Assembly (NCBI RefSeq): GCF_001306915.1
Contig: NZ_LJTC01000005.1
Location: 62,001 to 126,000 of the forward strand
Source: Pseudoalteromonas lipolytica
GTDB lineage: Bacteria > Pseudomonadota > Gammaproteobacteria > Enterobacterales > Alteromonadaceae
Reading direction: 5' to 3'
DNA: 64,000 nucleotides
The notes below the pieces were generated by a model. The model searched no databases, was not told where the DNA came from, and saw only the letters and a list, made by a program, of their open reading frames with translations. Positions 1 through 64,000 of the stretch are shown here, piece after piece. The first letter of the stretch is position 1. The number at the start of each line of letters is the position of its first letter. The position numbers and the translations under genes are program-made.

Positions 1-814
1 AACCAGCAATGTTATCTAGGGTCAAAAAGCCCACCAAAAAACTACCAATCGCCACTTCTGCGCCCACATACACAAAAATACCTACAGCACCTAAAATGAG
101 GTGGCGGTAACGCCAAACACTGCCTAAATCAACAAAATCTTCTAAATCTTGATGTGCCGCTTCGCTATCACTTTCTTTACCTAGTTTTGGCAGTTTTAAA
201 AATGCAAAGATAACCGCAAGTACCAACAAGCTTAACGACAACATTAAATAAGGGAGTTTCACTTCTTCTGCGGTGGCTTGACTAACCTCAGATAGAATTA
301 ACCAACCACCAAAAATTGGTGCAACCGTGGTTCCTAACGAGTTAAATGCTTGTGTCATAGTCAAACGCGAAGATGCTGTTTTTTGCGGACCAAGTACACT
401 TACATAAGGATTGGCAGATACTTGTAAAATCGTGATGCCCGAGGCAAGGACAAACAAGGCTAGTAAAAATAATTCGTACACATGGGCAACCGCAGCTGGG
501 TAAAACAGCGCACACCCCGCGGCTGCGACCACTAAGCCAACCACGATACCAAACTGGTAGCCAATACGACTGACCAACTTTCCAGCAGGGATCGACATCA
601 CAAAATACGCACCAAAGAAGCAAAACTGAATGAGCATAGCCTGCGTATAGTTAAGTGAAAACATACCTTTTAAATAAGGGATTAAAATGTCATTCAGACA
701 GGTTATGAATCCCCACATAAAAAATAATGTGGTCAATGATGCCAGCGCAAAGTGCTGCTTAGGCATATCTGCTTGGCTTGCAGCAGCCGACACAGGGGTT
801 GAAACATGAGCCAT
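1..814 (-). CDS. GluP/FucP-type MFS sugar permease (3' end beyond window)
   Basis: The leftward frame is open from an ATG at 814 to the window edge, giving about 271 residues of the N-terminal two thirds. The protein has a short polar N-terminus, then [16 protein letters not shown], a hallmark of the fucose/glucose/galactose:H+ symporter branch of the MFS (FucP, GluP, NagP). Hydrophobic segments alternate regularly, and [12 protein letters not shown] near the middle is also typical of the family. It should import a monosaccharide across the inner membrane. It is divergent from the beta-glucosidase and shares a region with two LacI-type operators, so it probably takes up glucose or a related sugar and is co-regulated with the locus. 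The exact sugar cannot be told from sequence. Confidence 0.9.
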
Positions 815-910
815 AATTTTCTTCTCTAGTTAATTATATTTATCAGTTTGTTACAGCAAGGTTTAATACTTAATCACTAACAGCAAATAGCGAAATATGT
901 TGCAACATTA

Positions 911-928
911 AATGTAAGCGCTTACATT
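911..928. promoter_or_regulatory. LacI-family operator 1 (palindrome)
   Basis: AATGTAAGCGCTTACATT is a perfect 18-bp palindrome in the divergent region. Its core TGTAAGCGCTTACA matches the usual LacI-family operator pattern with a central CG. The LacI-type gene at 3752 is the obvious candidate regulator. Confidence 0.85.
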
Positions 929-970
929 TATAACATATAAATCATATTTAGCAATTTATTTGCAGAAAAA

Positions 971-986
971 TTGTAAGCGCTTACAA
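971..986. promoter_or_regulatory. LacI-family operator 2 (palindrome)
   Basis: TTGTAAGCGCTTACAA is a perfect 16-bp palindrome with the same TGTAAGCGCTTACA core as operator 1. The two centres are 59 bp apart. One copy may serve each divergent promoter, or the pair may support looping; this is inference. Confidence 0.85.
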
Positions 987-1045
987 CTGAGTCTAAGCTC
1001 TAATTTACTAAGCCTTACACTTAACCCGAAGGACGAGTATCTACT

Positions 1046-2374
1046 GTGTATAAATCAATTTCACTGTTACCAGATTCATCTTTACTCAAGCCCGAGTTCA
1101 CGTTCGGTGTGGCAACAGCTTCATTTCAGATTGAAGGGGCACGCGATAAGCGCCTTGATTGTATCTGGGATACATTTTGCGAAAAGCCTGGCGCTATTGC
1201 TGACCAAAGCCATGGCGATGTAGCTTGTGACCATGTTGCACGTTGGCAGCAAGATGTCGAGATGATTGCAGATTTGGCTGTCGATGCTTACCGCTTATCT
1301 ATTTCGTGGCCAAGGGTCATGCAGCAAGATGGCTCGGTTAACGAGCAAGGTATGGCGTTTTATGTTCAGTTATTAACGGCTTTAAAAGCGCGTAACATAA
1401 AAACCTATGTCACCTTATATCACTGGGATTTACCTCAATACCTTGAAGATAATGGCGGCTGGTTAAATCGCGAAACAGCCTATAAATTTAAAGACTATGC
1501 CGAACTTGTTACTCAACATTTAGGCCATTTGGTTGATTCATTCGCCACCTTGAACGAACCATTTTGTAGCGCTTATTTAGGCTATGAAGTGGGTGTACAT
1601 GCACCTGGCATAAAATCACAACAAGCTGGCCGACAAGCAGCGCACCACTTACTACTCGCCCACGGCCTTGCTATGCAAGTATTACGTAAAAACTGCCCAA
1701 GCACAGAAGCAGGTATCGTATTAAACTTCAGCCCAACGTATCCTTTAACCGAAGATGATAAAAAAGCCGCAGAGCTTGCTGATCAATACCACAATCAATG
1801 GTATATCAAAGCGATTTTAGAAGGTGCTTACCCCTCTTTACTGGATGATTTAGCAGATGAAGTTAAACCAATTATTATTGCTGGCGATATGGCGATTATT
1901 CGTCAAGCCGTCGACTTTATTGGCGTTAACTATTATACCCGCATACACTACAAAAATACCGCTGATGGCTGGTTTGAAGAAGCAAGCCTTACGGATGTTC
2001 GTGTTACCGATATGGGCTGGGAAGTTTATCCACAAGGCTTAACTGAGCTTTTAGTATCATTGCATCAGCAATATGATTTACCAAAAATGTACATTACCGA
2101 AAATGGCGCAGCCATGGCCGACACGCTAGAAAATGGTGAAGTAAACGACATCGAGCGAGTAGATTATTATCACACTCATTTAAATGCAGTGTGTGATGCA
2201 ATTCGCCAAGGCGTCAATATTCAAGGCTACTTTGCGTGGAGCTTAATGGACAACTTTGAGTGGGCCTATGGCTACGAAAAGCGCTTTGGGTTAGTTTATA
2301 TTGACTACCAAAGCCAACAACGCATTTTAAAAGAAAGCGCAAAACAATATCGCGCGCTACTCAAACAGCGATAA
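1046..2374 (+). CDS. bglA: GH1 family beta-glucosidase
   Basis: This 442-residue enzyme hydrolyses terminal beta-glucosides, such as cellobiose, in the cytoplasm. It has the GH1 features in order: FGVATASFQIEG near residue 20, acid/base motif TLNEP with E171, NYYTR near 295, and nucleophile motif YITENG with E352, followed by WSLMDNFEW. The length is normal for GH1, and no signal peptide is visible. The start is a GTG at 1046 preceded by the purine-rich GAAGGACGAG about ten bases upstream; no better ATG exists in frame. It is the first gene of a rightward operon with the GPH symporter 24 bp downstream and the LacI regulator, under the two upstream operators. True substrate preference (glucoside versus galactoside) is unknown. 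Confidence 0.95.
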   Translation: MYKSISLLPDSSLLKPEFTFGVATASFQIEGARDKRLDCIWDTFCEKPGAIADQSHGDVACDHVARWQQDVEMIADLAVDAYRLSISWPRVMQQDGSVNEQGMAFYVQLLTALKARNIKTYVTLYHWDLPQYLEDNGGWLNRETAYKFKDYAELVTQHLGHLVDSFATLNEPFCSAYLGYEVGVHAPGIKSQQAGRQAAHHLLLAHGLAMQVLRKNCPSTEAGIVLNFSPTYPLTEDDKKAAELADQYHNQWYIKAILEGAYPSLLDDLADEVKPIIIAGDMAIIRQAVDFIGVNYYTRIHYKNTADGWFEEASLTDVRVTDMGWEVYPQGLTELLVSLHQQYDLPKMYITENGAAMADTLENGEVNDIERVDYYHTHLNAVCDAIRQGVNIQGYFAWSLMDNFEWAYGYEKRFGLVYIDYQSQQRILKESAKQYRALLKQR

Positions 2375-2398
2375 AAATAACAACAATCGAGAACACAC

Positions 2399-3730
2399 AT
2401 GCTGACAAAAAGAGAAAAAATAGCCTACGGATTAGGCGACACAGCAAGTAATATCATCTTTCAAACGGTGATGTTATTTTTAACTTTTTTCTATACTGAT
2501 ATCTTTGGTATTTCACCCGCGATTGTTGGCACCTTGTTTTTGGTGGTGAGAGTCGTTGATGCCATCACCGACCCATTAATGGGAGCCTTAACCGATTCAA
2601 CTCGCACTAGGTGGGGAAGCTATCGCCCCTACTTACTCTGGCTCGCTTTACCATTTGGGGTGATCAGCATGATCACCTTCACCACACCAGATCTACCTGA
2701 GTCAGGCAAAGTCATTTACGCCTTTGTCACTTACACTTTGCTGATGCTGGTGTACACCGCGATTAACATTCCTTACTCAGCGTTAGGTGGGGTATTAAGT
2801 GGCGACCCGAAAGAGCGAGTATCCATTCAATCTTATCGCTTTGTGTTTGGTATGCTGGGCGGCTTAATTGTCAGTGCCTGTACTTTGCCTTTGGTAAACT
2901 GGCTTGGCAAAGGTGATAACGCTACGGGCTACCAACTCACGATGGCCCTGATGAGCGGCTTAGGTGTGATCTTATTTTTGATTTGTTTTCGCTTTACCAA
3001 AGAGCGCGTAGCGGCGCATAACAGCTCATCGTTGAGCTGGAAAACCCGCATGAACACGCTATGGCAAAATGGCCCATTTAAAGTATTGTGCTTTGCTGCA
3101 TTTATGCTGTTATCCAGTATGGTACTGCGCACCACCCTTGCCATTTACTATGTAAAATATGTACTTGGTGAAGCCGAGCTGGTCACCTACTTTGTTACCA
3201 TCGGCATGATAGGTAATATTCTGGGCTGTGCCTGTGCAAACCCTCTTAGTAAACGCGTTGATAAAAAAACCGCCTATATTCGTTTGCAATACATCTCTGC
3301 GGCAATTAGTTGCGTGGCATTTTGGTTGCCAGGCGAACAACTTGCACTTGCCTTTGCGGTGTACTTTTTGTGGTGTTTTTTCACGCAAATGGCAACTCCG
3401 TTACTGTGGGCAAAAATGGCCGACACCATAGATTATGGGCAATGGAAAACCGGTGAAAGGCTAACAGGCCTAGTCTACGCAAGCGTGGTCTTTTTTATTA
3501 AGCTTGGCCTTGCTCTTGGCGGTGCCATTGCAGGTTGGTTATTGGCATTTTATGGCTATGAAGCCAATACCGAACTCAGTGAACACACGCTCTCGGGTAT
3601 CTTAATTTCATTTACCCTTTACCCAGCAATAGGTAGTATGCTTGTCGCATTTATCATGAAAAGGTATATTCTTGATAATCAAACGGTTGAGCGGATCAGT
3701 GCCGATTTATCGTTAAAAAAGCATCCATAA
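2399..3730 (+). CDS. GPH-family sugar:cation symporter (MelB/XynP type)
   Basis: The product is a 443-residue inner-membrane transporter of the glycoside-pentoside-hexuronide:cation symporter family. The N-terminus (KREKIAYGLGDTASNIIFQ) and the loop DPLMGALTDSTRTRWGSYRP are diagnostic: the family keeps an aspartate-rich first helix pair and an R-W-G-x-[FY]-R-P loop. About twelve hydrophobic segments are visible. It lies between the beta-glucosidase and the LacI regulator, so it most likely imports the beta-glucoside that the GH1 enzyme cleaves. The permease at the left edge would then handle a monosaccharide. An SD-like GAGAAC precedes the ATG. Confidence 0.92.
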   Translation: MLTKREKIAYGLGDTASNIIFQTVMLFLTFFYTDIFGISPAIVGTLFLVVRVVDAITDPLMGALTDSTRTRWGSYRPYLLWLALPFGVISMITFTTPDLPESGKVIYAFVTYTLLMLVYTAINIPYSALGGVLSGDPKERVSIQSYRFVFGMLGGLIVSACTLPLVNWLGKGDNATGYQLTMALMSGLGVILFLICFRFTKERVAAHNSSSLSWKTRMNTLWQNGPFKVLCFAAFMLLSSMVLRTTLAIYYVKYVLGEAELVTYFVTIGMIGNILGCACANPLSKRVDKKTAYIRLQYISAAISCVAFWLPGEQLALAFAVYFLWCFFTQMATPLLWAKMADTIDYGQWKTGERLTGLVYASVVFFIKLGLALGGAIAGWLLAFYGYEANTELSEHTLSGILISFTLYPAIGSMLVAFIMKRYILDNQTVERISADLSLKKHP

Positions 3731-3751
3731 CTTTGTTTAAAAAGGAATAAC

Positions 3752-4750
3752 ATGGCCACCATTTACGAGGTGTCGAAACTTGCAGGCGTTTCTCTTGCAA
3801 CCGTTTCGCGAGTAATGAACAACAATGCAAATGTCAGTGATGCAACACGTAAAAAGGTCACTGCCGCAATGGATGAGCTTGGCTATAGACCTAACTCAAT
3901 TGCTCAGTCACTGGCATCAAATTGCTCGAACAGTGTTGGTCTACTGGTCTCTGAATTACAAGGCCCATTTTACGGGCCTATGATGAGCGGCATTGAAAAT
4001 ACCTTTCGTAATCAAGGCAAACACCTGATTATTGCTGCAGGTCACAGTGATGAAGAACGAGAAAAACAAGGGATTGAATTTTTAATTAGCCGTAACTGCG
4101 ATGCGCTTATTTTGCATGTTGAAGCAGTCAGCGACGACTACCTAATTAAACTTAGCAAAGGCCGTACTCCGTTTGTACTAATCAACCGCTATATCAGCGA
4201 ACTCAGTGACCGCTGCATTTTGCTTAATAATATTAAAGGCGGATATCTAGCGACTAAACATGTTCTAGAACAAGGTCATAAAGACATTGCCTACATCAGT
4301 GGACCAGCTTGGAAGCAAGATGCCAAAGACCGCCTAGAAGGCCACAAACAAGCGCTGGCTGAGTTTAACCTTGAGTTTGATGAAAACCTCTTATTTCAAG
4401 GTGATTTCATGGAAGCGAGCGGTTATGAGGGGTTAAAAGCGCTTCATCAACAAACGCATCCATTCACGGCGCTTATCTGTGCTAATGATGAAATGGCAGT
4501 GGGTGCCATGGCAAGCGCACGTGATTTAGGGCTAACGTTACCTAAGCAATTGTCGATTATGGGCTACGATAACGTGTTTTTCACCCGTCACGTTTACCCA
4601 CAATTAACCACCATTAATTACCCCATAAATGAAATGGGCCGCATGGCTGCTGACTGGGTGTTAAACCAAGTTTATCAAAAACAAACACCGCCGTTACAAA
4701 CGCTATTTGAACCTGAACTTATAGTCAGGCATTCAATTAGTCAGCAATAA
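3752..4750 (+). CDS. LacI-family transcriptional repressor of the beta-glucoside locus
   Basis: This 332-residue regulator has the canonical LacI layout. An N-terminal HTH (TIYEVSKLAGVSLATVSRVM) is followed by the hinge helix with LGYRPNSIAQSLAS near residue 45-58, then a periplasmic-binding-protein-like sensor domain that includes FTALICANDEMAVGAM and ISIMGYDN-like elements. It is the third gene of the operon, 21 bp after the symporter, preceded by AAAAAGGAAT as SD. It probably represses the divergent promoters through the palindromes at 911 and 971 and is released by a glucoside or glucose-derived ligand (inference). Its last 14 bp overlap the 3' end of the convergent hybrid kinase gene. 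Confidence 0.93.
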   Translation: MATIYEVSKLAGVSLATVSRVMNNNANVSDATRKKVTAAMDELGYRPNSIAQSLASNCSNSVGLLVSELQGPFYGPMMSGIENTFRNQGKHLIIAAGHSDEEREKQGIEFLISRNCDALILHVEAVSDDYLIKLSKGRTPFVLINRYISELSDRCILLNNIKGGYLATKHVLEQGHKDIAYISGPAWKQDAKDRLEGHKQALAEFNLEFDENLLFQGDFMEASGYEGLKALHQQTHPFTALICANDEMAVGAMASARDLGLTLPKQLSIMGYDNVFFTRHVYPQLTTINYPINEMGRMAADWVLNQVYQKQTPPLQTLFEPELIVRHSISQQ

Positions 4751-6704
4751 GCTCGGATAACAAGCCAAGATTAATCGGTTTTAACAGCACTTGTTCTATA
4801 TCAAGTTGTTTAATTCTTTCTGGCTCTGGTTCGGCGCCACTTACAATGACTAATTTTAAGTCGGGGTGGCGCTGTTTAATTTCTTTTGCTAAATCTAGCC
4901 CTCCACCATCAGGCAAATGCATATCCAGTAATACTTTAGCAAAATTTTGGTCGTCACTAAGTGTCTCAAGACACGCAGCACAACTTGGCGCTATGACAGT
5001 TTCAACACCTAAGCTTTCAAGCAATAATTGGGTAATCTGTGCTGCATCACTATCGTCTTCAACCAATAAATAACGCGTGCTTTGGTTGGTCATTTCAGGG
5101 CTGTCGTCTTGCTCAACCACAGGTGCAGTATTGCCTTCGCAAATGTAATGATTAAGCACTTGGTAAAGCAACCCAGAATCAACCGGCTTGGCAATCATAT
5201 CGTTAAAACCAAGTGCGCTTAACTCAGTTTTCACCCCTTTCATGGTGGCTGCAGTAAGCGCGATAATTGGCCCTTGATAACCCATTTTACGAAGTTCAAT
5301 AGTGGCTTCTTTACCGCCCATAACCGGCATATGCAAATCAATAAAAACAATATCAAAAGGCTCACCCGCTTGTTCTGCACTAGCGACTTTCTCAATAGCT
5401 TGTTTACCGTGTTCTGCGTATTCCACTTCAGCACCGGTCATAGTGATCATATGACCTACTAGGTTACGTAAATCTTTTAAGTCGTCGACCACTAATACCC
5501 GACCACTGGTTTCAAGGGTGGCTAATTTTTGTTGGCAATCTGGGTTTGAATCAAAACGCAGTACTTGGCGCTCAACATCACGAATGTTGCCCGGGTAGAT
5601 AGAAAGGGTAAATTCTGAGCCCACGCCTTGCGTAGACTCAAGCTCAATAGAGCCTTGCATTCGACTAAGTAGCTCAGAACAAATGGCGAGGCCAAGCCCT
5701 GCTCCACCCACATCTCGGGATTCTACATCGGCAATTTGTTCAAATGGTTTAAAGATCAAAGCTTGTTTTTCGGCTGGGATTCCAAGACCTGTGTCTTTAA
5801 TACTAAAAAACAGCATTTCGCGCTCATTAACCCAAGCAGTCCAAGCACGCACTGTGATCTCGCCTTGGTTAGTAAACTTAATTGCATTGTTGATGATGTT
5901 AATTAGGATTTGGCGTAACCGCGTCGCGTCTGTGTTGACAACTAAAGGTAAGGCTTGCTGAGATTCAAATTTAAGTGTTAAGCCTTTATCGACCGCTGAG
6001 ACGCGCATTAAGGTATATACGTCCGCCATTAGGCTATCTAAATTGACATCACTGCAATTGAGCTCAAGTTTATCAGCAGCAATTTTTGATAGGTCGAGCA
6101 CGTCATTAAGTAAGCTCAGTAGATGCTTACCATTTCGGTAAATCACACCCAGCTCGTTTTGAGCATGCTGGTTCTTACCACTTTGCATTAGTAACTCGGT
6201 ATAACCCAAGATAGATGACAGAGGCGTACGTAACTCATGGCTTAAATGCGCCAAAAAACGGTCTTTAGAACGGTTTTCTGCTTCGGCTTTTAAGCGTTCA
6301 ACACGCTCATCTTCAACATCTCGTCGTGCTAACGCATAACGAATAGCGCGGGCAAAGCGGCTAGAGTTCATCTCGTTTTTAACAAGGTAATCAACCGCAC
6401 CGGCATCAAGCGCTGCAGAATCGAGTGCTTCATCTGATTGTCCGGTAAGCATGATAATCGGACCGCGAAAACCATTATCAACGGCCCGTTTTAGCACTTC
6501 GAGGCCATCAGAGGCACCTAAACGATAATCTAACAAACAAATATCATGCTTGTTTTCGCTCAGCACACTGATGGCCTGTTCAGGGCAACTTAACCACTCA
6601 ACATCGAATGTATGGGAACCTAATTGCTCTAGGTAGTCGCAAGTAAGAATATAATCGTCTTCGTCGTCTTCTACTAAGAGTAATCGGGTTACCTTATCTA
6701 ACAT
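4737..6704 (-). CDS. Hybrid histidine kinase, REC-HisKA-HATPase-REC-REC
   Basis: This 655-residue soluble signalling protein lacks membrane segments. Domains in order: receiver 1 (LLLVEDDEDD, phospho-acceptor D59 in CLLDYRLG), HisKA with H156 in LSHELRTPLSS, HATPase_c with N-box NIINNAIKF, G1 DTGLGIP and G2 GGAGLGLAI, receiver 2 (VLVVDDLKD, acceptor in IDLHMPVMGG), and receiver 3 (YLLVEDDSD, acceptor in LDMHLPDGGG). The N-terminal receiver makes it a kinase that answers another kinase, consistent with a phosphorelay with the CHASE3 kinase and the lone receiver encoded just upstream in the same operon. No DNA-binding output is present. It ends with a 14-bp convergent overlap with the LacI gene. 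Confidence 0.95.
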   Translation of the reverse strand: MLDKVTRLLLVEDDEDDYILTCDYLEQLGSHTFDVEWLSCPEQAISVLSENKHDICLLDYRLGASDGLEVLKRAVDNGFRGPIIMLTGQSDEALDSAALDAGAVDYLVKNEMNSSRFARAIRYALARRDVEDERVERLKAEAENRSKDRFLAHLSHELRTPLSSILGYTELLMQSGKNQHAQNELGVIYRNGKHLLSLLNDVLDLSKIAADKLELNCSDVNLDSLMADVYTLMRVSAVDKGLTLKFESQQALPLVVNTDATRLRQILINIINNAIKFTNQGEITVRAWTAWVNEREMLFFSIKDTGLGIPAEKQALIFKPFEQIADVESRDVGGAGLGLAICSELLSRMQGSIELESTQGVGSEFTLSIYPGNIRDVERQVLRFDSNPDCQQKLATLETSGRVLVVDDLKDLRNLVGHMITMTGAEVEYAEHGKQAIEKVASAEQAGEPFDIVFIDLHMPVMGGKEATIELRKMGYQGPIIALTAATMKGVKTELSALGFNDMIAKPVDSGLLYQVLNHYICEGNTAPVVEQDDSPEMTNQSTRYLLVEDDSDAAQITQLLLESLGVETVIAPSCAACLETLSDDQNFAKVLLDMHLPDGGGLDLAKEIKQRHPDLKLVIVSGAEPEPERIKQLDIEQVLLKPINLGLLSELIAD

Positions 6705-6754
6705 TCTTATTCCTTATAGCAATTTGCTTAATAAAATATTATCGCAAATTGGAA

Positions 6755-7216
6755 TTAATCGTTCTGTGGTGTTGGCAGCTCTACAAACTCTACCCAGTAT
6801 TTCCCTAATGTTTGCATTAACTCGACTAAACCTTCAAAAGTAACTGGCTTAGTAATGTATGATGCAGCCCCTAAGTCGTAGCCTTTAACCATATCTTCTT
6901 CTTGTTTTGATGTAGTTAAAATCACCACCGGAATACCCTTCAAGTTAGGGTTAGCTTTGATTGCTTGTAGAGCTTCACGGCCGTCCATACGCGGCATATT
7001 CAAATCGAGTAAAATCAAGCCCGGGCGCGGTGAGCTTTCTTTTTCACTAAATTTGCCTTTACGCTCAAGGTATTCAAGCAGTTCTACACCGTCTTCAACA
7101 AAAAACAACTCGTTTAATACACGGCTTTCGGCCAATGCATCTTGGGTTAATAAACGATCATCTTCGTCGTCATCAGCCATTAAAATGGTTATTGGTTTAA
7201 CTTTATTAAGTGGCAT
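6755..7216 (-). CDS. Single-domain response regulator (CheY-like/Rcp1-like)
   Basis: This 153-residue protein consists of one receiver domain: acidic pocket ILMADDDEDD, acceptor aspartate in LILLDLNMPRMDG, T in VVILTTSK, and the K of YITKP. There is no output domain. The ATG overlaps the stop of the upstream CHASE3 kinase (TAATG), indicating translational coupling. The long acidic DDDEDDR stretch and the kinase pairing resemble the Rcp1-type receivers that partner phytochrome-like kinases. It probably carries phosphate from the CHASE3 kinase to another relay member, such as the small HisKA-like protein or the hybrid kinase. Confidence 0.95.
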   Translation of the reverse strand: MPLNKVKPITILMADDDEDDRLLTQDALAESRVLNELFFVEDGVELLEYLERKGKFSEKESSPRPGLILLDLNMPRMDGREALQAIKANPNLKGIPVVILTTSKQEEDMVKGYDLGAASYITKPVTFEGLVELMQTLGKYWVEFVELPTPQND

Positions 7217-8739
7217 TACGCCTCTCCTTGTAGTGTGAAAAGCGATGTTTCCACGGGTAATTTAAGAGTGAAGCTTGCACCCTCACCAACGCGACTACTT
7301 GCTGTTATTTCTCCGCCATGACGCTCCACAATACGGCGACAAACCGATAGTCCTATGCCTGTGCCTTTGTATTGCGAACGGCCATGTAACCGCTGGAACG
7401 GAACAAATATTTTTTCTAGGTATTCTTCTGAAAAGCCAATTCCGTTATCTGAAATTGTAATAACTTCCCACTCTACATCAGTGTGATGAACTTCGCTAAA
7501 TTCTGAAATTCGCTGATATGCAATATCAATCACAGGCGCAACATTCTCACGTCTAAACTTTACTGCATTCGACAGAATGTTTAAGAACAACTGTAGCATT
7601 TGACTCGGGTCTGCTTGGATATGCGGTAAGGTATCGAGGTTAACCGTGGTCTCAGATTCTTTTATTGCGATTTCAAGATCATCAAGTACCTCTGCAACGA
7701 CTTCATTCAAATCTGTATCAACAAAGTCCTTACCACGAGTGGTTACGCGTGAGAATTCAAGTAGGTCATTGATTAAATTAGACATACGCTGAGCGGCATT
7801 TTTCATACGATTAATGTAATCAACCCCTTTTTCGCCGAGCTCATCTTTAAACATCTTTTCAAGGCGGTCACTGAAGGCTTGAATCTTACGCAGTGGTTCT
7901 TGTAAATCATGACTTGCAACAAAGGCAAAGTCTTCAAGCTCTCTATTTGAGCGGCTTAGCTCATCTGAATAGATGGTTAACTCTTGCGTACGTTCTGCAA
8001 CCTTTGCAGCCAAGTTTTCGTTTTGTTTTTCAAGGTCAGCTCGGTACTTAGTTTGATTGCGTATGTTGATACGGGTTAACACAAACATACCAATAAGCAG
8101 TAAAGCACTTGTCACTGCAGTAATCGCAAATGTTAACTTCGCTTCGTTTTTAATTTGTGAGAGCTTTGCAAACTGCTCTATTTTAAAATTAAGCTCACGC
8201 ATTTGAATTTCATCAACTCCAGCGCGAATATCTTTATATAAATCACGACCTTGGTCTGTTAATAACAAGCGGCGAGCTTTCACGTCTTTATTTGCAAGAG
8301 CCAGATCGGTGGTTTTAGTCATCACTGCGACTTTATCGTTTACTAAATGAATTAAACGAGCAATGCGGTCTGCTTGACCGGGTATTTCTGAATGCAAGCT
8401 TTTCACAAGCATGATCTGCGCTTGCATTGAAGCGATAGCATCATTGTAAGGCAGTAAATAATCTTCTCGGTCACTAAGAAGATAACCTCGCTGACCTGAC
8501 TCAGCCTGTACTACAGATAAATGTAGCCGCTCTATTGCAGTATTAAGTGAGTTAGTATTATCAAGACTACTTTGTGTTTCTGTTAGAGAGCGAATGCTAT
8601 TGAGGGCTAAAAAAGCATTCGCCACCACGATACACAGCACCACGGCAATAAAGCCAGCCCAACTGACCGCTATTTTTCCTTTTTGTTTTTGCATTTGCTT
8701 CCCAATCAATGAGTGCTCAATCTGCTGCGTGAGTGTCAC
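7216..8739 (-). CDS. CHASE3-domain membrane sensor histidine kinase
   Basis: This 507-residue membrane kinase has TM1 at about residues 25-46 and a periplasmic CHASE3 sensor (about 47-200) containing the diagnostic segment ESGQRGYLLSD. TM2 is at about 204-223. A coiled linker with AERTQEL follows, then HisKA with H277 in ASHDLQEPLRKI and a HATPase domain (NILSNAVKF, SDNGIGF, GTGIGLSVC). The H-box HDLQEPL is the bacteriophytochrome-like subtype that usually signals to a lone receiver, and such a receiver is encoded immediately downstream. The 5' end overlaps the small HisKA-like gene by 23 bp. The signal sensed is unknown. Confidence 0.95.
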   Translation of the reverse strand: MTLTQQIEHSLIGKQMQKQKGKIAVSWAGFIAVVLCIVVANAFLALNSIRSLTETQSSLDNTNSLNTAIERLHLSVVQAESGQRGYLLSDREDYLLPYNDAIASMQAQIMLVKSLHSEIPGQADRIARLIHLVNDKVAVMTKTTDLALANKDVKARRLLLTDQGRDLYKDIRAGVDEIQMRELNFKIEQFAKLSQIKNEAKLTFAITAVTSALLLIGMFVLTRINIRNQTKYRADLEKQNENLAAKVAERTQELTIYSDELSRSNRELEDFAFVASHDLQEPLRKIQAFSDRLEKMFKDELGEKGVDYINRMKNAAQRMSNLINDLLEFSRVTTRGKDFVDTDLNEVVAEVLDDLEIAIKESETTVNLDTLPHIQADPSQMLQLFLNILSNAVKFRRENVAPVIDIAYQRISEFSEVHHTDVEWEVITISDNGIGFSEEYLEKIFVPFQRLHGRSQYKGTGIGLSVCRRIVERHGGEITASSRVGEGASFTLKLPVETSLFTLQGEA

Positions 8740-8926
8740 TTATTTCTTGTAAGTGTTCACTGCACTGCTGACAGTTTGTAATTATTTTATCTAATGCCTC
8801 GAGCGCTTTTTGCTTAGGCATATCATTTTCTAATACGAGCTTAACTAACTCTGCATTCATCGAAATACGGTTTAGCGGTGCACGAGCATCGTGCACCATT
8901 TTTCGTAAAGACTCGTTGTTACTCAT
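8717..8926 (-). CDS. Small stand-alone HisKA/DHp-like protein
   Basis: The product is only 69 residues. It begins with a histidine-kinase H-box-like motif, MVHDARAPLNRISMNAEL, with H12 as putative phospho-acceptor, followed by a second helix (LDKIITNCQQCSEHLQEI). This is the helical hairpin expected for a DHp dimerisation domain, with no ATPase domain. The gene sits between the sigma54-type regulator (12 bp upstream) and the CHASE3 kinase (23 bp overlap), so it is part of the operon and not a random ORF. It could be a phosphotransfer protein or a truncated kinase that modulates its neighbours. The function is inferred only from the motif. Confidence 0.75.
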   Translation of the reverse strand: MSNNESLRKMVHDARAPLNRISMNAELVKLVLENDMPKQKALEALDKIITNCQQCSEHLQEISDTHAAD

Positions 8927-8938
8927 AGCTATCCTTAG

Positions 8939-10279
8939 TTATTTGTATTCGCCAATGCCCCCATAAGCATTTAAACGGTTATAAAGTGTTTTCGTACTGA
9001 TCCCCAGCATTTGCGCAGCAATCGTCTTATTACCTTGTACTTTATCTAAAGTCGCGTGGATCAATTCTTTTTCAACTTCTTCAATGGTTTGCCCTGCAAC
9101 AACTTGGTTTGCTTGGCTCTCTTTATTCACTTTAGAAAACGGTGATTCTAACGAATCAGGTAAAGTAATAACGGAGCCTTTAGGGTCACTCATAATAAAG
9201 GCACGGTGTATAGCATGGCGAAGTTCACGCACGTTACCAGGCCAATCATGGGCCTCAAGTTCTTTGATTTGCGCTGCTTGCCATTTAAAGTCGGTGCCGT
9301 TTTCATCATTAAGCTGCTCTAAAAAAGCATTGGCAAGCAATGGAATATCTTCTTTGCGCTCACGAAGCGGTGGAATATCAATAGGGAATACCGCTAAACG
9401 AAAGTAAATGTCTTCACGAATAACATTATTTTGCGCAAGGTCGGTCAAGGTGCGGTTGGTTGCAGAAATAACGCGGCAATTTACCGCTTGCTCTTTGGTT
9501 CCACCCACTCGAGTTACTTTTTTACTTTCGAGTACACGTAGTAAGTTTGGCTGCATATCAATGGGCATTTCTGTCACTTCATCTAAAAACAAAGTACCAC
9601 CAGCAGCTTGCTCAAACACCCCCTCTTTACGTGCAATAGCGCCTGTAAATGCGCCCTTTTCATGGCCGAAAAGTTCGCTACCAATCAGCTCTTTAGAAAA
9701 TGCACCACAGTTAGTTGCTACTAAAGGGCCATCACACTCAGTGGCGTTGTGAATTGCCTGAGCAACCACTTCTTTACCAGCACCACTTTCACCCATCAAC
9801 ATTACATTGGCAGAAGTTGCTGCAACACGCTCAATCATAGTATAAAGCTTTTGCATCACCTCTGATTCACCAATTAAGGTGCCAAAGTGGCGCTTTATAG
9901 CTGGCGTTGCTTTTTTCTTAGGGCTTGCTTTTTTCGGGTTGAGTACCCGTTCTATATCTTCTCGTTGTAGTGGTTTGACTAGGTGACCAACATTAGGCTC
10001 ACACATTTCAGCCAACTTACCCTTTACTGAAGGGTGCCCTGAAATTAACGTAACACGAGGCGATTGACCGATTGCTTTTAAGTGCTCAAGCAAATGTAGA
10101 CCGCTGCCATCTGGCAACATAAAATCTAAAAAAACATGGTCAAACGTGTTGTTTTCAAACCATTGCTCAGCTTCAGCAAGGTTCGCTGCGGTATTTATAT
10201 TGTGCCCGAGGAACTCAACAATGTGACAAACTACATCACTAAACTCACTGTCATCATCAACTAAAAGTACGTTTAACAT
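8939..10279 (-). CDS. NtrC-family sigma54-dependent response regulator
   Basis: The domains are a receiver (VLLVDDDSEF, acceptor in FLDFMLPDGSG), an AAA+ domain with Walker A GESGAGKE, the sigma54-contact loop GAFTGA, Walker B TLFLDE and arginine finger region, and a C-terminal Fis-type HTH (KTIAAQMLGISTKTLYNRL). I chose the ATG at 10279 because GGA lies seven bases upstream and the receiver begins at once (MLNVLLVDDD). A start at 10306 would add nine residues. It is the first gene of the leftward five-gene signalling operon and is likely its DNA-binding output. Target promoters are unknown. Confidence 0.95.
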   Translation of the reverse strand: MLNVLLVDDDSEFSDVVCHIVEFLGHNINTAANLAEAEQWFENNTFDHVFLDFMLPDGSGLHLLEHLKAIGQSPRVTLISGHPSVKGKLAEMCEPNVGHLVKPLQREDIERVLNPKKASPKKKATPAIKRHFGTLIGESEVMQKLYTMIERVAATSANVMLMGESGAGKEVVAQAIHNATECDGPLVATNCGAFSKELIGSELFGHEKGAFTGAIARKEGVFEQAAGGTLFLDEVTEMPIDMQPNLLRVLESKKVTRVGGTKEQAVNCRVISATNRTLTDLAQNNVIREDIYFRLAVFPIDIPPLRERKEDIPLLANAFLEQLNDENGTDFKWQAAQIKELEAHDWPGNVRELRHAIHRAFIMSDPKGSVITLPDSLESPFSKVNKESQANQVVAGQTIEEVEKELIHATLDKVQGNKTIAAQMLGISTKTLYNRLNAYGGIGEYK

Positions 10280-10495
10280 ATTTATTCCATAAGCTTTTTT
10301 AATCATTCTACGCTTAGTTCCAATAAAAATAAAATAAAGCGCGTTAGATACTAATTGAATTCAAATTACGACCATATTACTGCATTTAGTTCCACTTTAG
10401 GGTAAAAAGTGAGAAAAATACTAGAAACGGGTTATTATTGCCTACTCAAAATTAAGCTGAGCTGTACTTATTTTAAGTTATTAAGTTGTAATCAT

Positions 10496-11008
10496 ATGAA
10501 GTTATTAAGAAAAGTTATTCACCCAAGTTTAGGAAACGACTACGGCACTGTATTTATTCGTAACACTGCCCGCGCCATTGTTTTAAAAGGTGAACAAATA
10601 CTACTTTTATACACCGCTCGTTATGATGACTACAGTTTACCGGGTGGCGGGGTTGATAAAGGCGAAAGTATTGAGCAAGGGCTCCTGCGAGAACTTCATG
10701 AAGAAACAGGCGCACAACAAATTCAAATAAAGCATTCACTAGGCTTATACGAAGAAATCAGACCTTGGTACAAAGACGACTTTGACTGTGTTCATATCAA
10801 ATCTTATTGCTACTTTTGTGAAATAAGCGATGAATTTGCTGACCCAAAAATGGAGCACTACGAAGTGCAAAATGGCATGCAACCTAAGTGGGTGAATATA
10901 TTTGATGCCATCGCACACAACGAAACCACCATGGCAATGAGTGAAAAACAGGGCTTATCGATTCAGCGCGAGACCTTTTTATTAAAGCTGATTGCTGACA
11001 CTCTTTAA
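10496..11008 (+). CDS. NUDIX hydrolase
   Basis: From the ATG at 10496 the product is 170 residues. It carries a complete Nudix box, G-x5-E-x7-R-E-L-x-E-E-x-G, spanning about residues 51-72 (core LLRELHEETG). Nudix enzymes hydrolyse nucleoside diphosphates linked to another group; the substrate cannot be predicted. The frame is open upstream to a GTG at 10409, but residues from there are unlike any Nudix N-terminus, so I use 10496, although no strong SD precedes it. It is divergent from the NtrC-type regulator. Confidence 0.88.
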   Translation: MKLLRKVIHPSLGNDYGTVFIRNTARAIVLKGEQILLLYTARYDDYSLPGGGVDKGESIEQGLLRELHEETGAQQIQIKHSLGLYEEIRPWYKDDFDCVHIKSYCYFCEISDEFADPKMEHYEVQNGMQPKWVNIFDAIAHNETTMAMSEKQGLSIQRETFLLKLIADTL

Positions 11009-11088
11009 GTTTTTTACATTACTTTACGCAACCCTCAGCTATTGGGGCAGTCTATACTTATAATTAAAGCCAATTATGAGAGTCAACC

Positions 11089-11622
11089 ATGAGTAAAGTA
11101 GCTGCCCTTTCTAAGCCAACCATCCTGTTACATTGGACCGTTGCCATTTTGTTTATCGGCGTATTTGCGATGGGCATTTATGTTGCTGATTTTGCCGAGC
11201 CACCCGCTAAATTTACTTATATGGGATGGCATAAATCAATGGGCTTAGTAGTATTAGTTTTTGCCATCGCAAGGCTTATTTGGCGCATAAAAGAAGGCGC
11301 ATTACCTGCAACATCTGACATGCCTAAATGGCAAACCGTAATTGCTCACCTCACTCATGGCTTATTATTACTTGCGACCCTAGCTATGCCGTTATCTGGA
11401 TTTATCATGAGCTATGCGGGCGGTCGTGCAATTAGCTTCTTTGAGTTTGAGCTATTGAGCGCACCAGAAAAAACACCTTGGCTTGCAGATGCAGGCAGCT
11501 TTGTGCACCACAGTTCTGTGCTCATTATCGTGGTGATTTTAGCCTTACACGTTGCTGCTGCACTTAAACACCAGTTTGTTGACAAAGATGGCATGCTGAG
11601 CCGCATGCTAGGTAAGTCTTAA
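11089..11622 (+). CDS. Cytochrome b561 family protein
   Basis: The product is a 177-residue inner-membrane protein with four hydrophobic helices. Histidines are placed for two b-type haems: LHWTVAILF, GWHKSMGLVVL, AHLTHGLLLL and the final VHHSSVLIIVV/LHVAAALKHQF segment. This is the bacterial CybB/YceJ type, which moves electrons between quinol and a periplasmic acceptor. It stands alone, converging on the YgjV-like gene with only seven bases between the stops. Confidence 0.92.
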   Translation: MSKVAALSKPTILLHWTVAILFIGVFAMGIYVADFAEPPAKFTYMGWHKSMGLVVLVFAIARLIWRIKEGALPATSDMPKWQTVIAHLTHGLLLLATLAMPLSGFIMSYAGGRAISFFEFELLSAPEKTPWLADAGSFVHHSSVLIIVVILALHVAAALKHQFVDKDGMLSRMLGKS

Positions 11623-11629
11623 ATAAAAT

Positions 11630-12124
11630 TTAAGCGGGCTTAGGGTTAGCATAAAAGCGCCATAAGCCCACTAAATTACTTATTAAAAACACTGTTTCCA
11701 TAACCACTGCTAGTGGTGAAAACGCTAATAAATTGTGAACTATCCAGCACACAGTGCCGACAATCATCAACAGGCGTAAGGTAAAATCTTTGCCTTGGAA
11801 TGAAGCATAGGTTTGCATTAACGTTGCTGCCAGTGCGATAAAGCTAACCCAGCTATGCAATGTTAATAGTACTGCGCTAATACTCAAAAGCATAAACGCT
11901 ATCATCACCCAAGTTTTGCGCGCAAAAATACAATAGCCATAACGTAGTGCTGCAATCAACATTAAGCTTGCAGCACTGAAATTATCAAGCAGCATAAAAT
12001 GCACTGATGTCAGTAATACTGAGCTAAATAAACAAGCTAAAATAGCTTGTCTTTGTTTAAACTGAAAAGAAGCCAAATCGAGTAATGTGGCAATGGCAAC
12101 TAAGCACTGAGATAAAATAAACAT
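11630..12124 (-). CDS. YgjV-family inner membrane protein
   Basis: The product has 164 residues and is nearly all hydrophobic, with five to six membrane helices. Composition, length and pattern (for example VMIAFMLLSISAVLLTLHSW and the C-terminal ETVFLISNLVGLWRFY) fit the YgjV/Imp-YgjV family of unknown function. It lies 49 bp downstream of a CRP-like regulator on the same strand and may be regulated with it. Confidence 0.75.
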   Translation of the reverse strand: MFILSQCLVAIATLLDLASFQFKQRQAILACLFSSVLLTSVHFMLLDNFSAASLMLIAALRYGYCIFARKTWVMIAFMLLSISAVLLTLHSWVSFIALAATLMQTYASFQGKDFTLRLLMIVGTVCWIVHNLLAFSPLAVVMETVFLISNLVGLWRFYANPKPA

Positions 12125-12173
12125 AACGACTCCTGAAAAATCAGCAGTGTAATGTTCACTGTTTTGCTGCGCC

Positions 12174-12749
12174 TTAACTTAAGTTAAGACGCCGTCTAAT
12201 TCGCGATAAAGAAATCGCTGAAATCCCTAAATACATAGCAACATCGTTTAAGCTTAATTGCTCAAGCCAGTGCGGTTTTTGATCTAATAAATATTGATAA
12301 CGTTGCTCTGGCGTATTGAGTAATAAAAACGCTTCTTTTGCTTCTTTAAACAATAATTGCTGACTAATTAATTGATATTTAATTGCTTGCCAGTCAGTAC
12401 TATCAAATAAAACCAAAGGCACCTTAATAAGCTCAGCATCACGTATTACTTTGAGTTGATAGAGCGCAGGGGTTTTAGTCAACCAGTTCCCATAAAGCAG
12501 TGCAAACTCATCTTGAAAGTAAAACTCTTTACACTTTTGTGTGCCTTGCGATGATGCATGTAATGCACCAAGCACCCCTGATATAATTAAGTAACCCGCA
12601 TCTTGCTCATCGCCTTGCTGTAATAAAATATCTCCCTTGGCGTATCGCTTAATTGTGCATTGCCCAGCAAGTTTATTACGAAATTTACAAGCTAACTGAT
12701 GGTAGCTATCACCAAGAGGAAGTAACTGAGCATCGTTCAAGATTGCCAA
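12174..12749 (-). CDS. CRP/FNR-family cyclic-nucleotide-binding-type regulator
   Basis: This 191-residue protein has an N-terminal cNMP-binding jelly roll (KGDILLQQGDEQDAGYLIISG) and a short C-terminal HTH (LNDVAMYLGISAISLSRIRRRL). The cAMP-contact FGE/RxS cassette is not obvious, so the ligand may differ or be absent. The start overlaps the end of the nitronate monooxygenase gene by 13 bp, suggesting coupled expression. This may be a local activator of the NMO-YgjV segment (inference). Confidence 0.85.
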   Translation of the reverse strand: MAILNDAQLLPLGDSYHQLACKFRNKLAGQCTIKRYAKGDILLQQGDEQDAGYLIISGVLGALHASSQGTQKCKEFYFQDEFALLYGNWLTKTPALYQLKVIRDAELIKVPLVLFDSTDWQAIKYQLISQQLLFKEAKEAFLLLNTPEQRYQYLLDQKPHWLEQLSLNDVAMYLGISAISLSRIRRRLNLS

Positions 12750-13774
12750 CCTTGCATCAATAATCTAGTTATTTGCTGGGCGTTAATCCCTTCTCTAACA
12801 ATAAAGCGTTCACCACACCAAAGTGGTGAAAAACCACTATCGCCTTTGACTTCAGCTTTTGCACGTAATGCGGTCATCGCAATCGACGCATACGGAAAAG
12901 GCGGCGCTTGCTCTGGCATAGCTCCTAACTCTTGCATGACTCGATTGCTAATACCTCGTGCTGGACGACCAGAGAATAAGGTCGTCAATTCAGTTGAGTC
13001 TGGCGCAACTGTTTTTAATACTTCACGATGTAAAGCACTTGTTGTCGCTTCTTCACAAAGTAAGTAAGCGCTCCCCACCTGCACTGCTGCGACACCTAAT
13101 GCTTGGTATTGGGCGACATCTTCTGCCGTGCAAATTCCACCTGCTGCAATAACAGGTATATCAAGCTCTACACATTCTCGCACTAATTGCGCAGTGGTTG
13201 GTTGCAGCGATAAATCCATTGATAAAAAATGGCCGCGGTGGCCGCCAGCTTCAATCCCTTGTGCAATAACCGCATCGGCTCCATTTGTTTGTAACCAACG
13301 CGCTTCATCTAACGTTGTTGCTGATGAAAGAACCGTTCCGCCCCACGCTTTTATTTGAGAAACAATCTCTCTACTTGGTAGACCAAAATGAAAGCTTACA
13401 ACGGCAGGCGCGTAAGGTGCGATAATATCTATTATTTGTTGATTAATTGGCTGGCGCGAAGCATTACGGGTAAATTGTGAGACATCGACAGCAAACTCAT
13501 CAAAATAAGGTGTAAGCAGATTATGCCAAGCCGTTTGCTGAGCCAGGGTATAGTCGGGTGTTTGATGACAAAAAAAGTTAAGATTGTAAGGCTTATCAGT
13601 ATGCTGGCTAAGATAATCAAGTTCTGATTTTAGCAGCTCTGCTGAGAGCATAGCGCAAGGTAAAGAGCCAAGCCCTCCAGCTTCACACACAGCGACTGCC
13701 AGTTTGGCATTTTGCACACCCGCCATCGGCGCTTGAATAATCGCAAGTTCAGTTTTTAACACAGAATTTGTCAT
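12737..13774 (-). CDS. Nitronate monooxygenase (NMO/2-nitropropane dioxygenase family)
   Basis: The 345-residue product is a TIM-barrel flavoprotein of the NMO family. Visible family motifs are an N-terminal IIQAPMAGVQ, the FMN-phosphate region VIAQGIEAGGHRGHF with the active-site-type histidine, and IPVIAAGGI followed by AAVQVGSAYL. It should oxidise alkyl nitronates such as propionate-3-nitronate, using FMN and oxygen. It heads a leftward transcription unit with the CRP-like and YgjV-like genes. NMO-like names are often assigned loosely, so the exact substrate is uncertain. Confidence 0.9.
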   Translation of the reverse strand: MTNSVLKTELAIIQAPMAGVQNAKLAVAVCEAGGLGSLPCAMLSAELLKSELDYLSQHTDKPYNLNFFCHQTPDYTLAQQTAWHNLLTPYFDEFAVDVSQFTRNASRQPINQQIIDIIAPYAPAVVSFHFGLPSREIVSQIKAWGGTVLSSATTLDEARWLQTNGADAVIAQGIEAGGHRGHFLSMDLSLQPTTAQLVRECVELDIPVIAAGGICTAEDVAQYQALGVAAVQVGSAYLLCEEATTSALHREVLKTVAPDSTELTTLFSGRPARGISNRVMQELGAMPEQAPPFPYASIAMTALRAKAEVKGDSGFSPLWCGERFIVREGINAQQITRLLMQGWQS

Positions 13775-13936
13775 TACATATTCCTTGTAAGTTTTTCAAC
13801 CTAATGCAGTTTTTACAAAGTTTAAGTTTCTCAAAAGCTAACTGAAAAATAAAAATCTTCTAAAACAATAAGCTATAAAACGCAAAAAATAGGTATTAGC
13901 TTTGCAGACTAGCTCCTACAACTTTGTAAGGAGATA

Positions 13937-15316
13937 ATGATGACTGATACTGTTACTACAATCAATCCAACTAATGAACAAACGATCAAGACTTATAACT
14001 TATTGTCACTGCAACAAGCACAGAGTGAAGTTGACCAATGTCATCAAGCATTTTTAAAATGGCGCACTACATCCCATGAGCACCGCGCAAAATTACTTAA
14101 TAAACTTGCACAAGTAATTGATTCTAATCAACAAGAATTAGCACAACTAATGACCGATGAAATGGGTAAGATTTACCAACAGGGCCTTCAGGAGGTTGAG
14201 CTTTGTGCAGCAATTTGTCGTTATACCGCTGAGCAGGGACCAAAAGTGCTTGGCGATGAAAAGCGAGATATGCAAGACGGACATGCAATTATTAGTTACC
14301 AACCAATTGGTGTAATACTTGGTATCCAACCATGGAACTTCCCGCTATATCAAGTCATTCGCTATGCTTGCGCGAATGTTATGGCAGGTAACACCACAGT
14401 GCTAAAACATGCTGGTAATGTATTTGGCATGGCCGAAAAGATTGAACAGTTATTTAAACTGGCTGGTTTTGACGATTATTGCTTTAAGAACTTACTTATT
14501 GACGGTAAAACCGCAAGCGAACTAATAGATCACTCAGCGATTCGTGGTGTAACCTTTACTGGCAGCGATGGCACAGGCAAAAAAGTCGCAGAGCGAGCAG
14601 CTAAACAGGTTAAGAAAACCGTGCTCGAATTAGGCAGTAACGATGCATACATCGTACTTGATGACGCTGATTTAAATACGGCGATTACCGCATGTACGCA
14701 AGGTCGTTTGATAAACAACGGACAAACCTGTGTTGCGGCAAAACGCTTTATTGTGGTTGATGCTTTATATGATGATTTTAAAGCTCTAATCAAAGAGCAA
14801 TTTGAGCAAGTTGTTCTTGGCGATCCGAACGATGAAAAAACCACGCTTGGGCCAATGGCTCGTAAAGATCTGCGCGATCAGCTTCATCAGCAAGTCACTG
14901 ACTCTGTAAATGCAGGTGCTACTATTATCACGGGCGGTAAAGTTGCTGAACACACCGGCTTTTATTACACCCCGACCTTGCTTGAAAATATCAAACCGGG
15001 CATGCCCGCTTATGACGATGAATTATTTGGCCCTGTGGCATCACTTATTAGAGCCAAAGATAACGTAGAGGCAATGCAAATTGCTAATGATTCACGCTAT
15101 GGTCTTGGCGGCGGTATTTTCTCAAAAGATGAACAAGCAGCCATTGAGCTTGCAAAGCTTCACTTTGACACCGGTATGGTAAATATCAATGGTTATGGTC
15201 TTGCGCAACCGAACTTACCATTTGGTGGTGTAAAAGACAGTGGCTATGGCCGTGAACATGGCGGTTTTGGACTACGAGAATTTGTTAATATCAAAACCAT
15301 TATGGTCAACGACTAA
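13937..15316 (+). CDS. NAD(P)-dependent aldehyde dehydrogenase, succinate-semialdehyde type
   Basis: This 459-residue enzyme has the ALDH hallmarks: QPWNFP at 131-136, general base E231 in LELGSND, catalytic C265 in NNGQTCVAAKR, and the C-terminal NLPFGGVKDSGYGREHG. The short length and GQTC/AAKR segment match the succinate-semialdehyde/short-chain ALDH branch (Sad/GabD-like). The ATG at 13937 sits close to AAGGAGATA, a strong SD; a second ATG is the next codon. No gabT or other GABA gene is adjacent, so the substrate is not certain. A terminator follows directly. Confidence 0.92.
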   Translation: MMTDTVTTINPTNEQTIKTYNLLSLQQAQSEVDQCHQAFLKWRTTSHEHRAKLLNKLAQVIDSNQQELAQLMTDEMGKIYQQGLQEVELCAAICRYTAEQGPKVLGDEKRDMQDGHAIISYQPIGVILGIQPWNFPLYQVIRYACANVMAGNTTVLKHAGNVFGMAEKIEQLFKLAGFDDYCFKNLLIDGKTASELIDHSAIRGVTFTGSDGTGKKVAERAAKQVKKTVLELGSNDAYIVLDDADLNTAITACTQGRLINNGQTCVAAKRFIVVDALYDDFKALIKEQFEQVVLGDPNDEKTTLGPMARKDLRDQLHQQVTDSVNAGATIITGGKVAEHTGFYYTPTLLENIKPGMPAYDDELFGPVASLIRAKDNVEAMQIANDSRYGLGGGIFSKDEQAAIELAKLHFDTGMVNINGYGLAQPNLPFGGVKDSGYGREHGGFGLREFVNIKTIMVND

Positions 15317-15325
15317 TCACTATTA

Positions 15326-15348
15326 AGGGCTCATTAGAGCCCTTTTTC
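15326..15348 (+). terminator. Intrinsic terminator of the aldehyde dehydrogenase gene
   Basis: AGGGCTC-ATTA-GAGCCCT forms a perfect 7-bp stem with tetraloop, followed by a T run, ten bases after the stop codon. Confidence 0.9.
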
Positions 15349-15388
15349 ATATCTGATTGTGCCGTCCTTAATAAGGTTATCACTTTTC

Positions 15389-15550
15389 ATACCAATCCGC
15401 TTAATTAAGTAGTCTATTTTGAGGCAATAAAACCTCGTTGATAACAAGGCAAAAATTTCGTTATTTAGTTGTTCTAAATGAGAAATTTTTAACGCAGTTA
15501 GCGACAGGTTTTATCCCTCAAAATGATTAAGTATTATTGCGGGTTGGTAT
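15389..15550. repeat. MITE-like long imperfect inverted repeat, 162 bp
   Basis: The segment starts ATACCAATCCGC and ends GCGGGTTGGTAT, and the two halves are imperfect reverse complements over almost their whole length (for example TTTTGAGG..ATAAAACC on the left against GGTTTTATCCCTCAAAA on the right). Such a long fold-back with conserved ends and no ORF is typical of a non-autonomous mobile element or an ERIC-like dispersed repeat. The right 17 bp lie inside the C-terminus of the EEP-family gene and provide its stop codon. Confidence 0.75.
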
Positions 15551-16616
15551 TAAACATTGGCACTTGTTGCTTCGAGGCTGCTGGCATTTTTAACTCATCC
15601 ACTGCTTTTTCTTTATCAATCTGCTCTTGTTGTTTTTGGTTGTCAGAATCGGGGTTATAAACAAGCTCTGTAAGAAGTGCAAAATGGTCTGAGCCATACT
15701 TTGCCAAACGCTCAATACGCTTAACGCTAAACTCATTACTATGAAAAAGATGATCAAGTGGCCAGCGCATAAAGAAATAACTGGCATGAAAGGTATTAAA
15801 AAAGCCGCGGCCTTTACGTGGGTCTAACAAGCCACTAATACGCATAAACAAACGGGTACTACGCGACCAAGCAACATCATTTAGATCTCCTGCAACAATA
15901 CAAGGTCGCAGTCTGTTTTTAAGTGCTTTTGCTAAGATAATTAGTTCAGTATCACGCGGCCGTGAGCTGTCTTCTTCCGTGGGGCTCGGAGGTGCAGGAT
16001 GAATAAAATGCCCTTGAACTTCTACGCTATCTGCATCTTCAAACAAAATATGGATTGAGGGGATATCGCTTTCTATAAGCTCACAAACTTGCTGTTGTTT
16101 AATTTTAAACTTGCTGTACAAGTGCATGCCATAACGATTATCTTTTGGGCAGTACACTCGATACGGGTATTCTTGCTCTAAACTGCTCAGTTCGTTCTGC
16201 CAAGTTTGATCAGACTCTAACGTAATGAGTAAGTCTGGTTGGTGCGTGTTAACTAAAGCAATGAGTTTGTCATATTCGCTGTTCGACATCAGTACATTTG
16301 CCGACATAATGCGAATACTGTGCTTATCAGTTTTATTGCTTGAAGCAACTTCTTTATTAGCGAGCCTTGTGTAAGGGTAAATCCAGCCAACTTGTAAAAG
16401 CAACACGACGATACTCGCCAGAGCACAACCAATATAAGGCGCGGAGCCCGTGCGACTGATTAAATAGCTTGCAGCAATTAAACTCGCACAAGCAAGGTAA
16501 ACCACTTGCAAGCGTACAAAGTCACAACTGCGAATTAAATAATGTTGGGAATATGAAAATGGCAAGATTGAGACTACTAGCAGCATGGCCAATAGTGAAC
16601 CCAATCCATAAGTCAT
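15534..16616 (-). CDS. Endonuclease/exonuclease/phosphatase (EEP) family membrane protein
   Basis: The product has about 360 residues. Three N-terminal hydrophobic segments (residues about 5-105 from the ATG) are followed by an EEP catalytic domain: SANVLMSN, the metal-binding glutamate in LLITLESD, the GDLNDVAW loop, PLDHLF and the terminal SDHFAL histidine. It is probably a membrane-anchored phosphodiesterase; the substrate is unknown. The open frame begins with TTG at 16631, but the ATG at 16616 is the first normal start. The last residues and the stop are encoded by the MITE-like repeat at 15389-15550, so the original C-terminus was probably different. Confidence 0.88.
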   Translation of the reverse strand: MTYGLGSLLAMLLVVSILPFSYSQHYLIRSCDFVRLQVVYLACASLIAASYLISRTGSAPYIGCALASIVVLLLQVGWIYPYTRLANKEVASSNKTDKHSIRIMSANVLMSNSEYDKLIALVNTHQPDLLITLESDQTWQNELSSLEQEYPYRVYCPKDNRYGMHLYSKFKIKQQQVCELIESDIPSIHILFEDADSVEVQGHFIHPAPPSPTEEDSSRPRDTELIILAKALKNRLRPCIVAGDLNDVAWSRSTRLFMRISGLLDPRKGRGFFNTFHASYFFMRWPLDHLFHSNEFSVKRIERLAKYGSDHFALLTELVYNPDSDNQKQQEQIDKEKAVDELKMPAASKQQVPMFNTNPQ

Positions 16617-16633
16617 GATCGATTCAAGCAAAA

Positions 16634-16954
16634 CTAGCGGCTCAGAATAGAAATAATTTCTCGGGTGTCTTCCACTAAACGCACGACAGTATCGTCAACT
16701 TGAATTGAGATTAGACCATCTCTGTCTCGAGATTTAATCACTTTACCGCGGCGGTAAATATCACGGTCAAGAATATCGCCTTTACGTAATTTCTTCTGCC
16801 AACCGGGTGGTAAATCGCCACCATTATCAAGTTTCTTTTCAAGGCCAGGTGGTAGACTTTTATCTTTGCCCTTATCCTTGTCTTTATCTTTTGCAAGTGC
16901 GCCAGCCGTCACTAGGCTTAAACCTATCACTGCAACTGTTAACAATGCTTTCAT
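16634..16954 (-). CDS. Secreted LPPG-repeat protein (CigR/RcnB-like), copy 1
   Basis: The ATG at 16954 is preceded by AGAAGGAGC and gives 106 residues with a clear signal peptide (MKALLTVAVIGLSLVTAGALA). A Lys/Asp repeat (KDKDKDKGKDK) follows, then paired motifs LPPGLEKKL and LPPGWQKKL, then a conserved C-terminal domain (GDILDRDIYRRGKVI ... TREIISIL). The LPPG repeats recall the CigR/RcnB-like periplasmic proteins; function is unknown. It is a diverged paralogue of the next gene. It ends just before the EEP gene. Confidence 0.8.
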   Translation of the reverse strand: MKALLTVAVIGLSLVTAGALAKDKDKDKGKDKSLPPGLEKKLDNGGDLPPGWQKKLRKGDILDRDIYRRGKVIKSRDRDGLISIQVDDTVVRLVEDTREIISILSR

Positions 16955-17022
16955 GCGAGTGCTCCTTCTATGAGTCCCAATTAAGCGTAGCAAGTTTTTC
17001 TGAACTGGGTATGAAACCAGCT

Positions 17023-17046
17023 AAAAAAAGCCGCTAAGCGGCTTTT
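17023..17046 (-). terminator. Intrinsic terminator of the His-rich LPPG gene
   Basis: On the minus strand AAAAGCCGC-TTA-GCGGCTTTT is followed by further T residues. It separates the two LPPG paralogues, which are therefore probably transcribed independently. Confidence 0.88.
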
Positions 17047-17053
17047 GACAGGA

Positions 17054-17491
17054 TTAACGATGGCGAGTAACGATTGATAAAATCTCTCGCGTATCGTGTA
17101 CTAGATGAATAAGGCGGTCATCGATTTCGATGGCAATAATGCCATTTCGGTCGCGACGTTTAATCACTCGCCCATGACGATATATATCACGGTCAAGAAT
17201 ATCACCATGGTGATAACGCTTATACCAACCAGGTGGTAAGCCACCACCATACCCTACTTTTTTGTATAAACCGGGTGGTAAGTCACGGTAGCTGTAATGG
17301 TCGTATCTATCGTAACGATCATGTCTGTCATGATGATGGTGATGTTTGTGGTGTTTTTTATGTTTTTTATGCTTTTTACGTTCGTGCTTATGTTCGTATC
17401 TATCGTGGTCACGATCATGTTTCGCGTTTGCTTCCATAGGTATCAAACTCAAACCTAAAACAGCAACTGAGATAGTAATTAATTTATTCAT
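17054..17491 (-). CDS. Secreted His-rich LPPG-repeat protein, copy 2
   Basis: Starting at the ATG at 17491, the product has 145 residues: signal peptide MNKLITISVAVLGLSLIPMEANA, a striking His/Lys/Asp/Arg-rich stretch (including HHKHHHHHDRHDRYDRY) at about residues 24-70, then LPPGLYKK, LPPGWYKR and the C-terminal domain GDILDRDIYRHGRVI...TREILSIV. The C-terminal 75 residues are clearly homologous to copy 1; the N-terminal linker differs (Lys/Asp versus His-rich). The His-rich part could bind divalent metals such as Ni, Co or Zn (inference). An alternative in-frame start five codons upstream is possible. Confidence 0.82.
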   Translation of the reverse strand: MNKLITISVAVLGLSLIPMEANAKHDRDHDRYEHKHERKKHKKHKKHHKHHHHHDRHDRYDRYDHYSYRDLPPGLYKKVGYGGGLPPGWYKRYHHGDILDRDIYRHGRVIKRRDRNGIIAIEIDDRLIHLVHDTREILSIVTRHR

Positions 17492-17742
17492 AAAAGAGAC
17501 CCTCAACGTTTGCTCTTGATAAAAAGCCTAACGTTTTAGCCTGAATCATAGATGAAGGGTTACAATTTAAAAACGTAACTGTTTACATATCAACACATTA
17601 GAAAGCTAACCTTTACATTTCTTTAAACTTCTTTGGCACTATTTACGAAAAATCGAGTCTGAGTTACAGTTCCGTTTGAGGCGTTTGTCGTTATATTTGC
17701 AACATAAACAAAGGCTTCCTCACAACATAATAAGGATAATTT

Positions 17743-18555
17743 ATGAATGTTCTAAAATGGTGTTTGGTCATTAGTATTACTGCACTAACGGGCTGTAGTG
17801 CCATGATGAGCCAATATGGCAATCAAAAAACGCAATCAAGTTCATTGGTTGAGTACCTTTACCCAGACCAACAAGATAGAGCTGCACACCAAGCAACGAT
17901 TCCAACTTTGAACTTACCAGCCACGGTAGGGATTGCCTTTATTCCTAACAAGTACAATGATGGCTTGCATCATGGTGATGAAATCGCACTGCTAAATAAA
18001 GTTAAAAAGCAGTTTATGCAATATGACTACATAGACCGTATTGAAGTGATCCCAAGTACTTATTTAAAAGGCAGCGAGGGATTTACCGCATTAGAACAAG
18101 TATCTCGATTATATGATGTGGATATTATGGCGCTTGTTTCATACGACCAAGTGTCGCAAAGCTTAGAAAATAACGCTGCATTTTTATATCTCACGATTGT
18201 TGGTTTATATGTGATTCCGGGCAATGAGAACTCAGTACAAACCTTTGTAGATACTGCCGTATTTGACGTGAAAAGCCGAAAAATGCTGTTTCGCGCGCCA
18301 GGTATTCATAAAGCAGAGCAACGCAGTACAGCAATTGGCATCGATGAAGTCGCTAAAGAGCAGTCGCTGGCAAGCTTTAATGGAGCTGTTGATGACATGA
18401 TCACGAATCTCGATGCTGAATTAGCGCAATTTAAAACCCGCGTAAAAGAAGAAAAAGTAGCTAATGTCACGCACAGAAATGGCAGTAGCGGCAGTAGCTT
18501 ATTTTGGTTAGTTGCAGTACTGGCAGGTTTTGCCGTACATCGCCGTATTGCATAA
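17743..18555 (+). CDS. Rhombotarget lipoprotein (GlyGly-CTERM-like tail)
   Basis: The 270-residue product starts with a lipoprotein signal peptide whose lipobox is LTGC (C18). It ends with a Gly/Ser-rich turn, one hydrophobic helix and a basic tail (GSSGSSLFWLVAVLAGFAVH then RR), the layout of the GlyGly-CTERM sorting signal cut by rhombosortase. The central domain, for example PATVGIAFIPNKYNDGLHHGDEIALL, matches my recollection of the rhombotarget lipoprotein family. Having both an N-terminal lipid anchor and a C-terminal sorting signal is characteristic of that family. AATAAGGATAATTT precedes the ATG as SD. The rhombosortase gene itself is not in the window. Confidence 0.83.
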   Translation: MNVLKWCLVISITALTGCSAMMSQYGNQKTQSSSLVEYLYPDQQDRAAHQATIPTLNLPATVGIAFIPNKYNDGLHHGDEIALLNKVKKQFMQYDYIDRIEVIPSTYLKGSEGFTALEQVSRLYDVDIMALVSYDQVSQSLENNAAFLYLTIVGLYVIPGNENSVQTFVDTAVFDVKSRKMLFRAPGIHKAEQRSTAIGIDEVAKEQSLASFNGAVDDMITNLDAELAQFKTRVKEEKVANVTHRNGSSGSSLFWLVAVLAGFAVHRRIA

Positions 18556-18606
18556 CAGACAAAGTTATTAAGCGCGAAAGCTTTTACCCATCCTAAAAAG
18601 CAGTTA

Positions 18607-18638
18607 CCCTTTGGTTTTTGTTGTACCTAACCAAAGGG
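18607..18638 (+). promoter_or_regulatory. Leader hairpin overlapping the TonB-receptor SD
   Basis: CCCTTTGGTT (18607-18616) and AACCAAAGGG (18629-18638) form a perfect 10-bp stem with a 12-base loop. The 3' arm contains AAAGGG, the only plausible SD for the ATG at 18644. The hairpin could hide the ribosome site or act as a terminator of the preceding lipoprotein gene; four Ts follow it. Confidence 0.6.
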
Positions 18639-18643
18639 TTTTC

Positions 18644-20701
18644 ATGAAGTTGTCGATACTCTCAGTGCTTGTGGGCACCTCATTTTTTAACCAACAAGCC
18701 ATTGCAAATAATGAACTAGAACATATTACAACGACCGCCTCGCGCAACGAAGTGTTGGCAGATCCATTGCCTGTAGTGGTCAGCAGTATTTCACAGAAGC
18801 AACTGGCGCTTATCGCTCCAACTCACATTGAACAAGCCCTTAAACAGGTTGCTGGTGCTAATCTTCAACACGGTAACGGCCAAGAGTATTTACCCGCTTT
18901 ACGTTCGCCTGTACTTTCTGGCGCAGGTGCCTGCGGTGGCTTACTTACCGCCGAAGATGGTATTCCACTTCGCGCAGCTGGTTTTTGCAACATCAATGAA
19001 TTATTCGAAGCCCACACTGAAATGGCTGAACGCATCGAAGTACTGAAAGGCCCGGGTTCTGCACTTTATGGTTCAAACGCTGTACATGGTGTAGTCAACG
19101 TGATCACTCCAGATACAACCTATAACCACAACCAACTTGGTTTTGATTACGGCTCGTTTGGCTACACCCGCTACAAACTAGGTGCGGGTCGTGATTTTGG
19201 TCAACAAGGTTTAGGTATTAATGCCACTATTACTCGAGATACGGGTTATCGTGATGACGAAAGTGTTGACCAAGAAAAGCTCTCGCTACGTCACCGTTTT
19301 GATGGCGAAAAACTAAGTGTAAGTACAGGCCTGACTTACACCCATTTAGATCAACAAACAGCTGGCTACATAGAGGGCTTTGAAAGCTACAAGGATAAGC
19401 AAATAGCTCAGTCTAATTTTGATCCTGATGCATTTCGTAAAGCCCGCTCTTTGCGTGTTTGGTCAAAGCTAAATTGGACACAAGATGAGGCTAACAGCTT
19501 TACCCTTACGCCTTATATCCGCGACCAAGACATGACCTTCTTTAAGCATTTTTTACCGGGTACTCCCCTTGAAGAAAATGCTCAGCAAGGTGTTGGTATA
19601 CAATCAAGCTGGCAGCACAAGTTAACCGGCTCTAGCCTGTTAACTGTTGGTTTTGATGGTGAACTTACAGATGCTGACTTTTTACAATATCAAGACAGTC
19701 CCACTCAAGGCTCAGCATTTTTAGTCGCCACCGTGCCTCAAGGCAAACATTATGATTATCAAGTAACAAGCACCCTATTAGCACCGTTTGTGAACCTTGA
19801 TTGGCAACTTGATGAGTTACTTATCAGCCTGGGTGGTCGATACGAGCGTATGCGTTATGACTACGACAACCATATGTTGGCTGGCCGCACAAAAGAAGAT
19901 GGCACAGCATGCGCCATGGGTGGGTGTCGCTATTCTCGACCAGAAAGCGGCGAAAATCGCTTTACTAACTTTTCACCTAAGCTTGGTTTAAGCTATCAAT
20001 ATGCTGAAAACCAGTTTATCTACGCCAATGCTTCAGAAGGTTATCGAGCACCGCAAGCGGCAGAGCTTTATCAGTTGCAACGCGAACAAAATATCGCAGA
20101 TCTTAAATCTGAAACAGCTAAAAACCTAGAGCTTGGTATAAAAGGTCAACAAGCACAGCTGCATTATGTAGTTAGCATTTATGCAATGAATAAAAAGAAC
20201 ACCATTTTCCGCGACAGTGATTTTTATTACGTCAATGATGGCCAAACTCAGCATCGTGGTGTTGAGCTTGAGTTAGCCTATGCCATAACGCCTAGCTTAT
20301 CGATGCAGTTAGCCGCGAGCCACGCCAAACATACATACAGTTATGACCAAGTACTCAGCGGGATTAACATCAATGATAATCTTATTGATACTGCTCCTCG
20401 TAACATCGCAAACTTGCAGCTACTTTGGCAAGCAAACGACATGACACGTGTTGGTCTTGAGCTACATACCACCAGCAGCTACTTTACTGATCCTGAAAAC
20501 CAGCATAGTTACCAAGGCCACTCATTAGTAAATTTACGAGCGGCGTGGCAGCTAACAGCTAACCTTAGTGTGACGGCACGAATAAACAATTTAACCGACG
20601 AGCGTTACGCAGAGCGTGCTGACTACACTACATTTAGTGGCGACCGATACTTTCCGGGTAGACCGCGCAATGCCATGTTATCAGCAAGTTATCAGTTTTA
20701 A
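18644..20701 (+). CDS. TonB-dependent outer-membrane receptor
   Basis: Starting at the ATG at 18644 this is a 685-residue protein with signal peptide MKLSILSVLVGTSFFNQQAIA. The plug domain holds ITTTASR and LPVVVSSIS, then IEVLKGPGSALYGSNAVHGVVNVIT, the usual end of the plug. The beta-barrel ends with aromatic QF (YQF). Two cysteine pairs are visible, one in the plug (GACGG...GFCN) and one in an outer loop (ACAMGGC). The ligand is not evident; no siderophore or vitamin gene is adjacent. The frame is open to 18611, but that extension lies inside a hairpin and has no signal character. Confidence 0.92.
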   Translation: MKLSILSVLVGTSFFNQQAIANNELEHITTTASRNEVLADPLPVVVSSISQKQLALIAPTHIEQALKQVAGANLQHGNGQEYLPALRSPVLSGAGACGGLLTAEDGIPLRAAGFCNINELFEAHTEMAERIEVLKGPGSALYGSNAVHGVVNVITPDTTYNHNQLGFDYGSFGYTRYKLGAGRDFGQQGLGINATITRDTGYRDDESVDQEKLSLRHRFDGEKLSVSTGLTYTHLDQQTAGYIEGFESYKDKQIAQSNFDPDAFRKARSLRVWSKLNWTQDEANSFTLTPYIRDQDMTFFKHFLPGTPLEENAQQGVGIQSSWQHKLTGSSLLTVGFDGELTDADFLQYQDSPTQGSAFLVATVPQGKHYDYQVTSTLLAPFVNLDWQLDELLISLGGRYERMRYDYDNHMLAGRTKEDGTACAMGGCRYSRPESGENRFTNFSPKLGLSYQYAENQFIYANASEGYRAPQAAELYQLQREQNIADLKSETAKNLELGIKGQQAQLHYVVSIYAMNKKNTIFRDSDFYYVNDGQTQHRGVELELAYAITPSLSMQLAASHAKHTYSYDQVLSGININDNLIDTAPRNIANLQLLWQANDMTRVGLELHTTSSYFTDPENQHSYQGHSLVNLRAAWQLTANLSVTARINNLTDERYAERADYTTFSGDRYFPGRPRNAMLSASYQF

Positions 20702-20767
20702 ATAACCGCATTTTTTGGTGAGCTATCTCATAGTTCACCCACGCTGTTTCGTGTTTTGGTATGATAA

Positions 20768-21982
20768 ATGTACCTCTTGCTATTACTCCTAAACAGCGTG
20801 ACATCTTCTCAAAATCTAATTCGTAACCTTCTTTTAGTGCTGGGCATTTTTCTTATTGCAGCCAGCTTACGAGCCCCGATCACTGGCATTGCACCGGTAC
20901 TTGAACAGATCATTGAACAGTTTCAGTTAAATGCATCGCAAGCCGGCATGTTGACGACTTTACCTTTAATCGCGTTTGCCATTGCCTCACCTATGGCGGC
21001 AAGTCTTGCTAAAAAGTGTGGCCTTGAAATATCACTGTTTATTGCCCTTGTACTCATAGGTATAGGGGTTGTCTCTCGGGTTATTGATTCTGCCACCGTG
21101 CTTTTTATTGGTACCGCAGTAATTGGTGTCGGTATCGCGATTGGTAATGTGTTATTACCAAGCCTAATAAAGCGTGACTTTCCACACAAAGTGGCAGTAA
21201 TGACGTCGAGTTATGTTTTGGCGATGGGCATATTTGGTGGCAGCTATTCAGCACTCATCATTCCGCTCGCTGAATACAAAGAACTTGGCTGGCAATTGGC
21301 GCTTGCCAGTTATGCTTTACTGGTTGTGCTGGCTATTATGGTGTGGTTACCACAACTTAAGCAACATACCATGCCAAAACAGGCATATGTGTCAAACAAT
21401 ACACAAAACAAAATTTGGCACTCTGCACTGGCTTGGCAAATCACCTTATTGCTCGGCTTTAACTCCTTTTTCACTTATATCATGCTTGGTTGGCTACCCA
21501 GTATTTTAATAGAAGGTGGCCATAGTGCGCAGCATGCGGGTGCTTTGCAAGGCGCCTTTCAAGTTGCCTCTGCGCTGCCAGGAATTGTGCTTATTCCACT
21601 ACTTGCCAAATTAAAAGATCAACGCATCTTAACGCTAAGCTTGGCGTTACTTGGCGCGCTTTGTTCTGTTGGATTATTAGTTGCACCTAGTTTTGCGATG
21701 CTTTGGTCAGTCACTTTAGGGTTTTGCTCAGGTGCCTGTTTCATCTTGGGCTTATCATTTGTAAGCCTGCGCACTCATGACTCAATGCAAGCCGCTGCGT
21801 TATCGGGTATGGCGCAATGTATCGGGTATTTATTGGCTGCCACAGGCCCTATTATTGCGGGCGCCTTACATAGTTATTTCAACAACTGGGCGGGAGCACT
21901 TTGGCTGTGTATGGCATCTAGCCTATTGTGTGCTTTATTTGGTTACTTAAGTGGCCGAAATATCACCATCGGCCAGCAATAA
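20768..21982 (+). CDS. MFS transporter, CynX/NimT (YycB) family
   Basis: This 404-residue protein has twelve hydrophobic helices. The start of the domain, LLLVLGIFLIAASLRAPITGIAPVL, is characteristic of the CynX/NimT/YeaN branch, which includes cyanate and 2-nitroimidazole transporters. It is an inner-membrane permease of unknown substrate. The ATG at 20768 lacks a clear SD, and a GTG at 20798 (giving MTSSQNLIRN) is a plausible alternative. It converges on the GFA-family gene. Confidence 0.88.
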   Translation: MYLLLLLLNSVTSSQNLIRNLLLVLGIFLIAASLRAPITGIAPVLEQIIEQFQLNASQAGMLTTLPLIAFAIASPMAASLAKKCGLEISLFIALVLIGIGVVSRVIDSATVLFIGTAVIGVGIAIGNVLLPSLIKRDFPHKVAVMTSSYVLAMGIFGGSYSALIIPLAEYKELGWQLALASYALLVVLAIMVWLPQLKQHTMPKQAYVSNNTQNKIWHSALAWQITLLLGFNSFFTYIMLGWLPSILIEGGHSAQHAGALQGAFQVASALPGIVLIPLLAKLKDQRILTLSLALLGALCSVGLLVAPSFAMLWSVTLGFCSGACFILGLSFVSLRTHDSMQAAALSGMAQCIGYLLAATGPIIAGALHSYFNNWAGALWLCMASSLLCALFGYLSGRNITIGQQ

Positions 21983-21996
21983 ATATGAAACCACAG

Positions 21997-22407
21997 CTAT
22001 TTAGGGGCGGTTTCAAAGGCACTCATATTACTAAGGTTATCGAGCCAAGGTTTATGTGAGCGATACCAAATATGCGCTTTAGGGATGAGCTCATCAGCTT
22101 GCTCTACGGCGCCAATACGTAAGCCATAAATACGCTCACCTGCACCGACAGAAGTCGCGTACAAAGCTGTACCACAATTACCACAAAACCCTTGCGCACG
22201 CTGGTTGCCACTTTCAGCTATTTTTATATATTCTTTTGGCTTAGCACCTGTAAAGGTAACTCCATCTGGCACAGACACCACAACCGTACGAAAAGGCGCA
22301 CCTGAGATAATTTGGCAATCAGTGCAGTGACAGTTTATCACTTTATTTTCATCAACGTTTGCATGGTAAGTTACCTCACCACAATGACAACGACCGGTAA
22401 CCTTCAT
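21997..22407 (-). CDS. GFA/CENP-V family zinc protein
   Basis: The product has 136 residues with the typical GFA zinc-binding cysteines: CHCGEV near residue 8, CHCTDCQ near 27-33, and CGNCGTALY near 95. Members resemble the glutathione-dependent formaldehyde-activating enzyme, but most are uncharacterised. It lies one base downstream of the fatty acid desaturase gene on the same strand and is probably co-transcribed with it. Confidence 0.9.
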   Translation of the reverse strand: MKVTGRCHCGEVTYHANVDENKVINCHCTDCQIISGAPFRTVVVSVPDGVTFTGAKPKEYIKIAESGNQRAQGFCGNCGTALYATSVGAGERIYGLRIGAVEQADELIPKAHIWYRSHKPWLDNLSNMSAFETAPK

Positions 22408-22408
22408 A

Positions 22409-23422
22409 TTAAACTCCTTGTTGAGATGACAGCTCTTTTACAGGGTAATGATTAGCGTGTTTCAAGCTTTGTAAATCATTAAAACGTACCCCATGCTGAG
22501 CCATAATAGGATGTATTTTTTTGCTGATCAATTGTCTGATATAAAAGGGTTGATTCGGCACAAAATGATGGATTGTGTGGGTGCGGCCAAAATCAAAACA
22601 GAATAGCTGAAACGGTAAAAACCAACGGCTGGTGATCACATGCGTTTGCTCAAGTAAATTATTTACACCGCCATAATAATGCATTGAAGATGTCACTAAG
22701 TTAAGAGAACTCGAACGAATAATATTAGGCACGATAAGTACCACCATTAAAAAATCTGCCATCGCCAATAACTCAGCTCCCCACGGCGGCAATGTAAATG
22801 GCTGTACGAACTGCACTGCATAATAAGCAATTACCCCGTAAAGAATCGCAAAATACGCAGTAGCAATCGGAAAGCCCGCATTAAATACACGGAAGAACTT
22901 AAAACCACTAATTTCTTTATTAAATCGCTTGGTATTGATTAACAAACCTAGCAAGCCATCAGTAATGACCAAAGCTCTCAACAAGGGCGACTTAATACCA
23001 TTGCCTACTAAACGCTCTTCTAAATCTTGTGAGGTGCCGGATACTTTATGGTGATGTAAATGAATCTTTCTGCGATACCAAGGGTTCACCGTATTAGGCC
23101 GCATAAGCCACACGGTTAACATCATAAAGTTATGTATAAAAGGACGATTACTAAAATACTGCTTATGGATAAGGTCATGCTCAAGCTCATGCGATATTGA
23201 GGTAATAAAGGCAGCCAGAATGATGCAAAGCCACGAGGGAATAACCGCTAAGTAATAAAGTGTCGCAACACCGAATAGTGAACACAACGACACCAGCAGA
23301 ATTACCATCGCAATTTTATTTTGTTGGTTAAGTATAGGGTAACGCGCTCTTAACGACTGCTCTTCGGCCTTAATGGCTGTAACAATCGCCTTGATGTTTT
23401 GCTTTGCGGTTAATTTTGACAT
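22409..23422 (-). CDS. Membrane fatty acid desaturase/hydroxylase family protein
   Basis: The 337-residue integral membrane protein carries the three histidine clusters that hold a di-iron centre: HELEHDLIH, HLHHH (in RKIHLHHHKVSG) and HTIHHF near the C-terminus. Four to five membrane helices surround them. Members desaturate or hydroxylate acyl chains or related lipids; the precise substrate cannot be told. The ATG is adjacent to a region upstream without other genes, and the stop abuts the GFA-family start. Confidence 0.88.
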   Translation of the reverse strand: MSKLTAKQNIKAIVTAIKAEEQSLRARYPILNQQNKIAMVILLVSLCSLFGVATLYYLAVIPSWLCIILAAFITSISHELEHDLIHKQYFSNRPFIHNFMMLTVWLMRPNTVNPWYRRKIHLHHHKVSGTSQDLEERLVGNGIKSPLLRALVITDGLLGLLINTKRFNKEISGFKFFRVFNAGFPIATAYFAILYGVIAYYAVQFVQPFTLPPWGAELLAMADFLMVVLIVPNIIRSSSLNLVTSSMHYYGGVNNLLEQTHVITSRWFLPFQLFCFDFGRTHTIHHFVPNQPFYIRQLISKKIHPIMAQHGVRFNDLQSLKHANHYPVKELSSQQGV

Positions 23423-23469
23423 AGTAAGCTTTTGCTAACTGCTTGATACCAAAATCATACCGTAATTAT

Positions 23470-25641
23470 CTACTGCTCTCGAGAAAATTGCGTTAAAAAT
23501 GGTATTACATCATTTGCTGGTAATGGCTTAGAAAAGTAATAGCCTTGGATATAATCGCAGCCTGCTTCGGTAAGCACCGCCAATTGCTCGCGCTCTTCAA
23601 CCCCTTCAGCAACGACCTTAATACCCAATACTCGACTCATTTGGATAATCGATTTAACCAGTGCTTCGTCACCTAAATCAACATGAACTTCATCTATGAA
23701 AGACTTATCAAGCTTGAGTACATCAACAGGGAAACGGCGTAAATAACTAAGAGATGAATAACCGGTACCAAAATCATCCAATGAAATTAAGCAACCCGCC
23801 TCTTTTAATTGAGTAAGCACATCGAGATGGTTAGTATTTTCTGGAGCTAAAACACTTTCAGTTAATTCAAAAGAGATTTGTGACGGCTTAACCCCTTGGT
23901 TGTTGATAATTTCAAGCCATGCATTACGCTCAGGATTAAACTCAGTAAACTCAAATAAAGACCGATTTACGTTAAAAACAACATCGTTATAACCTTGCAG
24001 CTCTAATGCTTTTATTTGCTGACAAGTTTTAACCAACACCAGCTCTCCAAGTGGAATAATCACTCGAGACTCTTCTGCTAACGGAATAAACTCCGCAGGT
24101 GATACCCATTGCCCTTGATTATTCCAACGCACTAAACTTTCGAATTTAGCAACCGTGTTATTTTCTATATCGATAATAGGTTGAAAATAAACTTCAATTT
24201 CGTCGTTTTTCACTGCCAAAGTTAGCTGATCTATAAGCAAGTTTTGTGTTTTTATTTTGTTATCCATTTCAGTGCAGAAAAATAAATACTCTGTACCAGC
24301 TTGCTTTGCATTGAGAGTTGCAAGCTCAGCTTGTCTTATCAAGCGGCGTGCTATTTTTTCGATTTTATGTTCAGAGGAAGAAATATAACGTTGCTCAAAA
24401 CAGCTGATCCCAAGAGTTACATATACTTGCTGGCTAATACCACCAATTGAAAAAGGCTCAACCAACAATGCTGTAATTTGCTTACAAACATGTTCTAGCT
24501 CACTAATATGTTGATAGGTTTGTAAAATAGCAAAGCTATCACCATCTATTCGTGAAAAGGCTGATTCTTTAAAACAGCTTTCAAGTCGCTCAGCTAGTTT
24601 ACATAAGACTTTGTCACCAAATGTTAGGCCATATACCGTATTAATATTCTGAAATTTATCAACATCAAAATAAATTACTGCCAAGTTTGTATCTACTTCA
24701 TCTTGATATGCAAGAGACGAAATTAAAGTACACAAGTACTCTTTAAAGTAAAAACGATTAGTTAACCCTGTAAGTTGGTCGTGGTTAGCGTGAAAATAAA
24801 TTTTTCGCTCAGCTTCTTTTTTCTCGGTAATATCTAAAATAAACGCCACATAGCAATCCTCAGCATTATTTTGCATTTTGGTTATTGATAAAAATTGCGT
24901 ATATAACTTACCTTGCTTAGTTTTATTGGTAATTTCACCAGACCATTTGCCCTCAGTATTAATCTGGTGCCACATAGCTTTATAAAAATGTGGATCATAC
25001 TGGTTTGAACTTAAAATTTTAGGGTTTTCCCCTAAGACTTCGTCCAGCGAATAGCCCGTCATTTTAGTGAAGGCAGTATTTGCATAGGTAATTTCTACAT
25101 TGTGGTCGCAGATAAAAATAGCTTCGTGGCTTTGTTCTATTAACTGATTAGAAAAATCTAGCTTAGCAATGAAACGGTCTTTTTCAATTTCACGCTGGAT
25201 TAAACCTGTAAATAACGAAAAGAAAGATTCGATTGATAACGCATCACTTATTTCATGCTGAAAAAGCGCTACCAGAATGGTATTTGTCTTGCCAGAAATG
25301 CTTTGTAATGGCACACCCACATAAGCTTCAATATCCATATCAACAAGCAATTGATCATTAGGGAATAGCTGCTGAACACCTGAATTGTAACTTGAAACAC
25401 TGCCACAGCTGACATCATTGCATGGTGTACAGCGAATATCGTAGCTGATGTTTTCAACTATTTCGTCATGCGCAACTAAAGCAATGGTTGTCGCATATAA
25501 AGTTGACTCATCGACTTGAGCCAAAAAAACATGCGAAGCACCCAGCACTTCTGATAAAGATAGGCATATTGCATTATAAAAGTTCTCACTTTTAAGATTT
25601 GAAATACTTTCAACAATACGCTTTAAATCGTATGTACCCAT
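23470..25641 (-). CDS. GAF-PAS-GGDEF-EAL cyclic-di-GMP protein
   Basis: The product has 723 residues and no membrane segments. Domains are a GAF-like sensor (about 10-155), a PAS domain (about 165-280, FICDHNVEITYANTAF), GGDEF (about 285-450) and EAL (about 460-715). The GGDEF site reads RIDGDSF and is degenerate, so cyclase activity is doubtful. In the EAL domain the metal and catalytic residues are present: FESLVRW (EAL replaced by ESL), FNVN, ELTES, DDFGTGYSSL, LKLDKSFI, VAEGVE and QGYYFSKP. It is therefore more likely a c-di-GMP phosphodiesterase controlled by its sensor domains. Confidence 0.93.
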   Translation of the reverse strand: MGTYDLKRIVESISNLKSENFYNAICLSLSEVLGASHVFLAQVDESTLYATTIALVAHDEIVENISYDIRCTPCNDVSCGSVSSYNSGVQQLFPNDQLLVDMDIEAYVGVPLQSISGKTNTILVALFQHEISDALSIESFFSLFTGLIQREIEKDRFIAKLDFSNQLIEQSHEAIFICDHNVEITYANTAFTKMTGYSLDEVLGENPKILSSNQYDPHFYKAMWHQINTEGKWSGEITNKTKQGKLYTQFLSITKMQNNAEDCYVAFILDITEKKEAERKIYFHANHDQLTGLTNRFYFKEYLCTLISSLAYQDEVDTNLAVIYFDVDKFQNINTVYGLTFGDKVLCKLAERLESCFKESAFSRIDGDSFAILQTYQHISELEHVCKQITALLVEPFSIGGISQQVYVTLGISCFEQRYISSSEHKIEKIARRLIRQAELATLNAKQAGTEYLFFCTEMDNKIKTQNLLIDQLTLAVKNDEIEVYFQPIIDIENNTVAKFESLVRWNNQGQWVSPAEFIPLAEESRVIIPLGELVLVKTCQQIKALELQGYNDVVFNVNRSLFEFTEFNPERNAWLEIINNQGVKPSQISFELTESVLAPENTNHLDVLTQLKEAGCLISLDDFGTGYSSLSYLRRFPVDVLKLDKSFIDEVHVDLGDEALVKSIIQMSRVLGIKVVAEGVEEREQLAVLTEAGCDYIQGYYFSKPLPANDVIPFLTQFSREQ

Positions 25642-26000
25642 GTTATGCCACCCAACCGTTTTTTCCGCTAAGAGTCTGACTTAACCTGAACTAAAGACGG
25701 TAAATTCTATTATATTAAGCACTTAAACACCATGGTACTCTAGTCGAAAGCGGTTAACTTTCAAACAAATAAGCATACATTTTTCATGGTTATTTCAAAA
25801 GTAAGCATAGTTTGAAGTTTACAGGTTATAAATAGAACAAAAGTTATTTTAATCTGGGGTGAATTAGTACTTAGATTTGAGTTATAGGTGTTAGGCTCTG
25901 GGTGCTAGGCAAAATACCCCCTTGGGGCTGAGGGTGGTTTCAAAACCCAACAACCGCACCGCTCGGCTAAAAACTGACAGCTGATGGCTGGTAGCTTTTT
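25642..26000. other. Intergenic, no gene seen
   Basis: This 359-bp stretch precedes the c-di-GMP gene (divergent side) and the tandem array. It holds AT-rich sequence and a short imperfect fold-back around 25914-25950, but I see no convincing coding frame or RNA gene. Confidence 0.5.
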
Positions 26001-26381
26001 CAGACATAAAAAAATTTGGCTAGGGTTCAAAAGTGGTACCAGTAGGCGGACTATTACTTGCTTTAGTGCCATGCCTCGCGTGGCGATCAAGTCCGCTAAC
26101 TACTTTTTTCAGGCATAAAAAAAACCTAACCATTTGGCTAGGGTTCAAAAGTGGTACCAGTAGGCGGACTTTTACTTGCTTCAGTGCCACGTCCCGCATG
26201 GCGCTCAAGTCCGGTGACTACTTTTTCAGACATAAAAAAACCCTAACCATTTGGCTAGGGTTAAAAAGTGGTACCAGTAGGCGGACTTTTACTTGCTTCA
26301 GTGCCATGCCTCGCGTGGCGCTCAAGTCCGCTAACTACTTTTTTCAGGCATAAAAAAACCCTAACCAATTGGCTAGGGTTC
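26001..26381 (-). repeat. Tandem array of terminator plus tRNA-Leu 3'-end units
   Basis: Three direct repeats begin at 26001, 26110 and 26227 (lengths 109, 117 and 118 bp); a fourth partial unit starting at 26345 runs into the longer tRNA fragment. Each unit holds a terminator-like stem (AACCCTAACC / GGCTAGGGTT), then GTGGTACCAGTAGGCGGACT, the 3' end of tRNA-Leu on the minus strand, then a spacer that folds (GCGGACTT / AAGTCCGC enclosing GTGCCATGC / GCGTGGCGC). The first unit has lost about ten bases of the terminator stem. The array abuts the displaced att copy. Confidence 0.85.
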
Positions 26382-26440
26382 AAAAGTGGTACCAGTAGGC
26401 GGACTTGAACCGCCACGCCCGAAGGCAACGGATTTTGAAT
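26382..26440 (-). pseudogene. Displaced 3' fragment of tRNA-Leu = left att site (59-bp direct repeat)
   Basis: These 59 bases are identical to 33577-33635, covering the 3' end of the intact tRNA-Leu gene from the CCA to the anticodon loop. Right of 26440 the sequence departs from tRNA. On its 3' side (lower coordinates) is its own terminator stem at 26357-26380. This is the classic scar of an element inserted into a tRNA 3' end: the original 3' part is displaced to the far side of the insert. Confidence 0.9.
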
Positions 26441-26499
26441 TTGTGTAAGAGCATCGTGAAAAATCTAACCCATTGATAATTAAAAATTTAATTTTTTAT

Positions 26500-26545
26500 A
26501 ACTGTGACAAAATGTTGTCACAATGGCAAAAAATCGTCACAGTTT
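26500..26545. repeat. TGTGAC/GTCACA motif cluster, left island end
   Basis: AACTGTGAC (26500-26508) and GTCACAGTT (26536-26544) are inverted repeats with another GTCACA between them. The 22 bases at 26524-26545 recur exactly at 33472-33493 near the other island end. They could be recombinase arm sites. Confidence 0.6.
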
Positions 26546-26617
26546 TTTATATTATTTACTTGAAGATAAACACTTGAGATCACGGCCTTTGTGCCATTTT
26601 AGGCGTTACTGTTAAGT

Positions 26618-26985
26618 TTAAAAAACACAAACCATCTGCACCTCAAACCGATAATTTTCTTGCTCTTCATAAACCCTAACACTTAAAACCAAGTCGCTAT
26701 GACCTTCGTTTCTCGTCCATAAATCAACTAAAACATCCCAATAAACTCTTTGCCAAACATAGACAGATAAACCCCATGCGTCTTCAGGTAAGCTAATCAA
26801 CTCCTCACCGTAATCTTCAATGTAGGAATTGATTTGGATTGAGGTAGCCTCAGGTAATTTCGACACTAATGGAATTTTGCCAATTGAGTAGTGGTATTTT
26901 TAACGAGGCACTCTACAGCGGCGTGTAATGTTTGTCGCCACTCAACAGGTATTGGTAGCTCTTTATCTTCGTCCTTGGTAACCAT
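26618..26985 (-). pseudogene. Small uncharacterised gene split by a frameshift
   Basis: An ATG at 26985 (after AAGGAAACTT) opens a 39-residue frame (MVTKDEDKELPIPVEWRQTL...) that ends with TAG at 26866-26868. The -1 frame then continues from an overlapping GTG (TAGTG) for 82 residues containing QINSYIEDYGEELISLP and WDVLVDLWTRNEGHSDLVL. The two parts together look like one small protein of about 120 residues of a family of unknown function with an EWR...DLWT.EG.SDLVL pattern. The likeliest reading is a one-base indel pseudogene. Translational coupling or programmed slippage is possible. It is opposite in strand to the cassettes. Confidence 0.6.
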
Positions 26986-27377
26986 AAGTTTCCTTATATC
27001 TATTTTTATTTTCTCTTTATTGCCAATAGCGAACCTTCAACTATAACTCCTTTATGACCCAAAATGAGTAAGTGATACGGTCTCAATAGAGCGAATTACT
27101 CAAAAGAGCGAACTTCGGTCATTCAAAATTGCTTTTCTATTTCGTCAAAGTATATTGCTTGCATAGTCAGGAAAGCGACCCAATCGCTCGTTTTTGTCCT
27201 GACACAAAAGCTAGAACTACTGCATTTTAGTTGTAATGGCAATTAGTTAAGAAGTTTGCTACAAATGAGTCATTCAGAAAAACGAGCGACGCTGTGGTAG
27301 AAAAACGCGCAATTCGCTCGTTATAAACATGTTAGCCTCTTGTGTGAGCAAAGATGTATTAATCGAATGGAATATTC
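26986..27377 (+). promoter_or_regulatory. Upstream region of the ATPase/HNH operon with repeated GAGCGA motif
   Basis: This stretch of 392 bp has no gene. The hexamer GAGCGA occurs five times: at 27089-27094, 27106-27111 and 27284-27289 on the plus strand, and at 27184-27189 and 27314-27319 on the minus strand. Two copies form the inverted pair AACGAGCGA (27281-27289) and TCGCTCGTT (27314-27322). GTTAGCC near 27335 resembles the end of an attC site but has no clear partner arm. Confidence 0.5.
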
Positions 27378-28910
27378 ATGAAATTTAAAGTTTTAGCTGC
27401 TGGAAAAAGCTGTCCAATTGACAAGCCCAATCGTGCTTATTTAGTGACGGATAATTGGGATGATTGGTTTGAATTTTCAACGATGTATACTTTGATTTAT
27501 GTTGATGGCGATCTAAATAGAAATAGAATTGGTTCGACTAAAATCGGCCAATTTAATATGGAGAAAGAACAAAGAAGGCCAAAAATACCTGATAGCTTCA
27601 ATGAATTAAGCAATGATTTTTTCTCGGTCGGTCAAGATGATAGTTTTTACGACGAATTAAATAAGCTAGGCGAAGAAATAAGGTCTCAAATACTTTCCGC
27701 CCTTAATGACATTGCTTTAGACGAAAACCTCTATGAGAAAGCAATTAAAGAGCGGGTTACAGGTACATCATTACTAAGATCAGTAAGTCATACTTCAATC
27801 AAAGGACAATATAGAAGGCTTGCCAAAGGGGGGGCTCGATTATCTGAATACTCTTTCTCATATAAATCGCCGAAAATGAGAGGCACTGAAGGTACAAGAC
27901 TCAACTTGGCTTTTGAAGTGACTCCGGAGAGTAATCCCCCAACAAATATACATGTCCTTATCGGTCGAAATGGTGTCGGAAAAACTCATTTAATTAATAA
28001 TATGATCAGCTCTCTTATTGATGATGAATCACCCGCCTCTAAAGTGGGTGAGTTTTCATCTTCGGATGAGTTTGAAGGAGAACTCTTTTCTAATGTTGTA
28101 TCAGTTACGTTTAGTGCATTTGATGAAACTGAGCCATTAGCTGAGAAAAAGGATAAATCATCAGGAATTCAATTTTCTTATGTTGGTCTTAAAAGGGTAA
28201 AAAAAGGAAGTGAGAAAAACCTTCCCCCAAAAAGTCCTGTAATTCTTAAAAATGAATTTGTGAAAAGTATTTTGGCCTGCAAGGCAGGAAACAAGATAGA
28301 GCGTTGGAAAAGAGCAATAGAAAAGCTAGAGACTGATCCAGTATTTGGCGATATTAATGTAGCATCTATTCTTAATAATGAGAATGAAGATGATTTCAAG
28401 GATATTGCAGGAAGGATATTCAAAAACTTAAGCTCTGGTCACAAAATTGTACTTCTTACAATAACAAGGCTTGTAGAAACAATCGAAGAAAGGAGTTTAG
28501 TTTTCCTAGATGAGCCGGAGGCTCATCTCCACCCACCCCTTTTATCTGCTTTTATTCGTTCTCTTTCAGATCTTTTAATAAATAGGAATGCTGTTTCAAT
28601 AATAGCAACGCATTCACCAGTGGTTCTTCAGGAGGTGCCTAGAAGTTGTACGTGGAAGCTTTGGAGAAGCGGTCATTTGTCAAAAGTTGAAAGGCTTGAG
28701 ACTGAATCATTTGGAGAAAATGTAGGAATATTGACTAGAGAGGTTTTTGGATTAGAGCATACGGATTCAGGGTTCCACAATTTACTAAACGATGCTGTTG
28801 ATAAATTTGAAAGCTATGAGGCTGCAATAAATAGCTTTAACAGCCAGTTGGGTTTAGAAGCAAAAGGTATATTGCGTGCTTTATATGGTGTGAAGAGATC
28901 CAAGACATGA
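27378..28910 (+). CDS. ABC/AAA-type ATPase of a Septu-like (PtuA-like) defence pair
   Basis: The product has 510 residues. It carries an SMC/Rad50/OLD-like ATPase: Walker A GRNGVGKT (196-203), ABC signature LSSGH (351-355), Walker B SLVFLDEPEAHLHPP (catalytic E379) and H-loop IIATHSP (H412). The first ~180 residues before Walker A are an extra domain (including YLVTDNWDDWFEFSTMYTLI) that I do not recognise; classical PtuA proteins place Walker A near the N-terminus. GGAATATTC precedes the ATG. It overlaps the HNH gene by 4 bp (ATGA), so the two are translated together. With the HNH partner it resembles the Septu anti-phage system. Function as defence is inference; ATPase assignment is firm. 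Confidence 0.88.
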   Translation: MKFKVLAAGKSCPIDKPNRAYLVTDNWDDWFEFSTMYTLIYVDGDLNRNRIGSTKIGQFNMEKEQRRPKIPDSFNELSNDFFSVGQDDSFYDELNKLGEEIRSQILSALNDIALDENLYEKAIKERVTGTSLLRSVSHTSIKGQYRRLAKGGARLSEYSFSYKSPKMRGTEGTRLNLAFEVTPESNPPTNIHVLIGRNGVGKTHLINNMISSLIDDESPASKVGEFSSSDEFEGELFSNVVSVTFSAFDETEPLAEKKDKSSGIQFSYVGLKRVKKGSEKNLPPKSPVILKNEFVKSILACKAGNKIERWKRAIEKLETDPVFGDINVASILNNENEDDFKDIAGRIFKNLSSGHKIVLLTITRLVETIEERSLVFLDEPEAHLHPPLLSAFIRSLSDLLINRNAVSIIATHSPVVLQEVPRSCTWKLWRSGHLSKVERLETESFGENVGILTREVFGLEHTDSGFHNLLNDAVDKFESYEAAINSFNSQLGLEAKGILRALYGVKRSKT

Positions 28911-29746
28911 GAAAATTAACCCGACCAGATGATGACGCAGTAGTTGTCTTTGAGGCATGTATAGATCGTATTCGTAATGCTGATCTCAAGCGCCGATTAC
29001 AATCTTGCTCATTAGAAATTGGTGAAGCATCAGTTGAATTTGACGAGAAAGCTGCTTTGGCAGAATTACATACCATTGAAGCCAAAGAAATTGTAGCGGA
29101 TGTGGTTTCAGTTGATGAGATGAAAAAGGTCTACACAGGGCGAATGGCTAAAAAATTAGCTCCTGGTAGAGTTTACTATGATAAATTAATGTCATTGCCA
29201 GAGCATGGAAGATGTCCCCTATGTTCTCAACGTGTTGTTTCTACTTTAGATCATCATTTGCCCAAAGCTCATTATCCGTCTTTAGCCGTATCCCCATTAA
29301 ATCTTGTTCCTGCTTGTCAAGATTGCAATAAAATTAAAAGTGAAGATATACCGTTAAATTCAGAACAAGAAACACTACACCCTTACTACGATGATGTGGA
29401 AGGGTTTTCATGGGTTAAAGCAAAATTAACAGAATCCATCCCTGTTGTTGTGGAATTTTATGTAGAACCTCCTGCTGAATGTGATGATGTATTAATTGAA
29501 AGGCTAAAGCACCATTTTGTGACGTTTGATTTAGCCGCCCTTTATTCTTCGCATGCAGCTGAAGAGCTTGCAAATATAGAGTTTATAGCTAGAAAAATCT
29601 TCGAAGATTCCGGCAGTATTGAACTAAAGGCGTATTTAGGAGATATGGCAAGTAGTAGAAAGCAGGTGAGTTTAAATTCTTGGCAGTCGGCTTTTTATAC
29701 TTGTTTGCATGAAAGTGATTGGTTTTGCCAAAACAGATTTCAATAA
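28907..29746 (+). CDS. HNH endonuclease of a Septu-like (PtuB-like) defence pair
   Basis: The product has 279 residues, with a helical N-terminal ~95 residues. An HNH/zinc-ribbon core at about 101-143 follows: CPLC (C103, C106), STLDHHLPKAHYPSLAVSP with D115/H116, N132 in LNLVPAC, then C137, C140 and N141 in CQDCNKIKSED. The DHxLPK...YP.LAV.P.NLVP.C..CN pattern is that of PtuB/RloF-like HNH nucleases paired with an ATPase. It starts inside the stop of the ATPase gene. The C-terminal 130 residues have no motif I can name and may contact the ATPase. An attC-like site begins four bases after the stop codon, so both genes appear to travel as one cassette. Confidence 0.87.
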   Translation: MRKLTRPDDDAVVVFEACIDRIRNADLKRRLQSCSLEIGEASVEFDEKAALAELHTIEAKEIVADVVSVDEMKKVYTGRMAKKLAPGRVYYDKLMSLPEHGRCPLCSQRVVSTLDHHLPKAHYPSLAVSPLNLVPACQDCNKIKSEDIPLNSEQETLHPYYDDVEGFSWVKAKLTESIPVVVEFYVEPPAECDDVLIERLKHHFVTFDLAALYSSHAAEELANIEFIARKIFEDSGSIELKAYLGDMASSRKQVSLNSWQSAFYTCLHESDWFCQNRFQ

Positions 29747-29749
29747 AAA

Positions 29750-29821
29750 GGCTAACAAGTTGCTGCACACGGAAAAATTACTCGCTGCGCTCCTAATTTT
29801 CCGGTGAGCAAGGCGTTAGGT
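29750..29821 (+). repeat. attC-like integron recombination site 1
   Basis: The 72 bp run from GGCTAAC to GTTAGGT. The arms fold as TTGCT-CAC-CGGAAAATTA against TAATTTTCCGGTGAGCAA, with single unpaired bases on the 5' arm (the extra G, A and A), the hallmark of attC sites. The 3' box GTTAGGT fits GTTRRRY. The next ORF starts five bases after it. Confidence 0.8.
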
Positions 29822-29826
29822 GTTTC

Positions 29827-30207
29827 GTGAGAGTCGAGGCGATAAATCAATTCGTTGGATGTATTGAACGTCTGCTAAATGGAGAACAAATAGATCTCTA
29901 CGGTGAAAGTGTATCTTCATCATTTGAATACATTGCTGCAGAAATATTAACGGAACAGCTCATAGAAGGGATTTGGTACGATGGTGTATCAAACATGGTC
30001 GCTAATGTCGAAAATTCAAATAGAGTTGTGTTTTCTGGCTACATGTATGTTTGCCTAAATCAGGAAAAATTCTGGCAAGAGCCATTCAAAGCAGTTGTTA
30101 AAGATGAGAGAGTCTCACACAACGGGGTAAGGGTTTACGTGAAAATAGGAGAGTTAGAAGGTGAAAAGGAACTACTATCAATGGAATGGCACTATAGAAA
30201 CACCTAA
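29827..30207 (+). CDS. Hypothetical cassette protein
   Basis: The 126-residue product has no recognised family. It has no signal peptide or membrane segment and is mixed alpha/beta by appearance (for example NRVVFSGYMYVCLNQEKFWQEPF). The GTG start lies five bases after an attC-like site, and the stop TAA lies inside the next attC-like box (ACCTAAC). Exact filling of the space between two attC sites is strong support that this is a real cassette gene, although no SD is visible. Confidence 0.7.
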   Translation: MRVEAINQFVGCIERLLNGEQIDLYGESVSSSFEYIAAEILTEQLIEGIWYDGVSNMVANVENSNRVVFSGYMYVCLNQEKFWQEPFKAVVKDERVSHNGVRVYVKIGELEGEKELLSMEWHYRNT

Positions 30208-30304
30208 CAAACCGCTGTAGACGCACGTGGAGCGTGCTGGGACAAAAACACGTGGGCTGTCCTCGCTTCGCTCGATATTATAGCCCCTAAGCGGGGTGTT
30301 AGCA
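30202..30304 (+). repeat. attC-like integron recombination site 2
   Basis: The 103 bp run from ACCTAAC (RYYYAAC consensus) to GTTAGCA. CTAACA pairs with TGTTAG, and ACCGCT pairs with AGCGGGGT with one bulged base. The 3' box departs from GTTRRRY at one position. It overlaps the stop of the preceding gene. Confidence 0.7.
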
Positions 30305-30391
30305 ATTTAATTTAGCATTTAGAAAATCTTTTAACCCCTTTTGGTGTGTTCGAACGTTATTAAAAAACAATAATTAAAATTTCAGGAAAAT

Positions 30392-31693
30392 ATGAACAAT
30401 AAAGTATTTAAACCCCTCATCGTTAGCTCACTCGTTCTATGCAATTATGTCAGCGCTGCAGATTGTCATGATGTGTCACAAAATATTGCCAAACAACTTG
30501 AAGATAACTACGTCATTGAAAATACAGCAACAAGGTTAGCTCAGTTAATACGTTCGCAAGTATTTTTATCTGGTTGTGAACGTCAAAAGTCATCTGAAGA
30601 TATTGCTGAATTTATGACCTTGGAATTAAACAAGATTGCAAATGATAAACATCTTTCTGTTGTTTATGATCCAAATTGGGTTAGTGAATTGAAATACTAT
30701 CGTTCGTCAGCACAAACTGAGGCGTTTGCTGATAGTCGTGTCATGGAGACTCCTATAGACAACTATGGTTTTAAAAAGGTTGAATTGCTTGATGGCAATA
30801 TTGGTTACCTCGATATAAGAACTTTCTCTGACAGTCACTTAGGAGGTGAGACGCTTGAAAATGCGATGAAATTTTTACAGCATGCCGATGGTATCATTAT
30901 TGATTTAAGGAACAATTATGGCGGTAGTCCATTTATGGTGACTTCCTTAGCAAGTTACTTCTTTGACCTAGATACAGTCCATTTATCAACTTTTGAAAGC
31001 CGTGAAAACGGTGTGTTAACTCAAACGCAAGATTGGACTTCGCCATATGTACCTGGTCCTAGGTTTAAAGAGACTCCACTTTATATCCTCACCAGCAGTA
31101 ATTCTGCATCCGCTGCAGAAGGCTTTAGCTATTCAATGCAAAGTTTGAATAGAGCAACCATTGTTGGAGAGGTAACTGCTGGCGCCGCTCATGGTAGAAG
31201 TACTGAAATAGTAAATAATGATTATATTCTCACTTTACCATCCACACGACCTGTAGATCCAAGAACAAATGACAACTGGGAAAGAAAGGGGGTGAAACCA
31301 AATATTGAAACAAGTAGTGATAATGCATTTTATGTTGCTTATGCAGAGGTGCTTAATTCCTTAATCAAAAGTAATAGTAAAAACCTTGGTTTGCATCAAT
31401 GGGTCTATCCATTGGTTAAAGCAAAATCGAGCCAATACCAGCCAAGTCAGAGTGATTTCAATCAGATAGTAGGTACGTTTGGAGAGCGCAAGATATTCCA
31501 AAAAAGTGGTAAACTCTTTTATCAATATTCAAATGATCCGGCGTTTGAAATTGAGTTACTTGATAAAAAGACCATTGTTTTTAAAGCGTTTACTGAAGCA
31601 AGACTGCAAGCAATATATAAAAATAAGCAAGTCATTGCATTGAAAATGCTCTCTTTGGGTGAGGATGAAAGAGTGTTTCAGAGAACGATGTAA
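30392..31693 (+). CDS. Secreted S41-family (tail-specific/IRBP-type) peptidase
   Basis: This 433-residue protein has a signal peptide (MNNKVFKPLIVSSLVLCNYVSA). An N-terminal helical IRBP-like segment (DCHDVSQNIAKQLEDNYV...KIANDKHLSVVY) precedes the S41 core: IGYLDIRTFSD, GIIIDLRNNYGGSP, and the nucleophile region TSSNSASAAEGFSYSM with the serine of SAS/AAE, then IVGEVTAGAAHG. No PDZ domain is evident between the parts. It should be a periplasmic or outer-membrane-exposed peptidase. CAGGAAAAT precedes the ATG. It lies between attC-like sites 2 and 3, so it is a cassette gene. Confidence 0.9.
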   Translation: MNNKVFKPLIVSSLVLCNYVSAADCHDVSQNIAKQLEDNYVIENTATRLAQLIRSQVFLSGCERQKSSEDIAEFMTLELNKIANDKHLSVVYDPNWVSELKYYRSSAQTEAFADSRVMETPIDNYGFKKVELLDGNIGYLDIRTFSDSHLGGETLENAMKFLQHADGIIIDLRNNYGGSPFMVTSLASYFFDLDTVHLSTFESRENGVLTQTQDWTSPYVPGPRFKETPLYILTSSNSASAAEGFSYSMQSLNRATIVGEVTAGAAHGRSTEIVNNDYILTLPSTRPVDPRTNDNWERKGVKPNIETSSDNAFYVAYAEVLNSLIKSNSKNLGLHQWVYPLVKAKSSQYQPSQSDFNQIVGTFGERKIFQKSGKLFYQYSNDPAFEIELLDKKTIVFKAFTEARLQAIYKNKQVIALKMLSLGEDERVFQRTM

Positions 31694-31698
31694 AAATT

Positions 31699-31797
31699 GC
31701 TAACAAGGCTGTTAACACGGACAAAAAATAGTTGGCTTTGATTGTACCTAACAAAATTCTAGCCAACTATTTTTAGCTGGTTACAACGGCGTGAAGA
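31699..31797 (+). repeat. attC-like site 3 with degenerate 3' box
   Basis: It starts GCTAACAAGGCTGTTAAC and contains a perfect 14-bp inner stem (AAAAATAGTTGGCT / AGCCAACTATTTTT). It ends GGTTACAACGGCGTGAAGA. The 5' half is a normal attC, but the expected GTTRRRY box reads GTGAAGA, so it may be inactive. Confidence 0.65.
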
Positions 31798-32199
31798 TCC
31801 GCTTTTGGCACAGAGTCATCCTTCGGCGCTAAATTGTTTCTGTCCATCATCGAGTTACAAATATAACTCGCCTTTGCCCCAAAATAAGTTAGGTTAAATG
31901 CTCTAATGGCTGCTTTGCGCGTGCAAATATATAGTTGCTTATTTAGCCAAACTTAGGTGTAATGAAAGTATAATAAACGCTGAGCAATGCAGGCCGAGCT
32001 TACATAACACTAACTAAGCTGATTAAACTAGCTAGGAAAGTGAGAGCCTCAAAAAAGCCTACTTTTTATAAGTAAAGCCATAGCATAGACAATACCAACT
32101 CTGACACTCCGAGCAGGTAACAGCTCAGTCCAACAACCGATTATGCAACACAAACTGCGTGTTGCATAAATACTAAAATGTTAGTTAGCAAGGGAATTT
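31798..32199 (+). other. Non-coding cassette remnant
   Basis: These 402 bp hold no ORF I would defend. TTATGCAACAC and GTGTTGCATAA (about 32152-32180) form a perfect 11-bp hairpin, followed by ATGTTAGTTAGC, which may be the end of a decayed attC site. AAGGGA gives the SD of the next gene. Confidence 0.45.
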
Positions 32200-32805
32200 A
32201 TGCGATTATATTTACTTATTTTGTTGCTTTTATTCTCCGTCGAAAGCCTTTCCAATGTACTTGTGAAAAGCGAACATTCTGTACCTGTGGGGATGGCTGA
32301 ATTAAATACATTCAAGAAAACCTGCGGAAACAAATGTAGCTTTACTGGGTATATCAATGTCAACAAACTGCATTTTAGTGAAGATGTAGAGTCAGGTGCT
32401 TTTTTATTGGTGCGAAGCGAAGGTGGGACAAAATCATTTTCGGTTGGCATTAAAGCAAATGAAGATGATAAAAGCGCTGAACTGGTTGTTATGTTTAATG
32501 ATGGTAAAAATAATTCTGACTCTATCGTTTTAGCAAAGTCATCGTTAAATGCTTGGGAGGGTTTCTTATTATCATGGCACGATAAAGAGTTACTAATTGA
32601 AAATTTGCGCAGCGTAAAAAAGATAGGCTTAAACAACACACCATATTCACAAATTGAGAAATCTGGGATTACATACCAAACTACGCTGACTTTTAGTCCA
32701 GATCACATTGCATATATGTTTATGGGCAGTGATGCGGAAATGTGGATCGAAATGAAAAACCAGAATTATAACTCTAGCTGGAAAGAGCGGTATGATAAAA
32801 ACTAA
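32200..32805 (+). CDS. Secreted hypothetical cassette protein
   Basis: The 201-residue product has a signal peptide (MRLYLLILLLLFSVESLS) and a mature part rich in beta-type stretches (GAFLLVRSEGGTKSFSVGIK). A close cysteine pair is present (TCGNKCS), probably a disulfide. The family is not recognised. The start has AAGGGAATTT as SD. The stop codon lies inside ACTAACAAAAG, resembling the 5' box of an attC site, as seen in the upstream cassettes. The protein is probably periplasmic or surface-exposed. Confidence 0.75.
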   Translation: MRLYLLILLLLFSVESLSNVLVKSEHSVPVGMAELNTFKKTCGNKCSFTGYINVNKLHFSEDVESGAFLLVRSEGGTKSFSVGIKANEDDKSAELVVMFNDGKNNSDSIVLAKSSLNAWEGFLLSWHDKELLIENLRSVKKIGLNNTPYSQIEKSGITYQTTLTFSPDHIAYMFMGSDAEMWIEMKNQNYNSSWKERYDKN

Positions 32806-33162
32806 CAAAAGAATTATGCCGTTGAGCAAGCTCAACTGTTACGCGATTTCGTCGCGCACCATACTCAGGAGTTACCGAATAAATACTCTAACGTGCTTTT
32901 GTCCAAATATGAGTTTGTCCAACCACCTTTTCCTTGTTAAAAACAGACCTTTAACGCTTTTACATTACCCTACTTTTAGAAAAAATGAGTAAGCACTTAT
33001 GATTGAAACCAGGCGAAGTCGTAAATACATATTAAACAAAACATACTGAACCAATAATAGGGTTTGAAAACTATAAAAGCCCACTAATGTAGGCTTTGGT
33101 AGGACTAACTACTAGGACAAAATTTTTAATTCTTTGCTTACGTAAACTAAGCTTTGCTTAAT
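32806..33162. other. Intergenic, possible decayed attC
   Basis: The first part contains GTTGAGC-AA-GCTCAAC (about 32820-32835), a perfect hairpin that could be the middle of a decayed attC site. Another short hairpin (AAAGCC / GGCTTT) is near 33078-33098. I see no coding frame. Confidence 0.4.
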
Positions 33163-33441
33163 CTAAAAATCTGTATTATCACTGATACCTGCATCATCAA
33201 ATCCCCAGTCTGACGCACCGTGGTCGTCATCAAACGTTATGATCCCATCTTCATATGATAACATAAAGCTATGGTCTGTGTGGTTTACATGACACTCATC
33301 AGTGCTCGATATTGAATCTGACAAAGCTAAGTTGTCATTAATATCTATTAACGATACAGGCTCTGTGAGAGGCTCTGAAATATCGCTTACAAGAATCCAA
33401 GCTAATAGAAGTGAGCTGTGACAAAAACAACTCATGACCAT
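33163..33441 (-). CDS. Small hypothetical membrane-anchored or secreted acidic protein
   Basis: A start at about 33441 or 33435 (MVMSCFCHSSLLLAWILVSD) gives a roughly 92-residue protein with one N-terminal hydrophobic segment and an acidic tail (ISSTDECHVNHTDH, then DDDHGASDWGFDDAG). There is no clear SD and no recognised family. The frame is open to 33477. It is the rightmost ORF of the island and is leftward, unlike the cassette genes. The coding call is tentative. Confidence 0.4.
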   Translation of the reverse strand: MVMSCFCHSSLLLAWILVSDISEPLTEPVSLIDINDNLALSDSISSTDECHVNHTDHSFMLSYEDGIITFDDDHGASDWGFDDAGISDNTDF

Positions 33442-33493
33442 TGTGACAAGTAAAAAGCAGAAACAAAACTGTGGCAAAAAATCGTCACAGTTT
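33438..33493. repeat. TGTGAC/GTCACA motif cluster, right island end
   Basis: It contains TTGTGACAAG and the near-palindrome AACTGTGGC / GTCACAGTT. The 22 bp at 33472-33493 are identical to 26524-26545. Each 22-bp copy lies 83 bp from its neighbouring 59-bp att copy. Confidence 0.6.
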
Positions 33494-33552
33494 GGGTTAA
33501 TTTTATAAAAAAATGGATGTGACTAAGAAAAACTATATTGCAGAAAAGAAAA

Positions 33553-33575
33553 AACCCGTTGAAAATCAACGGGTT
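33553..33575 (-). terminator. Terminator of tRNA-Leu, supplied by the island
   Basis: AACCCGTTGA-AAA-TCAACGGGTT is a perfect 10-bp stem; on the minus strand it is followed by a T run. It differs from the terminator stem attached to the displaced tRNA fragment, as expected if the insert brought its own. Confidence 0.88.
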
Positions 33576-33581
33576 AAAAAG

Positions 33582-33666
33582 TGGTACCAGTAGGCGGACT
33601 TGAACCGCCACGCCCGAAGGCAACGGATTTTGAATCCGTCATGTCTACCAATTCCATCATACTGGC
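33582..33666 (-). tRNA. tRNA-Leu (anticodon CAA)
   Basis: The minus strand reads an 85-nt leucine tRNA with encoded CCA. The acceptor arms GCCAGTA/TACTGGT pair (one G-U), the anticodon stem ACGGA/TCCGT encloses TTCAAAA (anticodon CAA), and a long variable arm (TGCCTTCGGGCG) marks the class II type. The T arm has GGTTCAAGT. It is the integration target of the island to its left, and its 3' part is duplicated at 26382-26440. Confidence 0.95.
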
Positions 33667-34075
33667 TTCATTTTTCTTTAACCTTCTAAACACGAGAAGA
33701 TAAAGAAAAACCACTTTAGAGCGAAAGCTTTTTTTACTGCTTTTGTCTCTATGCCAAGCATTATACAAAGAATGGGTAAGGCAGCAAGCGTTTTGTGCGG
33801 CGTCACTGATCAACCGCACAATAATTAAACAAGTTGTTAACTTTAGAGTTTGTCAGTGCCCACTACCCTACTAGTTTTATAGGTATTGAAATTTTTAAAG
33901 CTTGGATGATTAAAGATATGGTGGGTTTCGCTTTAATAAATAGTGATGTTTGCATACTCATTTTGATTATGTAATTAAGGTTAGCAAAGCCAGTTCAGTT
34001 CCCAGCATACTAAACAGCCGTTAAGTATTTCTTGTTTGCGAAGGACTTTGCTAAACTACTGCGCAATTTAATTGG
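33667..34075. other. Intergenic upstream of tRNA-Leu and the RDD gene
   Basis: About 400 bp without a convincing gene. It must hold the leftward tRNA promoter and the rightward RDD-gene promoter; I did not find distinctive elements. Confidence 0.5.
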
Positions 34076-34588
34076 ATGAGATTGTTTATGTCAGCTGAGT
34101 TTCCACGTGCCGGTTTCTGGCGCCGCTTTGCCTCTTTAATTTACGATACCTTGGTTATCATTGCCTTTGCGATGCTGACAACAGTACTCTATTTATTAGC
34201 TATTCAAGGGCTTATTTCTTTAGAGTTACTTAGCATTGGTGACGCCGAAGATGTCTCTGCTTTCATTCAAAATTCACCCTTACTATACGGTATCCGTAGC
34301 GCATTATTAGTAATAGTGAGTATCAGTTTCTTTAGTTACTTTTGGGCTAAAAGCGGTCAAACAATTGGTATGCGCGCGTGGCGTTTGAAGGTGCAAACCC
34401 TCGATGGCCATTTAATTAGCTGGCATCAAGGTGCACTTAGAGCCATTACTGCACTATTAGGTTTAGGTAACTTAGTGGTGTTGGTCGATTTTAAAAATAA
34501 GCGTGCCTTACAAGATTACATCGCAAAAACTGAAGTGATCACTTTAACTAAAGAAGAAAACAAACGTATTTATCGCTCACTTGATTAA
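34076..34588 (+). CDS. RDD-family membrane protein
   Basis: The 170-residue product has the RDD layout: FPRAGFWRRFASLIYDTLVI at the start, carrying the Arg and Asp of the family name, two to three further hydrophobic helices, and the conserved SGQTIGMRAWRLKVQT. The function of the family is mostly unknown; some members take part in transport or pH homeostasis. The ATG at 34076 and another at 34088 (MSAEFPRAG) are both possible; the second matches family N-termini better. A bidirectional terminator follows. Confidence 0.9.
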   Translation: MRLFMSAEFPRAGFWRRFASLIYDTLVIIAFAMLTTVLYLLAIQGLISLELLSIGDAEDVSAFIQNSPLLYGIRSALLVIVSISFFSYFWAKSGQTIGMRAWRLKVQTLDGHLISWHQGALRAITALLGLGNLVVLVDFKNKRALQDYIAKTEVITLTKEENKRIYRSLD

Positions 34589-34603
34589 AGGCAAATCAAG
34601 TAT

Positions 34604-34634
34604 AAAAAAAGCGTGGTTCAAACCACGCTTTTTT
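34604..34634. terminator. Bidirectional terminator between RDD gene and lptG
   Basis: AAAAAAGCGTGGTT and AACCACGCTTTTTT form a symmetrical stem with A and T runs on both sides, serving both convergent genes. Confidence 0.92.
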
Positions 34635-34651
34635 ATGATTTAAAACGAATT

Positions 34652-35719
34652 TTACACCCGTTTATTCAACAGGTATGTTGCAAACCCAATAAACAACAGA
34701 CTTGGTAATACAGCACCAACCACAGCTGGAATTTGGTAAACCATTACCACAGGACCAAATATCTCATTGGTTAAGTGGAAAGTAATACCGGTTATAACAC
34801 CCATGATGATACGTGCGCCCATGGTTACTGTGCGAAGTGGTCCGAATATAAACGACAGAGCAACTAATAGCATAACGGCGATAGATACTGGCTGCATGAT
34901 TTTGCGCCATAGCGCCAACTCATAGGTGCTAGTATCTTGTTCATTTTGCTGTAAATAACCTAAATAAGACCAAAGCCCAGTAAACGACAACGATTCGGGC
35001 TTAACTGATACAACACCTAATTTTTCAGCAGTCAGTTGCGAGTCGTAGAACTCTTCTTTGTACTGCTCAGTCGTGATCTGCTCTGGCGTGATCATGACTT
35101 TATTTACATCACGAAGTAACCAGCCATCTTTACGATTTAATGCTTCTTCTGCCTTGGTAATTTGCGTAAGTTGCAACGATTTATCAAAGTGATACATATG
35201 CACGCCACGTAAAGTACCTTGCTGATCGACATCTTCAATATTAATAAAGTTACTACCATCTTTCGCCCACACACCTTGCTTAGCATTAAATACATCACCA
35301 CCATAAATCGCTTGGTTACGTATTTCTTTTGCTTTGAGCTGTGCTTCTGGGGCGCCCCATTCACCTAGCGCCATCATACAAATAGCCATAAACATCGCGG
35401 TTTTCATGACTGATACAATAATTTGCAAACGTGACATACCCGCCGCTTGCATAACAACCAACTCACTATTTGATGCCAATGCGCCTAGACCTGTTAAGCC
35501 ACCAATCAATGCTGCCATTGGGAAGAAGATAACTAAATCACCTGGCATGCTATACAGGGTGTAAATCAACGCTGTTGCAATATCGTAGCTACCACGGCCA
35601 ACTGATTTTAACTGCTCAATAAACTTAATGAGGGTACTAATACCTACCAGCACCATTAAAGCAAAACCGGTTGTTTGAATTATGCTGCGACCTAAATACC
35701 AGTCGAGTGTTTTCATCAT
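34652..35719 (-). CDS. lptG: LPS export system permease LptG
   Basis: The 355-residue inner-membrane permease of the LptB2FG exporter moves lipopolysaccharide from the inner membrane to the Lpt bridge. It has the YjgQ-type N-terminus (LDWYLGRSIIQTTGFALMVLVGI), a periplasmic beta-jellyroll in the middle (residues ~120-270) and three C-terminal helices ending with the PSLLF segment. It overlaps lptF by 4 bp, and the pair is divergent from pepA, the usual gammaproteobacterial arrangement. Confidence 0.96.
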   Translation of the reverse strand: MMKTLDWYLGRSIIQTTGFALMVLVGISTLIKFIEQLKSVGRGSYDIATALIYTLYSMPGDLVIFFPMAALIGGLTGLGALASNSELVVMQAAGMSRLQIIVSVMKTAMFMAICMMALGEWGAPEAQLKAKEIRNQAIYGGDVFNAKQGVWAKDGSNFINIEDVDQQGTLRGVHMYHFDKSLQLTQITKAEEALNRKDGWLLRDVNKVMITPEQITTEQYKEEFYDSQLTAEKLGVVSVKPESLSFTGLWSYLGYLQQNEQDTSTYELALWRKIMQPVSIAVMLLVALSFIFGPLRTVTMGARIIMGVITGITFHLTNEIFGPVVMVYQIPAVVGAVLPSLLFIGFATYLLNKRV

Positions 35720-36828
35720 GCGCTTAACTCCCGCTTAGTCACAACTGCCTTTAACCATGCGCCGAGCGGACGACCTTTAATAATCAAGAAACCACCAATA
35801 AACAAGGCTGATAAATGGATCCACCATAAGCCAATTGAAGGCGGTATTTTTCCATCTTCAACAGCAAACTTAGCGGCATTCAACAAAATGAAATACCCTA
35901 AATACAAGCTAATTGCGGGCACTAATTTAGCGAATTTACCTTGGCGCGGATTCACCACACTCAGAGGCACCGCGAGTAAAGTTAATAATGGAATTGAAAG
36001 TGGAATAGCTAAACGCCACTGCCACTGTGCAATGGCTTCAGAGGTTTTCATTTTCAATAAATCAAGGGTTGGAATTGCTTCTAACTTACGGCGCTGGTGC
36101 TCTATTTCTTGATCTTGAATTTGTACACTGTAACCATCGAACTCAGTTAAGTTCAAAGCAGCAGACTCGCCGTCTGTTTCGTAACGCTTACCATCATTAA
36201 GAACAAGTTGCTGTTCACCGTTATCTTGTTCAATCACCACACCACGCTCTGCATACACTAAACGGGCTAAGTCACCTTTTTCACGATCAGGTAACTGCGC
36301 AACAAATACCTTGTGTAGCTCTTTACCACTGTTTTCAATGTTGTGAATAAAAACGACCGCTTTTTCGTTACCTGTTTGCTGGAAACGCCCAGCACGTAAT
36401 GCCGATAAGCCAGCATCGGCTTTTGCTTGTTCTTTTAATTGATATTCTTGCTCACTGGCCCATGGTGCGACATAAAGAGTTAGGGCACCAGCTAAAATAG
36501 CCATGGCAGTACTTGAGATAAGCGTTACCCGAACTACGTACCACTCACTGACACCGCAGGCTCTGAAAACTGTCATTTCGCTGTCAGCATAAATGCGACT
36601 GTACGCCAAAATAATACCCAAGAAGATACTCAAAGGCAGGATAAGTGAAGCAAGTTGAGGAAGTTTTAGCGCAATCATCGAAAGCACAAGTTTAGCTGGA
36701 AGACCCCCTTCAGAGGCGTCTCCCAAAATAACAACAAACTTTTGAGACACAAAAATAGTCATCAAAGTTAAAAATACGGCGACCTGCGACTTGAAGACTT
36801 CAGTGGTCAAATAACGAAAAATTAGCAA
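35716..36828 (-). CDS. lptF: LPS export system permease LptF
   Basis: The 370-residue partner of LptG starts with LIFRYLTTEVFKSQVAVFLTL. It carries the conserved VFRACGVSEWYVV coupling segment that faces the LptB ATPase, a periplasmic domain (~130-265), and PLSVVNPRQGKFAKL before the last helices, a well-conserved LptF signature. It is the first gene of the two-gene leftward operon. The promoter must lie in the 322-bp region toward pepA. Confidence 0.96.
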   Translation of the reverse strand: MLIFRYLTTEVFKSQVAVFLTLMTIFVSQKFVVILGDASEGGLPAKLVLSMIALKLPQLASLILPLSIFLGIILAYSRIYADSEMTVFRACGVSEWYVVRVTLISSTAMAILAGALTLYVAPWASEQEYQLKEQAKADAGLSALRAGRFQQTGNEKAVVFIHNIENSGKELHKVFVAQLPDREKGDLARLVYAERGVVIEQDNGEQQLVLNDGKRYETDGESAALNLTEFDGYSVQIQDQEIEHQRRKLEAIPTLDLLKMKTSEAIAQWQWRLAIPLSIPLLTLLAVPLSVVNPRQGKFAKLVPAISLYLGYFILLNAAKFAVEDGKIPPSIGLWWIHLSALFIGGFLIIKGRPLGAWLKAVVTKRELSA

Positions 36829-37150
36829 TGCTCGCCCCTGTTAAACATCGAGTTTCACTGGAATAGTAAGGAATTTTGAGTAAACTAGTTATTTTACTCA
36901 CTTTATTATATGCCATCAAAGTTAAATATCATACCTAGCAAGAACATATAATCTTGCATAAATGGTGCAGATGGCGTCTATTATGTGATATTGATATTCA
37001 CATTAAGATAAAGTTCAAAAACACATAAATAGAGTCATAGTTTATGTACTAAGATTAGTGCTATTAAACTAAAAAATGTAAGAAAGGACTCGAAAAAGAA
37101 TTTCTTACCCTTATAAACTAAGGTTATACGACTCAATATCAGGAGTAACA
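36829..37150. promoter_or_regulatory. Divergent promoter region lptF/pepA
   Basis: These 322 bp are AT-rich and contain no ORF. They must carry the promoters of lptFG and pepA. CAGGAG at 37140-37145 is the SD of pepA. I could not assign promoter boxes with confidence. Confidence 0.5.
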
Positions 37151-38665
37151 ATGGAATTTAGCGTAAAAAGTGGTAGTCCAGAAAAGCAACGTAGCGCATG
37201 TATTGTAGTAGGCGTTTATGAGCCACGTCGTTTATCCCCCATTGGTGAACAATTAGATAAAATCAGTGACGGTTATATCTCAAACTTACTACGCCGTGGT
37301 GACCTTGAAGGTAAACCTGGCCAAGTATTGCTATTGCATCATGTACCTAATGTACTGAGCGAGCGTGTACTACTAGTAGGTTGTGGTAAAGAGCGTGAGC
37401 TTGATGACAAACAATATAAACAAATCATCTCAAAAACGATTAACACGCTAAACGAAACCGGTTCGATGGAAGCGGTATGCTTTTTAACTGAGCAACACGT
37501 TAAAAGCCGCGACACCTATTGGAAAGTACGCCAAGCAGTTGAAACAACTCAAGACTGCTTGTATACCTTCAATCAACTGAAAAGCAAAAAGAGCGACCCG
37601 CGTCGCCCACTACGTAAAATTGTTTTCAACGTACCAACGCGTCGCGAGTTAACTATTGGCGAAAGTGCAATTGAGCATGGCTTAGCCATCGCTGCAGGTA
37701 GCAAGTTATGTAAAGACGTTGCCAACATGCCGCCAAATATCTGTAACCCTGCTTATTTAGGTGAGCAAGCACAAGAAATCGCTGATAACTTCGATAATGT
37801 AAGCGTTGATATTATTGGCGAAGAAAAAATGGCAGAGCTGGGCATGAATTCATACCTAGCGGTTGGCCGTGGTAGTGCTAATGAATCGGTTATGTCAGTG
37901 ATCAACTATCAAGGTGGCGACAAAGACCAAGCGCCAATCGTGTTAGTCGGTAAAGGCTTAACTTTCGACTCTGGCGGTATTTCAATCAAGCCTGGCGAAG
38001 CCATGGATGAAATGAAATACGACATGGGTGGCGCCGCAGGTGTTATTGGTACTATGCGCGCACTTGTGCAAATGCAATTACCAATTAACGTTGTCGGTGT
38101 TTTAGCGGGTTGTGAAAACATGCCTGGCTCAAACGCTTATCGCCCAGGTGATATCTTAACAACCATGTCGGGTCAAACAGTTGAAGTGTTAAACACAGAT
38201 GCTGAAGGCCGTTTAGTACTGTGTGATGCACTCACTTATGTTGAGCGTTTTGAACCTGATACCGTTGTCGATGTAGCAACACTGACAGGTGCGTGTATTA
38301 TCGCGCTAGGTTCGCATGCCACAGGTTTACTATCAAACCACAACCCACTGGCCCATGACCTACTAAAAGCATCTGAGCAAAGTGGCGACCGCGCATGGCA
38401 GTTACCTTTATGGGATGACTATCAAGAGCAACTTGAAAGCCCATTCGCTGATTTCACCAACTTAGGTGGCCGTGCCGCAGGTACGATTACAGCGGCATGC
38501 TTCTTATCTAAATTCACCAAAAAATATAACTGGGCGCATTTAGATATTGCAGGTACAGCATGGCGCAGCGGCGGTAAAAACAAAGGCGCAACCGGTCGTC
38601 CGGTACCTATGTTGACTCAGTATTTGCTAAACCGCGCAGGCGTGAGCGAAGCAAGTCACGATTAA
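37151..38665 (+). CDS. pepA: Leucyl aminopeptidase PepA
   Basis: The 504-residue M17 aminopeptidase holds two metal ions. Its active-site motifs are visible: [17 protein letters not shown] (Lys and Asp), [11 protein letters not shown], and [10 protein letters not shown], the family signature near residue 350. It releases N-terminal residues from peptides in the cytoplasm; E. coli PepA also binds DNA in Xer recombination. Its position divergent from lptFG and upstream of holC and valS matches E. coli and relatives. A terminator follows. Confidence 0.97.
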
Positions 38666-38694
38666 GCCTTACCGCAAGCTTAAAACTAACCCTA

Positions 38695-38720
38695 AATAAG
38701 GCGCCAAATGGCGCCTTATT
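38695..38720 (+). terminator. Hairpin terminator after pepA
   Basis: AATAAGGCGCC-AAAT-GGCGCCTTATT is a perfect 11-bp stem. The downstream T tract is weak (AATT), so termination may be partial, with some read-through to holC. Confidence 0.75.
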
Positions 38721-38791
38721 AATTGAAGCAATTCGCGTTCTATGTCAAAATCCCTGCTTTGATCTGTGTATCTGTGGGGACGAAAGTCACT

Positions 38792-39238
38792 ATGAATATG
38801 AACGCACAATTTTACGTTCTAAAACAAGATGATAGTGCCCACCAAGCGGCTGGCGCTGTTTTCGATCTGGCAGCTAAAATTGCTGCGGATCAGTATCGTC
38901 TAGGTCATCGCGTATTTATTTACGCTGATAACACCGACACGGCCCACACAATCGACGACATCATTTGGTCATTTGAACCAGATAGTTTTGTACCACACAA
39001 CTTACAAGGTGAAGGCCCTAAAGGTGGCGCTCCGGTTGAAATTGGTATGACTCCACCTGTCGGCAACAGAAAAATATTAATCAACCTAGCTGAGCACCTA
39101 CCGGATTTTATTCGCCGTTTTCAGCAGGTTTATGATTTCGTACCCGTTGAGCCAAATGCTAAGCAAGCCGCCCGTGAGCGGTTTAAAAAGCTTCGCCAAC
39201 TGGGCGCCCATATTGCAACGCAAGAAATTGACATTTAA
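38792..39238 (+). CDS. holC: DNA polymerase III chi subunit HolC
   Basis: From the ATG at 38792 the product is 148 residues, a normal HolC length. It begins [10 protein letters not shown] and includes [21 protein letters not shown] and the conserved [11 protein letters not shown] followed by VYDFVP. Chi links the clamp-loader psi subunit to SSB on the lagging strand. The frame is open to 38723, but the first 23 residues overlap the terminator region and do not resemble HolC. It is 23 bp upstream of valS, the usual order. Confidence 0.93.
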
Positions 39239-39261
39239 GCATTTATTTAAGGTTCTGTGTA

Positions 39262-42117
39262 ATGGATAAAACCTATAATCCGCAAGATATTGAACAGTCT
39301 TTATACCAAGGCTGGGAAGAAAATGGCTACTTTAAACCGTCTGGCCAAGGTGACGCATACTCAATTATGATCCCGCCACCAAACGTCACGGGTAGCTTAC
39401 ACATGGGCCACGCGTTCCAAGATACCATCATGGATACGCTAACGCGTTTAAAGCGTATGCAAGGCAACAACACATTATGGCAAGTAGGTACTGACCACGC
39501 GGGTATCGCAACACAAATGCTTGTTGAGCGTAAGCTTGCTGCTGAAGAAGGTAAAACACGTCACGACCTAGGCCGTGAAGCATTTATCGATAAAATCTGG
39601 GAGTGGAAAAACCACTCTGGCGGCACGATCACTAAACAATTACGTCGTTTAGGCGCGTCTGTAGATTGGGACCGTGAGCGTTTCACTATGGACGAAGGCC
39701 TTTCTGAAGCGGTTAAAGAAGTATTTGTACGTCTTCACAAAGAAGACTTAATTTACCGTGGTAAGCGCCTAGTTAACTGGGATCCAAAACTACACACGGC
39801 TATTTCTGATCTTGAAGTTGAAAACAAAGACAAACAAGGTCACATGTGGAACCTACGTTACCCTCTTGCTGATGGCGTAAAAACCAAAGATGGTAAGGAC
39901 TACATCATTGTTGCGACAACACGTCCTGAAACAATGCTAGGTGATTCAGGTGTTGCTGTTAACCCTGATGATGAGCGCTACCAAGATCTGATCGGTAAAG
40001 ACATTTTACTGCCTATCGTAAACCGCCGTATTCCAATTGTTGCCGATGAACATGCAGACATGGAAAAAGGCACAGGTTGTGTGAAAATCACGCCTGCCCA
40101 CGACTTTAACGATAACGAAGTAGGTAAACGTCACCAACTACCAATGATCAACATCTTCAATAAAGATGCAGCGGTATTAAGCGAAGGCGAAAGCTACACA
40201 TTCGACGGTAAAGAGCTTGAATTAGATGCGCCAATTCCTGAGCGCCTACATGGCCTTGACCGCTTTGATGCACGTAAAGCGATTGTGAGCGAATTTGAAG
40301 AACTTGGCCTACTAGAAAAAATCGAAGATCACAGCTTAACTGTACCTTACGGTGACCGTTCTGGCGTAGTGATTGAGCCTCTTCTTACTGATCAGTGGTA
40401 CGTGCGCGTAGCACCTCTAGCAGAGCCTGCAAAAGAAGCAGTTAAAAATGGCGATATTAAGTTCGTACCTCAACAATACGAGAACATGTACTTCTCGTGG
40501 ATGAACGACGTACAAGATTGGTGTATTTCACGTCAGCTTTGGTGGGGTCACCGCATCCCTGCTTGGTACGACAACGAAGGCAACGTATACGTTGGTCGTG
40601 ACGAAGCTGAAGTACGCCGCGACAACAACCTTGCTGATGATGTTGCACTTAAGCAAGACGAAGACGTTTTAGATACCTGGTTCTCATCTGCGCTTTGGAC
40701 TTTCTCAACGCAAGGCTGGCCTGCAAACACTGATGATTTAAAAACGTTCCACCCGTCTGACGTATTGGTAACAGGTTTCGACATCATCTTCTTCTGGGTT
40801 GCGCGTATGATCATGATGACCATGCACTTCATCAAAGATGAAGACGGCAAGCCACAAGTACCATTTAAAACCGTTTACGTAACAGGCCTTATCCGTGATG
40901 AAAACGGCGATAAGATGTCTAAGTCGAAAGGTAACGTACTTGATCCTATCGACATGATTGACGGTATCGACCTTGAAAGCCTAGTTGAAAAGCGCACTGG
41001 TAACATGATGCAGCCACAACTAGCGAAGAAGATTGAGAAAAACACTCGTAAAACATTCGAAAACGGTATCGAAGCACACGGTACAGACGCACTGCGTTTC
41101 ACCCTTGCGGCAATGGCTTCAACGGGCCGTGACATCAACTGGGATATGAACCGCCTTGAAGGTTACCGTAACTTCTGTAACAAACTATGGAATGCGAGCC
41201 GTTACGTATTAATGAACACTGAAGAGCAAGACTGTGGTTTCGCTACAGATGCTGAGAAACAGTACTCACTTGCTGATCGTTGGATTTTAGGTCAATTTGA
41301 AGCAACGGTTAAAACCTATACTGAGCATCTAGAAAACTATCGTTTTGACCTAGCAGCAAACACCATTTATGAGTTCACTTGGAACCAATTCTGTGACTGG
41401 TACCTAGAACTGACTAAACCAGTATTGTTTAAAGGTAACGAAGCACAGCAACGTGGTACTCGTCATACCCTAATCACGGTATTAGAAAGCCTACTTCGCT
41501 TAATGCACCCGTTAATGCCATACATCACAGAAACGATTTGGCAACGTGTTGCACCACTTGCAGGTATCGAAACTGCGGGCACTAGCATCATGGTTCAAGG
41601 GTTCCCTGTATACAATGAAGCAAATGTTGATAGCCAAGCGATGGACGACCTAGAGTGGGTTAAACAATTCATTCTTGCTATTCGTAACATCCGTGGTGAA
41701 ATGGATATCAGCCCAAGCAAACCATTATCGGTATTGCTTGCGAATGCGTCTGACGAAGACAAGCGCCGCTTAACGGATAACGAAGCATTCTTAGCGTCGC
41801 TTGCTAAGCTTGAAGAGTTCACGCTTCTTGATAACAAAGACGATGCACCAGCGTGTGCAACATCGTATGTTGGTAACCTTGAGATCATGATCCCAATGGC
41901 TGGCCTAATCGATGTTGAAGCTGAATTAGCTCGTATTGCGAAGCAGCTTGAAAAAGCAGAAAAAGGCTTAGCACAGGTTCAAAACAAGTTAGCTAACGAG
42001 AAGTTCGTAAATAATGCGCCAGAGGCTGTACTTGCTAAAGAGCATGCTAAGCTGGCTGAGTTTACCGATGCGAAAGACAAACTATTAGCGCAAAAAGCGA
42101 AAATCGAAAGTCTATAA
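39262..42117 (+). CDS. valS: Valyl-tRNA synthetase
   Basis: The 951-residue class I synthetase charges tRNA-Val. It has the HIGH-type motif in [15 protein letters not shown] near residue 40, the CP1 editing domain ([10 protein letters not shown]), the [14 protein letters not shown] segment, KMSKS in [10 protein letters not shown] near 555, and a C-terminal coiled coil ([21 protein letters not shown]...) as in bacterial ValRS. A terminator follows at 42152. Confidence 0.98.
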
Positions 42118-42151
42118 CAGCATATATCAAGCGCGATTTATTCGCGCTTAC

Positions 42152-42191
42152 AAAAAAGCCACGCTATAACAATGTTATAGCGCGGCTTTTT
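42152..42191. terminator. Terminator between valS and fadL
   Basis: AAAAAAGCCACGCTATAAC pairs with GTTATAGCGCGGCTTTTT, with one A-C mismatch. A and T runs flank it on both strands, so it may serve both convergent genes. Confidence 0.88.
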
Positions 42192-42227
42192 AATGCTCTG
42201 TAGCAGCGACTTTACGTCGCGTTACAA

Positions 42228-43505
42228 TTAAAATTTGTAGTTGTACTGAGCACCTACTAGAACTGCGTGACCTTTTGATTCATAGTCCCATGAAACATCT
42301 TGGCCAACTGATGCAGCTAGGCTGTCTTTTTCAGAGAAGTTTTGTGTTTTACCACGAAGAATACTTACACCTAGGTCAATATTTGAGTTTTCGCTGAATG
42401 CGTAGTTACCACCAAATGAGAACCAGAAACGATCTGTATCAGGGATAGAGATTGAAAGGTGAGATTGGTCTGCTGGCGACTCATCGTATGCAATACCTGC
42501 ACGAAGTAAAAGAGCGTCGCTGTACTGGTAGTCAGTACCGATAGAGTAACGCATTGAATCAGAGAAGTTCTCTTCTTTAGAGAATACAGGTGCTTCTTGA
42601 CTAGGCGTATAAGCTTCTAATTTTTGGAAGCTATCCCAGCCAGTCCATAAAATGCTGTAGTGCACGCCAAGCTTCTTATCGATTTGGTGTGAACCAGAGA
42701 ACTCAGCAATGGCTGGTAAGGTTAATTTTAACTCACCCGGAACTTTAGTACCCGCTAAACCGCCAACAGCAGCTGGTAGTTGGTTTGAGTACTCACCTTC
42801 AAAATCAATATCAGTTTCACTACGGTAGTTAAAACCAAAACGGTTGTTTTCGTCTAACTGATACATAGCACCAATGTTCCAACCAAAGCCGTAGTCGTCA
42901 CCTTCAAGGTGAGCGATTTGCGTGCTCGCTGGTAAACCTAATGGGTTTGCACCTGCATTACGCACCACTTTCGCATCAGCATAAACATAGTTTAAACCAA
43001 GGCCTAGGCTGAACTGTTCGTTGATTTTGTATGAAGCACTTGCATTCATGTTAACAGTCACGATTTCAGTTTCGCCTGCGATAGAGCCTGCTGCGTAATC
43101 GTCTTTAAATTCAGTTGAAAGACCAAAGTTTGAAAAAGCACCAAAGCCTAAAGATACTTTGTCGTTTAATGGCATAGTGAAGTAACCAGCAGGAATAAAT
43201 GCTGATGGCGCGATGCTATCGTCATCGATAGAGCTTTCATCTAAGCCGTATGCAGCACTTTCACCTTCTAAGCTAACATCTGGAATTACAGCAATACCTG
43301 CCACTGAGATTTGCTTATCTTTAAATAAAGACATAAGTGCAGGGTTACGAGCAACAACTGAGGCATCGTCAGCAACGGCTGCTTCACCAGCGTATGCACG
43401 GCCTAAACCTGAAACGTTTTGCTCTGCTAATTGGAAAGCTGCAGCAAAGCTGTCAGCAGAAACAACAGCAAGTGATGCTGCAATTAGTGTTTTTGTGAAC
43501 TTCAT
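42228..43505 (-). CDS. fadL: Outer-membrane FadL-family long-chain fatty acid/hydrocarbon channel
   Basis: The 425-residue protein has a signal peptide ending DSFAA and the FadL hatch start AFQLAEQNVSGLGRAYAGEAAVADDASVVARNPA, with the conserved NPA motif. Many beta strands follow, ending in aromatic YNYKF. It should import long-chain fatty acids or similar hydrophobic compounds across the outer membrane. It is a single gene; no fad gene is adjacent. Confidence 0.93.
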   Translation of the reverse strand: MKFTKTLIAASLAVVSADSFAAAFQLAEQNVSGLGRAYAGEAAVADDASVVARNPALMSLFKDKQISVAGIAVIPDVSLEGESAAYGLDESSIDDDSIAPSAFIPAGYFTMPLNDKVSLGFGAFSNFGLSTEFKDDYAAGSIAGETEIVTVNMNASASYKINEQFSLGLGLNYVYADAKVVRNAGANPLGLPASTQIAHLEGDDYGFGWNIGAMYQLDENNRFGFNYRSETDIDFEGEYSNQLPAAVGGLAGTKVPGELKLTLPAIAEFSGSHQIDKKLGVHYSILWTGWDSFQKLEAYTPSQEAPVFSKEENFSDSMRYSIGTDYQYSDALLLRAGIAYDESPADQSHLSISIPDTDRFWFSFGGNYAFSENSNIDLGVSILRGKTQNFSEKDSLAASVGQDVSWDYESKGHAVLVGAQYNYKF

Positions 43506-43841
43506 AAATCTGTGTCCTCTTGCAAACTTGTGCGAAAACTAATCCAACAATGAGGGCAACCTATTAGTTAAGCATAAAAGATTAGCGCTGTATGTTGGCA
43601 TTAGATGTTTTATTCTAATGATTATAAACTTTCGAACATTACCTTAATTAAGATCAAAAAACTGTAATTTTTCGTTAGAAATAGGTAAAAAACCCGCATT
43701 TTAACAACAAGATAACAACTTATTAAAACTCATCAGATCTCTGATTACAAACCAAACAAACGATATTAATTATCATTTGCATTGACTTATCGCCTTTGTA
43801 GCTTTAGACTAAAAATAAAAGTTTCTCAGTTGAGTTTGAGT
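43506..43841. promoter_or_regulatory. Divergent upstream region of fadL
   Basis: This AT-rich stretch of about 336 bp has no gene I can support. It should hold promoters of fadL (leftward) and the small membrane protein (rightward). Confidence 0.45.
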
Positions 43842-44165
43842 ATGGAAATCGCCTTTATTATTGTGGCACTAATGTTATGCGGTGTGAGCGTTCATTATTT
43901 TTGTAAAGCAAATTATTGTGCATGTACTAAAGCAGGTGATTGCGACAACCCAGTCAATCACTATTGGTTAGGCGCTATGTTTAGCTCAGTTTTGTCTCTT
44001 TTATTGTGTTGCGTAGCCTTACATGTCGAAAAAGGGACGCTATTGTGGTTAGTTTTAATGATAAGTTGTTTTAGTGGGGCATTTATTTCAGCTAAACGCA
44101 GCGCCAAAAAACGCTGTGTTAAGTCTAAACAAGCAGATGCTCTTTTAACAAACGAGCCAAATTAA
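43842..44165 (+). CDS. Small hypothetical membrane protein
   Basis: Starting at the ATG at 43842 (after GAGTTTGAG) the product is 107 residues with three hydrophobic segments (EIAFIIVALMLCGVSVHYF; LGAMFSSVLSLLLCCVALH; LLWLVLMISCFSGAFIS), a Cys-rich loop between the first two (NYCACTKAGDCDN) and a basic tail. No family is recognised. Its last 41 bp overlap the 3' end of the convergent HD-GYP gene. Confidence 0.7.
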   Translation: MEIAFIIVALMLCGVSVHYFCKANYCACTKAGDCDNPVNHYWLGAMFSSVLSLLLCCVALHVEKGTLLWLVLMISCFSGAFISAKRSAKKRCVKSKQADALLTNEPN

Positions 44166-45342
44166 GCTGATAATCTAAGGGTTTAATACTGGCAATAATT
44201 TTTAGTTCTTTTTCCACGTTCAAATCGACATCTTTCGCCGTCACGTGGTGCTTATGTTTAGCATTATAAAATACTTTCACTTTTGGTTTGATTGGATTCT
44301 CGTGATTCCCTTCCATTACTAACGCTAAACGATCATTATTTAACTTAACAATAGTACCGACAGGGTGTACACCTAGACATTTAATAAAGCGCTGCACTAA
44401 TTCAGAATCAAACATTTGTTTGTTCGCAAGTAAATAACGCAAAGCCGAAATAGGTTCTTCTCCCATTTGATGAGGCCTATCTGCCGTCATAGCATCATAA
44501 ACATCAACAATTGCCATCATTCTTGCGGGGCGGCTAAGCTTTTCAGCAGTAATACCGCGTGGATAACCTGTACCATCTAAACGTTCATGATGATTTACTA
44601 TCATATCAAGCATTAGTGGAGTAATGCCCTTCTCGCCTTTCACTAAACCTAAACTCTGCGCCACATGTTTTTTAACGACTTGCATTTCGTTATCATTCAA
44701 TGCGCTTGGCTTAGATAAAACACCTTGCGGCATTTTAGCTTGGCCAATATCATGCAGCAAAGCTCCCATCGCCAGTTCTTTGATCGTCTTTTCTTTATAG
44801 CCTAAATACTTAGCAAACACACTCACCAAAATCGCAGTGTTGATCATGTGACGCCAGTTATAAATATGTTTATCTTTGAGACGAGTTAAAATAGTTAATG
44901 CATTGTGATTTCGAAAAACGGAGCCGACTATATCAACAGCAATGTCGTCAAGCACTGCCATATTCATTTTTAGTCCAGCTGTAATATCGGAATATAAACT
45001 TTGTAGCTTACGACTATGCTGCTCATAGTGAACACTAGCTTTTAGAAACTCTTGTTGAACCGTGATCCCTTGCGGCTCTTCATTAGCAGCAGGTTTTTGT
45101 TCAACCTTCGGTTTAGCCGGTTCAGGCTTTGGTTGGTATTTTTTAGGGAGTGCAACATCGCTTTGTGTAAAGTCGATGAGTAGCTCTTCAACCCCCTCAG
45201 AGATCAGGCGCTGAATAATTGTTTTATCACGCACTAAACCACGTGTTTTGATCTTAATACTATTTACATGCTCTTGTTGCTTACTGACACTGTCAACAAA
45301 CATCCCTGGAACAAGTTCGGCAATGGGTAAAGTAATAAGCAT
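44125..45342 (-). CDS. HD-GYP domain cyclic-di-GMP phosphodiesterase
   Basis: The 405-residue protein has an N-terminal DUF3391-like domain (~1-65), a proline/lysine-rich linker and an HD-GYP domain. Visible metal-site motifs are HD at 197-198 (ALLHDIGQAKMP), NHHERLDGTGYPRG at 250-263 with the GYP triplet at 259-261, and VDVYDAMTADRP. All core residues appear intact, so an active c-di-GMP (or cGAMP) phosphodiesterase is likely. It is monocistronic, with 41 bp convergent overlap with the small membrane protein gene. Confidence 0.94.
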   Translation of the reverse strand: MLITLPIAELVPGMFVDSVSKQQEHVNSIKIKTRGLVRDKTIIQRLISEGVEELLIDFTQSDVALPKKYQPKPEPAKPKVEQKPAANEEPQGITVQQEFLKASVHYEQHSRKLQSLYSDITAGLKMNMAVLDDIAVDIVGSVFRNHNALTILTRLKDKHIYNWRHMINTAILVSVFAKYLGYKEKTIKELAMGALLHDIGQAKMPQGVLSKPSALNDNEMQVVKKHVAQSLGLVKGEKGITPLMLDMIVNHHERLDGTGYPRGITAEKLSRPARMMAIVDVYDAMTADRPHQMGEEPISALRYLLANKQMFDSELVQRFIKCLGVHPVGTIVKLNNDRLALVMEGNHENPIKPKVKVFYNAKHKHHVTAKDVDLNVEKELKIIASIKPLDYQLNLARLLKEHLLV

Positions 45343-45531
45343 AGGTAAGCTTAGCGCATATAAACATCGAGTTTTTTATTATCGCTAATTGATTACAAAT
45401 GTCTATAGATTGAATAACGAATACGAAATAGGTATTAGTCAGAAGGGTAAACTAACGAGTCAAGCAACTCGCTAGATTGTGGTAGTTCAGTCTAAGAGCT
45501 GACGGCAGATAGCTGACAGCTCTCTAGCTGT

Positions 45532-45867
45532 TTATTCCTGAAAGTAAGTACCCCAGCCGTCGTATTCAACGTCGGTTTGCTGAGCAAGTGCTTCTAACTT
45601 GTCTACGTCTTCCATAATCGCTTCTACGTCAAGCTCACACTCAACAACCACGTCAAAGCTCCACACTTTCTCGCCGTCTTCTAGCTCAAGTTCTGCAGGT
45701 TCTTCAACATCGTAACCTAGTTTAAAAGCGGCTAAAGCGGCTTGCTCTAACTTTTCAAAATTTTCGCTAACAAAGTGGTGTTCCACTTCATAAAGTACTT
45801 CAGGATCTGAGCCATCTTCAAGTAATGAAGTAACGATGTCTTCAGTAATTTCGCGCCAATTTTCCAT
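45532..45867 (-). CDS. rraB: Ribonuclease E inhibitor RraB
   Basis: The 111-residue acidic protein is of the RraB family: it begins with ITEDIVTSLLEDGSDPEVLYEVEHHFV and ends with VEYDGWGTYFQ. RraB binds RNase E and lowers mRNA decay of some transcripts. The ATG overlaps the stop of plsC by one base, so the two are coupled. Confidence 0.93.
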   Translation of the reverse strand: MENWREITEDIVTSLLEDGSDPEVLYEVEHHFVSENFEKLEQAALAAFKLGYDVEEPAELELEDGEKVWSFDVVVECELDVEAIMEDVDKLEALAQQTDVEYDGWGTYFQE

Positions 45868-46580
45868 TATTTGTTTCTCACTTGAGCATCTAATTCAGTT
45901 ATTTTAGCAGCCATAATCTGATGAACATGTGAAGCATGGTCACGAGCAGATACGTCTTTATCAAGATAAATCGGCGCTAACATTTCGAGGTAAATTGTAC
46001 CATTATCCCAGCGATTTAGCTTAATAGTTTTGTGCGTTGTACTCATACAAACTGGCACTACTGGCACATCAGCACTCATTGCTGTGTGAAATGCCCCAGT
46101 TTTAAAGGGTAATAAACCACGACCATAGCTTCGCGTCCCCTCAGGAAACATCCAAACCGATAAACCTTTTTGTTTTATTTTCTCAGCTGATTTAGAAATT
46201 GTGCCTGCTGCTTTTGAACGGTTAGCGCGGTCAATTAAGATATTTCCCGATAACCAATACAACTGACCAAAAAACGGGATCCATTTAAGGCTTTTTTTAC
46301 CTAGGCTTACGCAGTTCTCCGGCACCATGGCAGGTAAAGTGAATAGGTCATAGTTATTTTGATGATTTGCTACATAGACAGCAGGGCCAATATTTTTTGG
46401 AGTCTCGTGATATTTAAGCTCTAGTTTGACACCTAAAATTTTAGCTACCTTGCAAAACCAACCCGCAATAATATGCACGTTATTAGTATGAAACGGCTTC
46501 ACAATGCATAAAAGCAGCCCAAAAACACAGCTTAAAACAATAAATAACGCCATGAAAATTATGCGAAAAATAGCTAACAA
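45867..46580 (-). CDS. plsC: 1-acyl-sn-glycerol-3-phosphate acyltransferase PlsC
   Basis: The 237-residue product has an N-terminal membrane segment, the acyltransferase HX4D motif NHQNNYD (H73, D78), and FPEGTRSYGRGLLPFKTGAF. It makes phosphatidic acid from lysophosphatidate at the inner membrane. The start decides on a TTG at 46580: AGGAGA lies seven bases upstream, while the ATG nine codons in has no SD. It is coupled to rraB downstream. Confidence 0.94.
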   Translation of the reverse strand: MLAIFRIIFMALFIVLSCVFGLLLCIVKPFHTNNVHIIAGWFCKVAKILGVKLELKYHETPKNIGPAVYVANHQNNYDLFTLPAMVPENCVSLGKKSLKWIPFFGQLYWLSGNILIDRANRSKAAGTISKSAEKIKQKGLSVWMFPEGTRSYGRGLLPFKTGAFHTAMSADVPVVPVCMSTTHKTIKLNRWDNGTIYLEMLAPIYLDKDVSARDHASHVHQIMAAKITELDAQVRNK

Positions 46581-46685
46581 ACGAATTCTCCTCGTACTAA
46601 TCAGCGCGCATTATAACGTGAAAAATACCATTTCCATAGCTTTAAGCGCACATGTGTACGCTTAAAATTTCATAACGTTTTAACA

Positions 46686-46711
46686 ATAAAAAGGCCTGCA
46701 ATTGCAGGCCT
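46686..46711 (-). terminator. Intrinsic terminator after parC
   Basis: AGGCCTGCA-AT-TGCAGGCCT is a perfect 9-bp stem followed on the minus strand by five T residues, just downstream of the parC stop. Confidence 0.9.
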
Positions 46712-46718
46712 CTGGTTT

Positions 46719-49016
46719 TTACTCTGTTACTTCGCTTGGCGACTCATCACTATCATCAGTTTGAGTCACTTCGACTACAGCTTCATCAACTCGCTGCAGA
46801 CCACGTGGTAACTTATTACCTCGTCTACCGCGTTCACCATGGTAGTGCTCAAGATCAGCCGGTTTCAGTGTCAGTTTTCGTTTACCTGCATGCAGGGTTA
46901 CGCTACTGCCCGCAGGCACCACAGCCAGCACTTTTACAAACTCTTCACGGGCTTGCACTTTCGCACTTGGGATAGAAATAATCTTATTTCCTTTACCTTT
47001 ACTAAGCTTAGGTAAATCTCGCAGTGGGAATAACAACATGCGGCCTTCGTTAGAAATTGCCATACAGTAATCTGTTGCTACGTCAGTTACTCTAATTGGC
47101 GCGAGTAATTCACCGCCTTTAGGAACACTGACCAGCGCTTTACCGTTTTTGTTCTTACTCACCAGATCTTTAAAGTCACTTATAAAGCCATAGCCTGCAT
47201 CGGAAGCCATTAACAACACTTGGTTGTCTTCTGCCATCACCACATGCTCAAAGTTGGCGCCAGAGCTTAAGTTAAAGCGCCCTGTCATTGGTTCGCCTTG
47301 GCTTCGAGCTGAAGGTAAACTATGTGCATCAGTAGCAAAAGCACGACCACTTGAGTCTAAGAACACTGCAGGCTGGTTACTCTTACCTCGCGCTGAGGCT
47401 TTATAGCTGTCGCCTGACTTATAACTCAGCCCTTCAACATCTAAATCATGACCTTTACCAACACGTGCCCAACCTTTTTCGGATAACACAACGGTCACTG
47501 ATTCTGAAGGAATAAGGTCTTTTTCGCTTAGTGCTTTTGCTTCTAAACGTTCAACAACTGGTGAGCGACGATCATCACCATACATTTCAGCCGCTTCTTG
47601 GATTTCTTTTTTCATCAACGTCGACATACGACGCTCTGAACCAAGCGTTTGCTCTAACTTGTCACGCTCAAGGGCAAGCTCATCTTGCTCACCTTTAATC
47701 TTGAACTCTTCAAGTTTTGCTAAATGACGTAGTTTTAACTCTAAAATCGCCTCCGCTTGAATATCTGTTAAACCAAAACGCTCCATTAAAACAGGCTTTG
47801 GTTTATCTTCAGTACGGATGATTTCGATGACTTCATCAATATTTAAAAAGGCCGTTAATAAACCTTCTAAAATATGTAAGCGTGCTAATACCTTGTCTAA
47901 ACGGTGCTGTAAGCGACGGCGAACGGTTTCACGGCGAAACGTTAACCACTCAGTTAAGATACTACGTAAATCTTTCACTTGCGGACGACCATCAAGGCCA
48001 AGCATGTTTAAGTTTACGCGGTAGTTCTTTTCTAAATCTGTGGTTGCAAATAGGTGCGCCATTAATGGCTCAGCCTTGATGCGGTTAGAGCGCGGAACAA
48101 TCACGATGCGGGTTGGATTTTCGTGATCAGATTCGTCACGTAAATCAGCAACCATCGGCAACTTTTTAGCATTCATCTGCGCTGCAATTTGTTCAAGCAC
48201 TTTAGCACCTGAACACTGATGAGGCAGCGCGGTGATCACTATGTCACCTTGCTCTTCAGTGTAAATTGCACGCATCTTGATAGAACCACGTCCAGTTTGA
48301 TAAATCTTACGAATATCGTCTTTCGGTGTGATGATCTCAGCTTCTGTTGGGTAGTCAGGCGCATGCACTAACTCAAGCAACTCTTCGATTTCAGTTTTTG
48401 GCTTATCAAGTAATAAACAACAGGCACTGGCAACTTCACGCACATTGTGTGGTGGAATATCGGTTGCCATACCTACAGCAATACCCGTTACACCATTGAG
48501 TAAGATGTGCGGTAAACGCGCAGGTAACACCATTGGCTCATCAAGTGTGCCGTCAAAGTTTGCGGTCCAATCGACAGTGCCTTGACCCAGCTCTTTTAGT
48601 AAAACTTCTGAGAACTTAGATAAACGCGCTTCGGTGTAACGCATTGCAGCAAATGACTTAGGATCATCGGCAGCACCCCAGTTACCTTGACCGTCCACCA
48701 GCGGGTAGCGGTAAGAAAACGGCTGCGCCATTAACACCATGGCTTCGTAACAAGCACTATCACCATGAGGGTGATATTTACCCAGTACATCACCCACGGT
48801 ACGGGCTGATTTTTTATATTTTGCTTGCGCCGATAACCCCAGTTCGCTCATTGCATAGATGATACGACGCTGTACAGGCTTTAGACCGTCACCTACATGA
48901 GGTAAGGCACGGTCCATAATGACGTACATTGAGTAGTTTAAGTAGGCGTCTTCAGTAAAGCGCCCCATTGTTTGTTGTTCTATGCCTTGCATCAGCAAGG
49001 TATCTGTATCACTCAT
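46719..49016 (-). CDS. parC: DNA topoisomerase IV subunit A
   Basis: The 765-residue product is the breakage-reunion subunit. It has the conserved [22 protein letters not shown] start, the quinolone-region [16 protein letters not shown], and catalytic tyrosine in [11 protein letters not shown] beta-pinwheel C-terminal domain follows and ends with an acidic tail. With ParE it decatenates replicated chromosomes. Between parC and parE lies a sorbosone-dehydrogenase-like gene; the three lie close together on one strand. Confidence 0.97.
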
Positions 49017-49026
49017 TAACGCTTAC

Positions 49027-50127
49027 CTATTTTTTCTTAGCACTAACGCGATAGATCACATTAGCAAAGTCGTCTGAGATCAATAAGCTGCCATCTGCAA
49101 GCTCTGCAAATGCAACTGGGCGACCAAATGTTTCTTCGTTTTGCATAAAGCCTGTGATGAACGGGGTGTACTTAGTAATACGACCTTGTTCAACATTCGC
49201 TAGCATCACTTTGTAGCCTGACTTTTTACTGCGGTTCCACGAACCATGCTCAGCAACAAAAAGCTGCTCTTTATATTTAGCTGGAAACTGCTTACCGTTA
49301 TAAAAATGAATACCTAAAGGAGCAACATGAGCACCAAGTGCAAGGGCTGGCGATTTGTAATCAGCAATACTTTTACCTTTGCCAAACTCAGGGTCTAAAA
49401 TCGCCCCAGCGTGAACATAAGGGAAACCATAATGCGCACCCTCTTCACCTTCACCAACACGGTTAATTTCACAAGGTGGCATGTCATCGCCCATCATGTC
49501 ACGGCCGTTATCACTAAACCAAAATGCATTCGTTGTAGGGTGATAATCAAAACCAACTGAATTACGAACGCCTTTGGCAATTGTTTTAATTTCTTTTGTG
49601 TCAACATCTAACGAGAAGATGCGGCCGTATTTTTCGTCTTCAGCACAAATGTTACATGGTACACCCACTGGCACAATTAACTCACCAGTTGGCGCAAAAC
49701 TAATAAATTTCCAGCCATGGTGACGATCAGTTGGAAACTTATCGTATACCACGTCGTATTTAGGATCTTTTAAATTTTTATCAACGTCTTTAAAACGGAT
49801 GATACGTGACACTTCAGCCACATATAGATCACCATCTTTAATCGCTAAACCTGATGGCATTTCAAGACCTGTGGCAATAACCATTTTTCTGTCAGCCACA
49901 CCATCACTGTTATGGTCAATCAACGCATAAACATTGCCTGCTTTACGTGAGCCTGCGTAAACAATACCTCTTTTTGATACCGCAATTTGACGTGCATTTT
50001 CTACATCATCAGCAAACAGGCTAATAGAAAACCCATCAGCAACTGTTAACTTATCAAGAATATCTTTTGCCATTGCAGGCGCTGATAACAAGCTCAGCGA
50101 CAATAATGAGGTCAGTAGTTTTTTCAT
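49027..50127 (-). CDS. Secreted glucose/sorbosone dehydrogenase-like beta-propeller protein
   Basis: The 366-residue product has a signal peptide (MKKLLTSLLSLSLLSAPAMA) and the six-bladed propeller of the PQQ-dependent glucose/sorbosone dehydrogenase family. Motifs include GFSISLFADDVENARQIAVS, HHGWKFISFAPTGELIVPVG, CNIC, GVRNSVGFDYHP, WFSDNGRD and FVAEHGSWNRSKKSGY. It should be a periplasmic oxidoreductase of an unknown sugar or polyol; PQQ dependence is by family only. Its place between parE and parC has no obvious link to topoisomerase function. Confidence 0.88.
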   Translation of the reverse strand: MKKLLTSLLSLSLLSAPAMAKDILDKLTVADGFSISLFADDVENARQIAVSKRGIVYAGSRKAGNVYALIDHNSDGVADRKMVIATGLEMPSGLAIKDGDLYVAEVSRIIRFKDVDKNLKDPKYDVVYDKFPTDRHHGWKFISFAPTGELIVPVGVPCNICAEDEKYGRIFSLDVDTKEIKTIAKGVRNSVGFDYHPTTNAFWFSDNGRDMMGDDMPPCEINRVGEGEEGAHYGFPYVHAGAILDPEFGKGKSIADYKSPALALGAHVAPLGIHFYNGKQFPAKYKEQLFVAEHGSWNRSKKSGYKVMLANVEQGRITKYTPFITGFMQNEETFGRPVAFAELADGSLLISDDFANVIYRVSAKKK

Positions 50128-50178
50128 TTTTTCTTGCCCTTTAATTCGTTGCTAGCAACTAGGTTGCTACACCTTTAA

Positions 50179-52068
50179 CTAAACTTCTGCGCGGTTTCCG
50201 TGATCTTCTAACCACTGACGACGATCTGACGAACGTTTCTTTGCAAGAAGCATATCCATCATTTCCATGGTTTGCTCTTCTTCATCTAAGGTTAATTGCA
50301 CTAAACGACGCGTATTAGGATCCATCGTGGTTTCGCGTAATTGTAACGGGTTCATTTCACCTAACCCTTTAAAGCGTTGAACATTAACCTTACCGCGTTT
50401 TTTCTCAGCTTCAATGCGCGCTAAAATACCGTTCTTTTCGTCTTCATCAAGGGCGTAGTAAACCTCTTTACCAATGTCGATACGAAATAGCGGCGGCATA
50501 GCTACATACACATGGCCTTGTTTGATAAGCGATGGAAAGTGACGAACAAACAGCGCACAAAGCAAGGTAGCAATGTGTAATCCATCAGAGTCAGCATCGG
50601 CCAAGATACATATTTTGTTATAACGCAGACCAGATAAATCACTTGAATCAGGGTCAATACCCAAAGCGACAGAAATATCATGCACCTCTTGCGATGCTAA
50701 AATCTGCCCAGATTCAACTTCCCAGGTATTTAAAATCTTACCGCGCAGCGGCATGATTGCTTGGAATTCACGGTCGCGCGCTTGTTTTGCTGAGCCTCCC
50801 GCTGAGTCACCCTCTACTAAAAACAGTTCAGTACGGTCATTATCTTGGGCACTGCAATCCGTTAATTTACCCGGTAATGCAGGGCCTGAGGTAACACGCT
50901 TACGCACAACTTTTTTAGCAGCACGTAAACGGCGCTGCGCATTTGAGATACATAACTCAGCTAATAATTCTGCCGTTTCTGTATGCTCGTTTAACCATAA
51001 ACTAAATGAGTCTTTTACCACACCTGATACAAACGCAGCGCATGAGCGAGAAGACAGCTTTTCTTTTGTTTGGCCAGCAAACTGTGGGTCTTGCATTTTA
51101 ACCGACAATACGTAGCTACAACGCTCCCAAATATCATCTGGTGTTAGCTTTACACCACGTGGTAATAGGTTTCTAAATTCACAAAATTCACGCATTGCTT
51201 CAAGCAAGCCTTGGCGTAAACCATTAACGTGTGTACCGCCTTGTGCAGTAGGAATTAAGTTTACATAACTTTCAGCGATTGATTCACCGCCTTCAGGTAG
51301 CCAAACAACCGCCCAGTCAGCGCCTTCTGTTGAACTTGAAAAGTCACCAATAAACGGCTCTTTTGGTAATACTTCAAAACCTTTAACTGCTTCAACTAGG
51401 TAATCTTTTAAACCTGTTTCGTAATACCATTCTTGGCTTTCTTTAGTTTGCTTGTTGGTAAACTTAATGCGCAGGCCTGGGCATAATACCGCTTTGGCTT
51501 TTAATAAGTGATTAAGCTTAGTGATAGAAAAGTTAGCTGAGTCAAAATAGCTGGCATCAGGCCAAAAGCGCACGGTTGTCCCTGTGTTACGTTTACCTAC
51601 AGTGCCAATGACATTTAGGTCTTCAACCTTGTCACCGTTTTCAAAGGCCATACGAAATTGCTGCGCATCACGGCGCACAGTGACTTCAACACGAGTCGAT
51701 AGCGCATTTACAACCGAAATACCTACCCCGTGTAAACCACCTGAGAACTGATAGTTTTTATTAGAGAACTTACCACCGGCGTGCAGCTTGGTAAAAATAA
51801 GTTCCACACCCGGGATACCTTCTTCAGGGTGAATATCAATCGGCATACCGCGGCCATCATCGATAACCTCAAGGGAGTTATCTTCATGAAGGATGACATC
51901 TATTTTAGTGGCATGGCCTGCCATTGCTTCATCGACACTGTTATCGATAACTTCTTGACCTAAATGATTAGGTCGAACCGTGTCGGTATACATACCTGGG
52001 CGGCGTTTTACGGGCTCTAATCCGTTTAAGACTTCAATTGCTTCGGCGTTATAATTTTGCTGACTCAT
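50179..52068 (-). CDS. parE: DNA topoisomerase IV subunit B
   Basis: The 629-residue ATPase subunit includes the GHKL ATP site (EVIDNSVDEAMAGHA, VIDDGRGMPIDIH, GGLHGVGISVVNALS) and the TOPRIM domain (LFLVEGDSAGGSAKQARDR, ILADADSDGLHI). It ends in the usual QRFKGLGEMNPLQLRETTM and SDRRQWLEDHGN. It follows the cpdA-yqiA genes as in E. coli (yqiA-parE). Confidence 0.97.
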   Translation of the reverse strand: MSQQNYNAEAIEVLNGLEPVKRRPGMYTDTVRPNHLGQEVIDNSVDEAMAGHATKIDVILHEDNSLEVIDDGRGMPIDIHPEEGIPGVELIFTKLHAGGKFSNKNYQFSGGLHGVGISVVNALSTRVEVTVRRDAQQFRMAFENGDKVEDLNVIGTVGKRNTGTTVRFWPDASYFDSANFSITKLNHLLKAKAVLCPGLRIKFTNKQTKESQEWYYETGLKDYLVEAVKGFEVLPKEPFIGDFSSSTEGADWAVVWLPEGGESIAESYVNLIPTAQGGTHVNGLRQGLLEAMREFCEFRNLLPRGVKLTPDDIWERCSYVLSVKMQDPQFAGQTKEKLSSRSCAAFVSGVVKDSFSLWLNEHTETAELLAELCISNAQRRLRAAKKVVRKRVTSGPALPGKLTDCSAQDNDRTELFLVEGDSAGGSAKQARDREFQAIMPLRGKILNTWEVESGQILASQEVHDISVALGIDPDSSDLSGLRYNKICILADADSDGLHIATLLCALFVRHFPSLIKQGHVYVAMPPLFRIDIGKEVYYALDEDEKNGILARIEAEKKRGKVNVQRFKGLGEMNPLQLRETTMDPNTRRLVQLTLDEEEQTMEMMDMLLAKKRSSDRRQWLEDHGNRAEV

Positions 52069-52101
52069 AGTTTTTATATCTTTTATGCGCTTAGCTATGT
52101 T

Positions 52102-52662
52102 TTACGTGATTTTAAGAAAATCTACAATACTTGCAAAAGTTTGTTCGAAGCCGATAAAACTATGATCGCCTCCAAATTCAACGTGTTGCTTACACTGAGA
52201 ATAATATTTAACCGCCTGCTGAAATGGCAGTACTTCATCGCCCGTTTGCTGTAGCAAATAAATCAATGAAGGGGTGTCTAATTGCGGCAAATATAAACTG
52301 CGCAATGCATCCATGTGACGAGTACCAAGTTCATAATGACTATCTTGATACGGGTTATAATTTTCCCCTAAATAGTTACCGAGTAACTCAAATGGGCGAA
52401 CCGCAGGGTTAATGACTACCGCGGGTATTGAATAACGTTGCGACAAATAGGTCGCATAAAAACCACCTAATGAACTACCTAGTAATACAGTATCATCATT
52501 TAGCAGTTGTTCTAATTGTAAAATTGCATGTAATGGCTCATGAGTTAATCGCGGCACCTGATAATCGACATCAAATTGCGCCATGTGCTCACCAAAACGA
52601 ACAGCTTTGTAAGATTGCTCAGAGCTATTAAAGCCATGAATATAAATTACTCGTTTAGCCAT
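52102..52662 (-). CDS. yqiA: YqiA-family esterase
   Basis: The 186-residue alpha/beta hydrolase starts VIYIHGFNSSEQSYKA. It has the nucleophile elbow LLGSSLGGFYATYLS and the acid region TGDEVLPF, with the terminal histidine in GGDHSFIGFE. It lies between cpdA and parE as in E. coli and overlaps cpdA by 16 bp. E. coli YqiA is an acyl-CoA/palmitoyl esterase; the role here is inferred. Confidence 0.92.
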   Translation of the reverse strand: MAKRVIYIHGFNSSEQSYKAVRFGEHMAQFDVDYQVPRLTHEPLHAILQLEQLLNDDTVLLGSSLGGFYATYLSQRYSIPAVVINPAVRPFELLGNYLGENYNPYQDSHYELGTRHMDALRSLYLPQLDTPSLIYLLQQTGDEVLPFQQAVKYYSQCKQHVEFGGDHSFIGFEQTFASIVDFLKIT

Positions 52663-53429
52663 ACTACATCCGTGGTTAGCAGTAAGCTTTGTTGCTCATC
52701 AATTATTAAGTCGATGAGTCGAAATGCGGGGCCCAAATCTTCTTGCTGCCACGCCATCGTGTGTTTGCTAAATTGTATTGAGCAGGCCGGTGTCGCATAC
52801 ACACTAAGGTTACGGTAATTTTGCGTGTACTCATGATGCACATGACCATGGAACACGCCCACACACTGCTCAGTATTGACGCAGGTATTTAAAAATTGCG
52901 GGCCATTTTCTAGCATATGTTTATCTAGATAGGCTTGAATAGGCAGCGGGTTATGATGACAAAACACCACACTTTGAACCTGCCCTACCGCTTGGCTTAA
53001 TTCATCTAAATGCGTTTGTGTTACCCAGCCGGCCGGCGTCGGGCCTTTTGAGTTAGCTAACAGCAACTGCCCACCTAAAAAGGTAATGCGTTTATTGTTT
53101 AAAATTTGCGGGCTTATAAGCTTTTCATATTCAGCAAGTTCATCATGATTACCCGGCAGCCAAAACACCGGACAACTGAGCGCTGAGTCTGCTATTAATT
53201 TAGCAAAAAGCTGATAAGAATCGTTGCTGTGATCTTGTGTTAAATCTCCACCAAATACCACACAATCCACATCTAATTCAGCAATCGCTTCTAAACAGCG
53301 TGAAAAATACGCTGCCGTATTCACGCTAAAGTATTCACCATGGATGTCTTTTGATAAGTGGCAATCAGTGATGTGGGCAACTTTCAGTGCTGTTTTATCA
53401 AAATGGAAGGCGTCACTAAACCAAGCCAT
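52647..53429 (-). CDS. cpdA: 3',5'-cAMP phosphodiesterase CpdA
   Basis: The 260-residue metallophosphoesterase has the class III motifs in order: HITDCHLSKD, FGGDLTQDHS, LPGNHDE, FCHHNPLP and HGHVHHEY. It degrades cAMP and so lowers CRP signalling. It sits in the conserved nudF-yqiB-cpdA-yqiA-parE block and overlaps yqiB by 14 bp and yqiA by 16 bp. Confidence 0.93.
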   Translation of the reverse strand: MAWFSDAFHFDKTALKVAHITDCHLSKDIHGEYFSVNTAAYFSRCLEAIAELDVDCVVFGGDLTQDHSNDSYQLFAKLIADSALSCPVFWLPGNHDELAEYEKLISPQILNNKRITFLGGQLLLANSKGPTPAGWVTQTHLDELSQAVGQVQSVVFCHHNPLPIQAYLDKHMLENGPQFLNTCVNTEQCVGVFHGHVHHEYTQNYRNLSVYATPACSIQFSKHTMAWQQEDLGPAFRLIDLIIDEQQSLLLTTDVVWLNE

Positions 53430-53874
53430 TATTTACATCCCAATTTAAAACTGCTCGGCCATTTTCAACACAAGCCACCAGCCAGTCATACAAAAAGGCG
53501 TTAAGCTGATATTTTTCATCTTTTTGGTGCATATTGGGGTTTGGATAAGCGTAAGAAGGCTTGATGCGCTGATGAAAATCATGATGCACGATTTCGGCTA
53601 CTTTCGCATCATGATACATGCGCACAGTTAAATACAAAGGTTTAACCGAAGGCAAATGACCGGCTTCTTGTCTGATAGAAATATCTGTGGTGTATTTTGC
53701 TGTATCATCAACTTTAACCGCAAAAGTGCTGTGCCCTAATTGCACTTTACGCTCCTGACCTACACGTCGCTCATTAGGTAATAGTTTCAGCGCACGCACG
53801 TAATTATGCTCACACAAAGTTAAGTACTTAGGTAAGCTTTGAATATAACGCTGCTGGGCACTGACGTACGACAA
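53416..53874 (-). CDS. yqiB: YqiB-family (DUF1249) protein
   Basis: The 152-residue protein matches the YqiB/DUF1249 family by synteny and by the segments LCEHNYVRALKLLPNE, YHDAKVAEIVHHDFHQRIKPSYAYPN and MHQKDEKYQLNAFLYDWLVAC. Function is unknown. It lies between nudF and cpdA, overlapping the latter by 14 bp. Confidence 0.92.
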   Translation of the reverse strand: MSYVSAQQRYIQSLPKYLTLCEHNYVRALKLLPNERRVGQERKVQLGHSTFAVKVDDTAKYTTDISIRQEAGHLPSVKPLYLTVRMYHDAKVAEIVHHDFHQRIKPSYAYPNPNMHQKDEKYQLNAFLYDWLVACVENGRAVLNWDVNNGLV

Positions 53875-53883
53875 AATAATCCC

Positions 53884-54516
53884 CTATGAGTTTTTCCAAT
53901 CAGACAGTATACGTTGCTTATTCAGTGCTAACCACTGTAATGAGATAACTGTCGCTGCATTATCTATTTCACCCTGCTCTAGGCGCAGCATAGCTTCATC
54001 ATATGACATTACATGAGTTTTGATATCTTCATCTTCATTATCAAGGCCAAAAATACCGCCTTGATACCCTGCTAAGTCAGTGCGCGCTAAATATAAATAC
54101 AAACGTTCAGTGGTGCCGCCGGGGCTTGAAAGATACGACATCATAAATTCCAGCTCGTTAAGCTCAATACCGGCTTCTTCGAATGCTTCACGTTTGGCAA
54201 CATCTTCATAATCAGTACTGCCATCAGCCATGCCTGCAATACACTCAAGTAACCAAGGTGACTGCTTTGATGCGAGTGCCCCGATTCTAATTTGTTCAAT
54301 TAATAAAACTTGGTCAGTTTTAGGGTCATAAGGAAGTACAGCAACAGCATGGCCGCGCTCTAAAATTTCACGTTTAACTTCTACTGATTTACCACCCGCA
54401 AACAAGGCATGATGAAAACGATAGATATTAATTTTAAAGAAACCATTATAAACACGCTCAATTGGCTTTAACTCTATGTCATCATGGTTAAATTGTGAGA
54501 TTGCTGATATTTTCAT
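53884..54516 (-). CDS. nudF: ADP-ribose pyrophosphatase NudF
   Basis: The 210-residue Nudix hydrolase cleaves ADP-ribose to AMP and ribose-5-phosphate. The box is GMADGST-DYEDVAK-REAFEEAGI: the metal-binding REAFEEAG part is intact, but the first conserved glutamate of G-x5-E is a threonine. The upstream segment RIGALASKQSPWLLECIAGM matches NudF. Synteny with tolC (divergent) and yqiB agrees. It is first in the leftward run to parC. Confidence 0.92.
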   Translation of the reverse strand: MKISAISQFNHDDIELKPIERVYNGFFKINIYRFHHALFAGGKSVEVKREILERGHAVAVLPYDPKTDQVLLIEQIRIGALASKQSPWLLECIAGMADGSTDYEDVAKREAFEEAGIELNELEFMMSYLSSPGGTTERLYLYLARTDLAGYQGGIFGLDNEDEDIKTHVMSYDEAMLRLEQGEIDNAATVISLQWLALNKQRILSDWKNS

Positions 54517-54666
54517 CCTTTATTTCCTTTACACTGCAAGCAAAAATTACGACCAATTATATTCTGTTACACTTGGACATGCAGATTTACGTAATTTTTT
54601 TTTGGTTATTCATTAAAAAAGAGTACCATGGTGATAGTACAAAATTGTCTAAGGACTGAACGAACA

Positions 54667-56007
54667 ATGAAAAAAACTCTACTCGCTGCGCTGATCGGGT
54701 TTTCAAGCGCACTGACTGCAACAGCTAGTTATGCTGAAGACTTACTACAAGTTTACGAGATTGCTACAGCAAACGATCCTACCGTACTTAAAGCAAAAGC
54801 CCAAGCAGATGCGCAAGCTTATGAAAGTGATCGCGCGTTAAGTGCACTATTACCACAAATTGGCTTAAGCCTTGGTTATGAAACAACCAAGTCTGATCTT
54901 TATGAGGGTAATGATACTACAGGTTATGCTGGTTATGATTACGATCCTGATGTTTTCAGCCGTGGTATTAGCCTAAACCAAACACTATTTGATTTAGGCG
55001 CTTGGAACTCGCTAGGTATTGCTGATAAGCAAGCATTACAAGCAGACGCTCAGTATGATTTTGCACGCCAAGATCTAATCGTTCGTGTAGCTGAGGGTTA
55101 CTTCAACGTACTAAGTGCAATCGATAACCTTGAGTTTGTTCAAGCAGAAAAGCGTGCCATCGAGCGCCAATTGCAACAAACTAAAGAGCGTTATGCGGTA
55201 GGTTTAACAGCAATCACTGACGTACACGAAGCACAAGCTCAATATGATAACTCTGTTGCACAAGAAATTGTTGCTAAGAACAGTGTTGAAACAGCGCGTG
55301 AGCAACTTCGCGAAATTACTGGTAAATACCACGCAAAACTAGACATGTTGAATACAGATACATTTTCAACTGTTGCGCCAAATAAACAATCGTCTGAGTA
55401 CATCAAAATTGCTGAAGACAACAACTTAAATCTGCAAGTTTCTAAAGTAACGGTTGATATTGCAAAAGATCAAATTGATTTAGCAAAAGCGGGTCACTAT
55501 CCGAAGCTAACATTAAGTGCTTCTTACGGTGACAGCCTAACCGATCTAAATAGCAACTCACATCAACCTCGTGAAGATAGCGCTAAAATTGGCGTTAACT
55601 TTAGCCTACCGATTTACTCAGGTGGTGCTACAACTGCAGCAACAGATCAAGCTCGCGCTTTTTATGTTGCCGCAAGTGAAGATTTAGAAGCAAGTTTACG
55701 TGCAGTAACTCGCTCGGTTATTACATCATATAACCAAGTAGTGTCTGACATTGCCACGTATAAAGCCTTACAACAAGCTGTTGTTTCTGCAGAAAGTGCA
55801 CTTAAAGCAACTGAAGCAGGCTTTGAAGTTGGTACACGTACTATCGTTGACGTATTGATCAGCACGCAAAACTTATATAACGCAAAAAGTAACTTAGCAA
55901 ATGTTCGTTACCGCTATGTTGTTTCAACACTTCGCTTGAAACAAGCTGCTGGTACACTAACTAGTGAAGACCTTATTGCTATTAACCAAGGTTTAAAAGA
56001 AATCTAA
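54667..56007 (+). CDS. tolC: Outer-membrane efflux channel TolC
   Basis: From the ATG at 54667 the product is 446 residues. A signal peptide (MKKTLLAALIGFSSALTATASYA) is followed by the two homologous TolC repeats: EDLLQVYEIATANDPTVLKAKAQADAQ and the second half with NLNLQVSKVTVDIAKDQIDLAKAGHYPKL. NLYNAKSNLANVRYRYVVSTLRLKQAAGTL ends the second repeat. It is the trimeric outer-membrane duct for tripartite pumps and type I secretion. The frame is open 13 codons further upstream, but the signal peptide sets the start. It is divergent from nudF as in E. coli. Confidence 0.96.
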   Translation: MKKTLLAALIGFSSALTATASYAEDLLQVYEIATANDPTVLKAKAQADAQAYESDRALSALLPQIGLSLGYETTKSDLYEGNDTTGYAGYDYDPDVFSRGISLNQTLFDLGAWNSLGIADKQALQADAQYDFARQDLIVRVAEGYFNVLSAIDNLEFVQAEKRAIERQLQQTKERYAVGLTAITDVHEAQAQYDNSVAQEIVAKNSVETAREQLREITGKYHAKLDMLNTDTFSTVAPNKQSSEYIKIAEDNNLNLQVSKVTVDIAKDQIDLAKAGHYPKLTLSASYGDSLTDLNSNSHQPREDSAKIGVNFSLPIYSGGATTAATDQARAFYVAASEDLEASLRAVTRSVITSYNQVVSDIATYKALQQAVVSAESALKATEAGFEVGTRTIVDVLISTQNLYNAKSNLANVRYRYVVSTLRLKQAAGTLTSEDLIAINQGLKEI

Positions 56008-56032
56008 GTATTTCTTCGAAACTTATACCAAC

Positions 56033-56057
56033 AAAGCCAGCCTAGCGCTGGCTTTTT
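56033..56057 (+). terminator. Intrinsic terminator after tolC
   Basis: AAAGCCAGC-CTAGC-GCTGGCTTT is a perfect 9-bp stem followed by more Ts. Confidence 0.92.
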
Positions 56058-56111
56058 GTATTTTTAAACACTTACAGTTAAACTAGCTTTTTTATTTTTA
56101 GAGATTTTTTT

Positions 56112-57038
56112 GTGGTTAGTTCATCACCGTTTAAAGCGTCTTTTTTGGGCCCTCGCTACTGGTTAACTTGGGTTGGCATTTTCTTTTTATATCTTATCTC
56201 TTGGTTGCCACATAAATTGCAACTAGCGCTTGGAAAACTGCTCGGCCGCCTAGTACACCGTTTTATGAAACGTCGTCGCCATATTGCTGAGGTGAATATT
56301 CGTTTGTGCTTTCCTGAAATGCCAGAGCATGAACAACGCGAACTAGTTCGTAAAAATATGGAAAATACCGGTATTGCGATGATGGAAACCGGCATGGCTT
56401 GGTGGTGGCCCGAGTGGCGAGTTAAAAAAGTGTATGGCTCGATAAAAGGGTTAGAATATTTTCAGCAAATTCAGCAATCAGGCAAAGGCGTTTTGCTTCT
56501 TGTTCCACACATTTTACACCTTGAAATGGCAAGTCGGGTAATGGGCTTAAAGCACCAAGGTATTGGTTTTTATCGCCCACATAATAATCCTCTAATGGAG
56601 TATTTTACTACCAACGGTCGCTTACGCTCTAATGAATATCTAATCGGTAAAAAAGATGTCAAAGGCCTACTGCAAGCCCTCAAAAACAAGAAGGTTTGTT
56701 ACTACCTGCCAGATCAAGACTATGGCCGTAATCGTTGCGAGTTTGCACCGTTTTATGCGGTAAAAGATACAGCAACAACTACAGGTGCACTGCTGTTTGC
56801 CAATAGTAAGAACTGCGAAACCGTAAGTTTAACGAGTCGTCGTGATGAGAATGGATGCTATCATCTAGAAGTGCTTCCTATTTTAGAAAATTTCCCTAGT
56901 GGCGATAACCTTGCTGATGTAACACGCGTTAACCAGCGTATGGAACAAGCAATAAACGTGGCTCCTGAGCAGTACATGTGGCTACATCGCCGCTTTAAAA
57001 CTCGTCCAGATAAGAATGCACCTTCTTATTACAAGTAG
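56112..57038 (+). CDS. lpxL: Lipid A biosynthesis acyltransferase (LpxL/LpxM family)
   Basis: The 308-residue membrane acyltransferase closely follows E. coli LpxL along its length: LGPRYWLTWVGI, FMKRRRHIAEVNIRLCFPEM, METGMAWWWP, the HX4E site VPHILHLEM (H133, E138), FYRPHNNPL, YYLPDQDYG and the final APEQYMWLHRRFKTRP. It adds a secondary acyl chain to Kdo2-lipid A on the inner leaflet. The start is a GTG at 56112, just after a T-rich stretch without a strong SD. LpxL versus LpxM is not certain. Confidence 0.9.
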   Translation: MVSSSPFKASFLGPRYWLTWVGIFFLYLISWLPHKLQLALGKLLGRLVHRFMKRRRHIAEVNIRLCFPEMPEHEQRELVRKNMENTGIAMMETGMAWWWPEWRVKKVYGSIKGLEYFQQIQQSGKGVLLLVPHILHLEMASRVMGLKHQGIGFYRPHNNPLMEYFTTNGRLRSNEYLIGKKDVKGLLQALKNKKVCYYLPDQDYGRNRCEFAPFYAVKDTATTTGALLFANSKNCETVSLTSRRDENGCYHLEVLPILENFPSGDNLADVTRVNQRMEQAINVAPEQYMWLHRRFKTRPDKNAPSYYK

Positions 57039-57097
57039 AGTGACATTTTGCTGTATGTATGGTTTTATTAAGCTAATTAACAACAAGAGTATTAGAA

Positions 57098-57673
57098 ATG
57101 TGGTTTTGGGTTAAGCATTTATCATTAGCTGTCATTTTGATTGCTGCTGCTATTTATTTTTTATTTGGCAGCGGTCCCGTATTAGATATCAAAAATACTC
57201 AAAATGCAGCGGCCCAAGGTCTATCACGCTTTTATTCAGCCCTTCGAAATCAGGTCAATGACAAAGATAACGAGCGAGATAAATATGTTCTTAAATTACC
57301 GACACCTGAAACTAGTCTAGATGTCGCACTATTTGAGCGTGAAAAAGTCGTTGAGCCTTCATCGCCAAACTGGACAGGAGATATACAACCTCGTCGCTTT
57401 GAAAATGGCACGACTTTAAAAGATGTATTATCTGATTATGCTAAAAATGAAGATATTGTGTTGTACTGGTATCTTAGTAAAGACTACGTAGTAAAAGATC
57501 ACTTTCGAGTTGATAGCAACTTCGTTTCTGCATTGTATCAAGTAGGTCGAGCAATCAACGATGATTTCGAAAATGAGGTTTACACTTATTTTTGTTTTAA
57601 GCAAAGAGCGGCTGTGATCACTGAGCTGCCCTCTGCTTATGTACGTGAAAATTGCCGCCGTTTAAAAAGCTAA
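57098..57673 (+). CDS. TcpQ-domain-like membrane-anchored protein
   Basis: The 191-residue protein has one N-terminal membrane helix (LAVILIAAAIYFLFGSG), then a low-complexity linker. Its C-terminal domain (TTLKDVLSDYAKNEDIVLYWYLSKDYVVKDHF ... YFCFKQRAAVIT) resembles the TcpQ-type domain, which is related to secretin-associated pilus proteins. It is probably periplasmic and anchored. No pilus genes are nearby. The stop overlaps the glnE stop region by 4 bp (convergent). Confidence 0.72.
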   Translation: MWFWVKHLSLAVILIAAAIYFLFGSGPVLDIKNTQNAAAQGLSRFYSALRNQVNDKDNERDKYVLKLPTPETSLDVALFEREKVVEPSSPNWTGDIQPRRFENGTTLKDVLSDYAKNEDIVLYWYLSKDYVVKDHFRVDSNFVSALYQVGRAINDDFENEVYTYFCFKQRAAVITELPSAYVRENCRRLKS

Positions 57674-60456
57674 AACACCTGCAGCCACGCCTGACTAACT
57701 AAGTCGATATGCTGAGTTAACTCAGCACGTGGCGCACAACGCCCCTGCTGATTCAAACTCATTACATGATAACGTGAACGATAGGCTATATACGCAGCGA
57801 CTAACTCTTGCTGCATTTGCTCACTAATACAGCCTAAACGCGCCGCATCGGCTAGTATACGCACATTATCAGACCAGCTCGTTAGCTCTGGATGTTGCTT
57901 AGCATTATTTAGCACCAGATACTGAGTAATAAATTCAATATCTGTAATACCGCCCCTATCTTGCTTCAAATCAAACAGCTCATCGTTACCCTTAGCAAGG
58001 TGAGCGCGCATTTTTTCACGCATCTCAACAACATCCGTTTTTAATTTTTCGTTATCACGGGTTTGGCATAACACATCTATACGAATTCGCGCGAAACGAT
58101 CTTTTAATGATGCTTGACCGTAAATCATGCGTGAGCGAACGAGAGCTTGATGTTCCCAAGTCCATGCTTGAGTTTGCTGATAGTGGTAGTAACTTTCTAA
58201 ATTAATAGCCAGTAAGCCTGACGCCCCTTCAGGACGTAAACGAGTATCAAGCTCGTACAAAATACCAGACGCCGTGCGAGTATTGAATAAATGCATTAAG
58301 CGCTGTGCAAGTTTTAAATAAAACTGACGCGAATCAATCGACTTATCACCATCGGTATAACTGCTGCCATCGTGGTTATGCACAAACACAAGGTCTAAGT
58401 CTGAATCGTAGCCAACTTCGAAACCACCTGTTTTACCGTAGGCGATAACCGCAAAGCCTTTTTCTTGCTCTGACGTATTAACGGGCTGACCAAAGCGTTC
58501 AACACACGCATGCCATGCAATATTGACCGCTTGCTCTACAATTGCCTCAGCAAGCGCTGTAAGGTGGTCGCTTACCTTCATCACGCTAAGTACACCTGTT
58601 GCATCAGCCGCTGCAATGCGTAGCTGATGCGTTTGCTTAAACTGACGAAGAGCTTCCATTTGTAGCTCTAGATCACCATGCTCAATGCGCAAGAAGTATT
58701 GTCTAATTTCATCTTTGTAAGCAGATAAAGGTGTCGGTTTATAAAGCACCTGAGGATCGATCAGCTCATCAAGTAAAATTGGGTAACGAGAGATATGTTC
58801 GCCAATCCATTTACTATGACAACATAGTGCAACCAGTTGATTTAAGGCTCCAGGGTTTTCATACAACAGCTCTAGATAAGCGGTTCGTGAAATGATCTTA
58901 TTCAATACTTGGCAGATCATCATAAAGGCGTCACTGCTCGCTTTTGCTATCGTTAATTGTTTAAGTAAAAGCGGCATTAATTTATCTAAAATGTCACGAC
59001 CTCGACTACCAACCTTCGCCTTAGTTAAACGCGCCTTAAAATCTTCCAATGCTGCTTGCCAATCAAGGTTCGGCTCACACATCAGGCTAACATCCGTCAT
59101 TTCCCATGCGCTGATGTACTCATTTTCACACGGGTCGCTGGTTTCACTTTCAAAACCAATCACCTGTTCGAATTCACCATGGACTTGAGACATGATCTGC
59201 TCGATACTAGACAAACACTGATTAAAATCGTCTTTATTGAGCAAATAACATAAACGTTGTTGGTTTAATTCGTCATCAGGTAGAGTTTGCGTTTGCTTAT
59301 CAGCAAATATCTGTAAGTACTGCTCAATTTGACGTAAGTCTAAATAGTTTTGTGTAAGTAAATCAGCCTCTTTGTTGGACATAACCTGATTGTTAACCAG
59401 TTCTTTTAAAGCAACTAATAATGACTGAGTTTGCAGGTTAGCTTCGCGACCACCTCGCACCATTTGCAGCGCTTGTACCACAAATTCCACTTCTCGAATG
59501 CCCCCTGCGCCTAATTTAATATTGTTTGTAAGGCGTTTTCGGCGTACTTCTTGAGCTATCATTTGCTTCATTTTACGCAGCGATTCAATCACCGAGAAAT
59601 CAATATAGCGGCGATAAACAAATGGCCGTAGCAATTCATAAAACTCATTCCAATAACGGTTTTCTGTGCCGATTAATCGCCCTTTTAGCATGGCGTAGCG
59701 TTCCCATTCACGTCCTTGCTCTTGATAATAATCTTCCATAGCATGAAAGCTCATCACCAAAGGCCCACTTTCACCAAATGGTCGCAGGCGCATATCAACC
59801 CGAAATACTTGGCCATTTACCGTAGTTTGATTAAGCGCCATAATCAGCTTTTGCGCCACTTTGGTATAAAACACCTGCGCTTCAATAGAGCGACGCCCAC
59901 CTTGCGTTGCAATATCACGAGGGTAAGAAAAAATTAAATCAATGTCAGAGGAGTAATTAAGCTCTCCTCCACCTAGTTTCCCCATGCCTAAAACTAACAT
60001 TTGCATTGCATTACCGTCATCATCAAGCGGCATACCACTAACTTTAGCTACCTGCGCAAACGCCCACTGATTGGCACTATCGATAAGCTGATTTGCAAGC
60101 GCTGAGATATAAGCGATGCTATCAGCGATTGGGTTTGCACAGCACAAGTCAAGAAAAGCCACTTTCAACCAGTACTTTTCTCGATACAAACGCAGTTTTG
60201 CCATTGCAGCATTGTCGTCAAGCTCATTGATTTCTGTACTACTTAACGGAGCTTCAACTGCACGATTAGCAAGCTCCTTATCATCAAGTAACCAGTCTTT
60301 TAAGTTTGGCTGAGATTGTAAGCAGTTCCACGCAAAGTCGCTTAAAGACAACAAGTTAATAATTTTCTGTTGTTCAGTTTGCCCCTCATACAAGCTCGCG
60401 AAGCGGGTTTGGCCTAACTGATGAAGTGACTCTGGAAGCGCGTGTAAATTACTCAT
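57670..60456 (-). CDS. glnE: Glutamine synthetase adenylyltransferase/deadenylase
   Basis: The 928-residue bifunctional enzyme has two nucleotidyltransferase domains. The N-terminal one has LGMGKLGGGELNYSSDIDLIFSY and RVDMRLRPFGESGPL; the C-terminal one has YGKTGGFEVGYDSDLDLVFVH and LDTRLRPEGASGLL. The first removes AMP from, and the second adds AMP to, glutamine synthetase under PII control. The protein is full length. It ends at the convergent TcpQ-like gene. Confidence 0.97.
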   Translation of the reverse strand: MSNLHALPESLHQLGQTRFASLYEGQTEQQKIINLLSLSDFAWNCLQSQPNLKDWLLDDKELANRAVEAPLSSTEINELDDNAAMAKLRLYREKYWLKVAFLDLCCANPIADSIAYISALANQLIDSANQWAFAQVAKVSGMPLDDDGNAMQMLVLGMGKLGGGELNYSSDIDLIFSYPRDIATQGGRRSIEAQVFYTKVAQKLIMALNQTTVNGQVFRVDMRLRPFGESGPLVMSFHAMEDYYQEQGREWERYAMLKGRLIGTENRYWNEFYELLRPFVYRRYIDFSVIESLRKMKQMIAQEVRRKRLTNNIKLGAGGIREVEFVVQALQMVRGGREANLQTQSLLVALKELVNNQVMSNKEADLLTQNYLDLRQIEQYLQIFADKQTQTLPDDELNQQRLCYLLNKDDFNQCLSSIEQIMSQVHGEFEQVIGFESETSDPCENEYISAWEMTDVSLMCEPNLDWQAALEDFKARLTKAKVGSRGRDILDKLMPLLLKQLTIAKASSDAFMMICQVLNKIISRTAYLELLYENPGALNQLVALCCHSKWIGEHISRYPILLDELIDPQVLYKPTPLSAYKDEIRQYFLRIEHGDLELQMEALRQFKQTHQLRIAAADATGVLSVMKVSDHLTALAEAIVEQAVNIAWHACVERFGQPVNTSEQEKGFAVIAYGKTGGFEVGYDSDLDLVFVHNHDGSSYTDGDKSIDSRQFYLKLAQRLMHLFNTRTASGILYELDTRLRPEGASGLLAINLESYYHYQQTQAWTWEHQALVRSRMIYGQASLKDRFARIRIDVLCQTRDNEKLKTDVVEMREKMRAHLAKGNDELFDLKQDRGGITDIEFITQYLVLNNAKQHPELTSWSDNVRILADAARLGCISEQMQQELVAAYIAYRSRYHVMSLNQQGRCAPRAELTQHIDLVSQAWLQVF

Positions 60457-60528
60457 TAAATACTCTCTTTTAACTTGCCAATAACCGTACTAGAATGATA
60501 ATCAAAGAATTATTTAGCAGGGACCTGC

Positions 60529-61422
60529 ATGTCATATTTATCACTATCTAACACTAGTTTAGTCGCGATTGCTATTAGTTTCGCTGTAATCTGCGCCACT
60601 ATAGTACTGCTACGTATTCTAACGCAAATCAAAGCAAAACAAGCGCTTAAAGAAGAGCTTGCGCAACATGATAACTTTGCCATGGGAATAAGCTTTGCCA
60701 GCGAAATCATGGTCGTTATAGCAACTATCGCTTATATATTTGATGAGATTAGCTTAAGTGCAGCCCAATCTAATCCGCTAAAAGTACTTTTACTCATTGT
60801 GCTGTTGTTTGCTTTTATAAAAATAGGCCATTTAATTCATCGTAAATGGATTTTGCATCGCTTTAATGAAGAAGCCGCTATTCTAAAGCAAAATGTCTGC
60901 GCCGCCTTGGTCGATTCAGGCATGCTAATCGCAAACTGTATTATTGCTCTTGGTCTTTATAACTGGTGCCATACCCAAGGCTATAGCAGCTTATTGATCG
61001 CCACAGTGAGCTTTTTTGTGCTGCAAGGTATGTTTGCCCTTGATAGTAAAATCCGTGAGTATCGTTTTGCAAAAGCTAACCAAGGTGCGTCGCTACAAAG
61101 TAATTTTAATCTAGAAAATACTTCCATCGGTATCCGCTACGCCGGTAAGTCTATTGGCCTTGCTCTTGCCGGTTATGCTGGTCTTGCCAGTGCATCATTT
61201 ATTAGTGGTAAGATGGTAGAAAACTTATTCACTTTGGTATCTCATTGCGGTGCTATGTGGGTATTACTTTATATTTTGAGCTACATTATTAAGTATATTT
61301 CTTTACCGAATATAGATACTTCTCTTGAAGTTGATCATCAAGATAATATTGGTATTGCGTGTATTGAGTTTGCCGTTTTTGGCGCAATAGGCTATTTACT
61401 TATTAGTATGTTTTCAATTTGA
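60529..61422 (+). CDS. DUF350-like multi-pass membrane protein
   Basis: The 297-residue protein has about eight hydrophobic segments in a twofold or fourfold pattern. Motifs resembling DUF350 repeats (DNFAMGISFASEIMVV, ENTSIGIRYAGKSIGLALAG, DNIGIACIEFAVFGAIGY) recur at roughly regular spacing. AGCAGGGACC gives a good SD for the ATG at 60529. It is followed 28 bp later by the next small gene, likely in one operon. Function is unknown. Confidence 0.8.
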   Translation: MSYLSLSNTSLVAIAISFAVICATIVLLRILTQIKAKQALKEELAQHDNFAMGISFASEIMVVIATIAYIFDEISLSAAQSNPLKVLLLIVLLFAFIKIGHLIHRKWILHRFNEEAAILKQNVCAALVDSGMLIANCIIALGLYNWCHTQGYSSLLIATVSFFVLQGMFALDSKIREYRFAKANQGASLQSNFNLENTSIGIRYAGKSIGLALAGYAGLASASFISGKMVENLFTLVSHCGAMWVLLYILSYIIKYISLPNIDTSLEVDHQDNIGIACIEFAVFGAIGYLLISMFSI

Positions 61423-61450
61423 TACGGAAGTTTTAGTACCGTGAGACTCT

Positions 61451-61918
61451 ATGCCCTTTAAAGTTAATGATTATTTACTAGTTGATATAGACAATGAGTT
61501 TAGCCGAGCCTTTACTGAGCATTACTTTGCGAGCGTTGAAGGCTCAACGCTTGTTGTGGCAGGCGCAAATAGCCGCCACATGGTCAAACTTATGTTTGAT
61601 GAATTAATAAAAGATTACTGTTATTGCGACTTCAGTAATGAAATAAGTGTCTCTGAACTGGCCAGCTACCTGCATGAACACCACAACATTAAAGGTGTTT
61701 TAATTAATTTAACCGATTACCAATTAGCGGATGATGCACAAAAATTTATATACAATTCCCTACATAAAATACGTTATTTAGTAAAACAAGAAGAACAAGG
61801 TTTTAGCTTTGCGCCTTGCCCCGACAGCGCCCATATAAATCACCTTTCCTGTCAAACAACTATCGCTGAAACGACGACAGATCTTTTACCGTTAGCTGAA
61901 GAGTTAAATAGAAAATAA
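61451..61918 (+). CDS. Hypothetical protein
   Basis: The 155-residue soluble protein (VNDYLLVDIDNEFSRAFTEHYFASVEGSTLVV...) has no recognised motif. It has a predicted mixed alpha/beta fold by eye and several cysteines (YCYCDF, FAPCPDS, LSCQT). It follows the DUF350-like gene by 28 bp and may act with it. The weak GTGAGA element upstream could be its SD. Confidence 0.7.
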   Translation: MPFKVNDYLLVDIDNEFSRAFTEHYFASVEGSTLVVAGANSRHMVKLMFDELIKDYCYCDFSNEISVSELASYLHEHHNIKGVLINLTDYQLADDAQKFIYNSLHKIRYLVKQEEQGFSFAPCPDSAHINHLSCQTTIAETTTDLLPLAEELNRK

Positions 61919-61980
61919 ATAATTGCACCTAAGCCGCTGTATACTTACCATATTGCTAAATTTATTGATAAGTGACAGTC

Positions 61981-62715
61981 ATGCGAGTTCCACACATTTA
62001 CCAACCTTCAGCGATTTCTTTAAACACCCCAGTAGCACTAGATGATGATGCCGCAGGTCATGTTGGCCGCGTATTGCGCATGCAAGTCGGTGATAAGGTC
62101 TCGATTTTTAATGGTGAAGGAGGTGAATACCTCAGTGAAATTATTGAAGTGAGCAAAAAAAACGTGGTCGTTAAGCCACAGGAATTTGTTGATCATGATG
62201 TTGAGTCGCCTTTAAAGATTCACTTAGGCCAAGGTATTTCTCGTGGTGATAAAATGGATTTCACTATTCAAAAATCAGTCGAGCTTGGTATTACAGAAAT
62301 CACCCCTATTTTTAGTCAACGTTGTGGCGTAAAACTAAGTGGCGATCGCCTTGCTAAAAAACATCAACAATGGCAAAAAATTGCAATTGCCGCGGCTGAA
62401 CAATCTGGCCGCAACGTTGTGCCTGTTGTACACCCGCCTATCGATATAAAAGAGTGGCTAGAACAAGCAAGTGATGCGATTAAACTTACTTTGCACCCGC
62501 GTGCTGAGCACAGTATTAAAACGATTCAAATCCCCAGTGAAGGGGTACGCTTTTTAGTCGGTCCTGAAGGTGGATTTACCGATGAAGAAATTAACATTGC
62601 TAAACAGCAAGACTTTGTTGATATCCGCTTAGGGCCACGTGTTCTGCGAACAGAAACAGCCGCTCTGACGGTACTGAGCGCATTACAATTGCAATTTGGC
62701 GATTTAGCGAATTGA
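61981..62715 (+). CDS. rsmE: 16S rRNA m3U1498 methyltransferase RsmE
   Basis: From the ATG at 61981 the product is 244 residues. It has an N-terminal PUA-like domain (AAGHVGRVLRMQVGDKVSIFNGEGGEYL) and a C-terminal SPOUT domain with knot motifs FLVGPEGGFTDEEI and LGPRVLRTETAALTVLSALQ. It methylates N3 of U1498 in 16S rRNA. A GTG three codons upstream is also in frame. gshB and yqgE follow, as in E. coli. Confidence 0.95.
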   Translation: MRVPHIYQPSAISLNTPVALDDDAAGHVGRVLRMQVGDKVSIFNGEGGEYLSEIIEVSKKNVVVKPQEFVDHDVESPLKIHLGQGISRGDKMDFTIQKSVELGITEITPIFSQRCGVKLSGDRLAKKHQQWQKIAIAAAEQSGRNVVPVVHPPIDIKEWLEQASDAIKLTLHPRAEHSIKTIQIPSEGVRFLVGPEGGFTDEEINIAKQQDFVDIRLGPRVLRTETAALTVLSALQLQFGDLAN

Positions 62716-62783
62716 AAACAGTAAAAATACCCATATATCAAAGTAACAAAACACAGTATGGCATACGATTCTAAGGCAAAAAT

Positions 62784-63737
62784 ATGGCAATTAAGCTAGG
62801 CATAATCTCTGATCCAATTAGTGGCTTTAATATTAAAAAAGACACTGGCTTTGCAATGATGATGGAAGCACAAAAGCGCGGTTACGAAATTTACTACATG
62901 GAAATGGATGACCTTTCTCTACGTCAAGGTCAAGGCTATGCAACAGCTGCCAAAGCCCGTGTATTTGATGATGTTAATCACTGGTATGAATTAGAAGAAA
63001 AAGCCACCATTGCTTTAGCTGATTTAGACGTTATTTTAATGCGTAAAGATCCGCCTTTTGATACTGAGTACATCTACGCTACCTATATTTTAGAGCGTGC
63101 TGAGCAAGCTGGTACGCTGGTTATCAATAAGCCGCAAAGCTTACGCGATGCCAATGAAAAGCTATTCACGGCTTGGTTTAGCGAACATACGCCAGATACT
63201 TTAGTAACACGTAGCCAAGCAGACATTCGTGCATTTTTAGCTGAGCATAAAGATATTATTTTAAAACCCCTTGATGGTATGGGTGGTGCTTCTATCTTTA
63301 GAGTTAAAGAAGATGATGCCAATATTGGTGTGATCTGCGAAACATTAACCGAGCATGGTAGTCGTTTTGCAATGGCACAAAATTATATCCCTGAAATCAA
63401 GCAAGGCGATAAACGCGTTCTTGTGGTTGATGGTGAAGTAATGCCGTACTGCCTAGCGCGTATCCCGCAAAATGGCGAAACGCGCGGTAACTTGGCAGCA
63501 GGTGGTAGAGGTGAAGCACGTCCAATTAGTGATTCAGACCGTAAAATTGCAGAGGCTGTTGCACCTACACTGAAAGAAAAAGGCCTTATTTTTGTTGGTC
63601 TAGATATCATTGGCGATCGTTTAACTGAAATCAATGTCACTGCGCCAACGTGTGTAAAAGAGATTGAAGCTGCTTATGACATTTCAATCACTGGTCACTT
63701 ATTTGATGCCATTGAAAGAAAACTGAGCCATACTTAA
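62784..63737 (+). CDS. gshB: Glutathione synthetase
   Basis: The 317-residue ATP-grasp enzyme joins gamma-glutamylcysteine and glycine. It begins IKLGIISDPISGFNIKKDTGFAMM. It contains ILKPLDGMGGASIFRV, the ATP-binding region, and DIIGDRLTEINVTAPTCVKEI, the metal-binding end. It is followed 24 bp later by yqgE, the conserved E. coli order rsmE-gshB-yqgE. Confidence 0.97.
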   Translation: MAIKLGIISDPISGFNIKKDTGFAMMMEAQKRGYEIYYMEMDDLSLRQGQGYATAAKARVFDDVNHWYELEEKATIALADLDVILMRKDPPFDTEYIYATYILERAEQAGTLVINKPQSLRDANEKLFTAWFSEHTPDTLVTRSQADIRAFLAEHKDIILKPLDGMGGASIFRVKEDDANIGVICETLTEHGSRFAMAQNYIPEIKQGDKRVLVVDGEVMPYCLARIPQNGETRGNLAAGGRGEARPISDSDRKIAEAVAPTLKEKGLIFVGLDIIGDRLTEINVTAPTCVKEIEAAYDISITGHLFDAIERKLSHT

Positions 63738-63761
63738 TTTAAACAACAAAAGGGGCGACCT

Positions 63762-64000
63762 ATGCAGTCATTAGAGAACCATTTCTTAATCGCAATGCCA
63801 AGCATGCAAGACCCTTTTTTTAAGCGTGCTGTTACGTATATTTGTGAGCACAACCAAGATGGTGCGATGGGCTTGGTAATTAACCAGCCTATCAATATCA
63901 CCGTGGGCGAGCTTCTCGATAAAATCGAAATTGATAACGATAAAAGTAAACAAGCAGCAGGCTTAGCTGTATATGCTGGCGGGCCTGTAAAAACCGATCG
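63762..64000 (+). CDS. yqgE: YqgE/AlgH family protein (5' part)
   Basis: The ATG at 63762 follows AAAAGGGGCGA as SD. The frame is open to the window edge, giving about 79 residues: MQSLENHFLIAMPSMQDPFF, then YICEHNQDGAMGLVINQPI and YAGGPVKTDR. These are the UPF0301/YqgE/AlgH signature segments. In E. coli it sits between gshB and yqgF (ruvX). Function is poorly defined. Confidence 0.95.
   Translation, partial: MQSLENHFLIAMPSMQDPFFKRAVTYICEHNQDGAMGLVINQPINITVGELLDKIEIDNDKSKQAAGLAVYAGGPVKTD

What the first reader, a model, noticed from the sequence alone, without database searches (positions are those of the whole stretch)
27378..29746. Septu-like ATPase/HNH pair with an unusual N-terminal domain: candidate new defence-system variant
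Seen: two genes overlapping by 4 bp, an ABC-type ATPase (Walker A at 196-203, signature at 351-355, Walker B at 373-380, H-loop at 412) and an HNH protein with a CxxC...DHHLPK...N...CxxCN core. Known: this pairing and HNH pattern characterise Septu (PtuA/PtuB) and related nuclease-ATPase systems. Odd: about 180 residues precede Walker A, which is not the classical PtuA layout, and the nuclease has a long C-terminal region. The pair sits in a tRNA island between recombination sites, a typical defence location. It may be a distinct subtype whose extra domain senses phage.
Basis: partly seen in the sequence, partly recalled or inferred. Interest (0 to 1): 0.85.

Follow-up and report, generated by a model that had tools for sequence, protein, structure and literature searches.

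The report
Septu-like defence pair in integron cassette
Two adjacent bacterial genes, an ATPase and a nucleic-acid-cutting enzyme, look like a Septu-type anti-virus system carried on a mobile gene cassette, and they are relatives of two genes of unknown function (ea59 and ea31) in the famous phage lambda, which makes the role of those genes directly testable.

Summary
The pair is not a new system. Both genes match, end to end, PADLOC's catalogued candidate PDC-M01. Both predicted folds have Septu/retron PtuA-PtuB complexes as best PDB matches, so the nuclease's long C-terminus is ordinary for PtuB. The ATPase does carry a conserved ~155-residue N-terminal domain that lies outside the part aligned to solved PtuA and matched no other family.

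First, the pair is homologous to phage lambda ea59-ea31, with the same gene order and 4-bp overlap. Second, it is one integron gene cassette (27332-29815), next to an attI-like site and ended by an attC; a 98% identical cassette, ending at the same bases, sits in Salinivibrio with unrelated flanks. The array lies in a 7.2-kb insertion at tRNA-Leu; two relatives show the empty site.

Most likely a Septu-like, ATPase-gated HNH anti-phage effector; defence, target and trigger are untested.

The parts
27378..28910 (+). ATPase gene, 510 aa; PtuA-like ABC ATPase with N-terminal extra domain (PDC-M01A / lambda Ea59 family)
27378..27842 (+). conserved N-terminal domain, residues 1-155, before the part that aligns to solved PtuA; beta-rich then helical in the model
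28907..29746 (+). HNH nuclease gene, 279 aa; PtuB-like (PDC-M01B / lambda Ea31 family)
27332..29815 (+). integron gene cassette holding both genes, bounded by G|TTA on each side
   Evidence: 98.0% identical over 2484 bp to Salinivibrio siamensis L039; identity stops at both ends
29749..29821 (+). attC site of the cassette
   Evidence: R'' GGCTAAC / R' GTTAGGT, bottom-strand hairpin z -2.44; close matches on 636 of 72,556 plasmid records, one of the three looked at being 19 bases after an estX gene
27100..27335 (+). attI-like element directly before the cassette
   Evidence: 27157-27334 81% identical (144/178) to the sequence beside the broken intI of the same genome, ending at GTTA; copies in other genomes of the genus, followed by other sequence
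29816..30298 (+). second cassette: 126-aa ORF without a Pfam match (29827-30207) and its attC (about 30203-30304)
30299..31790 (+). third, probably degenerate cassette: S41-family peptidase (30392-31693) and an attC-like hairpin without a clear right end
26376..26440 (+). 65-nt copy with the tRNA-Leu 3' half, left edge of the insertion
33582..33666 (-). tRNA-Leu(caa), insertion site at the right edge

Best explanation
The pair is a Septu-like anti-phage system of the PDC-M01 / lambda Ea59-Ea31 family, carried as a mobile integron cassette. The ATPase (PtuA-like) assembles with the HNH protein (PtuB-like) and holds it inactive, probably through bound ATP; the conserved N-terminal domain, which solved PtuA lacks, probably receives the infection signal or gates the complex; on infection the HNH enzyme is freed to cut nucleic acid (tRNA, as for Septu EcB88 and retron-Eco7, or DNA, as reported for another E. 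coli Septu), stopping cell and phage. Shown here: intact genes and catalytic residues, fold kinship with PtuA/PtuB, near-constant gene pairing, homology with lambda Ea59-Ea31, cassette mobility. Inferred: complex formation, gating, trigger, target and defence itself.
For: PADLOC PDC-M01A 1.9e-211, PtuA1 profile PDLC00282 7.8e-193, PDC-M01B 6e-108, all end to end. Models: ATPase mean pLDDT 81.5, HNH 94.0. PDB comparison: PtuA chains Z up to 16.4; PtuB chains Z 9.0-11.1, well above the next HNH protein at 5.8. HNH gene on the same strand in 56 of 62 loci with an ATPase of 200 bits or more; the 6 misses have at most 81 bases left after the ATPase. H-to-N spacing of 16 (H116/N132) as in Septu EcB88 PtuB (H75/N91), where substitutions in the Walker or HNH motif abolished immunity (PMC13096335 passages). 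Mobile and patchy: 98% identity with Salinivibrio, while among 107 other genomes of the genus no HNH match exceeds about 36% identity over most of the protein. Settings common for defence genes: beside int/att in lambda and between icd and intE in one E. coli genome, integron cassette here. tRNA-Tyr cleavage by PtuAB systems: PMC13096335 and PMC11555353 (passages).
Against: I found no defence assay for this family. By sequence, similarity to solved PtuA is confined to the C-terminal ATP-binding part and PtuB similarity is not significant (E 0.35 at best). TM-scores to PtuA over the whole chain are low (0.24-0.40), unrelated ABC ATPases reach Z 14.4 and so overlap the lower PtuA rows (13.8-14.2), and the HNH model's best Foldseek E-value is 9.2e-4. 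No PtuB profile stands among the best 25 PADLOC hits of the HNH protein or of its core, and one PtuB1 profile gave no match. Lambda carries the pair, so a role in the phage's own life is possible. Expression of the cassette is not shown.
Confidence: 0.7

Rival explanations
1. A phage or mobile-element function other than anti-phage defence: an ATP-dependent nuclease that acts in recombination, integration or exclusion of related elements (plasmids, superinfecting prophages).
For: The family sits in lambda between int/attP and the tail genes, near intE in an E. coli genome, and in IMG/VR viral contigs (38 loci of 200 bits or more). Lambda ea59 and ea31 are listed as non-essential and Ea59 as 'ATP-dependent endonuclease' (table passage of PMC10695390).
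Against: The best fold matches are defence effectors; the pair also occurs on bacterial contigs and plasmids and here as an integron cassette. I did not survey the neighbourhoods of the plasmid and genome relatives, so this is weak.
Confidence: 0.15
2. A toxin-antitoxin-like or addiction cassette that stabilises the array: the ATPase restrains a toxic nuclease and loss of the cassette harms the cell.
For: Retron-Eco7 PtuAB arrests growth when expressed without its retron (PMC11555353 passages); toxin-antitoxin cassettes are common in chromosomal integrons (recalled).
Against: No separate small antitoxin gene in the cassette; in Eco7 neither PtuA nor PtuB alone arrests growth, so the ATPase is not a classical antitoxin.
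Confidence: 0.08
3. A silent or decaying passenger: the cassette is intact but not expressed in this host, with no current function.
For: The genome's best integron-integrase match is broken; the third cassette's attC looks degenerate; a Glaciecola copy lacks the first ~120 ATPase residues.
Against: Both reading frames are intact and it is the first cassette after an attI-like element, the position that is best expressed in integrons (PMC12409362 passage).
Confidence: 0.07

Closest known systems
PDC-M01 (PADLOC-DB candidate system, PDC-M01A + PDC-M01B)
   Same: Both proteins match end to end, adjacent genes
   Different: Nothing found that differs; this is a member. Two papers in the library name PDC-M01; in the passages of one that I saw it is an unpublished candidate (PMC11811056); the other I did not open
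Phage lambda Ea59-Ea31
   Same: ATPase 40.4% identical over 1-502, HNH 29.5% over 55-273, same order and same 4-bp overlap (25396-25399 of NC_001416), same PADLOC families
   Different: Prophage setting beside int/attP instead of an integron cassette; diverged sequence
Septu type I (PtuA-PtuB, e.g. E. coli entries 8EEA, 8EE4, 8SUX)
   Same: Two-gene ABC ATPase + HNH; alignment to PtuA spans window residues 157-510, to PtuB 1-270; one PADLOC PtuA1 profile matches end to end
   Different: ~155 extra N-terminal residues before the point where E. coli PtuA starts; Walker A lysine is K202 here against K43 in EcB88 PtuA
Retron I-A (Eco7/Ec78, Ec83) PtuA-PtuB effectors
   Same: Best fold matches for both proteins
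   Different: No reverse transcriptase among the four other island ORFs scanned and no retron RNA match
Integron gene cassettes with defence genes (chromosomal integrons of Vibrio; Darracq 2025 and Getz 2025, known to me through passages of PMC12409362, and a reference in PMC13096335)
   Same: Defence-like genes as cassettes with attC, here also first after an attI-like site
   Different: Array without integrase, lodged in a tRNA-Leu insertion; a two-gene 2.5-kb cassette

Membership tests
PDC-M01 | ATPase matches PDC-M01A over its length | tested here: met
   PDLC04235 701 bits, 1-506 against 1-505/510
PDC-M01 | HNH protein matches PDC-M01B over its length, next to the ATPase | tested here: met
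   PDLC04264 359 bits, 1-279 against 1-279/282; 4-bp overlap
Septu | ATPase recognised by a PtuA profile | tested here: met
   PDLC00282 PtuA1|PtuA 640 bits end to end; the other PtuA1 profiles listed match only in part, and PDLC00306 not at all
Septu | HNH protein recognised by a PtuB profile | tested here: inconclusive
   None among the best 25 of 56 PADLOC families or the best 25 of 60 for the HNH core; one PtuB1 profile, PDLC00330, had no match in the genome; the remaining hits were not shown
Septu | PtuA fold | tested here: met
   Z 16.0 over 256 residues to 8ee4_D, 15.8 over 296 to 8eea_C; unrelated ABC ATPases reach Z 14.4, so the margin is small
Septu | PtuB fold | tested here: met
   Z 10.0 over 196 residues to 8eea_G; first chain outside the Septu/retron entries Z 5.8
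Septu | ATPase starts directly with the ABC domain, as in E. coli PtuA | tested here: not met
   155 extra conserved residues; so it is filed as a Septu-like relative, not as classical Septu
Septu | PtuA-PtuB oligomer and phage defence | not testable with these tools
   needs biochemistry and plating
Retron I-A (Septu type II) | reverse transcriptase gene beside ptuAB | tested here: not met
   four other ORFs of the insertion scanned with Pfam and NCBIfam, none a reverse transcriptase; smaller ORFs were not scanned
Retron I-A (Septu type II) | msr-msd RNA | tested here: inconclusive
   Rfam on 25600-34600 at E up to 0.1 gave the tRNA and one sub-threshold hit overlapping it; retron RNAs may not all be in Rfam
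OLD / Gabija / PARIS | TOPRIM nuclease domain in the ATPase or its partner | tested here: not met
   no TOPRIM among 14 and 2 Pfam families at E up to 1; above cut-off only AAA_21, AAA_15 and HNH
Integron gene cassette | attC downstream, G|TTA boundaries, exchange as a unit | tested here: met
Complete integron | functional intI beside the array | tested here: not met
   TIGR02249 has 8 matches in the genome, none over the cut-off; the best is broken and on another contig

The most novel reading that the evidence does not exclude
Phage lambda ea59-ea31, two still unexplained genes of the best-studied phage, encode a Septu-like anti-phage system, and the N-terminal domain shared by lambda Ea59, this cassette's ATPase and the rest of the family is a built-in infection sensor or gate that does for this branch what the retron does for Eco7. 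The same system moves both as prophage cargo and as an integron cassette.
Probability: 0.45. Interest if true: 0.75.

Novelty: new member of a known kind. Interest (0 to 1): 0.5.

Why it matters
The pair itself belongs to a catalogued candidate family, but placing lambda ea59-ea31 in that family, with PtuA/PtuB folds for a relative, turns an old blank in lambda's b region into a simple plating experiment in laboratory strains. I found no paper that makes this link: 'ea59'+'septu' 0 papers; 'phage lambda'+'b region'+'septu' 0; 'ea59' or 'ea31' 53 papers, 30 listed; at least two of ea47/ea31/ea59/defense 21 papers, 15 listed. In the two listings I judged by titles and abstract starts, and I read passages of three of these papers. 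The library lacks most subscription journals and bioRxiv. The locus also adds a two-gene, 2.5-kb Septu-like cassette to the known cargo of integrons, found first after an attI-like site.

Tried and rejected
New defence type: rejected, because PADLOC models match end to end. OLD nuclease, Gabija or PARIS: rejected, no TOPRIM. Retron: no reverse transcriptase in the ORFs scanned. N-terminal domain in other architectures: three weak hits (E 2.6e-4, 0.002, 0.008) in proteins of 718-756 aa; the two that I translated, L156 and L160, look from their sequence like M3-type peptidases (recalled, not searched), so I took them as chance; the third (L158) I did not translate, nor L159, a further weak hit (E 0.007, frame of 345 aa). 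Pfam at E up to 10 gave only hits of 0.18 and 0.2, the PDB by sequence none. My strict regex for attC missed both sites, because it asked the R'' and R' boxes that flank one attC to be complementary although they come from neighbouring cassettes; it gave instead 31746-31894 and 54372-54493, both with poor inner boxes, which I did not take. Reading the cassette ends and the folds found the real sites. I tried one PtuA1 and one PtuB1 profile by number, without a match.

Rows dropped before counts: one search used 56 of 63 ATPases (7 shorter than 470 aa dropped); the 62 loci contain near-duplicates (for example L010 and L044) and leave out relatives under 200 bits. A1 (16 sequences) and A2 (15) were chosen from the window and the 19 loci; left out of A1: L044, L054, L056, L057 (partial or unrelated); of A2: L039 (N in the sequence), L051, L054, L056, L057; 64 of 295 genomes of the family have some match, but only 6, the window's own included, at E below 1e-100; the rest are mostly the shared ATP-binding part. 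One search fetched L161-L163, which I did not use.
Full report
Observation. The two genes are there as described: ATPase 27378-28910 and HNH 28907-29746, ATGA overlap, motifs at the stated residues, their core residues invariant across 16 ATPases and 15 HNH proteins from records titled as several phyla. Chance is not an issue.

What it is. PADLOC's candidate family PDC-M01 matches both proteins end to end (A: 1.9e-211; B: 6e-108), and so does one of its PtuA1 profiles (7.8e-193). The first 155 residues alone match seven PADLOC profiles, six PDC-M01A and that PtuA1, nothing significant in Pfam and nothing in the PDB by sequence. PHROGs knows the two as phrog_8066, unknown function, and phrog_10378, HNH endonuclease. 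PDC-M01 is called an unpublished candidate of Payne et al. 2021, and in the Bacillus cereus group 244 Septu systems were called twice, 41 of them as PDC-M01 (PMC11811056, passages).

Fold. AlphaFold2 models: HNH mean pLDDT 94.0, ATPase 81.5. The first 18 PDB matches of the ATPase by Foldseek come from retron-Eco7/Ec78, retron IA, Ec83 and E. coli Septu entries (E 7e-7 to 9e-6). The first 6 of the HNH protein come from the same kinds of entries, with E 9.2e-4 to 0.19. VIA-align: Septu/retron PtuA rows Z 13.8-16.4, E. coli Septu PtuA starting at window residue 157-158; other ABC ATPases follow from 14.4 down and overlap the lower PtuA rows, so for the ATPase domain the margin is small. PtuB rows Z 9.0-11.1 from residue 1 to 265-274, against 5.8 for the next HNH protein. 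TM-scores over whole chains are low (0.24-0.40 for PtuA rows). The N-terminal domain is beta-rich (strands at 2-6, 19-25, 36-42, 48-58, 81-85) followed by helices; its fold was not tested alone. Its conservation (mean majority fraction 0.48 over 56 sequences) is near that of the rest (0.54), and L22, W27, D29, T35, G52, K55, S83, G85, Y91, D111, S131 and R134 are kept in at least 95%. I read that as a working domain, not a tail.

The lambda link. tblastn against 50,697 phage records gives 24 records for the ATPase and 19 for the HNH protein, most of them lambda or lambda-like: Ea59 40.4% over 1-502, E 1e-106; Ea31 29.5% over 55-273, E 3e-23. In NC_001416 ea59 (25396-26973) and ea31 (24509-25399) overlap by the same 4 bp in the same order, beside int and the attachment site. 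They match PDC-M01A (667 bits) and PDC-M01B (375 bits) end to end. The closest E. coli pair by DNA (about 72%, 3 genomes cover at least 80%) sits, in the one I opened, between icd and intE. Lambda's own pair is covered to at least 80% in 68 of 5426 E. coli genomes; of the 12 rows shown, three hold only the first 870 of 2465 bases, two of them named DE3 strains, and one is split by an IS element. In passages I read, ea59 and ea31 are listed as non-essential (PMC10695390), and Ea59 had a single interaction in a lambda two-hybrid map (PMC3224144). I found no paper that treats them as defence, within the limits of that library.

Pairing and spread. Of 62 loci with an ATPase of at least 200 bits (38 viral contigs, 22 genome loci, lambda and one E. 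coli genome), 56 carry the HNH gene on the same strand; the other 6 have at most 81 bases left. By record titles, relatives occur in Enterobacter, Vibrio, Mesorhizobium, Bradyrhizobium, Paenibacillus, Bacteroidota, Campylobacterales and a cyanobacterial MAG, and 91 of 72,556 plasmid records have an ATPase match. In the window's own genus 15 of 108 genomes hold any HNH match; apart from the window's own, none exceeds about 36% identity over most of the protein. This is a patchy, mobile gene pair.

The cassette. The copy in Salinivibrio siamensis matches over exactly 27332-29815 (98.0%, 2484 bp, 48 mismatches, one gap); compared without gaps, the 100 bp outside agree in 29 of 100 on each side. 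Both ends are G|TTA, the integron cut point (recalled). The 3' end is an attC: R'' and R' boxes, a bottom-strand hairpin (3 of 200 shuffles fold as well), and close matches in 636 of 72,556 plasmid records, 450 of them at 95-99% identity; of the three looked at, one lies 19 bases after an estX gene, upstream of aadA2, on a conjugative Salmonella plasmid. A second attC follows the next ORF (7 of 200 shuffles). Directly before the cassette, 27157-27334 is 81% identical to the stretch next to a broken intI on another contig of the same genome, ending at the same GTTA. The 236-bp element around it has some match in 17 of 40 genomes of the genus, many of them partial; 7 of 40, the window's own included, hold a copy at least 90% identical over 228 or more bases. 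In the 13 of 15 loci where the match reaches its right end, other sequence follows at that point, with an ORF downstream in 12. So the pair looks like the first cassette after an attI-like site, in an array without its own integrase. That chromosomal integrons bank defence genes, and that the first position is the best expressed one, is known (PMC12409362, passages).

The insertion. In two same-genus genomes the sequence left of the array and right of it are contiguous: in L142 window 26104-26440 and 33571-33851 align to 1549-1886 and 1822-2102, sharing the 65 bp once; L143 shows the same. The 7.2-kb block is therefore an insertion at tRNA-Leu. Copies of the ~118-nt repeats left of it exist in L142 too and are older. 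I saw no integrase among its ORFs.

How it most likely works. By kinship: in Septu EcB88 both the Walker and the HNH motifs are needed, and infection leads to cleavage of tRNA-Tyr in the variable loop (PMC13096335, abstract and passages); retron-Eco7 PtuAB depletes tRNA-Tyr, while PtuAB of E. coli ATCC 25922 Septu is said there to act on nicked DNA (PMC11555353, passages). That ATP inhibits PtuAB and that PtuA forms a hexamer with two PtuB is recalled from Li et al. 2024, which is not held. Here the likely extra step is that the N-terminal domain takes the signal. Everything beyond 'both active sites are intact and the folds agree' is inference.

Verdict. Ordinary as a 'new system', since it is a member of a catalogued candidate family with a Septu-like fold; interesting because of the lambda connection and the cassette.

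Noticed in passing
window 27100-27335; L125-L138: An attI-like 236-bp element occurs, whole or in part, in 17 of 40 genomes of this genus, in some of them in several copies (for example six rows each for G296 and G326). In the up to 1.5 kb held on each side, 1 of 15 loci has a strong intI match and 1 a short weak one; most of the others show a new ORF downstream of the point where a cassette would begin.
   Followed up: partly
L060 9326-14932: The same genome has a chromosomal array of nine small ORFs on one strand, with attC-like ends by eye, beside an intI gene that lacks model positions 149-254 and changes frame.
   Followed up: partly
L039 7426-9216: In Salinivibrio the next gene after the shared cassette is an OLD-type ATPase with a TOPRIM domain, so two defence-like genes stand in a row.
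   Followed up: no
L044 4932-7009 (same gene as L010): A Glaciecola copy with its own attC lacks the first ~120 ATPase residues; natural truncation or decay.
   Followed up: partly
window 26014-26406: Tandem ~118-nt repeats, each with a degenerate end of tRNA-Leu, left of the insertion; similar copies in relative L142.
   Followed up: partly
window 26618-26866 (-): 82-aa ORF of family DUF7668 inside the insertion.
   Followed up: no
L058 3998-4867: At least two E. coli strains named DE3 hold only the first 870 bases of the lambda ea59-ea31 stretch, so they would lack the proposed system.
   Followed up: no
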